Shown here one piece after another: positions 1-33,215 of a DNA stretch of 33,215 nucleotides. The stretch is from Microcaldota archaeon (GTDB taxonomy: Archaea; Micrarchaeota; Micrarchaeia; Burarchaeales; Fermentimicrarchaeaceae). The stretch's first letter is position 1, and every line of letters starts with the position of its first letter. Below the pieces are notes generated by a model. It was not told the origin of the DNA, did no database searches, and saw nothing but the letters and a program-made list of their open reading frames with translations. The stretch is taken from NCBI GenBank assembly GCA_026396385.1, contig JAPLWV010000013.1, positions 1 to 33,215 on the forward strand. Reading direction: 5' to 3'. Both the position numbers and the translations under genes were made by a program.

Positions 1-453
1 CTCGCTTCCGTTTATTATGAAGTAACCGCCTGGGTCTTGCGGGTCCTCCCCTGCTTCAATCAACTCGTCCTCAGTCATGTTGTCCAGATGGCACAGCTTT
101 GATTTAAGCATCACAGGAAGTTCCCCGATGAATACCTCCTGCGGGTATCTCCTCTCAATTCCTCCAATTATCTGAACGAATTCCAGAAAGACTGGAGCTG
201 CATATGTCAGGTTTCTCATTCTGGCCTCGGCAGGAATTATCTGCCTCCTTGAGCCGTCGGCTTCAACTATTGTGGGTTTGTCCCGCCTGACCTTTCCGAA
301 CTTGAGCTTGTAATTCTCAACATTGGGCTCTATCGTACCTATGTTGTCGATTATGTTCTGAATTCCGAATTCGACAAACTTGTTGTATGAATCAAGATGC
401 TGTACGACAAGTTTATTGTCCCGGAAATATTCGTCTACCAAATCCCATTTCAT
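1..453 (-). CDS. rpoB: DNA-directed RNA polymerase subunit B, N-terminal part (truncated by window edge)
   Basis: Minus-strand reading frame from ATG at 453 translates MKWDLVDEYFRDNKLVVQHLDSYNKFVEFGIQNIIDNIGTIEPNVENYKLKFGKVRRDKPTIVEADGSRRQIIPAEARMRNLTYAAPVFLE..., a typical archaeal RpoB N-terminus; follows rpoH. Absent from the ORF track because it is incomplete. Confidence 0.93.
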   Translation of the reverse strand, partial: MKWDLVDEYFRDNKLVVQHLDSYNKFVEFGIQNIIDNIGTIEPNVENYKLKFGKVRRDKPTIVEADGSRRQIIPAEARMRNLTYAAPVFLEFVQIIGGIERRYPQEVFIGELPVMLKSKLCHLDNMTEDELIEAGEDPQDPGGYFIINGSE

Positions 454-471
454 AATCTCACTTCAAGAAAT

Positions 472-708
472 CTACTTCACAACGAAGCGGTAGTAAACAT
501 TCTCTTTTGTAGGATCTTTTCTGGTTATCTTGATTATGTCGCCTTCCTTCGCCCCAAGAAGCTTAAGCTGCGGGTCGTTAAGTTTTATCTCAGGAAGTTT
601 CTGCTCGTCTACGCCGATAGAGGAAAGTACTTCTTGGTGTTTTGACTTTGACAGAATTTCATGTTTAGGAACAAGAAAATGAGATGAACGAAAGTCGACA
701 GAGCCCAA
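472..708 (-). CDS. rpoH: DNA-directed RNA polymerase subunit H (RPB5-like)
   Basis: HFLVPKHEILSKSKHQEVL...LPEIKLNDPQLKLLGAKEGDIIKITR motif; TTG start with GGTGGT upstream; directly upstream of rpoB. Confidence 0.93.
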   Translation of the reverse strand: MGSVDFRSSHFLVPKHEILSKSKHQEVLSSIGVDEQKLPEIKLNDPQLKLLGAKEGDIIKITRKDPTKENVYYRFVVK

Positions 709-845
709 ACTACCACCTGATCAGAAGTAACTAATTATTTAGGTTGGCAAAGCTTTTAAAGTTATCGTTAGAAAAGCTACGCTAATAGCAATCTACAGAG
801 CTTGAACACTTTTCCTAAACAAACTTCAACCTTTTGTGTGGTTTT

Positions 846-1010
846 TTAGTTGCCACTTATATGTGACATACCCACTTTGTGGGCTTCCTGCTTCACAGAC
901 GTTGCCAATGCAACATCTCTCTCCTTTACGGAATTGCAGGCGTTACTTCCCGAGTGCCCCTCGGTAGTAATTGATATGTAGTTGAGGATATATTTAAAGA
1001 TAACTACGAT
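846..1010 (-). pseudogene. Decayed C-terminal remnant of an IS200/IS605-type TnpB, with hairpin
   Basis: Minus translation ...ITTEGHSGSNACNSVKERDVALATSVKQEAHKVGMSHISGN* resembles archaeal TnpB C-terminal tails (TEGHSG-NAC...SVKQEA). A hairpin CCCAC-AAA-GTGGG overlaps the end. No upstream catalytic domain in frame. Confidence 0.5.
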
Positions 1011-1157
1011 ACATGACGAGCAACGGTGGAGCGTGCATTAAGTCTAGGTTCCAGTCTCTTCCTGACAGCATAGCTTGTCAGCTCCCTCAGGGCATCAGAT
1101 GCAATCCATTTTGCGCTCTTCGAATTCATTTTAATTTCTTCTGCAGCTAAAAAAGAA

Positions 1158-1276
1158 CGCCAGGGGCGGGATTCGAACCCGCGAAGGCCTTTTGGACCTA
1201 ACAGCTTAGCAGGCTGCCGCCCTTTAGAGCCTAACTTCTCTTGCGAGAAGCTTAAGAACCACTAGGCGACCCCGGC
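1158..1276 (-). tRNA. tRNA-Ser(GCT) with ~32-nt intron in the D-loop (about 1226-1257)
   Basis: Acceptor GCCGGGG/CCCTGGC, anticodon loop CTGCTAA on stem GCAGC/GCTGT, T arm GCGGG-TTCGAAT-CCCGC, long variable arm. Extra TCTTAAGCTTCTCGCAAGAGAAGTTAGGCTCT lies in the D-loop; removal leaves 87 nt. Confidence 0.88.
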
Positions 1277-1315
1277 TCTATTGTTTATTGTTTTTTGTAT
1301 AATATATTATATATT

Positions 1316-1624
1316 AGTGCAGCGGGCCTCACAGGAATCGATGGGAACTCCCTCGTCTGGTTGTTCAGGCATGGGCTAGACTTTGTTACTTGCTAGCATG
1401 GATAACTGCACTCAGAGAGCAAATGCTCCCGTGAATTGTGTTTAGGGTTGCTCCTTCCGGCCTAGCCCGGTTCACACAACCTTCCATCCAGCAAGGCAAA
1501 GCTTCAACGCTTACTCCTGAGCCAGGGCGAGATAGCTCGAACCTCTCCCAGCTTTTCGGTCTCACCATGAAGGGGGTTTGTGATTACAGGAGACCCCTGA
1601 CCTCCCGACCTAGCCCACTGCATT
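1316..1624 (-). ncRNA. ffs: Signal recognition particle RNA (7S RNA)
   Basis: Terminal helix TGCAGTGGGC/GCCCGCTGCA (1613-1622 with 1318-1327); 5' GGGCTAGGTCGGGAGGT...CTCCTGTAA domain; conserved helix 8 GTGAACCGGGCTAGGCCGGAAGGAGCAACC on minus strand. Confidence 0.92.
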
Positions 1625-1704
1625 TAGTTATACCATTCAAAAGTTTAAATAACTATTTGATCACTGGTTTTACTTCGGAAAGGATAGGAAATGGTACTCG
1701 GATG

Positions 1705-1724
1705 GAGAAAGGCTTTTAAATATC
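1705..1724 (+). promoter_or_regulatory. Putative BRE/TATA box of the ribosomal protein operon
   Basis: gagaaaggcttttaaata about 75-90 nt upstream of the L3 ATG. Confidence 0.5.
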
Positions 1725-1799
1725 ACCTTCATAAAATTATTCCACTCTTTTCTGCGACTGAAGTTTGGGGTCTCCCGGCTCCCTCTCAGAGGTCTTATT

Positions 1800-2789
1800 A
1801 TGGGAAAGATACGAAAGCCGAGAAGCGGGTCTCGTGCATTTAGACCGAGGAAAAGAGCGAGCGGACAGAATGCTCGCATAACTAGCTGGCCGAAGTCTGA
1901 GGAGGCAAGGTTGCTGGGCTTCGCCGGGTATAAGGCTGGCATGACGCATATCATGATGGTTGATGATTATGAGGGATCCCCAACAAAGGGGCATGAAATA
2001 TCTGTTCCTGTCACTGTGCTTGAAACTCCCTCTCTGTTTGTGCTAGGTTTGAGGGCTTATTCTTCTGATGCTTGCGGTCTGAAAACTTTTTCTGACGTCT
2101 ATGCAAATAATATTGATAAAAAAATCTCGGATAGCATACACCTCAAGAAGAATAACTTTGATGATGCAATGAAGAAGGTTGAGGGAAATGTCGATTCCAT
2201 AAAAGATGCGAGGGTACTTGTTCTGACCGCTCCCGGCAAGACTGGCTTTGGAAGGAAGAAGCCGAATGTTGTGGAAATTGCAATCGGTGGAAAAACCCCC
2301 AAGGATAAGCTGGAATTCTGCAAGAGCCTAATTGGAAGAGAGGTAAAGTTCAGCGATGTTTTCAGCGAGGGCGAGTATGTTGACGCTATAAGCATAACCA
2401 AAGGCAAGGGATGGCAGGGAGCAGTGAAGAGGTTCGGTGTGCACCTGCAGAGAAGAAAGGCAACAGGGAGGAGGAGGCATGTTGGAACTCTCGGTCCTTG
2501 GCATCCTGCCAGAGTCATGTACACCACTCCTATGGCAGGGCAGACTGGATATCACAAGAGGACTGAGCTGAACAAGAGGATACTGAAAATTGCTGGAAAG
2601 GATGATGCAAACCCCAAGGGCGGGTTCCCGCACTATGGGGTTGTGAAGAATGAATGCGCGCTCATAAAAGGCTCTCTGGGAGGGCCTTGCAAGAGAATGA
2701 TAAAACTTAGGAAGAGCTGGAGAGAATCTGAAAAACCAACCAAGCCCGAGATAAAGTACATCTCAAAGGAGTCGAAGCAAGGTGCTTGA
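1800..2789 (+). CDS. rpl3: Ribosomal protein uL3
   Basis: RLLGFAGYKAGMTHIMMVDD, TKGKGWQGAVKRFGVHLQRRK...RRHVGTLGPWHPARVMYTTPMAGQTGYHKRTELNKRI. Confidence 0.98.
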   Translation: MGKIRKPRSGSRAFRPRKRASGQNARITSWPKSEEARLLGFAGYKAGMTHIMMVDDYEGSPTKGHEISVPVTVLETPSLFVLGLRAYSSDACGLKTFSDVYANNIDKKISDSIHLKKNNFDDAMKKVEGNVDSIKDARVLVLTAPGKTGFGRKKPNVVEIAIGGKTPKDKLEFCKSLIGREVKFSDVFSEGEYVDAISITKGKGWQGAVKRFGVHLQRRKATGRRRHVGTLGPWHPARVMYTTPMAGQTGYHKRTELNKRILKIAGKDDANPKGGFPHYGVVKNECALIKGSLGGPCKRMIKLRKSWRESEKPTKPEIKYISKESKQGA

Positions 2790-2790
2790 A

Positions 2791-3582
2791 ATGAAAGTCA
2801 ATGTATACTCAATTGAAGGCAATCCGCTGGAGCAGATAGAGCTGCCGCGCCAGTTCGATGAAGAGGTAAGGGAGGAAGTGATAAGGAGGGCAGTTCTTTC
2901 CGAGCAGAGCAGAAAATACCAGCCGAAGGGTTCTTTCATCAGAGCTGGTTTGCAGACTACTGCTGAATACAGGGGAAGGAAAGAGGGCTATGGAAGCATA
3001 AAGAATAAGGGTATCTCAAGATTGCCTAGAGAGAAGTTCCCAAAAGGAAGGTTTGGAAAAGTAAAAAGAGTTCCGTTTGCAGTGAAAGGGAGAAGGGCTC
3101 ATCCTCCAAGAGTTGAGGAAGTTCTTGTTGAGAAAATAAATAAGAAGGAGTTTGAGAAAGCATTGAGGAGCGCTATAGCTGCAACTGGCAGAAAGGAGAT
3201 TATTGCAGCAAGGGGGCATGTTGTTGGTACAGTGAAGGAGATTCCTCTTGTAGTAGAAAGCAAGTTTGAGGAGTTTGAGAAAACAAAAAATGTTCTTGCA
3301 TGCCTCAGAGCTCTTGGGCTTGAGGCAGATTTAAGCAGGGCGCAGAGAAAGAAGAGGATAAGCGGAGTGAGGGAGAGGAGGAGAGGGGGAACTGTGAGAC
3401 CGAAGTCAGTGCTTATAGTTGTTGGAGATGGCAGCAAAGTTGTGAAGGCTGCCAGAAATCTTGCGGGAGTTGATGTGAAGGGAGTGGGAGAGCTCGATGT
3501 AACCTCTCTTGCGCCAGGAACTCACGCAGGAAGATTAACTCTCTGGAGCAAGAGGGCAATTGAGGAACTTGCAAAGATGTGA
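2791..3582 (+). CDS. rpl4: Ribosomal protein uL4
   Basis: MKVNVYSIEGNPLEQIELPRQF...GRRAHPPRVEEVLVEKINKKE; position after L3. Confidence 0.97.
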   Translation: MKVNVYSIEGNPLEQIELPRQFDEEVREEVIRRAVLSEQSRKYQPKGSFIRAGLQTTAEYRGRKEGYGSIKNKGISRLPREKFPKGRFGKVKRVPFAVKGRRAHPPRVEEVLVEKINKKEFEKALRSAIAATGRKEIIAARGHVVGTVKEIPLVVESKFEEFEKTKNVLACLRALGLEADLSRAQRKKRISGVRERRRGGTVRPKSVLIVVGDGSKVVKAARNLAGVDVKGVGELDVTSLAPGTHAGRLTLWSKRAIEELAKM

Positions 3583-3836
3583 TGTTTATGGTAGTGATTC
3601 ACCCCGTAGCAACTGAGAAGGCAATTGCGCTTATAGAGAAGGAGAACAAGATGGTTTTCATAGTTGAGAAAGATGCAACAAAGAAGGAGATTGCTGAAGA
3701 TGTTGAGAAGTCCTACAATGTGAAGGTTGAGAAGGTTAATGTTACCATAACGCCGCAGGGAAGGAAGAAAGCCTATGTGAAGTTGCAGAAAGGCTACTCT
3801 GCGGATGAGCTTGCTGCGAGGTTGAAGATTATATAG
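3579..3836 (+). CDS. rpl23: Ribosomal protein uL23
   Basis: IHPVATEKAIALIEKENKMVFIVEKDATKKEIAEDVEKSYNVKVEKVNV. Confidence 0.97.
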   Translation: MMFMVVIHPVATEKAIALIEKENKMVFIVEKDATKKEIAEDVEKSYNVKVEKVNVTITPQGRKKAYVKLQKGYSADELAARLKII

Positions 3837-3845
3837 GTGGGATGA

Positions 3846-4601
3846 ATGGGAAAGAAACTTATACAGCAGAGACTTGGAAAGGGCTCTCCCAGTTTCAGGA
3901 GGCCATCAAGTAGATGCAAGGCTGATGTCGAGTACAGAAATCTTGATGATGCTGAGAAGAGCGGGAAGCTGGGGGGGCAGATAATAGGCTTTGTTGATGA
4001 TCCTGCAAGAAGTGCATTGCTCATGGAAGTCAAACTTGAGAACAACGAGAGCAACATTCTCATAGCGCCAGAGGGTGCCATGATTGGAGATAGGATAGAG
4101 GTTGGAGCAGTGGCAGAGGTGCGAGCTGGAAATGTTCTTCCTCTCAGCTCAATCCCAGAGGGAATGCCAGTTTACAACATTGAGATAACTCCTGGTGATG
4201 GAGGCAAACTTGTTAGGAGCAGCGGAACTACTGCATTTGTTGTTTCTCATGAGGAAGGGCTTGTAACGGTTAGACTTCCTTCAAAGAAACTGAAGGTGCT
4301 TAATGGAAGGTGCAGAGCAGAGATAGGAGTGATATGCGGTGGGGGCAGACTGGAGAAGCCGTTCCTGAAGGCGGGTAAGAGGTTCCATGCGATGGGCGCA
4401 ATGAACAGAAGATGGCCCAACGTGAGGGGAGTTGCCATGAACCCATATAACCATCCATTTGGAGGAAAAGAGCACCACAAGGGAAGGGGTTCTTCAGTTT
4501 CAAGAAGCACTCCACCAGGAAGAAAGGTTGGGCATCTGGCCTCAAGGAGGACTGGAAGAAGGAGGGGAAAGAGCAGCGAGGATAGAGGTACGGGTGAGTA
4601 G
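3846..4601 (+). CDS. rpl2: Ribosomal protein uL2
   Basis: MGKKLIQQRLGKGSPSFRRPSSR...RWPNVRGVAMNPYNHPFGGKEHHKGRGSSVSRSTPPGRKVGHLASRRTGRRRG. Confidence 0.98.
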   Translation: MGKKLIQQRLGKGSPSFRRPSSRCKADVEYRNLDDAEKSGKLGGQIIGFVDDPARSALLMEVKLENNESNILIAPEGAMIGDRIEVGAVAEVRAGNVLPLSSIPEGMPVYNIEITPGDGGKLVRSSGTTAFVVSHEEGLVTVRLPSKKLKVLNGRCRAEIGVICGGGRLEKPFLKAGKRFHAMGAMNRRWPNVRGVAMNPYNHPFGGKEHHKGRGSSVSRSTPPGRKVGHLASRRTGRRRGKSSEDRGTGE

Positions 4602-4997
4602 ATGGCTAAGAAGGTTCAATACAGAGGAAAAACTCCGGAGGAGTTAAGGGAGATGACCGCTGATGAAATTTCAAAACTCCTCAAGTCTAGGGCTAGAAGG
4701 TCTCTCAAGAGAGCTTCCGCGCGTTACAGAAAACTGATTGAGAAAGTCAGGAAAGCAGAGGTGGATGAAAAGAGAGAAAAAATAATCAAAACTCACCTGA
4801 GGGATGCTGTCATACTCCCAGACTGGGTGGGGCTAAAGTTTGGCATTCATAACGGTAAAGAATTCAAGACCATTGAGATGAAGATTGAGATGGTGGGCCA
4901 TAGGCTTGGTGAGTTCGCCCACACAACTGGCAGGGTAGCACACTCGGGTCCAGGAGTGGGAGCAACAAGAGGTTCCAAGTTCATACCGCTCAAATAG
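4602..4997 (+). CDS. rps19: Ribosomal protein uS19
   Basis: VGLKFGIHNGKEFKTIEMKIEMVGHRLGEFAHTTGRVAHSGPGVGATRGSKFIPLK. Confidence 0.97.
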   Translation: MAKKVQYRGKTPEELREMTADEISKLLKSRARRSLKRASARYRKLIEKVRKAEVDEKREKIIKTHLRDAVILPDWVGLKFGIHNGKEFKTIEMKIEMVGHRLGEFAHTTGRVAHSGPGVGATRGSKFIPLK

Positions 4998-5006
4998 GGT
5001 GTGATA

Positions 5007-5456
5007 ATGCCACTAGGTTATTCATACAAAACAAAGGATGAAACTCGCATAGCGAGAGCTCAGCTCCATGAGATCAACGCTTCATACAAGGACCTGAGCC
5101 AGGTTTGCAGGAACATAAATGGAATGGAAATTCCTGAAGCAGTTAGTCTGCTTGAGAGTGCAAAGCTTGGAGAGGTTCCCATAAGGTACGAGAAATTCAA
5201 CAAGAAGTGCGGCCACAGAAAAGAACTTGGAGGAAAAAGGGGAAGGTACCCGAAGAAGAGTGCAAGAATACTCCTTGAAGTGCTGAGAAACGCAATTGCA
5301 AATGCGCATCACAAGGGGCTGGGAGAGAAATTGTTCGTGAGGCATGCTTCAGCTAACAAGCAGAATATATATCCGAGAATTGCCTCAAAGGGAAGAGCAA
5401 ACAGGTCGGATTATGAAACTGCTAAAGTGGAGATAGTTCTGGAGGAGTTGAAGTGA
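5007..5456 (+). CDS. rpl22: Ribosomal protein uL22
   Basis: GYSYKTKDETRIARAQLHEINASYKDLSQVCRNINGM...GRANRSDYETAKVEIVLEE; operon position. Confidence 0.96.
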   Translation: MPLGYSYKTKDETRIARAQLHEINASYKDLSQVCRNINGMEIPEAVSLLESAKLGEVPIRYEKFNKKCGHRKELGGKRGRYPKKSARILLEVLRNAIANAHHKGLGEKLFVRHASANKQNIYPRIASKGRANRSDYETAKVEIVLEELK

Positions 5457-5457
5457 T

Positions 5458-6126
5458 ATGGCAGTTGAGAGAAAATTCATAGAAGATTCAATAAGCAGGT
5501 ACAGGCTTGCTGCATACCTAGAGAAGGAGCTTGATAGGGCAGGCTTTTCGAAAGTTGATATACAAAGAACTCCGATGGTCACAAGGATAAATGTTGAGGT
5601 TACGAAGCCCGGTAAGGTCATAGGAAGGAAGGGAAAGACGATAAAGGACTTGACTGAGTCCATCCAGAAGAACTTTGGAGTTGATAATCCGCAGATAAGT
5701 GTTTCAGAAGTCACAAACGAGAGCCTGGAACCAAGACTGGTTGCAAAGAATGTTGTGAGGTCAATAGAGATGGGGAGGAATGTGAGAAGGATACTGCATT
5801 TCACGCTTAAGACAATAATGGACGCAGGTGCTCTGGGAGCTGAAGTAAGAGCAAGCGGAAAGATTGTCGCCAAGGGAGCCAGGGCAACAAGGCTGAGGGT
5901 TGGCGCAGGCTACCTGCCGAAATCAGGCGAGCCTTCAAGGCTTGTGAAGACTGCGCATGTCACTGCATACCCGAAATTCGGTGCAATAGGAGTGCTCGTG
6001 AAGATAGTTCTTCCGGGAACGGTTTTCCCAGACAAGGAGAAAACGAAGCCTGTGGAGCTTCCGAGAGTGATAAAGGAGGCTGCTGCTGAAGAGGTAGAAG
6101 GGAATGTCGATATTGAGAGTAAGTGA
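5458..6126 (+). CDS. rps3: Ribosomal protein uS3
   Basis: RTPMVTRINVEVTKPGKVIGRKGKTIKDLTE (KH) ... GEPSRLVKTAHVTAYPKFGAIGVLVKIVLPG. Confidence 0.97.
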   Translation: MAVERKFIEDSISRYRLAAYLEKELDRAGFSKVDIQRTPMVTRINVEVTKPGKVIGRKGKTIKDLTESIQKNFGVDNPQISVSEVTNESLEPRLVAKNVVRSIEMGRNVRRILHFTLKTIMDAGALGAEVRASGKIVAKGARATRLRVGAGYLPKSGEPSRLVKTAHVTAYPKFGAIGVLVKIVLPGTVFPDKEKTKPVELPRVIKEAAAEEVEGNVDIESK

Positions 6127-6310
6127 AATGAGACAGATGGAAGTTGACGTTCTGAAGAACAAACTAGCAGAGCTGAGGAACGAGCTTAGAATCGACAGGG
6201 GAAGTGTTTCGAGCGGAGGAAAGGCAAGCAATCCAGGGAGAATAAAGGAGGTCAGGAGAAGCATTGCTAGGATATTGACGATTCTTAAGGAAAAAGGAGT
6301 TAAAATTTGA
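6104..6310 (+). CDS. rpl29: Ribosomal protein uL29
   Basis: LKNKLAELRNELRIDRGSVSSGGKASNPGRIKEVRRSIARILTIL; overlaps the S3 end. Confidence 0.95.
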   Translation: MSILRVSEMRQMEVDVLKNKLAELRNELRIDRGSVSSGGKASNPGRIKEVRRSIARILTILKEKGVKI

Positions 6311-6327
6311 AGAGGTGAGAGATTCAA

Positions 6328-6630
6328 ATGGGAGAGATATGCCCCAAGTGCGGGCTTCCGAAGGAAATTTGCGCGTGCGAAGCTCTTGAGAGAGAGGGAG
6401 CTAAGAGGATAAAAATTTACAACACGAAGAAGAAGTTTGGCAAGCTTGTAACAATAATCGAGGGCGTAGAGGAGGGCGAGCTTACCAAGACTGCGAAAGA
6501 ACTGAAGAGGACGCTCGCGTGCGGAGGGAGCTCAAAGGAAGGAATAATCGTGCTGCAAGGGGAGCATAGGGATAAGGCAAAACAGCTGCTGGTAAAGATG
6601 GGCTATCTTGAAAATAGCATAGATGTGTGA
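6328..6630 (+). CDS. Translation initiation factor SUI1/eIF1 family
   Basis: CPKCGLPKEICACEALEREGAKRIKIYNTKKKFGKLVTIIEGV...TLACGGSSKEGIIVLQGEHRDKAKQLLVKMGY. Confidence 0.96.
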   Translation: MGEICPKCGLPKEICACEALEREGAKRIKIYNTKKKFGKLVTIIEGVEEGELTKTAKELKRTLACGGSSKEGIIVLQGEHRDKAKQLLVKMGYLENSIDV

Positions 6631-6926
6631 TGATGATGATCGACAAGAACAACATATTGATTCATGAGTTTATGGGATTGGAGGTTGAGATAGCAAAAAG
6701 CACTTGCAGAAACCTCATAGGGAAGAAGGGGAGAATAGTGAACGAGACGAGGAATACGATTGAAATCGAGGGAAAAGGTAAGACGAAGATTATCCCAAAG
6801 AGGTCGAGCACATTCAGGTTCTACCTGCCTGGAGGAGAGAGCGTGGATGTTGAGGGCAGGCTCGTAGAGTACAATCCTGAGGACAGACCGAAAAGATTGA
6901 TGAAGTACGTCAAGAAGGTGGGATGA
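6627..6926 (+). CDS. rnp1: Ribonuclease P protein component 1 (Rpp29/POP4 family)
   Basis: LIHEFMGLEVEIAKSTCRNLIGKKGRIVNETRNTIEIEGKGKTKIIPKRSSTFRF; conserved position between SUI1 and S17. Confidence 0.95.
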   Translation: MMMMIDKNNILIHEFMGLEVEIAKSTCRNLIGKKGRIVNETRNTIEIEGKGKTKIIPKRSSTFRFYLPGGESVDVEGRLVEYNPEDRPKRLMKYVKKVG

Positions 6927-7231
6927 TGGCAACATGCAATGATAAGAAATGTTTCAAGCACGGGGGCATTAAGCTCAGGGGAGGAACTTTGGAAGGAATG
7001 GTTGTAAGCGACAAGGGAAGGAGGACAGTAATAGTTGAGAGGCCCCTGGTCAAATACATAAGGAAGTACGAAAGGTTCGCGAGGAGGCACTCAAAGATAG
7101 CTGCGCACAACCCTGATTGTATAGGAGCGAAAGAGGGAGATTTAGTCAGGATTGCAGAGTGCAGGAAGCTGAGCAGGACGAAGGCATGGAGCGTTATTGA
7201 GATAGTGAAGAAGGCTGAGAGGGGTAGTTGA
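6926..7231 (+). CDS. rps17: Ribosomal protein uS17
   Basis: LRGGTLEGMVVSDKGRRTVIVERPLVKYIRKYERFARRHSKIAAHNPDCIGAKEGDLVRIAECRKLSRTKAWSV. Confidence 0.97.
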   Translation: MATCNDKKCFKHGGIKLRGGTLEGMVVSDKGRRTVIVERPLVKYIRKYERFARRHSKIAAHNPDCIGAKEGDLVRIAECRKLSRTKAWSVIEIVKKAERGS

Positions 7232-7632
7232 AGATGAAAGGGTTACAGAGCAAAGTTCCAAAAGGGCTGACAATCGGCTCAAGAATTATTTGCGATGACA
7301 ATAGCGGAGCAAAAATAGTTCAGATAATCGGAGTGAAAGGCAGCCACACCAAGAGGACGAGAAATCCATCAGTCGGAGTTGGGGATATTGTGATAGTTGC
7401 TGTCAAGAAAGGTATTCCGCAGATGAAGAAGAAAATTGAGAAGGCCGTGATAATAAGGCAGAAGAGGGGTATAAGGAGGGCTGGAGGCACCAGGGTTGAG
7501 TTTGAGGATAATGCAGTTGTGCTTATAGATGATCAAGGCTTGCCAAAGGGAACTGAGATAAAGGGAGTAATAGCGAGGGAAGTCATCGACAGGTTTCCCA
7601 AGGTGGCAGGAATAGCAAGCGCGGTGGTATAA
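7228..7632 (+). CDS. rpl14: Ribosomal protein uL14
   Basis: GLTIGSRIICDDNSGAKIVQIIGVKGSHTKRTRNPSVGVGDIVIVAVKKG. Confidence 0.98.
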   Translation: MKMKGLQSKVPKGLTIGSRIICDDNSGAKIVQIIGVKGSHTKRTRNPSVGVGDIVIVAVKKGIPQMKKKIEKAVIIRQKRGIRRAGGTRVEFEDNAVVLIDDQGLPKGTEIKGVIAREVIDRFPKVAGIASAVV

Positions 7633-8015
7633 TGACGTCTCTAACATCTTCAAAAAAACCAAGGGAGCAGAGGAAGGCTAGGTATGAGGCACCACTGCAC
7701 ATGAGACACTGTCTTATGGCTGTGCACCTGGCGAAGGAACTGAGGGAGAAGCTGAAGACGAAGAGGAGGAACCTGCCTGTCAGGGAGGGCGATAGAGTGA
7801 AGATTATGAGGGGGGGGCATAGGGGGAAGAGCGGTAAGGTCACGAATGTTGATATCAGGCACGGAAAAGTTTTCGTTGAGGGAGTTGTAATCAAGAGGGG
7901 CAAGGGAGGGGAGGCTTTCATCCCCATTGAGCCTTCAAATCTCATGTTGATTGAAGCGGGTATGTCAGACAAGATGAGGAATAGGATACTTGAAAGATCT
8001 AAGAAAATTGAGTGA
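7632..8015 (+). CDS. rpl24: Ribosomal protein uL24
   Basis: SSKKPREQRKARYEAPLHMRH...VREGDRVKIMRGGHRGKSGKVTNVD (KOW). Confidence 0.97.
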   Translation: MTSLTSSKKPREQRKARYEAPLHMRHCLMAVHLAKELREKLKTKRRNLPVREGDRVKIMRGGHRGKSGKVTNVDIRHGKVFVEGVVIKRGKGGEAFIPIEPSNLMLIEAGMSDKMRNRILERSKKIE

Positions 8016-8025
8016 GGTAGGTTGA

Positions 8026-8736
8026 ATGGCTAAAAAAGGCGGTTCATCACATATGAAGAGAATTGCTTCACCAAGGTATGTTCCGTTAGCAAGAAAATTG
8101 AATGTTTGGATCACCAAACCGTCCCCAGGGCCGCACACTCTGAACAGCTCGGTTTCCCTGGGAACTGTGCTGAGGGATATACTTAGAGTGGCTGATTCCA
8201 CTAGGGAAACGAAGAAGGTTCTTATGGAGGGGAGCATTCTGGTAGACGGCAGAGTGGTGAGGGACAAGAAATTTCCAGTTGGGCTCATGGATGTCATCAG
8301 CTTGCCTAACCTCAAAAAGAACTACTGGGTTGGAGTTGACAGCAAGGCAAGATTTAAGCTGTTTGAGGTTGGCGAGGAATACTCGAAGTTCAAGCTCTGC
8401 AGAGTGGAGGGTAAGAGAAGCATCCCCGGAGGTACCTTCCAGATTGCTTTGCATGATGGCAGAACTCTGATTGGTGACAAGGGATTCAGGATTGGTGATA
8501 GCATTAAGCTTTCCGTTCCAGAGCAGAAAGTCATATCCGTGATGAAGCTGGAACCTAATGCGAACTGCATCATAACAAGTGGAAAACACGCTGGGGAGCT
8601 TGCAATTGTTGATGAACTTTACCACAAGAAGGGTGCTAGGAGGGCAGAGGCGAAACTTCACTCGGACTCTGAAAGCTTCATAACAGTGAGAGACTATCTT
8701 TTCGTTGTTGGAGATGATGTGAAGGTGTTCAGATGA
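8026..8736 (+). CDS. rps4e: Ribosomal protein eS4
   Basis: MAKKGGSSHMKRIASPRYVPLARKLNVWITKPSPGPHTLNSSVSLGTVLRDILRVADSTRE. Confidence 0.98.
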   Translation: MAKKGGSSHMKRIASPRYVPLARKLNVWITKPSPGPHTLNSSVSLGTVLRDILRVADSTRETKKVLMEGSILVDGRVVRDKKFPVGLMDVISLPNLKKNYWVGVDSKARFKLFEVGEEYSKFKLCRVEGKRSIPGGTFQIALHDGRTLIGDKGFRIGDSIKLSVPEQKVISVMKLEPNANCIITSGKHAGELAIVDELYHKKGARRAEAKLHSDSESFITVRDYLFVVGDDVKVFR

Positions 8737-9239
8737 ATCCAATGAGGGAAGTGCGCATTGACAAAGTTACTGCAAACATAGGGGTAGGTGAGGGAGGGGA
8801 GAAGCTGCAGAGTTGCTCAACGCTTCTCAACAAGATGAGTGGCAAGAAAGCGGTGAAGACTACGGCCAGGGTGAGAAATCTAGTCTTCAAGATAAAGAAG
8901 GGCGATCCTATAGGGACCAAGGTTACACTAAGAAACAAGGATGCTGAGGAGTTTCTCAAGAAAGCCCTTGATGCAGTTGACAAGAAAATCAGTTCAAGAG
9001 CATTTGACAAGGAGGGAAACTTCTCCTTTGGAATAGAGGAGTACATAGATTTCCCGGGTGTCAAATACGACCCCAAGCTAGGCATAGTTGGCTTTGATGT
9101 ATGCGTAACCCTCAAAAGAAGGGGAGTGAGAGTAACAAAGAAGAGGAGGGGGAAGGCGACACTTGGCAGGAGGCACAGGCTTACAAATGAGGACGGAATT
9201 ACTTTTGCAAAGGAGGTTCTGGGAGTAGAGATTGTGTGA
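8733..9239 (+). CDS. rpl5: Ribosomal protein uL5
   Basis: MREVRIDKVTANIGVGEGGEKLQ...SGKKAVKTTARVRNLVFKIKKGDPIGTKVTLR. Confidence 0.97.
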   Translation: MNPMREVRIDKVTANIGVGEGGEKLQSCSTLLNKMSGKKAVKTTARVRNLVFKIKKGDPIGTKVTLRNKDAEEFLKKALDAVDKKISSRAFDKEGNFSFGIEEYIDFPGVKYDPKLGIVGFDVCVTLKRRGVRVTKKRRGKATLGRRHRLTNEDGITFAKEVLGVEIV

Positions 9240-9248
9240 GTTGGTTAA

Positions 9249-9425
9249 ATGACTAGCAAGAAAGTTTCACCTGAGAAAAGACTCAAGCTGAAGTACAAGG
9301 GCAGAGGTTTGAGGAGATGCAGATTCTGCGGAAATAGCCGCGGACTGATAAGATTGTACAAGCTGTACATATGCAGGAGATGTTTCAGGGAGGTTGGTGA
9401 GAGCATAGGCTTCAGGAAGTTTTAG
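9249..9425 (+). CDS. rps14: Ribosomal protein uS14 (zinc-binding, 58 aa)
   Basis: MTSKKVSPEKRLKLKYKGRGLRRCRFCGNSRGLIRLYKLYICRRCFREVGESIGFRKF, with CxxC and CxxC; missed by the ORF track (<60 aa). Confidence 0.96.
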   Translation: MTSKKVSPEKRLKLKYKGRGLRRCRFCGNSRGLIRLYKLYICRRCFREVGESIGFRKF

Positions 9426-9433
9426 GTGATGAG

Positions 9434-9823
9434 ATGGCAAATGATCCGCTTGCGGATGCGATTAACACGATAAAAACGCATGAGATGCTCGGAAAGTCTT
9501 CATGCACTATAAAGCCGGCATCAAAACTGATAAAGGAAGTGCTGATGATTTTCCAACAGCACAAGTATCTGGATGAGTTTGAGTATATAGACGACGGAAA
9601 GTCGGGCTCATTCAAGGTGCAGTTGAACGGAAGCGTAAACGACTGCATGGTGATAAAGCCTCGTTTTGCAGTAAGAAAGGACGAATGGGCAAAATGGGAG
9701 CAGAGGTACATCCCAAGCCCTGAATTCGGCATGCTGATCGTGTCAACCCCGCAGGGGCTCATGACGAATGCAGATGCCAGGAAGAAGAGAATCGGAGGAA
9801 GACTCATAGCATATGTTTACTAG
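9434..9823 (+). CDS. rps8: Ribosomal protein uS8
   Basis: DPLADAINTIKTHEMLGKSSCTIKPASKLIKEVLMIFQQHKYLDEFEYID...VSTPQGLMTNADARKKRIGGRLIAYVY. Confidence 0.97.
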   Translation: MANDPLADAINTIKTHEMLGKSSCTIKPASKLIKEVLMIFQQHKYLDEFEYIDDGKSGSFKVQLNGSVNDCMVIKPRFAVRKDEWAKWEQRYIPSPEFGMLIVSTPQGLMTNADARKKRIGGRLIAYVY

Positions 9824-9830
9824 TGGTAGC

Positions 9831-10328
9831 ATGATGATCGAAATACCGAAAGATGTGCAGGTTGAGGTGAAGGGCGATACTGTTATAGTTAGCGGAAAGC
9901 TTGAAAAGCTGCAGAGGAGTTTCAAGTCCCTTGGAGTTAAGTTGGAGATAAAGGGTAACCAGCTCGAAATCGGCGGGGGGGAAGGGGGAAAGGTGCTTGA
10001 GGGAACCATAGAGGCACATGTAAAGAACATGTTCAAGGGAGTTACGGAAGGTTTCTCGCACAAGCTTCAGGCAGTGCACTCCCACTTCCCAATGAGTGTT
10101 GAGGTGAAAGGTGACAAAGTGCTCATAAAGAACTTTATAGGGGAGAAGAAGCCAAGAAGTGCGGATATAGTGGGCAAGACAAAGGTTGAAGCGAAAGGCG
10201 TGGACATATTCGTTTCAGGGCCGGACAAGGATGCAGTGGGGCAGACATGCGCCAATATATCTCTGGCCACAGTGATAAAGCAAAAAGACAGCAGAGTTTT
10301 CCAGGATGGAGTATACATGGTTGAGTGA
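9831..10328 (+). CDS. rpl6: Ribosomal protein uL6
   Basis: MMIEIPKDVQVEVKGDTVIVSGKLEKLQRSF...VKNMFKGVTEGFSHKLQAVHSHFPMSVEVKGDKVLIKNFIGEKKPR. Confidence 0.97.
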   Translation: MMIEIPKDVQVEVKGDTVIVSGKLEKLQRSFKSLGVKLEIKGNQLEIGGGEGGKVLEGTIEAHVKNMFKGVTEGFSHKLQAVHSHFPMSVEVKGDKVLIKNFIGEKKPRSADIVGKTKVEAKGVDIFVSGPDKDAVGQTCANISLATVIKQKDSRVFQDGVYMVE

Positions 10329-10333
10329 TTCTT

Positions 10334-10681
10334 ATGGTCGTTGCGAAAAAGAAACACCCGAAATTCTTTAGGCAGAACTACGGGAGAACAGATATGAAGA
10401 GAGTTGCCAAGGGCTGGAAGAGGCCCAGGGGCCACGACAACAAGAAGAGGGCAAAGCACAGCTTTGCGGGCGCTGAGCCGAACATTGGATGGAGGAACGC
10501 CAGCGCTGTGAGAGACCTGCATCCCTCAGGATTTAGCGAGGCTCTTGTGAGAAACCTCAAGGAGCTTGATAGGGTGCAGCCCGGGAAAGCTGTGAGGATA
10601 GCCGCAGGAGTCGGAAGAATGAAGAGGAACATGATCATAGCAAAAGCAAAGGAGCTGAATTTCAAAATTTTGAATGAGTGA
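10334..10681 (+). CDS. rpl32e: Ribosomal protein eL32
   Basis: KKKHPKFFRQNYGRTDMKRVAKGWKRPRGHDNKKRAKHSFAGAEPNIGWRNASAVRDLHPSG. Confidence 0.97.
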   Translation: MVVAKKKHPKFFRQNYGRTDMKRVAKGWKRPRGHDNKKRAKHSFAGAEPNIGWRNASAVRDLHPSGFSEALVRNLKELDRVQPGKAVRIAAGVGRMKRNMIIAKAKELNFKILNE

Positions 10682-10685
10682 TACT

Positions 10686-11132
10686 ATGGGGATATTGACC
10701 GTCAGAAGAATTGCCGCTGAGCTGCTCGGTGTTGGAGAGAGCAGAGTTAAGATAGACCCTAAGAACTCCAGCAAAGCAGATGAGGCGCTGACAAGAGATG
10801 ACGTGCGCTCGCTCATTTCCCAAGGAATAATATATAGTATAAGGAAGACTGGAGTTTCAAGAGGAAGGGGAAGGAGGAAGCACGTCAAGATGAAAGCTGG
10901 CAGGAGAAGGGGTACGGGAAGCAGAAAAGGAAAGCGCTATGCGAGAGTGCCCAGGAAGGAAATCTGGATGAGCCATGTAAGGGCGCAGAGGGCTCTTGCC
11001 AAGAATCTGCTGCTTGAGAAGAAAATTCAGCATGATACTTACAGAAAAGTCTACAGGATGATAAAAGGAGGTGCGTTTAAGAGCAAGGCAAGCCTTCTCT
11101 CGCACCTCAAGGATAACGGACTTATGAAGTGA
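10686..11132 (+). CDS. rpl19e: Ribosomal protein eL19
   Basis: VRRIAAELLGVGESRVKIDP...DVRSLISQGIIYSIRKTGVSRGRGRRKHVKMKAGRRRGTGSRKGKRYAR. Confidence 0.97.
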   Translation: MGILTVRRIAAELLGVGESRVKIDPKNSSKADEALTRDDVRSLISQGIIYSIRKTGVSRGRGRRKHVKMKAGRRRGTGSRKGKRYARVPRKEIWMSHVRAQRALAKNLLLEKKIQHDTYRKVYRMIKGGAFKSKASLLSHLKDNGLMK

Positions 11133-11136
11133 TTCT

Positions 11137-11718
11137 ATGGGAAAAGCAACTGGACCAATGTACACTGTTCCTTTCAAGAGAAGAAGGAGGAACCTCACTA
11201 ATTATAGGAAGAGGTTGGCACTGCTCAAATCAACGAAACCGAGGATGGTTGTGAGAAAGAGTAACAGGAGCATACTGGTGCAATTCGTGAACTACTCTGA
11301 GAAGGGAGATATCACAGTAGCCGCTGCCCACTCTAATGAACTGAAGAAATTCGGGTGGCAGAGCAGGGGCAATACGCCAACGGCTTACCTGACAGCTCTG
11401 CTCGCAGGAAAGAGGGCAAAGGGCAAGAAGATTACAGAATTCGTTCTTGACATCGGGCTTGCGACGCCTTCCAGAGGTGCGTTGGTTTTCTCAGCGGTTA
11501 AGGGTGCCATTGACTCAGGGCTCAAGACGAAATATGAGAAGGAGATGCTTGATGCAGGAAGGATAAGGGGTGAACATATAGCGAAGTATGCGGAGAGCCT
11601 GAAGGGGAAACCAGAGTACGAGAAAATTTTCTCTTCATACCTGAAGGATAAAATTACTCCTGAAAGCATTCCTGAAATTTTTGACAAGGTTAGAGAGGCA
11701 GTTCTTAATAGCGGGTGA
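11137..11718 (+). CDS. rpl18: Ribosomal protein uL18
   Basis: GPMYTVPFKRRRRNLTNYRKRLALLKSTKPRMVVRKSNRSILVQFVNYSEKGD. Confidence 0.97.
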   Translation: MGKATGPMYTVPFKRRRRNLTNYRKRLALLKSTKPRMVVRKSNRSILVQFVNYSEKGDITVAAAHSNELKKFGWQSRGNTPTAYLTALLAGKRAKGKKITEFVLDIGLATPSRGALVFSAVKGAIDSGLKTKYEKEMLDAGRIRGEHIAKYAESLKGKPEYEKIFSSYLKDKITPESIPEIFDKVREAVLNSG

Positions 11719-11724
11719 TAAGAG

Positions 11725-12447
11725 ATGGCTAGGAAGATGAGAGGTAGACGAAGGGAAATAGAAAAGAAGACCTTTAATATTGACGAGTGGAACCCAAAAA
11801 CTGAGATTGGGAGGAGGGTCAAGAACAAGGAGATAACTTCCATAGAGCAGATATTCGAGATGGGGAAGCCCATTGTTGAAGATGAGATTGTTGATGCTCT
11901 ACTCCCAGATCTTAAGGAGGAGGTCCTGAATGTCTCAATGACCCAGAGGATGAGCGAAAACGGCAGGAAGACGCAGTTCAGGGCAATTGCTATAGTTGGA
12001 GATGGTCATGGTCACATAGGAGTTGGGGCTGGCAAGGCAGATGAGGCAAGGCCCTCCATAGAAACCGCGATAAAAGCGGCGAAGAGGAATGTGATAGGCA
12101 TTCCGCTGGGATGCGGTTCCTGGGAGTGCGGTTGCAAGCAGAAGCACACCCTTCCAATAAAGGCTGTTGGAAAGAATGGTGGTGTAATAGTGACCCTCAA
12201 GCCAGCTCCAAGAGGGGTTGGTATAGCTTGTGATGAAATTGTTAGGAAAGTGCTTGGCATGGCAGGGGTGAAGGACAGCTGGGGATTTGCAAGGGGCAGA
12301 ACAAGGAGTGTATATAACACCGCCATGGCGTCATTTGATGCTTTGAACAGTTTGAACAGGATAAAGTTCCATAAGGAGTGGGACACGTTACTGGGAGCTG
12401 AATGCAAGGAGGTTGAAACGGATGTCAAAGAGGATAGCAGTAATTAG
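11725..12447 (+). CDS. rps5: Ribosomal protein uS5
   Basis: QRMSENGRKTQFRAIAIVGDGHGHIGVGAGKADEARPSIETAIKAAKRNVIGIPLGCGSWECGC. Confidence 0.98.
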   Translation: MARKMRGRRREIEKKTFNIDEWNPKTEIGRRVKNKEITSIEQIFEMGKPIVEDEIVDALLPDLKEEVLNVSMTQRMSENGRKTQFRAIAIVGDGHGHIGVGAGKADEARPSIETAIKAAKRNVIGIPLGCGSWECGCKQKHTLPIKAVGKNGGVIVTLKPAPRGVGIACDEIVRKVLGMAGVKDSWGFARGRTRSVYNTAMASFDALNSLNRIKFHKEWDTLLGAECKEVETDVKEDSSN

Positions 12448-12886
12448 AGTAAGAGGGGAAGTAGGAGTAAGGAGAAAAGTGGAGGATATACTGCGAAGGC
12501 TTATGCTCACCAGGGTAAACCACTGCGTTGTGGTAGATGACTCCCCAGAGAGTATGGGTATGGTGAAGAAATGCTCAAGCTATATCACTTGGGGGGAGAT
12601 AACACCAGACACGCTTGCCCTTCTTGTTATGAAGAGGGGAAGGGCGCCTGGCAACAAGAAAATAGGGAGTGAGGAGATTGAGAGTTATGGCTTGGGGTCT
12701 TTTGAGAAGTTTGCTGAGAAACTGTGCAACTTTGAATGCAAGCTGAGCGCTCTTAAATGCCTTAAGCCGGTTTTCAGGCTGCACCCGCCAAGGAAGGGAT
12801 ACAGACACATCAAAAAGCCCTATCCGCAAGGAGCGCTGGGTTACAGGGGAGATAAGATAAACGAGCTTTTGAAGAGGATGGTGTGA
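12422..12886 (+). CDS. rpl30: Ribosomal protein uL30
   Basis: RIAVIRVRGEVGVRRKVEDILRRLMLTRVNHCVVVDDSPESMGMVKKCSSYITWGEI...FRLHPPRKGYRHIKKPYPQGALGYRG. Confidence 0.96.
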   Translation: MSKRIAVIRVRGEVGVRRKVEDILRRLMLTRVNHCVVVDDSPESMGMVKKCSSYITWGEITPDTLALLVMKRGRAPGNKKIGSEEIESYGLGSFEKFAEKLCNFECKLSALKCLKPVFRLHPPRKGYRHIKKPYPQGALGYRGDKINELLKRMV

Positions 12887-13308
12887 TTATGGTGAGAAGG
12901 CACAGGAAGAGGAGCAAGAAGAAATACCTCGGTTCCAGAAGCTGGGGCGCGGGCAACATAAAGCACAGGAGGGGCAAGGGAAGCAAGGGAGGGAAGGGTT
13001 ATGCGGGTTCCAATAAGCAGAAGTGGACCTGGATAGTGAGATACGAACCAGACCATTTTGGCAGACACGGCTTTGTACCGCCACAGAGCAGAGACATTAA
13101 AGAGATAAATCTTTGGGAGATAAACAAAATGATTATTGAGGGGAAATTCAAAAAGGAGGAGTCAGGGAAATTTGCAGTCGAACTACCCGGTTACAAAGTG
13201 CTGGGATGCGGAAAGCTTGAATTCCCTGCGTTCGTAAAAGCAAGCGCATTCTCAAAATCTGCTGTTGGCAAGATAAAAAGTTTTGGCGGTGATGCTAAGG
13301 TAGAGTGA
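12883..13308 (+). CDS. rpl15: Ribosomal protein uL15
   Basis: VRRHRKRSKKKYLGSRSWGAGNIKHRRGKGSKGGKGYAGSNKQKWTWIVRYEPDHFGRHGFVPP. Confidence 0.97.
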   Translation: MIMVRRHRKRSKKKYLGSRSWGAGNIKHRRGKGSKGGKGYAGSNKQKWTWIVRYEPDHFGRHGFVPPQSRDIKEINLWEINKMIIEGKFKKEESGKFAVELPGYKVLGCGKLEFPAFVKASAFSKSAVGKIKSFGGDAKVE

Positions 13309-13312
13309 TGCG

Positions 13313-14761
13313 ATGGCGTTGGAATTCATGAAACCCATTGTCAGTCTACTGCCTGAGATAAGGCACCCTCAGAGAACGCCACCTGTGAGAGAAAAAATAT
13401 ACTGGACTGTCGCTGGCCTTGTAATATTCTTTGTAATGTATAACATCTACCCTGTTGGCAGGTATCCAATCGAAGATCAGTTCGGGTTCCTCCAGATGAT
13501 AACCGCGAGCAAGATAGGCAGCCTCATCACGGCGGGTATAGGGCCTATAGTGCTTGCCTCAATATTCCTGCAACTTTTCATTGGTTCAAAGATAATTGAT
13601 ATGGACCTGACCGACCCTGAGCAGAAGAAGATTTTCCAAGGGACGCAGAAACTACTTGCAGTAATACTTTCATTCTTTGAGTCCGCAATATATGTTTACA
13701 CGAATGCAGTCCCAGCGATGGGAGCAGGGGTTTATGCCGGGAATATATACCCACTTTTTGGCAATCTTTTCTTTACGCAGATGATTGTGACATTCCAGCT
13801 TGCGATGGGTTCCATAATACTTCTCTACCTGGATGAGATAGTTGCAAAGTATGGAATAGGCTCGGGAATAAGTCTGTTCATAGCGGCTGGTGTCTCGCTC
13901 TCAGTAGTGCAGGGTACATTTTCTGTGCTCATTCCAAATGCTATGGCGCAACTTGCGGAGGGAGGAGCGAACTCTGTTCCAATGGCGCTGCTCACCCTAC
14001 TGCCTCTCCTATTCACATTCATTGTTTTCATTATAGTCTCATACGCGGAGGGCATGAGGGTGGAGGTGCCACTTGTTTTTGAGAGGGTGAGAGGCGTCGG
14101 TGGCAGATACCCGATAAAGTTCCTCTACGTTTCAAACATTCCAGTGATTCTTGCTGCAGCCCTCATGATGAACTTCCAGCTCATCGCAAGGGCGATAGGC
14201 AGCAGCACGTTCTACATCGGAGGAACCAACATAGTGAACTTCTTGTCTGTTGTGGACAGCAATGGAAGGCTTGTGGATGGGTTGCTTTACCTCATGACAC
14301 CGAGCTTCCCCAACCCAGTCCTGACGGGTTACCAGACATATTTTGATGTCATACTTCACTCCTCAGCCCAGTTCACGCATATACCAGAGCTGGTCCATGT
14401 ATTTGCATACATAGTATCAATGGTAGTGATGTGCGTCATATTCGGTAGATTTTGGATAGAGACAACTGGCATGTCCGCCAAGGATATAGCTGGACAGCTC
14501 AAGGGTTCTGGACTGCAGGTGCCTGGCTTCAGGAGAGATCCGAGAGTCATTGAGAAGATCCTCGAGAAATATATTCCAATGATAACCATACTCGGCAGCA
14601 TATTCGTAGGCCTTCTCGCGGCATTTGCAGATTTGACAGGAGCGCTTGGAACGGGAACAGGAATACTGCTTACGGTGGGTATATTGCATAATATGTACGA
14701 GACGATGAAGAGGGAGCAGATGTTTGAGCTCTACCCAGCCCTCAAGAATCTCGTGGGGTAA
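13313..14761 (+). CDS. secY: Preprotein translocase subunit SecY
   Basis: 10-TM protein; YPVGRYPIEDQFGFLQMITASKIGSLITAGIGPIVLASIFLQL, YGIGSGISLFIAAGVS, YAEGMRVEVPL...RYPIKFLYVSNIPVIL. Confidence 0.98.
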   Translation: MALEFMKPIVSLLPEIRHPQRTPPVREKIYWTVAGLVIFFVMYNIYPVGRYPIEDQFGFLQMITASKIGSLITAGIGPIVLASIFLQLFIGSKIIDMDLTDPEQKKIFQGTQKLLAVILSFFESAIYVYTNAVPAMGAGVYAGNIYPLFGNLFFTQMIVTFQLAMGSIILLYLDEIVAKYGIGSGISLFIAAGVSLSVVQGTFSVLIPNAMAQLAEGGANSVPMALLTLLPLLFTFIVFIIVSYAEGMRVEVPLVFERVRGVGGRYPIKFLYVSNIPVILAAALMMNFQLIARAIGSSTFYIGGTNIVNFLSVVDSNGRLVDGLLYLMTPSFPNPVLTGYQTYFDVILHSSAQFTHIPELVHVFAYIVSMVVMCVIFGRFWIETTGMSAKDIAGQLKGSGLQVPGFRRDPRVIEKILEKYIPMITILGSIFVGLLAAFADLTGALGTGTGILLTVGILHNMYETMKREQMFELYPALKNLVG

Positions 14762-14769
14762 GTGGTAGG

Positions 14770-15333
14770 ATGATAGTTGTGATGGGACTTCCTGGCGCAG
14801 GAAAAACAACTGTTCTGCAAGGAGCAATTGCAGGTTTTGGGGAGTGGAAAGTCCTCAACTACGGAGATTTGATGTTTGAGATAGCGAAGGGTAGAGGGCT
14901 TGTGAGCCACAGGGATGATATGAGGAAACTCCCGAGCAAAGAGCAGCAGAAAGTTCAGAAGGAGGCTAGCGAGAAACTGGAGAAAGCAAAAGGTAAAGTC
15001 ATACTTGACACGCACTGCTCTATACATAGCCTCACAGGCTATATGCCGGGACTTCCTTTTGAACAGCTTGGAAAGCTTCCTGTTGATTACCTTGTGTTTA
15101 TATCGGCACCTGCTAGGGATATTTTGGGCAGGAGGCAGAGGGACACGACAAGAAAGAGGGATATGGTAACCATTGAAGAGGTAGAGCAGGACATACTCGT
15201 GAATACCGCGTATCTCTGCGCCTATTCCGCATTCAGCGGTGCAATGGCGAGCATAATAATGAATGCCGATGGCAAACTTGATGATGCTGTGAGCAAGCTG
15301 AAGGAGATTATAAAAAAGGTTGGTGAGGAGTGA
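14770..15333 (+). CDS. adkA: Archaeal adenylate kinase
   Basis: P-loop MIVVMGLPGAGKTTVLQGA; ILDTHCSIHSLTGYMPGLP; ARDILGRRQRDTTRKRD; next to secY. Confidence 0.95.
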   Translation: MIVVMGLPGAGKTTVLQGAIAGFGEWKVLNYGDLMFEIAKGRGLVSHRDDMRKLPSKEQQKVQKEASEKLEKAKGKVILDTHCSIHSLTGYMPGLPFEQLGKLPVDYLVFISAPARDILGRRQRDTTRKRDMVTIEEVEQDILVNTAYLCAYSAFSGAMASIIMNADGKLDDAVSKLKEIIKKVGEE

Positions 15334-15845
15334 ACATGGAAGACCCAACTGTTGCTTTCTTTATTATAACCGCGACTGCAATGATTTATTCAGCCCTATC
15401 GCTGTACATAACGCGCACCCTTGGGAACAGGAAGAGGGTTAAGGAAATTCAGGAAGAGATGAACAGGATAAGCACTGGGCTGAAGAAGGCAGACGACAGC
15501 ACGGAAGCCCGGAGGAAGGAGGCGGAGAAGGAGCAGGCGAAGATTCCAAGTCTGATGACTGAGAGCATGATTCTGCAGTTCAAACCCCTGGTAGTAATAC
15601 TGCCGATATTCGCAGTAATAAGCTACCTAGTTAAAACATTTTTCCCGTATTTTCAAATTAAGCTGGGTTTCTCAATCCCAACCTTCCCTTACAATTGGAT
15701 GCTTCTAAGATTTGATCTAGATAGCTTTCCAAACTGGAGGAACGAGTTCGGGACGTTTGGTTGGTTTATTCTCTGCCTTGTATTTTCTGGTATTTTTATT
15801 CAGTTGATCAGTGATGCTTTTGAGAAAAGAAGAAAGAGGAAGTGA
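15330..15845 (+). CDS. DUF106 / EMC3-TMCO1-like (Oxa1/YidC superfamily) membrane protein
   Basis: TM-coiled coil-TM-TM layout, YITRTLGNRKRVKEIQEEMNRISTGLKKA...; conserved position after adk. Confidence 0.88.
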   Translation: MNMEDPTVAFFIITATAMIYSALSLYITRTLGNRKRVKEIQEEMNRISTGLKKADDSTEARRKEAEKEQAKIPSLMTESMILQFKPLVVILPIFAVISYLVKTFFPYFQIKLGFSIPTFPYNWMLLRFDLDSFPNWRNEFGTFGWFILCLVFSGIFIQLISDAFEKRRKRK

Positions 15846-16150
15846 TGTGTATGTTGCCAAGATTTAGGTCAAAATCCGTAAGGAAGATCGATAGGAAAGG
15901 ATTGGGCAAGAAAGCCAAGTTCCGCTATGTGAGAAAAGCAGGAAGAGGAGCTTGCTGCTCAATCTGCGGAGCTGTGCTTGCAGGAGCGAAGAGCTCAAGC
16001 AGGCCAAGCAGAATATTCGGCGGTGCCCTGTGCCCTAAATGTTCATTGTATATAATCAAACTCGCCGGAAAGATAAAGGGCGGGAATATGAAGCTTGAGG
16101 ATGTCGATCTTGGTAGAAGGGAGTTTGTGAGGTGTCTGGTGGGACAATGA
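15842..16150 (+). CDS. rpl34e: Ribosomal protein eL34
   Basis: LPRFRSKSVRKIDRKGLGKKAKFRYVRKAGRGACCSICGAVLAGAKSSSRPSRIFGGALCPKCSLYII. Confidence 0.94.
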   Translation: MMCMLPRFRSKSVRKIDRKGLGKKAKFRYVRKAGRGACCSICGAVLAGAKSSSRPSRIFGGALCPKCSLYIIKLAGKIKGGNMKLEDVDLGRREFVRCLVGQ

Positions 16151-16677
16151 TGATCTGCATCTCCGGCCTGTCCGGATCTGGAAAGAACACCGTTGGCGAG
16201 ATAGTTGCCAAAAAGCTCGGCTTGGCAGAGGTGAAGCTCTCCTTCAAGGACGAGGCGGAGAGGATGAATGTGGACCTCATGAAAGTGCAGAGGGAGGCTA
16301 CGAAGGATGAGAGCTACGATAGGGAGCTGGATAAGGAGATAGTGAGGAGGGCGAAGAAGGGGAACTGCGTGGTCATGACCTGGCTGGGCCCCTGGATAGT
16401 GAAGAATGCGAATCTCCGCGTGTGGCTCAACGTGAGCGAGAAGGAGAGGGCGAAGAGAGTTGCCAAGAGGGATAGGATGACATTCAGAAAGGCTCTCGGG
16501 CATATAAGGAAGAGGGATGAGAACAACAGGAGGAGGTATAAGAGATATTATGGGATTGACATCATGGACCACAGCATATTTGATTTGGAGATAAACTCTG
16601 ATGTTTTCAATCCCCAGCAGATAGCTGGGATAATAATAAAGGCTGCCGAAGCTGAGAGGGCGGCGGGGAAGAGGTGA
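16147..16677 (+). CDS. cmk: Archaeal cytidylate kinase
   Basis: MMICISGLSGSGKNTVGEIVAKKLGL...CVVMTWLGPWIVKNANLRVWLNVSEKERAKRVAKRDRM...RDENNRRRYKRYYGIDIMDHSIFDLEINSD. Confidence 0.95.
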   Translation: MMICISGLSGSGKNTVGEIVAKKLGLAEVKLSFKDEAERMNVDLMKVQREATKDESYDRELDKEIVRRAKKGNCVVMTWLGPWIVKNANLRVWLNVSEKERAKRVAKRDRMTFRKALGHIRKRDENNRRRYKRYYGIDIMDHSIFDLEINSDVFNPQQIAGIIIKAAEAERAAGKR

Positions 16678-16681
16678 GCTT

Positions 16682-16903
16682 ATGGCGATGATTACTGTTG
16701 GTAGTATTTGCATTAAGAATAGAGGCAGGGATGGGGGCAAGAAATGTGTTGTGATGAGCCTTGTTGATGCCAACTACGTTGAGATTTTATGCACCTCCAG
16801 GAAGAAGAGAAGGAAATGCAACATACACCATCTCGAACCCATCGGAGAGAACATAGAGTTGAAGGGAAGCGATGAAGAAATTAGAAAACTCCTAGGAGCC
16901 TGA
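16682..16903 (+). CDS. rpl14e: Ribosomal protein eL14
   Basis: MITVGSICIKNRGRDGGKKCVVMSLVDANYVEILCTSRKKRRKCNIHHLEPIGENIEL. Confidence 0.93.
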   Translation: MAMITVGSICIKNRGRDGGKKCVVMSLVDANYVEILCTSRKKRRKCNIHHLEPIGENIELKGSDEEIRKLLGA

Positions 16904-16907
16904 TGTC

Positions 16908-17861
16908 GTGTCCGAAATACTGACGAAATATGAGTGCGAGACTGATGGGCAGTATGGAAAACGCCCTGAGCAGCGTAGCATAGAGGAGCTCTTGGAGTCC
17001 GGATTTGCGCTTGTTGACAAGCCACAGGGCCCTTCGAGCCATGAGGTTACCTCGTGGGTGAAGAAGATGCTCATGACAAGGAAGGCGGGACACTCGGGAA
17101 CACTGGACCCGAATGTGAGCGGATTGCTCCCAATTGGTCTGAATGGGGCGACCAAGGCTATGGGCTTCATGCTCAAGAGTTCAAAGGAGTATGTGGGGAT
17201 AATAAAGTTCCACTGTAATGTTGGAAAAGAGGAGGTTGAGAAGGTATTCCATAAATTCAGCGGGGAGATTGAGCAGATGCCTCCGGTGAAATCCGCCGTG
17301 AGAAGGGTACTCAGGAAGAGAAAGGTTTATTACCTTGAACCGCTAGAATTTAATGGAAGAGAAGTCCTCTTTAGGGTCGGATGCGAAGCGGGAACCTATA
17401 TAAGGAAGCTCTGCTTTGATATGGGAGAGGAACTAGAATGCGGAGCTAATATGCTCGAACTCAGGAGGACTAGGGTAGGGAACCTTGATGAAATCCACGC
17501 ATCGAAGCTTCAGGACATAAAGGATGCGTACTGGCTGTGGACTGAGAAAGGTGAGGAGAAAGAGATGAGGAGGATTATACTCCCCATCGAGAATGCGCTT
17601 GATATGCACAGGATTTGGCTGCGCGATTCTACTGTTGAATCGATATGTTCAGGTGCAGCCCTAGCAGCTCCCGGAGTTGCAAAGGTTGAGGAAGGGATAG
17701 CTGCGGGGGATAACATTGCGCTCATGAGTCTCAAGGATGAACTCGTGGCAATATCAGTTGCCGACGCGAACTCCCGTGAGATCATTAATATGGAAAAAGG
17801 TGTTGTTGCAAGAACGATAAGGGTAATGATGAGAAAAGGTACATATCCAAAATGCTGGTGA
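16908..17861 (+). CDS. cbf5: tRNA/rRNA pseudouridine synthase Cbf5 (TruB family with PUA domain), GTG start
   Basis: VDKPQGPSSHEVTSWVKKMLMTRKAGHSGTLDPNVSGLLPIGLNGATKAM...MPPVKSAVRRVLRKRKVYYLEPLEFNGREVLFRVGCEAGTYIRKLC. Confidence 0.97.
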   Translation: MSEILTKYECETDGQYGKRPEQRSIEELLESGFALVDKPQGPSSHEVTSWVKKMLMTRKAGHSGTLDPNVSGLLPIGLNGATKAMGFMLKSSKEYVGIIKFHCNVGKEEVEKVFHKFSGEIEQMPPVKSAVRRVLRKRKVYYLEPLEFNGREVLFRVGCEAGTYIRKLCFDMGEELECGANMLELRRTRVGNLDEIHASKLQDIKDAYWLWTEKGEEKEMRRIILPIENALDMHRIWLRDSTVESICSGAALAAPGVAKVEEGIAAGDNIALMSLKDELVAISVADANSREIINMEKGVVARTIRVMMRKGTYPKCW

Positions 17862-17867
17862 TGGGAT

Positions 17868-17967
17868 GCCGGGGTGACGGAATCCGGTCAACGTGTACGC
17901 CTGGAAATAGTATCCCGGAAGCGTATGGCCTTCACGGGCCTTATGGGTTCAAATCCCATCCCCGGCG
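17868..17967 (+). tRNA. tRNA-Ser(GGA) with ~13-nt canonical 37/38 intron
   Basis: Acceptor GCCGGGG/CCCCGGC; stem TACGC/GCGTA; loop CTGGAA-[ATAGTATCCCGGA]-A; T arm ATGGG-TTCAAAT-CCCAT; 87 nt after intron removal; conserved position upstream of S13. Confidence 0.93.
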
Positions 17968-17986
17968 TTTATCAAAGAGTGATTGT

Positions 17987-18598
17987 ATGGCAAAGAAAAC
18001 GGAAAACGCAGTTGAGAGTAAATCGGAAGCTCCTAGCGCAAAGAAGGAGATAAAGGGAATCGTTAGGATTGCTGGGAGGGATATAAAAGGAGAGACCAAG
18101 CTACGCATGGCGCTCGTGAGAGTCAAGGGAATAGGAGTTACCCTCAGTAGCGCTTTGACAAAAATAATATCCAATCAGCTCAACATCCCAAAGAACACGA
18201 TGATTGGAGAGCTGAGCGATGAGCAGGTTGACATACTTATGGGGATAATAGGTAACCCCAACAAGTATGGGATTCCGGAGAGGATGCTGAACAGGCAGAA
18301 GGATCCTGAGACAAACCAGAGCGCCCATATCATAGGGACTGACCTGACGTTCAGGACGAAGCAGGATATAACAAACCTAAAGGATTTGAACACCTGGAAG
18401 GGGTATAGGCATGCCTATGGGCAGAAAGTTAGGGGGCAAAGAACAAGGACAACTGGGAGAACAGGCATGACTGTAGGAGTGCTTAGAAAGACTATGCTTG
18501 CGAAGGCTGCGGCAGCAAAGGCTGCTGAAGCTACTACTGAGGTGAAGGCTGAGAAACCTGCTGCAAAGGTTGAGGAAAAGGTTGAGAAGAAGGAGTGA
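17987..18598 (+). CDS. rps13: Ribosomal protein uS13
   Basis: IVRIAGRDIKGETKLRMALVRVKGIGVTLSSALTKI...WKGYRHAYGQKVRGQRTRTTGRTGMTVGV. The ORF-track start at 17852 reads through the tRNA; ATG at 17987 is likely. Ala/Lys-rich C-terminal tail. Confidence 0.97.
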   Translation: MAKKTENAVESKSEAPSAKKEIKGIVRIAGRDIKGETKLRMALVRVKGIGVTLSSALTKIISNQLNIPKNTMIGELSDEQVDILMGIIGNPNKYGIPERMLNRQKDPETNQSAHIIGTDLTFRTKQDITNLKDLNTWKGYRHAYGQKVRGQRTRTTGRTGMTVGVLRKTMLAKAAAAKAAEATTEVKAEKPAAKVEEKVEKKE

Positions 18599-18604
18599 TG
18601 GATT

Positions 18605-19165
18605 ATGGGAGATCCTAAAAAGCTGAAGAGGAAATACGAGTCACCAAGGAAGATTTGGAGTAGCGCTAGAATAGAAGAGGAGCAGAAACTCCTGAAGGAA
18701 TTCGGTTTGAAGAGCATGAGGGAACTTAGAGTAATGCAGATGGAACTAAAGAGGATAAGAAGGGAAGCCAGGAAGCTCCTCTCATTGGGAGAACGGGGCA
18801 GGGAGCTTGGCAAACCTGTGCTGGAGAGAGTAGTCAGGCTCGGTATAGCAAAGCCTGATACCTCATTGGAGGACCTTCTATCCCTCACAATAAACGACGT
18901 GCTTGATAGGAGGCTTGAGACAAGGGTTGTGAAGAAAGGGCTTGCCAAATCTATGAAGCAGAGCAGGCAACTCATAGCGCATGGATACATCGCAATAGAC
19001 GGCAGGAGGGTTTCCTCGCCGAGCTATCTTGTGCCCATTGGTGAGGAGGACAAGGTGGGTTATTACAAAAGTACTGAGTTCATTATGATTGCTAGTAGCA
19101 GGACAAAGGAAAGTACGGAGGGTGAGAAAGTTGGCGGAGAAGGAGCAAGTGGAAAAGAAGAGTGA
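18605..19165 (+). CDS. rps4: Ribosomal protein uS4
   Basis: [52 protein letters not shown]...[50 protein letters not shown]. Confidence 0.97.
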
Positions 19166-19595
19166 AGAAGTTGCAACTGAAGAGGCCGAGAGGATAGCGA
19201 GAAGGAAGAGAGAGGAGAGATGGGGAGTGGCGAACATATACTCATCCAAGAATGATACGATAATAACGATAACCGATATAAGCGGTGCGGAAACCATAGC
19301 AGTTGGAAGCGGAGGGATGATAGTGAAGGCAGACCGAGAGGAGGGCTCCCCCTATGCGGCAATGCAGGCGGCTTTCAAGGCTGCTAGCAAGGCAAAGGAG
19401 AGGGGCATAACAGCAGTCCATATAAAGATAAGAGCTCCTGGCGGGCATGGAAGCAAGACTCCTGGTCCAGGCGCACAGGCAGTTGTGAGGGCACTTGCAA
19501 GGTCAGGATTGAGGATAGGAAAAATAGAAGATGTCACCCCGACTCCTACAGACACCACGAAGAGGCCTGGAGGCAGGAGGGGAAGGAGAGTATAA
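19131..19595 (+). CDS. rps11: Ribosomal protein uS11 (likely TTG start)
   Basis: [52 protein letters not shown]...[57 protein letters not shown]. Confidence 0.97.
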
Positions 19596-19603
19596 AGCCG
19601 AGG

Positions 19604-20191
19604 GTGGTTGTCTTGAAAATTGAGGTTTTGCACTCGAAAGGAAGGGAGATGGAATTCGTGCTCAAGGATACTACAGTAGCGTTCGCAAATGCTATAAGAA
19701 GGATTGGCATGTCGCAGGTGCCTGTATTCGCAATAGACTCTGTGACATTCTACGAGAACAGCTCATCGATTTTTGATGAGTATATAGCAAACAGGCTTGG
19801 ACTGATTCCCCTCACCAGCGAGGGCTCCCACAAGGAGGGAGAGGAGGTGCTACTCTCCCTTGAGGCAGAGGGACCGCGCATGGTGTATTCGAAAGCACTG
19901 AAGAGCTCAAGCGCAAAAGTGAAGTGCGTGCACGAAGACATACCGATAATAAAGCTTGGAGAGGACAGAAGGATAAGGCTGGAGGCAAAGGCAAGAATGG
20001 GAGATGGGAGGGAGCACGCGAAATTCCAGGCAGGCGTGATATCCTACGGTTATGATACGAATGACAAGAAGGATTTCAGGTTCAAGGTTGAATCGTTTGG
20101 GCAGGTGAGCCCAAAAACAATGCTGCTGAAAGCAGCTGAAATACTGGAGGGAAAATGCGGGGAGTTGAACTCCCAGCTGAAGGAGGTGTAA
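19604..20191 (+). CDS. rpoD: DNA-directed RNA polymerase subunit D (RPB3-like)
   Basis: VLKDTTVAFANAIRRIGMSQVPVFAIDSVTFYENSSSIFDEYIANRLGLIPLTS; no Fe-S cysteine domain apparent. Confidence 0.96.
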   Translation: MVVLKIEVLHSKGREMEFVLKDTTVAFANAIRRIGMSQVPVFAIDSVTFYENSSSIFDEYIANRLGLIPLTSEGSHKEGEEVLLSLEAEGPRMVYSKALKSSSAKVKCVHEDIPIIKLGEDRRIRLEAKARMGDGREHAKFQAGVISYGYDTNDKKDFRFKVESFGQVSPKTMLLKAAEILEGKCGELNSQLKEV

Positions 20192-20192
20192 T

Positions 20193-20317
20193 GCGGGGGT
20201 GGCAGAGCCAGGTCAAATGCGCAGGACTGAGGAAGAAAACAACTTCGGAACTCCTGTGCCTTTAGTGGCTGCGTGGGTTCAAACCCATAAGGTTGCCCAA
20301 AAATCCCATCCCCCGCA
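20193..20317 (+). tRNA. tRNA-Leu(GAG) with two introns: 37/38 (~20233-20250) and T-loop (~20284-20303)
   Basis: Acceptor GCGGGGG/CCCCCGC; stem CAGGA/TCCTG; loop CTGAGG-[AAGAAAACAACTTCGGAA]-C; T arm GTGGG-TTCAAA-[CCCATAAGGTTGCCCAAAAA]-T-CCCAT; 87 nt after removing both. Confidence 0.9.
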
Positions 20318-20332
20318 TTTTTTGGTGATTTG

Positions 20333-20692
20333 ATGAAAAGAGGCCCGGAAAGCAAAAGGACGCTTGAACTTGTGAATCTGCTGAGGAAGAAAGCAGTGGA
20401 GAACAAGTCCAGCATATGGAAAAAGGTTGCTGAGAGGCTCTCGGCGCCTGCTAGAAGAAAAACTGAGGTGAACCTTTATACGGTAGACAGGCACAGCAAG
20501 GAGGGCAGCACCGTAGTGGTACCAGGCAAGGTTCTTGCAAATGGCTCGCTTGGGCACAAGGTCACTATAGCTGCATTCAGTTTTTCAGCAAGCGCAGTGG
20601 AGAAGGTAAGAAAGGCTGGCGGCAGCTGTCTGCCACTTGAGAGGATGGTTGAGAGCAACCCTGCAGGAAAGGGAATTATTTTGATGGAGTGA
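20333..20692 (+). CDS. rpl18e: Ribosomal protein eL18
   Basis: KRGPESKRTLELVNLLRKKAVENKSSIWKKVAERLSAPARRKTEVNLYTVDRHSKEGSTVVVPGKVLANGSLGHKVTIAAFSFSASA. Confidence 0.96.
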   Translation: MKRGPESKRTLELVNLLRKKAVENKSSIWKKVAERLSAPARRKTEVNLYTVDRHSKEGSTVVVPGKVLANGSLGHKVTIAAFSFSASAVEKVRKAGGSCLPLERMVESNPAGKGIILME

Positions 20693-20697
20693 GCATA

Positions 20698-21129
20698 ATG
20701 AAAATCATAGACGGAACTAACCTCGTGCTTGGAAGGCTTGGGGCAAGGATTTCCAAGTATCTGCTGAGCGGAGAACAGGTTGTAATAATCAATGCAGAGC
20801 AAGTGGTAATAGTCGGACGTACTGACATGGTTGTGAAGAGGTACTGGAATAGGAGGCAGAGGAAGGACAAGGCGAACCCGGAGAATTCAATGCACTGGTC
20901 CAGAAGGCCTGATCTTTTTGTGAAGAGATGCATAAGGGGAATGCTGCCCTACAAGAGGGCAACGGGAAGGAAGGCTTACAAGCTGCTGAAGGCGTATATG
21001 GGTGAGCCTGCGCAATTCAAGAATGCTGCGAAGGAGGACATGTCAGATATCAGCTGCACAAATGTGAAAAGCAGGTATATTTACATAGGAAAGGTTTGCG
21101 AGAGGTTGGGTTATAACAAAGGTGTTTAG
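20698..21129 (+). CDS. rpl13: Ribosomal protein uL13
   Basis: MKIIDGTNLVLGRLGARISKYLLSGEQVVIINAEQVVIVGRTDMVVKRYWNRRQRK...RPDLFVKRCIRGMLPYKRATGRKAYKLLKAYMG. Confidence 0.97.
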   Translation: MKIIDGTNLVLGRLGARISKYLLSGEQVVIINAEQVVIVGRTDMVVKRYWNRRQRKDKANPENSMHWSRRPDLFVKRCIRGMLPYKRATGRKAYKLLKAYMGEPAQFKNAAKEDMSDISCTNVKSRYIYIGKVCERLGYNKGV

Positions 21130-21600
21130 ATGGTGAAAGCTAAGAGCGTTAAGAAAAAGATTGCAACAAAAGCAAAGCCGAAAAAGACGGCTGAGAAAAA
21201 GCCGAAGATTGTAGTGACGAGAGGAAAGAGGAAGGAGAGCGTGGCGAGGGCTTATGTGAACGAGGGAAAGGGAGTTGTGAGAATAAACGGGATGTCGCTT
21301 GATGGAATTCAGTCCAGTTATATCAAGGATATAATCATGGAACCTATCATAATGGCCGGAGACAAGGCGAAGAACCTTGACATGAAGATAATCGCAAAGG
21401 GCGGGGGCGTTATGGGTCAGGCAGAGGCAATAAGGACGGCAGTTGCCAGGGGGATAGTTGAATTCACTGGCGACGAGGAGCTGAGGAAGAGCATGAAAGA
21501 GAAGGACAGGTTCATGCTGGGGGAGGATTCAAGAAGGGTTGAGCCGAAGAAATACAAAGGACCTAAGGCGAGGGCAAGGTTCCAGAAGTCTTATAGGTGA
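21130..21600 (+). CDS. rps9: Ribosomal protein uS9
   Basis: [32 protein letters not shown]...[19 protein letters not shown]...[24 protein letters not shown]. Confidence 0.97.
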
Positions 21601-21604
21601 TACT

Positions 21605-21802
21605 ATGATGATTCCGGTAAGGTGCTTTACATGCGGGGCTGTTATAGCCCACGAATACGAGGAGTATGTGAAAAGAGTGAAGGAAGGGGAGAGCCCCGAC
21701 AAGGTTCTGGACAAGCTTGGTTTGAAGAGATACTGCTGCAGGAGGATGTTCCTGAGTCATGTGAACTCAATAGATGAGGTAATAAAGTACGGTAGGCATT
21801 AG
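21605..21802 (+). CDS. rpoN: DNA-directed RNA polymerase subunit N (RPB10-like)
   Basis: [52 protein letters not shown]. Confidence 0.97.
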
Positions 21803-21809
21803 ATTTGCA

Positions 21810-21936
21810 GGGGCCGTGTGCTAGCCTGGCATGCTTCCGGCTTCAGAAATATTTCTGCCGGAATGGGGTGCCGGCGACCCGAGAATCTTCCTGAGTAACA
21901 TCAGGTTGAATGGGAATTCAAATCTCGGCGGCCCCA
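21810..21936 (+). tRNA. tRNA-Pro(GGG) with two non-canonical introns: anticodon loop near 32/33-33/34, and T arm near 53/54
   Basis: Acceptor GGGGCCG/CGGCCCC; stem CCGGC/GCCGG; mature loop TTGGGGT after removing 21 nt; T arm CCGAG-[33 nt]-TTCAAAT-CTCGG; 73 nt after removal. Confidence 0.87.
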
Positions 21937-21955
21937 TTTTGTTAAGGGGGATTAT

Positions 21956-22582
21956 ATGAGTGAACTTTTGATTCAGCAAGAAAAGTACCTTGAAGCTGGT
22001 ATACATATCGGTACGAAGATAAAGACGCCAGACATGAACCAGTTTATATACAAGGCAAGGCAGGACAGGCTTTACGTTCTGGACTTGAAGAAGGTTGATG
22101 AGAGGATAAGGGTTGCCGCTAGGTTCATCTCTCGCTACAAGCCAGAGGAAATTCTGATAGTTGCATCAAGATTGTATGCAAGCAGCTCTGCGAAAAAGTT
22201 CTGCGAGCTTGTCGGATGCAAGGTTGTTAATGGGAGATTCATTCCCGGCATACTCACTAATCCTGCAAGGGAGGATTTCTCAGAGCCAAAGCTTCTTTTC
22301 ATCTCAGACCCGAAGAACGAGAGGCAGGCCATAAAGGAGGCAAACCGCATGGGCATACCGATAATTGCCCTTTGTGATACGGACAACTCTACGAAGTTTG
22401 TGGATTGGATTATTCCGTGCAACAATAAGGGAAGGAAGTCGCTTGCGCTGATTTTCTACCTTCTCGTAAGGGAAGTCAAGAGGGCGAAGGGAGAAATTGC
22501 TGAGGGAGAAGAGTTCAAGCTGAAGCCTGAGGACTTTGAAGTACTTAAAGAAGAGGGGGAAGAGCAGCAGCCCTCAGACTGA
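21956..22582 (+). CDS. rps2: Ribosomal protein uS2
   Basis: YLEAGIHIGTKIKTPDMNQFIYKARQDRLYVLDLKKVDERIRVAARFIS...GIPIIALCDTDNSTKFVDWIIPCNNKGRKSLALIFYLLVRE. Confidence 0.97.
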   Translation: MSELLIQQEKYLEAGIHIGTKIKTPDMNQFIYKARQDRLYVLDLKKVDERIRVAARFISRYKPEEILIVASRLYASSSAKKFCELVGCKVVNGRFIPGILTNPAREDFSEPKLLFISDPKNERQAIKEANRMGIPIIALCDTDNSTKFVDWIIPCNNKGRKSLALIFYLLVREVKRAKGEIAEGEEFKLKPEDFEVLKEEGEEQQPSD

Positions 22583-23827
22583 GTCTCTGATACAATCCTT
22601 CTTTAAGAATTGGTCGCTTACGCTGTTGCATATGGTGGAGTTCTTGTTCTTTATTGCAGCATTCTTGTAGCACTCATCCTTCCAGGTCTGCTGCGTTATG
22701 TTATCGCATGTGGATGGCGCGTAGGGTTGGTTGTACATTACTATAGTGAAGCATGTAGACTTCCTGTAGGTGTTTTCTATGTTCGAGCATGCGGCTGGGT
22801 TGTGGGCGGATTTCGCGATATCGAGTATGCAGTTATCTCGCTTTAATAGGTCGGATATCCTGCTGCAGAGTGAAACATCAGCAGTTACATTGGCAACCTG
22901 GTAGTAGCAGATATCCTTGTCGCTTATGCATTCATAGCAGGTTATGTAGGAGCATATATTCGCATTTCTGCTCTTGAATGCTACATTGGTATAGCAGCGA
23001 TCCTGGTAGAGGTGCGTGCTTATGTTCGAGCATAGTGAGGAGTTCATGTGCTCACTTGCAAATACTTCAAGGCAGGAGTCCCTTTGTAGGTAATCCGTAA
23101 GCTCGTTGCAGAGAGTATAGTTGTTGGTTATCCTTGTCAGGCAAAGATACTTTTGATAAACTACCGAAATCTTTTCGCAGAGAGAGGAGTTGGATTCAAG
23201 GAAGGCGAAGTATTTGAAGCAGTCGTCTCTCAGATTAGAGTCGGATGGCAGATTGCAGAGTGGATAGCTGCCCTTGTTCTTCGCGAAATCAACATAGCAG
23301 TTGTCTATAAGCGATATATTATTCAGCTCAAGGCAGATGGAGTAGTTGCCCTTCGCCTTCGCCATGCACAGCTTGGAATCATAGCCCGCTGTCATGTTCT
23401 CGCAGTATACTGTGTCATCGCCAAGCTCTAGGCGGCACTGCCTCCTCAGGGAGTTACTCTCAATTTTGTTGCATGTCGCTATTCCGACCCGAGGAGCTAG
23501 CGTGTGGTAGCAGTCGTCCCTCGTGTCACCTACATTTATTCTCCCGCATAATGAGGAATCATTCAGCTCAATAGCAAATATGAGATTGCAGCTGTCCCTA
23601 AGCTGAGTCGAGAATATGAAGGAGCAGGAAGTCAGGTTGTTCTTTGTTATTGCGTCATTATAATAGCACGTATCCCCATTTACGACATCCTTCATCTCGG
23701 CGCATGAAAGCACCGTGACTGGTGTTACATTAGTCTGGTTCGTTGGCTGCTCTGCCGGTGGAGTGTAAGAAACGCAGCCGAAGATGAGCAGAGCTACCAG
23801 CATGAAAATTGCGATTCGGAGTTTCAT
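22574..23827 (-). CDS. Predicted secreted lipoprotein with ~13-14 tandem ~26-aa two-cysteine repeats
   Basis: Signal peptide and lipobox MKLRIAIFMLVALLIFGC; repeats such as SLCSNISTHLYQDRCYTNVAFKSRNANICSYI... with C-x(~11-12)-C spacing. Confidence 0.85.
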   Translation of the reverse strand: MKLRIAIFMLVALLIFGCVSYTPPAEQPTNQTNVTPVTVLSCAEMKDVVNGDTCYYNDAITKNNLTSCSFIFSTQLRDSCNLIFAIELNDSSLCGRINVGDTRDDCYHTLAPRVGIATCNKIESNSLRRQCRLELGDDTVYCENMTAGYDSKLCMAKAKGNYSICLELNNISLIDNCYVDFAKNKGSYPLCNLPSDSNLRDDCFKYFAFLESNSSLCEKISVVYQKYLCLTRITNNYTLCNELTDYLQRDSCLEVFASEHMNSSLCSNISTHLYQDRCYTNVAFKSRNANICSYITCYECISDKDICYYQVANVTADVSLCSRISDLLKRDNCILDIAKSAHNPAACSNIENTYRKSTCFTIVMYNQPYAPSTCDNITQQTWKDECYKNAAIKNKNSTICNSVSDQFLKKDCIRDSV

Positions 23828-23867
23828 AAATAGGTTTAAACTGCAACTATTTATTAACGTTTCTTTA

Positions 23868-23938
23868 CAAAGTCAGCTTACCCTCTTGTCGTCATCTAGC
23901 TTTTGGCTATCAGCAATACCTCGTATCATCACTGGACT
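23868..23938 (-). ncRNA. Box C/D guide sRNA (candidate)
   Basis: Minus strand: AAGTCCA-GTGATGA(C)-TACGAGGTATTG-CTGA(D')-TAGCCAAAAGCT-AGATGA(C')-CGACAAGAGGGTAAG-CTGA(D)-CTT; flanking AAG/CTT; TATA-like ATACTTAAA ~25 nt upstream. Confidence 0.82.
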
Positions 23939-23976
23939 TATTATGAAGCCATCAGTTTAAGTATCTGTTTGCGGGG

Positions 23977-24441
23977 TTATCTCCTTGCCAGTTTTCTGAA
24001 CTCGACGCTTTGATATGGGTATACCACCCACCTCCTGGTCTCCTGCGCGAAAAAATCAGGCTTCAGCTTTGAATGCGGCTTGCAGTGCAGCGTTGCTATC
24101 TTGATGCTTTTGGCATGTTTCTCCAGCAATTTTTTTGCCAGCAGGAGGGTCCCGCCGGTATCTGCCACATCGTCAACAAGAAGTACATTGCCGCGAATAA
24201 ATTGAAGGGGCGGTTTTTGGCTTACCACCGGCTTTCTTCCCCGCTTGTCACCCGTGTAGTAATCTATCTTGAATGCGTAAAGCTTTTTTACTCCGAGCCT
24301 GTCGCTGAGGTAAACAGCCGGCACCAGTCCTCCTCTCCCTATGCCGACTATGCAATCCGGCTTGAATCCGCTCTTTATGATGCTGGCAAGCTTGTCGCAC
24401 ATCTCCTCGGTTTCAGAAGCAGTGAGTCGCAGGTATTCCAT
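23977..24441 (-). CDS. Purine-type phosphoribosyltransferase family protein
   Basis: CIVGIGRGGLVPAVYLSDRLGV and PRPP loop VLLVDDVADTGGTLLLAKKLL. The ORF-track N-terminal extension to 24546 is tRNA-Gln sequence. Confidence 0.93.
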   Translation of the reverse strand: MEYLRLTASETEEMCDKLASIIKSGFKPDCIVGIGRGGLVPAVYLSDRLGVKKLYAFKIDYYTGDKRGRKPVVSQKPPLQFIRGNVLLVDDVADTGGTLLLAKKLLEKHAKSIKIATLHCKPHSKLKPDFFAQETRRWVVYPYQSVEFRKLARR

Positions 24442-24467
24442 ATGGCTAGCCTCATTTGATGGAAGTA

Positions 24468-24560
24468 TAGCCCCGGTCGGATTCGAACCGACGTGGGTGG
24501 GTCCAAAGCCCACCATCTTACCAGGTTTCATCAACCTCTTGGCCACTAGATGACGGGGCT
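24468..24560 (-). tRNA. tRNA-Gln(TTG) with ~21-22-nt intron in the D-loop (~24521-24542)
   Basis: Acceptor AGCCCCG/CGGGGCT; stem GTGGG/CCCAC with loop CTTTGGA; D arm ATCT-AGTGG[CCAAGAGGTTGATGAAACCTGG]TA-AGAT; T arm GTCGG-TTCGAAT-CCGAC. Confidence 0.88.
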
Positions 24561-24585
24561 GCTTTTAAGAATTTGAATTTTAGGG

Positions 24586-26022
24586 TTAATATGCTTTACC
24601 CACGTATACTGCCTGCTCCGCCTTGTTCCCGCACCAGATGCAGTTCCCTTTTGGTTTCTCCTCTTTTCCAAGCGGGGTTCCGCGTATGTCCCCCCCAACT
24701 GTTTCGGCTTTTATATAATCGGCGCATTCCTCGGAGCCGCACCACTCAACCTTAACCAGTCCTCCTTGCTCCTCGAGTATTTTCTTAAGCTGCGCCATAT
24801 CATTCGCCTCTGATATGTGCTCCTTGAAGAACTTCTCCGCTCTCTTTGCAAGGTTGCTCTGGATTTCCTCTGAGAACTTGGTTATCTTCTCAACAAGCTC
24901 GCTCTCCTTTATGGCAGCCTTCTCCCCAGTATCCCTCCTGACAAGCACGAGCTGCTTCTTCTCGATATCCTTTGGCCCTACCTCGATTCTTATCGGAACT
25001 CCCTTGAGCTCCCAGTAGTTATATTTCCAGCCCGGGGTGTGCTCTGCCCTGTCATCAACCTTTGCGCTTATGCATCTGCTTTCCAGAAGCTTCTTTATTG
25101 CGTTTGCTTTCTCCATTACCTTCTCATCTGAACCCTTGAAGTATATGGGAATGATGACAGCTACGAGCGGTGCGATGGAAGGCGGCAGTATCAGGCCTTT
25201 GTCATCACCGTGAATTGCCACAAGAGTACCGAAAATCCTCCATACCGCAGGGCCGTAGCAGGTCTGCCATGCATACTTCTCATCGCCCTTCTTGTCAACG
25301 AACTTTATGTTGAATGCCTTTGAGAAGTTCTGCCCCAGGAAATGCGTTGATGGCAACTGAATTATCTTTCCGTCAGGCATTATGCTGTCGGCGGCATAGG
25401 TGCTAACGGCACCCTTGAACTTGTCATGCTCCGGTCTCTTGAAAAATATGAATGGAATTGCGAACTCCTTCAGGACATTGCAGGTAGTGTCTCTATCCTC
25501 CTCGACCTGCTTCTCAGCCTCCTCTTTAGTCTCAAAAACGTCATGGGCCTCTGTCCAGTAGAACTCCCTTCCCCTTATGAAAGGCCTTGTCGACTTCCCT
25601 TCGAACCTCCAAACCTGGCAGCTCTGGTATATCTTGTAAGGCAGATCCCTCCATGTCCGTATCCAGAGGGAGAACATTGAGTACATAGCAGTCTCGGAAG
25701 TCGGCCTGAGGGCAAGCCTCTCGGAGAATTTGGTGTTGTCGCTTCCTCCTTCTGTTACCCAGAATACATCTGCAGAGAAACCCTCTGCATGCTCCGCCTC
25801 CTTCTTGAAATATGATTCTGGAATAAGAGCCGGGAACCAGGCAGGCTCGTGCCCTTTCTTCTCAAGCTCTCTCTCGACTATGCAGTACATATTCTTCATA
25901 GTTCTGACAGACCAGGGCATGTGGGCGAGGAACCCTTTCACATTGTATCTTATATCAGCTAGCTCTGCCTCTTGGATTACCTCGCTATACCACTCCGAGA
26001 AGTTGCTCTTTTTGTTTTTCAT
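24586..26022 (-). CDS. proS: Prolyl-tRNA synthetase
   Basis: RPTSETAMYSMFSLWIRTWRDLPYKIYQSCQVWRFE, RGREFYWTEAHDVF, THFLGQNFSKAF, GTLVAIHGDDKGLILPP; C-terminal CxxC zinc-like domain. Confidence 0.98.
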   Translation of the reverse strand: MKNKKSNFSEWYSEVIQEAELADIRYNVKGFLAHMPWSVRTMKNMYCIVERELEKKGHEPAWFPALIPESYFKKEAEHAEGFSADVFWVTEGGSDNTKFSERLALRPTSETAMYSMFSLWIRTWRDLPYKIYQSCQVWRFEGKSTRPFIRGREFYWTEAHDVFETKEEAEKQVEEDRDTTCNVLKEFAIPFIFFKRPEHDKFKGAVSTYAADSIMPDGKIIQLPSTHFLGQNFSKAFNIKFVDKKGDEKYAWQTCYGPAVWRIFGTLVAIHGDDKGLILPPSIAPLVAVIIPIYFKGSDEKVMEKANAIKKLLESRCISAKVDDRAEHTPGWKYNYWELKGVPIRIEVGPKDIEKKQLVLVRRDTGEKAAIKESELVEKITKFSEEIQSNLAKRAEKFFKEHISEANDMAQLKKILEEQGGLVKVEWCGSEECADYIKAETVGGDIRGTPLGKEEKPKGNCIWCGNKAEQAVYVGKAY

Positions 26023-26047
26023 AGAACCATGATTAATTCTCCAGTGG

Positions 26048-26084
26048 GGTATAAAAATGTATAATCAGGAAAGATTTTATATAC
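26048..26084. promoter_or_regulatory. Divergent archaeal promoters: proS (minus, 26049-26057) and ferredoxin-Trx fusion (plus, 26069-26083)
   Basis: gtataaaaa (minus TTTTTATAC), ~30 nt from the proS ATG; gaaagattttatata (BRE+TATA), ~32 nt from ATG 26115. Spacing suggests short or leaderless mRNAs. Confidence 0.6.
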
Positions 26085-26114
26085 CAAATGTGAAAAGACA
26101 TAGGAGTTGTTGGT

Positions 26115-26720
26115 ATGCCTGTGTTCATAGACCCCAGAATCTGCGAGAAGCAGCAGATATGCGATTTGATGAACGTATGCCCGAGGAATGCTATTTACCA
26201 AGATAGGAAGGGCACTGTTGAGATTGACAATGATAAATGCACGGCATGTATGCTATGCGTGAAGGCATGCCCGTACCTCGCAGTGAAGCTTGCGAAAGAT
26301 GAGGATGAGCTTGGAGATTTTATAAGAAAATCAAAGAGGGCTAAGCTCAACAGGAATGTCCACATAGCCAAGATATACGGCAGCAGGCCTGGCAGGATGG
26401 GTAAAATAGTGCTCACGGATTCGAATTTCAAAAAGAAAATTGGCTCCAAAATACCCACTCTGGTCAACTTCTGGGGTGCGCACAGCGGAGTTATTGCTCC
26501 TTTCCTGAGAAATATTGAAAAAGACTACAGGGAGGGACTCAAGGTTGCTTACATAAAAGTTGCGGACAATCCAAAGAGCAGGAAGAAGTACTCGATAACC
26601 TCAACTCCAACACTCATAATTTTTAAGAAAGGGAAGGAGATTGGAAGGCTGGAGGGAATCAGGCCCAAGGAGACTCTGAGGGTGTGGCTTGAGATGAAGC
26701 TGAACCCTAGGATTTGGTGA
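26115..26720 (+). CDS. Ferredoxin-like domain fused to a thioredoxin-fold domain lacking the CxxC active site
   Basis: ICEKQQICDLMNVCPRNAI and CTACMLCVKACPYLAV; then PTLVNFWGAHSGVIAPFLRNIEKDY...STPTLIIFKKGKEIGRLEG. Confidence 0.85.
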   Translation: MPVFIDPRICEKQQICDLMNVCPRNAIYQDRKGTVEIDNDKCTACMLCVKACPYLAVKLAKDEDELGDFIRKSKRAKLNRNVHIAKIYGSRPGRMGKIVLTDSNFKKKIGSKIPTLVNFWGAHSGVIAPFLRNIEKDYREGLKVAYIKVADNPKSRKKYSITSTPTLIIFKKGKEIGRLEGIRPKETLRVWLEMKLNPRIW

Positions 26721-27648
26721 ATGAACGCCTCAGCCTTGCTGTAATGGAGAGAAGTGCGATTAGAGTAAGTGTTATGAGAGCTGCTTCTCCTGTGCTGAAG
26801 GAGTTCTCTAAATTCATATCCAATGCAAGAGCCAGCACGGGGTAGTTCAGGGCAAACATCAGCAATGCGGACTGCCCGAAGTCCGAAAGTATTATTGAGC
26901 TTATTCCTTTCATCTCAACAAGCCAGTATACCGCGACCATCAGCAGGATGGAAAAGCCCGATGAGAGGATTACGAATGGGAGATTGCCTATCAACCTGTC
27001 GTAAGTGATGAACCTGCTCAGTATAAAGCCTGCGAGCAGGAGGATTATCCCTGCTTTGATGAATAAAGTAAGGGATTGTCTCTTTTTTTTCATTATGAGC
27101 TCGCCGCTCATATAGCCTACCAGCACAATTCCGCTCATGGAAACTGAGCCGAGAATACCGCCATTGGGGAATGCTGAAGCCAGTGAGTAGACCCAGGGTA
27201 TTGAGGTGATGTATGAGTAGCACAGCCCTATGATGACTATGGAGGATACTTTCATCTTCACAGAGAAGCAGTTGGGAATGAAGAACAACGAGAAGAGACC
27301 TGCGAGGCTTATTGCCTCAAGCACCCACCATACTCTCCCTGTGAAGTATATAAGCAGGATGTCAAGCAGGAGACCTATTACGAATATCCTGGCGTACCTG
27401 AGTATCACATGCTTTACTGCATCATCTTCGCTCTCCGATTTCTTCCTTTGCGATATGGAAAGGTAGTTGGAAACCCCAGATATGAAAAGGAAGAGCGCAA
27501 TTGCCATATCCCCGATTGAGATTATGCCCCTTACTTCGTAGTTGAGGAATGGAATCGGCGAAACTGGGAAGATGTTTACGAAAAAGTGCAGTGTTACCAT
27601 GAATAGCACTGCTATTCCCCTGTATACATCAACCCATTTGTATCTCAT
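26707..27648 (-). CDS. HGSNAT/DUF1624-like multi-pass membrane acyltransferase family protein
   Basis: N-terminal RYKWVDVYRGIAVLFMVTLHFFVNIF, MAIALFLFISGVSNYLS...; about 9-10 hydrophobic segments. Confidence 0.75.
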   Translation of the reverse strand: MRYKWVDVYRGIAVLFMVTLHFFVNIFPVSPIPFLNYEVRGIISIGDMAIALFLFISGVSNYLSISQRKKSESEDDAVKHVILRYARIFVIGLLLDILLIYFTGRVWWVLEAISLAGLFSLFFIPNCFSVKMKVSSIVIIGLCYSYITSIPWVYSLASAFPNGGILGSVSMSGIVLVGYMSGELIMKKKRQSLTLFIKAGIILLLAGFILSRFITYDRLIGNLPFVILSSGFSILLMVAVYWLVEMKGISSIILSDFGQSALLMFALNYPVLALALDMNLENSFSTGEAALITLTLIALLSITARLRRSFTKS

Positions 27649-27823
27649 CTACTCACACTAGGATAAAGGCAATCGATATATTTATTGATTTTGAGTGCTT
27701 GCTCAGTCTCGGAGGAATTCGGGAGTCTTTTCTTTTTCCGAATAAGTTCTGAGTAGATAACTGACGAGCTAACGAATTCTATTGGAGTATGCTGTTCTTT
27801 GCTAGGCAGTTATTGAGAATTAG

Positions 27824-28480
27824 TTAATAAATAAACGGTATGAGTCGCTTCGTTTCCTTCATATACTGCCTGTATTCCTTGCCGAATTCTTTCACCAGCA
27901 TCCTCTCCTCATAACCTATGCGCCAGAGGATGAATACCACAACCGGCACAACTGAGAGAAGAGCAATGATGCTGCTCAGTGATAGACCAATTCCAATAAC
28001 CGAGAGGATGAAGCCAAAGTAGCCTGGGTTGCGCACAAAACGATACGGGCCGCTCTTCACAAGGTGTTGCCCCCTCTGAATCCCCAAACGGAATGTGTAT
28101 GCGCCCTTCAGCTCCAGCATTGCAGCAGATTGTAGGATGATGCTAGCCGCAAAAATTGCAAGTCCAGCCCATGACAGAATTCCGTCACGAGGGAGTGGAC
28201 CGGTGAAGTTGGCATACTCCCAAGGCGGTCCAATCAGAAGGGCAGGCACCGTTATTATTCCCAGGACTGCGAGCCCAATGAGCTGGTTCTTGTTATGGGT
28301 GGATTTGACTCCTTCTTTCCTCCATAACATTGTTGCTCCTGCCCAAAGCAGCCATAGAAAAAGATAGATTACTCCCACTGGCTTCTGAATGAAAGTAATT
28401 CCGCCACCAGCTGCTGCAGTAACAATGCAGAGGATTAATAAGGAGATAACTCTTCCGATGGTACGTCCATCTAATTTCAT
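27824..28480 (-). CDS. Isoprenylcysteine carboxyl methyltransferase (ICMT)-like membrane methyltransferase
   Basis: QHLVKSGPYRFVRNPGYFGFILSVIGIGL...YEERMLVKEFGKEYRQYMKETKRLIPFI, the C-terminal signature of the ICMT/PEMT family. Confidence 0.9.
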   Translation of the reverse strand: MKLDGRTIGRVISLLILCIVTAAAGGGITFIQKPVGVIYLFLWLLWAGATMLWRKEGVKSTHNKNQLIGLAVLGIITVPALLIGPPWEYANFTGPLPRDGILSWAGLAIFAASIILQSAAMLELKGAYTFRLGIQRGQHLVKSGPYRFVRNPGYFGFILSVIGIGLSLSSIIALLSVVPVVVFILWRIGYEERMLVKEFGKEYRQYMKETKRLIPFIY

Positions 28481-28543
28481 GCTACAATACTGGCTGAACG
28501 ATTATATTAAGTTTGCTCCGACCGAGTTTTCGAAAATATCTAA

Positions 28544-29146
28544 TTACTGGCAGCAGTGGAAAGGTTTGCTGGTGTAGGATGGATCGGCAACTCTATTTGC
28601 ACCACAGTCGTCTGGCAGGTTTTGGACTACAATTGGCATTATTTGACCGCCAGGACTAAGCCACTCGTTGGACCACTCGCCTTCGCTTGGGATAGTGATT
28701 GCTTCAGCATGGCATGCGCCATAAAGTTGCGGTATGTCACACAAAGTCTTGTTTTCACTCTGGCATTGCGCCATAGAATCATCTATTGACTTTGCACTAT
28801 TTGAAGAGGTGTCTATGCAGAAAGCCCCTACCCTTGTCATATCAATAGGACATGGAAGCTGGGCAATAGTTACTGCTGGACCAGGATTTCCTTGGGATCC
28901 TTGCGGTCCGGCTGACCCAGTATCCCCTTTTGGACCTTGGGGTCCCACCGAACCTGTATCGCCTTTAGGTCCCTGAGGTCCTACATCACCTCTTGGACCT
29001 TGGGGTCCTATTGGACCAGTATCGCCCTTCGGACCCTGCTGCCCGGTATCACCCTTCGCTCCTTGCGGTCCTGTGGGACCTACCTGTGTGCAACCGGCAA
29101 AAAACAGCATTGCTACAATCAATAAGACAATTAAGAGCCTTCTCAT
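28544..29146 (-). CDS. Collagen-like (Gly-X-Y) repeat lipoprotein with C-terminal Cys-rich domain
   Basis: Signal and lipobox [19 protein letters not shown]; 23 continuous G-X-Y triplets ([10 protein letters not shown]...); C-terminal [14 protein letters not shown]...[11 protein letters not shown]...GEWSNEW. Confidence 0.9.
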
Positions 29147-29224
29147 TATCTTCACCCCCATTATTTAGTTAAGGCTTTTTTAATATATGCATTAGTCACG
29201 ATAATCCTTTATAAGATAAATGTA

Positions 29225-29393
29225 TGGGGCCAGAGGGATTTGAACCCTCATTAACAGGTGTCTCATAAAGCATCTCATCTTTCCTCAATGCTCCAATTCT
29301 AAATCATTCTCTTTCGAGTCATCACACCTGTAACAATGCTCCTTTACAAAAGGAACTGGAGCCTGTTGTTCTGCCAAGTTATACCATGGCCCC
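29225..29393 (-). tRNA. tRNA-Trp(CCA) with ~96-nt 37/38 intron (~29260-29355) containing a box C/D guide
   Basis: Acceptor GGGGCCA/TGGCCCC; stem ACAGG/CCTGT; loop CTCCAG-[intron]-A; T arm GAGGG-TTCAAAT-CCCTC; 73 nt mature; intron has GTGATGA (box C). Confidence 0.92.
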
Positions 29394-29424
29394 GCGCAGA
29401 GATATTTTAGAAATTCAGATTTAA

Positions 29425-30579
29425 TTACTTTCCTATTTGCCCTATCCTTTTCACCAACTCGTCCCGCACCATCCTCTCAAAACCAGCATTAAGTCTTATT
29501 CCTGCTGCAACATCATGACCTCCTCCGCTATCAATCGCATTCTTTAAGTCGCTCTTCAGCATCCATATGAGTTGATTCGCATTGAAGCCTGCTTCCCTTG
29601 CCTTGGCATTGGCTCTTATATGCATCGCTCTATCAGTGTATGCAACAGTTACCAGAGGGGCATCCACCTTCTTGCTGAACTCATCATGAACCTCCCCGCA
29701 TATCCTGCCTTTCGGTGGGAACTTCCCTCCCTTAAGTTTTTCAAGCCTTACGAGCACAACCCGGAATCCATTGTCCATTTCCTTCAGCTTGGAATAGTTC
29801 AATGCCTGCTTCCTCACATCCTCGATTTTCTTCATTGCAGTCTTGTATATAGAATCTACTTTTTTGGAATCTTTTAAGACAAGATAGTACGTCTCGAGGC
29901 TCTCCGCAAAATCATCGCTTGAGGATATGAAATCCAGCACAAGCGCCTTACGCTTAATATGCTCCTCCTGCTTTACCGGGAGCTTGCTCCTGTCCCCGGT
30001 AAGAGAGATCTTCTCAAGCTCAGAGATACCGTCGAAAGGCCTGAGCTTCCTGGCTATTTCACCTGCAATCAAGCCTGCCGCATAATCGGAACTGCCACCA
30101 TGCAACCATGGCGAAACCAGCAGAGTCGCTATCTGTTTTATCTCTGCTTCTGGCGGATGGTGGTCTGCAATGACTATATCGAATTTTGCCCTTCTGAGAG
30201 TTTTAAGAGTATCCACACTTTCTGAATTTACGGAGAAATCAAGCAGTATAGCCAGAGGCGGTGCTGGGGATTGCATGTGCCTTACAAGCTCGAGGTCATC
30301 CAACATGCTTGGGATGGAGTACATTGGCGAAGGATTCTTGAAGATAAGAAGCTTTTTCCTGTACTCCGGCCACTCCTTTTCTCCCACTATTCGCTTGATG
30401 GATAGGTAAATGGAAATGGCGGAGCATATTCCATCGCAATCCCCGTGGTATCTGATCACAATCGGGCTGCGGCGGTCCACGTAGCTTTTTATGATGCTTG
30501 CAGCTCTTTCAAGATCCTCCCCCATTCTGAGGAGAACCTCATCATCTGGCAGAACGCTGGCAGAGTCGGTTGCAACCAT
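29425..30579 (-). CDS. DHH-DHHA1 phosphoesterase (RecJ-like)
   Basis: RYHGDCDGICSAISI, IVIADHHPPEAE, C-terminal SGGGHDVAAGIRL. Likely start MVATDSAS at 30579; the ORF track extends to 30672. Confidence 0.92.
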   Translation of the reverse strand: MVATDSASVLPDDEVLLRMGEDLERAASIIKSYVDRRSPIVIRYHGDCDGICSAISIYLSIKRIVGEKEWPEYRKKLLIFKNPSPMYSIPSMLDDLELVRHMQSPAPPLAILLDFSVNSESVDTLKTLRRAKFDIVIADHHPPEAEIKQIATLLVSPWLHGGSSDYAAGLIAGEIARKLRPFDGISELEKISLTGDRSKLPVKQEEHIKRKALVLDFISSSDDFAESLETYYLVLKDSKKVDSIYKTAMKKIEDVRKQALNYSKLKEMDNGFRVVLVRLEKLKGGKFPPKGRICGEVHDEFSKKVDAPLVTVAYTDRAMHIRANAKAREAGFNANQLIWMLKSDLKNAIDSGGGHDVAAGIRLNAGFERMVRDELVKRIGQIGK

Positions 30580-30647
30580 ATGGAGTTTACGCAAAGGAGT
30601 ATTAATAATTGGAGTGGGGTTAAGCAAGAGGGGATTCGGGCTGGGCA

Positions 30648-31502
30648 CTAAGTCTGGCTGACCTGAAGACACTGTTCTTTAATGCTTTCGAGAGAGATGT
30701 AGGAGCAAAGCTGCGGGTTCTTCGTATCGCTTGCCAGCTGCATGTAGCAGGCGTCTTTAAGTGTGCCCGAAGGCATTGAAGCGCATGTGCTCGGGTCTTT
30801 GGAGTATACCGCAGCTATGTAACGGCATGCCTGCCTGCCCTGCGGATCGCTTATAGTATCGCAGCTTGCAGGGTCTATCCTGCCCGTCAGGCAGAATTGT
30901 CTGGTGAACTCTGTTGATACCTGGTTGCAGTAGGTTGTGTCATTCAGCTCCCTAACCATAGAGATTATACAGGCATCCGCCGCAGTTAGCTGGGCTCCGA
31001 GATCATCCGCAATCATCAGCCTGCAGAATGCCGCATCTTTGTTCTTGATGGCAAGCTGAGGGTATATCCGGTTCTTGCATGTGTTTCTCGAAACGTTCAG
31101 CACTATTGACTCGCAGATATCGGGCCTGCCCAGCGTTACTGCTATTCCTGACAAGCAGTTGCCCATTAGATAGCTTGAGTTGATTTTCATGCACATTGAG
31201 GAGTCATTAGTCCTCACCGCCAGTCTTGATAAGCACTCGTCCATCCCAGCTCCGGACAGTTTCATGCATATGGAGTAGTTCTCCGGGATGCCATTGCCTA
31301 ACAGCAACGTATAGCAGCGCTCTGCAACTGAGCTCTCATTTATCTCACCGCACTTGGATATGTTTGATGTTTCTGAAGCTACCATGAGCAGGCATCCGTC
31401 TTTCTGCGAGGGATCCCAGAGGTGGTAGCACCTGTTGGGTGACGTGTCAACAAAGATACAGCCAGTGAGGAATAAGAGGAAGAAAATTAGGTGTTTTCTC
31501 AT
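30648..31502 (-). CDS. Second predicted lipoprotein with ~10 two-cysteine ~26-aa repeats (paralogous architecture to 22574-23827)
   Basis: MRKHLIFFLLFLTGC lipobox; repeats e.g. SMCMKINSSYLMGNCLSGIAVTLGRPDICESI. TATA (TTTATATA on minus) ~25 nt upstream of ATG 31502 supports this start. Confidence 0.83.
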   Translation of the reverse strand: MRKHLIFFLLFLTGCIFVDTSPNRCYHLWDPSQKDGCLLMVASETSNISKCGEINESSVAERCYTLLLGNGIPENYSICMKLSGAGMDECLSRLAVRTNDSSMCMKINSSYLMGNCLSGIAVTLGRPDICESIVLNVSRNTCKNRIYPQLAIKNKDAAFCRLMIADDLGAQLTAADACIISMVRELNDTTYCNQVSTEFTRQFCLTGRIDPASCDTISDPQGRQACRYIAAVYSKDPSTCASMPSGTLKDACYMQLASDTKNPQLCSYISLESIKEQCLQVSQT

Positions 31503-31754
31503 AGAAGTAATTGTATAGGTTGTGTAATATATAAATTTTTCTGAGATATGCGGGTAGTTGAGACACTGCCTTTTGGAATTGCTGCCGGTGGACTTCAGCA
31601 CGAAAGCTGCGGGACGAGTAGAGCTTCAGCTAGGAATCCGAATTTGGAAAGAATTAGAGAACAGCCGAGCCTTAATGGGTGGTGGATTAAAGTAGTAGGC
31701 CCGGCCATTCGAGCATGAAGTGAAAGGCCGTGATTTTTGGAATGACCATAGCTC

Positions 31755-32698
31755 CTTTTAGCAAGTGCAGAAAGGCTTTTAGTAGTGGACGGACTCACGG
31801 ATCGCTTATGCTTTCCGTTTACATCCCCACCCTATCAACAGAATCTGCTATTCTGGCCTTGGACTGCCTCGTTTTGAGAATGGCTTCGACCTTAGATGCT
31901 TTCAGGTCTTATCCAGTGGCGCGTGGCTGCCCGGCGTTGCTTTGCACAACCGGTATACTAGAGGCGCCGAATCCCCGTTCCTCTCGTACTTAGGGATTCA
32001 TACTCTCAAGCAGTCGACACTCCTAGGAGATACTACCGAACTGTCTCGCGACGTTCTGAACCCAGCTCGTGTAGGTCTTTAATGGATGAACAACCCAACC
32101 CTTGGTGGCTCCTGCACCACCAGGATGACCTAGGCCGACAGCGATGTACCAAACCGCAAGGTCGATATGTACTCTCGCCTGCGACGAGCCTGTTACCCCC
32201 GGGGTAGCTTGTTTGTCAGCTTGGACCCTCAGCAAAAGGGATTCCAAGGTTCGTTAAGCCCCTCTTTCGAGTCTGAATTCCACGCTTTTAAGAATTCAGT
32301 CAGCCCTGCATTTGTCTTTAACCCTTACCAGCGGATTTCTGACCCGCCTAAGCAGAGCATTGGGCGCCCTTGTTTCCTTATCGAGGGCGTACCGCCCCAG
32401 CCAAACTATCCATCTGCAGATGTCCCCTTTCGGGTGAGGAACACAGCAATTGGAGAGCAGTGTTTCACTTTCGCATTCGCACCCCCCGCGAGGGATGTTT
32501 CGACGCTCCTGCTTACGCTGTGCAACAACCACCGTATCCCAACGACAGACTATAGTAAAGCTCCACGGGGTCTTCGTTTCCCCCTAGAAGTCCTCGGCAT
32601 CTTCACCGAGTAGTGAGTTCACCAGGTCCCAGGTAGGGACAGCGGGACGCTCGTTATGCCATTCATGCAAGCCACCAATTAAGCGGCGAGGTATTACG
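31755..32698 (-). rRNA. 23S rRNA, 3' exon (domains IV end to VI); 5' part beyond the intron is outside the window
   Basis: Minus strand contains CTTGCATGAATGGCATAACGAGCG, the peptidyl transferase region, AGTACGAGAGGAACGGGGATTCGGCG (sarcin-ricin loop) and the 3'-terminal CCACTACTAA. 3' end is approximate. Confidence 0.93.
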
Positions 32699-33215
32699 TC
32701 ATAGCCGAATTCCGTGCAGATTGAACAGCAATAAAAACCGCCTTTCCTTGTCAGGATGCGAGGTTCCTATCTTCCGATAGAATCCCAAAAGCGCATCCTT
32801 GCCGGAAATTGCGAGATCGAAATCAAATGTGTTCACATTTCTTTTTGGGCCGTATATGTTGGCATACAAAATCCCAAAATTCGAGCACATCCGAGCCAGA
32901 TCATTGATGACCGGGCATCCTGATTTTTCATGCCATGCCTGGTGAATCCGGATTCGCAGGCGCGGCCTTGTGGGAAATGTCCCATCAAGAAAACGCTCTA
33001 CGTGCGGAACCTCACCTTCTGCATCAAAAAATCCCCTCAAATACCATTTCTGCAGCTGTGGGTGCTTCCAGCATATCGCCGGAGTTTTCCACGGTGCCGA
33101 GCCTGTCGGATGCCCGAGCGCTTTCTGCAGCCTCATAAAAACGTCTTTCGAATAGACAACCAGCCTCGGAGTGTTTTTGTCCACTTTAAGGCGGATCTTC
33201 CTTTCAGGAAGACCA
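32699..33215 (-). CDS. LAGLIDADG homing endonuclease encoded in a 23S rRNA intron (N-terminus outside window)
   Basis: WYLRGFFDAEGEV motif; reading frame stays open to the window edge (GLPERKIRLKVDKNTPRLVV...); stop TGA (32699-32701) abuts the rRNA exon. Confidence 0.9.
   Translation of the reverse strand, partial: GLPERKIRLKVDKNTPRLVVYSKDVFMRLQKALGHPTGSAPWKTPAICWKHPQLQKWYLRGFFDAEGEVPHVERFLDGTFPTRPRLRIRIHQAWHEKSGCPVINDLARMCSNFGILYANIYGPKRNVNTFDFDLAISGKDALLGFYRKIGTSHPDKERRFLLLFNLHGIRL

Follow-up and report, generated by a model that had tools for sequence, protein, structure and literature searches.

Dual-guide box C/D sRNAs that act on rRNA are well described in archaea (Dennis et al. 2015, PMC4644070; Breuer et al. 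2021, PMC7994747): they carry the C, D', C', and D boxes and two guides with N+5 target geometry, and their genes are either tRNA-linked or self-promoted. The two guides of such an RNA typically address neighboring sites (PMC7994747), and helices H68-H71 of 23S rRNA, at the subunit interface, are a known archaeal methylation hot spot (PMC4644070). Location of an sRNA directly behind a tRNA is also a known arrangement (PMC3491384, PMC7994747). In tRNA-directed sRNAs, the second guide is usually empty (PMC7994747). Archaeal rRNA introns, of group I, are known at LSU 1923 and LSU 1931 (PMC6125680), in the same stretch of 23S rRNA that is considered below.

The DNA analyzed here is a 33,215-nucleotide stretch of a Micrarchaeota genome (hereafter, the window). 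Judged by its sequence, the segment 23873-23932 on the minus strand is a previously unlisted dual-guide box C/D sRNA gene. It shares with the described dual guides the order of boxes, the two guides, nearby targets in the H68-H71 region, the N+5 geometry, and a tRNA-linked or self-promoted gene; unlike in these RNAs, the D'-C' spacer in Micrarchaeota often folds into a closed hairpin, whose length varies, and the D guide is swapped between clades. The kind of RNA, an archaeal box C/D guide sRNA, is already known, but the family is new: neither a box C/D sRNA of Micrarchaeota nor a lineage-wide A1940 guide family in this group was found in the literature searched. We consider it highly likely that the locus makes a dual-guide sRNA directing 2'-O-methylation of C1920 and A1940 in 23S rRNA (Escherichia coli numbering), independently of the intron that adjoins one of the targets.

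The sRNA gene and its neighborhood

The 60-nt sRNA body, from C box to D box, was delineated by sequence and conservation. It is flanked by a phosphoribosyltransferase gene (Pfam PF00156) and an unnamed gene and reads, on the minus strand, GTGATGA-TACGAGGTATTG-CTGA-TAGCCAAAAGCT-AGATGA-CGACAAGAGGGTAAG-CTGA. In order of transcription and all on the minus strand, the elements are the C box GUGAUGA (DNA GTGATGA, 23926-23932), the D' guide (RNA UACGAGGUAUUG, 23914-23925), the D' box CUGA (23910-23913), a D'-C' spacer with the hairpin UAGC-CAAAA-GCUA (23897-23909), the C' box AGAUGA (23892-23897), the D guide (RNA CGACAAGAGGGUAAG, 23877-23891), and the D box CUGA (23873-23876). The D' guide pairs with U1936-G1945 of 23S rRNA (predicted target A1940) and the D guide with ACCCUCUU at 1919-1926 (predicted target C1920). 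A TATA-like element, ATACTTAAA (23956-23964, minus strand), is located 23 nt upstream of the C box and is identical in two relatives of the same genus (G003 and G004).

This organization agrees with that of box C/D RNAs in the following respects: a C box of the form RUGAUGA, a D box CUGA, and internal C' and D' boxes; guides placed directly upstream of the D and D' boxes, with the target pair at N+5 (A1940 for D', C1920 for D); and guides that are either conserved or co-vary with the target, with two exceptions (G090 and G064). The C' box of the window's genus, AGAUGA, is one base off the consensus; most other families have UGAUGA. The first-pass annotation, made from the letters of the window, had proposed an unannotated box C/D sRNA with an upstream TATA-like element. 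All four boxes, both guides, and the element are indeed present, and the sRNA has no Rfam match at curated cut-offs; Rfam matches in the window are 23S rRNA, SRP RNA, and a tRNA.

The spacer stem is UAGC/GCUA in the window's genome (G000) and in G004, and UGGC/GCCA in the three other members of the genus (G001-G003). The hairpins of these relatives are UGGC-GAAA-GCCA or UGGC-GUAA-GCCA, with one compensatory pair. Other families have longer stems, except that f13 and f9 have a link of 3-5 nt in place of the spacer hairpin.

In some relatives, the sRNA lies directly behind a tRNA (loci L007, L008, L010, L012, and L103). In G002, G007, G092, and G088, it starts a few nucleotides after a tRNA-like gene, mostly called or read as tRNA-Gln (ARAGORN in intron mode calls the one in G007 tRNA-Ser), and in G001 it follows tRNA-Gln by about 60 nt. 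The same linkage over a few nucleotides is known for N. equitans sRNA8 behind tRNA-Val (Randau 2012, PMC3491384), from which the present family differs in that the linked tRNA is mostly tRNA-Gln. The window departs further from that arrangement: a phosphoribosyltransferase gene intervenes between the sRNA, with its own TATA-like element, and a tRNA-Gln(UUG)-like gene (24468-24560, minus strand) that was read by eye and from the adjacency to the sRNA in relatives. The ancestral order would then be tRNA-sRNA, and the sRNA would have gained its own promoter after the phosphoribosyltransferase gene was inserted.

The tRNA-Gln(UUG)-like gene, missed by ARAGORN, has about 20 extra nucleotides in the D loop, possibly a non-canonical intron. 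Because the phosphoribosyltransferase ORF, as listed (23977-24546), begins inside this gene, its true start must be further downstream. The Rfam tRNA match (29225-29393, minus strand), for which ARAGORN made no call, spans 169 nt, so this tRNA probably contains an intron. Two Cys-rich proteins, which begin like lipoproteins and contain repeats that resemble each other, are encoded on the minus strand beside the sRNA (22574-23827) and beside the 23S rRNA gene (30648-31601); neither has a Pfam match.

The D' guide and its distribution

The D' target, located by guide complementarity, is UAAUACCUCG of the 23S rRNA (32687-32696, minus strand; E. coli 1936-1945). Here, the guide forms nine Watson-Crick pairs with AATACCTCG (32687-32695) and one G-U pair with T32696, as the first-pass annotation had it. 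The numbering of this pairing likewise upholds its hand-counted N+5 target, A1940, which is set by the D' pairing in all 15 genomes that were compared with a 23S rRNA. The numbering is anchored on the conserved GGUAGCG-UAAUACC segment, which in E. coli reads GGUAGCGAAAUUCC and carries m5U1939. It is independently supported because introns that we mapped after 1923 and 1931 coincide with the published archaeal LSU/1923 and LSU/1931 sites (PMC6125680). Searching the literature for A1940 of archaeal 23S rRNA returned nothing relevant; the exact A1940 or C1920 sites may have been predicted earlier in other archaea.

The sRNA is present in all five genomes of the genus, and in the four relatives of the window's genome (G001-G004), the boxes, the D' guide core, and the D guide core AAGAGGGTAA are all unchanged. 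A strict pattern comprising the C box, D' guide, and D' box, TGATGAN{2,8}AGGTATTNCTGA, was found in 151 of the 301 genomes of the class (Micrarchaeota), spanning at least 61 genera; the reversed control matched none of the 301. A sequence-only profile built from 28 members matched 191 of these genomes and 78 of the 126 genera (E up to 0.01); about one third of the class genomes had no profile match, some of them incomplete assemblies. TGATGA is invariant across the alignment of the 28 sequences, which were themselves chosen by the pattern. In two other archaeal phyla (371 and 398 genomes, 769 in all), the strict pattern yielded six matches, three in each phylum, all within long ORFs. Most of the matches listed in a wider pattern scan of genome contigs were chance hits in bacteria. 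At this stringency and among the groups searched, the sRNA family is restricted to Micrarchaeota. Absence of guide conservation in relatives had been named at the outset as evidence that would speak against the sRNA; the D' guide core is kept across the class.

The boxes are short and Rfam gives no match at curated cut-offs, so that a chance resemblance at 23873-23932, with no RNA gene, has to be weighed. It has practically no probability left: a search with the 22-nt motif TGATGANNCGAGGTATTNCTGA, allowing up to three mismatches, hit the window a single time and 100 shuffled sequences not at all, the D guide co-varies with its target (see below), and the class-wide conservation already refutes such a reading. 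The sRNA very probably directs two methyl marks on 23S rRNA, that at A1940 and the one considered next.

Variation of the D guide

Within the window, no target for the D guide had been found in the first pass. This was missed because the 5' exon of the 23S rRNA lies beyond the contig end, and the assembly holds only the 3' part of the gene; the observation stands for the window, but the guide is no orphan, its predicted target being C1920 within 23S ACCCUCUU. The target was read from the 23S rRNA of genus relatives: in G002 and G004, the guide AAGAGGGU pairs with 1919-1926 and places C1920 at N+5, with one mismatch at G1918. The D guide of the window has this mismatch as well, and its core comprises only eight pairs.

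The D guide co-varies with its 23S target across families. Three guide/23S allele pairs were found: AAGAGGGT/ACCCUCUU, AAGAGGA/UCCUCUU (in G017), and AGAGAGUC/GACUCUCU (in families f13, f9, and f19). When guides and alleles are cross-matched, the guides to GACUCUCU, which form 9-11 Watson-Crick pairs with that allele, retain 5 on the others; for the AAGAGGGU guides, the number falls from 8-9 to 5-7. The target nucleotide is C1920 or, in some genomes, shifted by one to U1921. There are two exceptions: G090 has a mismatch between the D guide and its own rRNA at the very nucleotide that is targeted, and in G064, the D guide has no match in H69.

In other clades, the D guide has been replaced. In genus g35 of family f18, it pairs with GAATGACGT just 3' of H71. 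Families f17, f7, f2, and f26 have D guides resembling GATCTTGAGTT, for which a target was sought in 23S and 16S rRNA and none was found. In G154 (L101 and L268), the D guide matches a tRNA-Leu(CAA)-like gene, binding its anticodon loop through 10 Watson-Crick pairs and one G-U pair, with C34 at N+5; in the other genomes with GATCTTGAGTT-type guides, tRNA-Leu(CAA) was not located with the pattern used. sRNAs with the same C34 aim are known (reviewed in PMC7994747), but their other guide reportedly has no target, whereas in G154 it is the conserved 23S A1940 guide. Taken across the sequences compared, the A1940 guide is the constant part of the Micrarchaeota family, the D guide being re-tuned to changes in H69 or replaced. 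Separately, genera g19 (L320-L323) and g95 (L326-L330) have the A1940 guide or a close variant together with unrelated D guides, AAAACTTCGTGT and AATTACGCTT; the latter could pair with AGCGUAAU at 1932-1939, overlapping the D' target.

In the mechanism that we propose, the expressed sRNA would assemble with L7Ae, Nop5, and fibrillarin, the D guide would bind 23S 1919-1926 in the 3' strand of H69, and the D' guide would bind 1936-1945 in the H69-H71 linker. The resulting sRNP would direct 2'-O-methylation at C1920 and A1940 and could also hold this protein-poor region of the subunit interface during folding. With guide sites only 20 nt apart, chaperone roles already proposed for archaeal dual guides (PMC4644070), and a few members mismatched at the target nucleotide (G090), the RNA might instead be an antisense or chaperone RNA that shapes H69-H71 via both sites, methylation not being the selected function. 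This we regard as very improbable, given that the N+5 nucleotide is Watson-Crick paired with the D' guide in all genomes compared and that the spacing between guide and box is fixed.

Introns at the guide targets

The D' target of the window abuts a 23S rRNA intron, of which the 3' part occupies 32697-33215 on the minus strand and the 5' part lies beyond the contig end. This intron carries a truncated LAGLIDADG homing endonuclease (frame 32699-33214; Pfam LAGLIDADG_3, PF14528, E=2.6e-5, above the cut-off). The endonuclease in the G011 intron after 1936 shares 51% identity with it. Endonucleases of this type are common in bulge-helix-bulge rRNA introns but are no requirement. When about 60 23S rRNA genes of the class were examined by split alignment, insertions were mapped after 1912, 1923, 1927, 1931, 1936, and 1938. 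Those after 1923 and 1931 are at the same positions as the published introns (PMC6125680), from which the window intron differs in its site, after 1936, and in the bulge-helix-bulge predicted in relatives. The insertions after 1927 (L235, L243, and L309) are very short, 36-39 nt, and adjoin larger introns. The D and D' targets flank 1927-1935, within this intron hot spot, and the location of the target beside an intron results from H69-H71 being a hot spot of both methylation and introns.

For the introns after 1936 in G011 and G081, the predicted junction is a bulge-helix-bulge: AGGUA (1928-1932) pairs with UACCU (1939-1943), and GCGU (1933-1936) pairs with ACGC, located a few bases before the intron end, with bulges on both sides. 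The window intron ends with ...TGACGT before AATACC, and its ACGU could form the same central helix, the 5' half lying beyond the contig end. Where relatives carry the homologous intron, its predicted 3' splice site falls inside the D'-paired segment, at A1937-U1939. The adjacency of guide target and splice junction that the first-pass annotation had noticed is real, with the distance corrected from 2 nt to 0-2 nt. The D' guide binds 1936-1945, so that its pairing and the predicted bulge-helix-bulge exclude each other. Other introns split the targets themselves: an intron after 1923 divides the D target in G039 and G056, and a 62-nt intron after 1938 divides the D' target in G095, all three genomes keeping the sRNA. 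Because the D' target bases either take part in the predicted structure of the splice site or are interrupted by an intron, guiding in intron-bearing genomes probably follows intron removal.

The start of the D' target at the splice junction, the use of D'-bound bases by the predicted AGGUA/UACCU helix in relatives with the 1936 intron, and the splitting of D or D' targets by introns could all be taken as signs of a tie between sRNA and intron, in which sRNA binding regulates, or is regulated by, 23S splicing in the window's genome. Such a tie is improbable. The sRNA is not intron-specific, because the intron-free members of the genus, G002 and G004, keep it, and dependence on the intron was rejected on this ground; the sRNA is also kept in genomes of families f13 and f9 whose 23S rRNA has no intron at this place, and conversely, G011, which carries the homologous intron, had no sRNA match in the profile search. 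Whether relatives lacking the intron keep the guide had been put forward as a check, and they do. Of the suggested link between guiding and splicing, the physical overlap of guide pairing with the predicted splicing structure stands, but no special link to the intron is needed to account for the gene. At least half of the Micrarchaeota sampled keep the sRNA, with or without an intron beside the target, which makes it a probable component of the normal ribosome-modification machinery rather than an intron regulator.

The 16S rRNA genes of G002 and G004 (L065 and L066) span about 2020 nt for a 1478-position model, which implies an insertion of about 540 nt in them; for the genome of the window, the 16S match stops near a contig end, at position 828 of the model.

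The guide RNP might act as a checkpoint or splint, its two guides fitting only spliced, ligated exons or bridging them, which we consider unlikely. If it did, binding would protect correctly spliced 23S rRNA and compete with the precursor splicing structure, coupling 2'-O-methylation to rRNA splicing as a single ordered process.

With the sRNA viewed as an intron-independent methylation guide, natural pairs of genomes with and without an intron through the guide target are well suited for testing in which order rRNA is spliced and methylated. The constancy of the A1940 guide across many genera contrasts with the fast guide turnover stressed in reviews. At the same time, the family presents a clean case of guide-target co-evolution and of a second guide that has been exchanged, rRNA being targeted in some members and tRNA in another.
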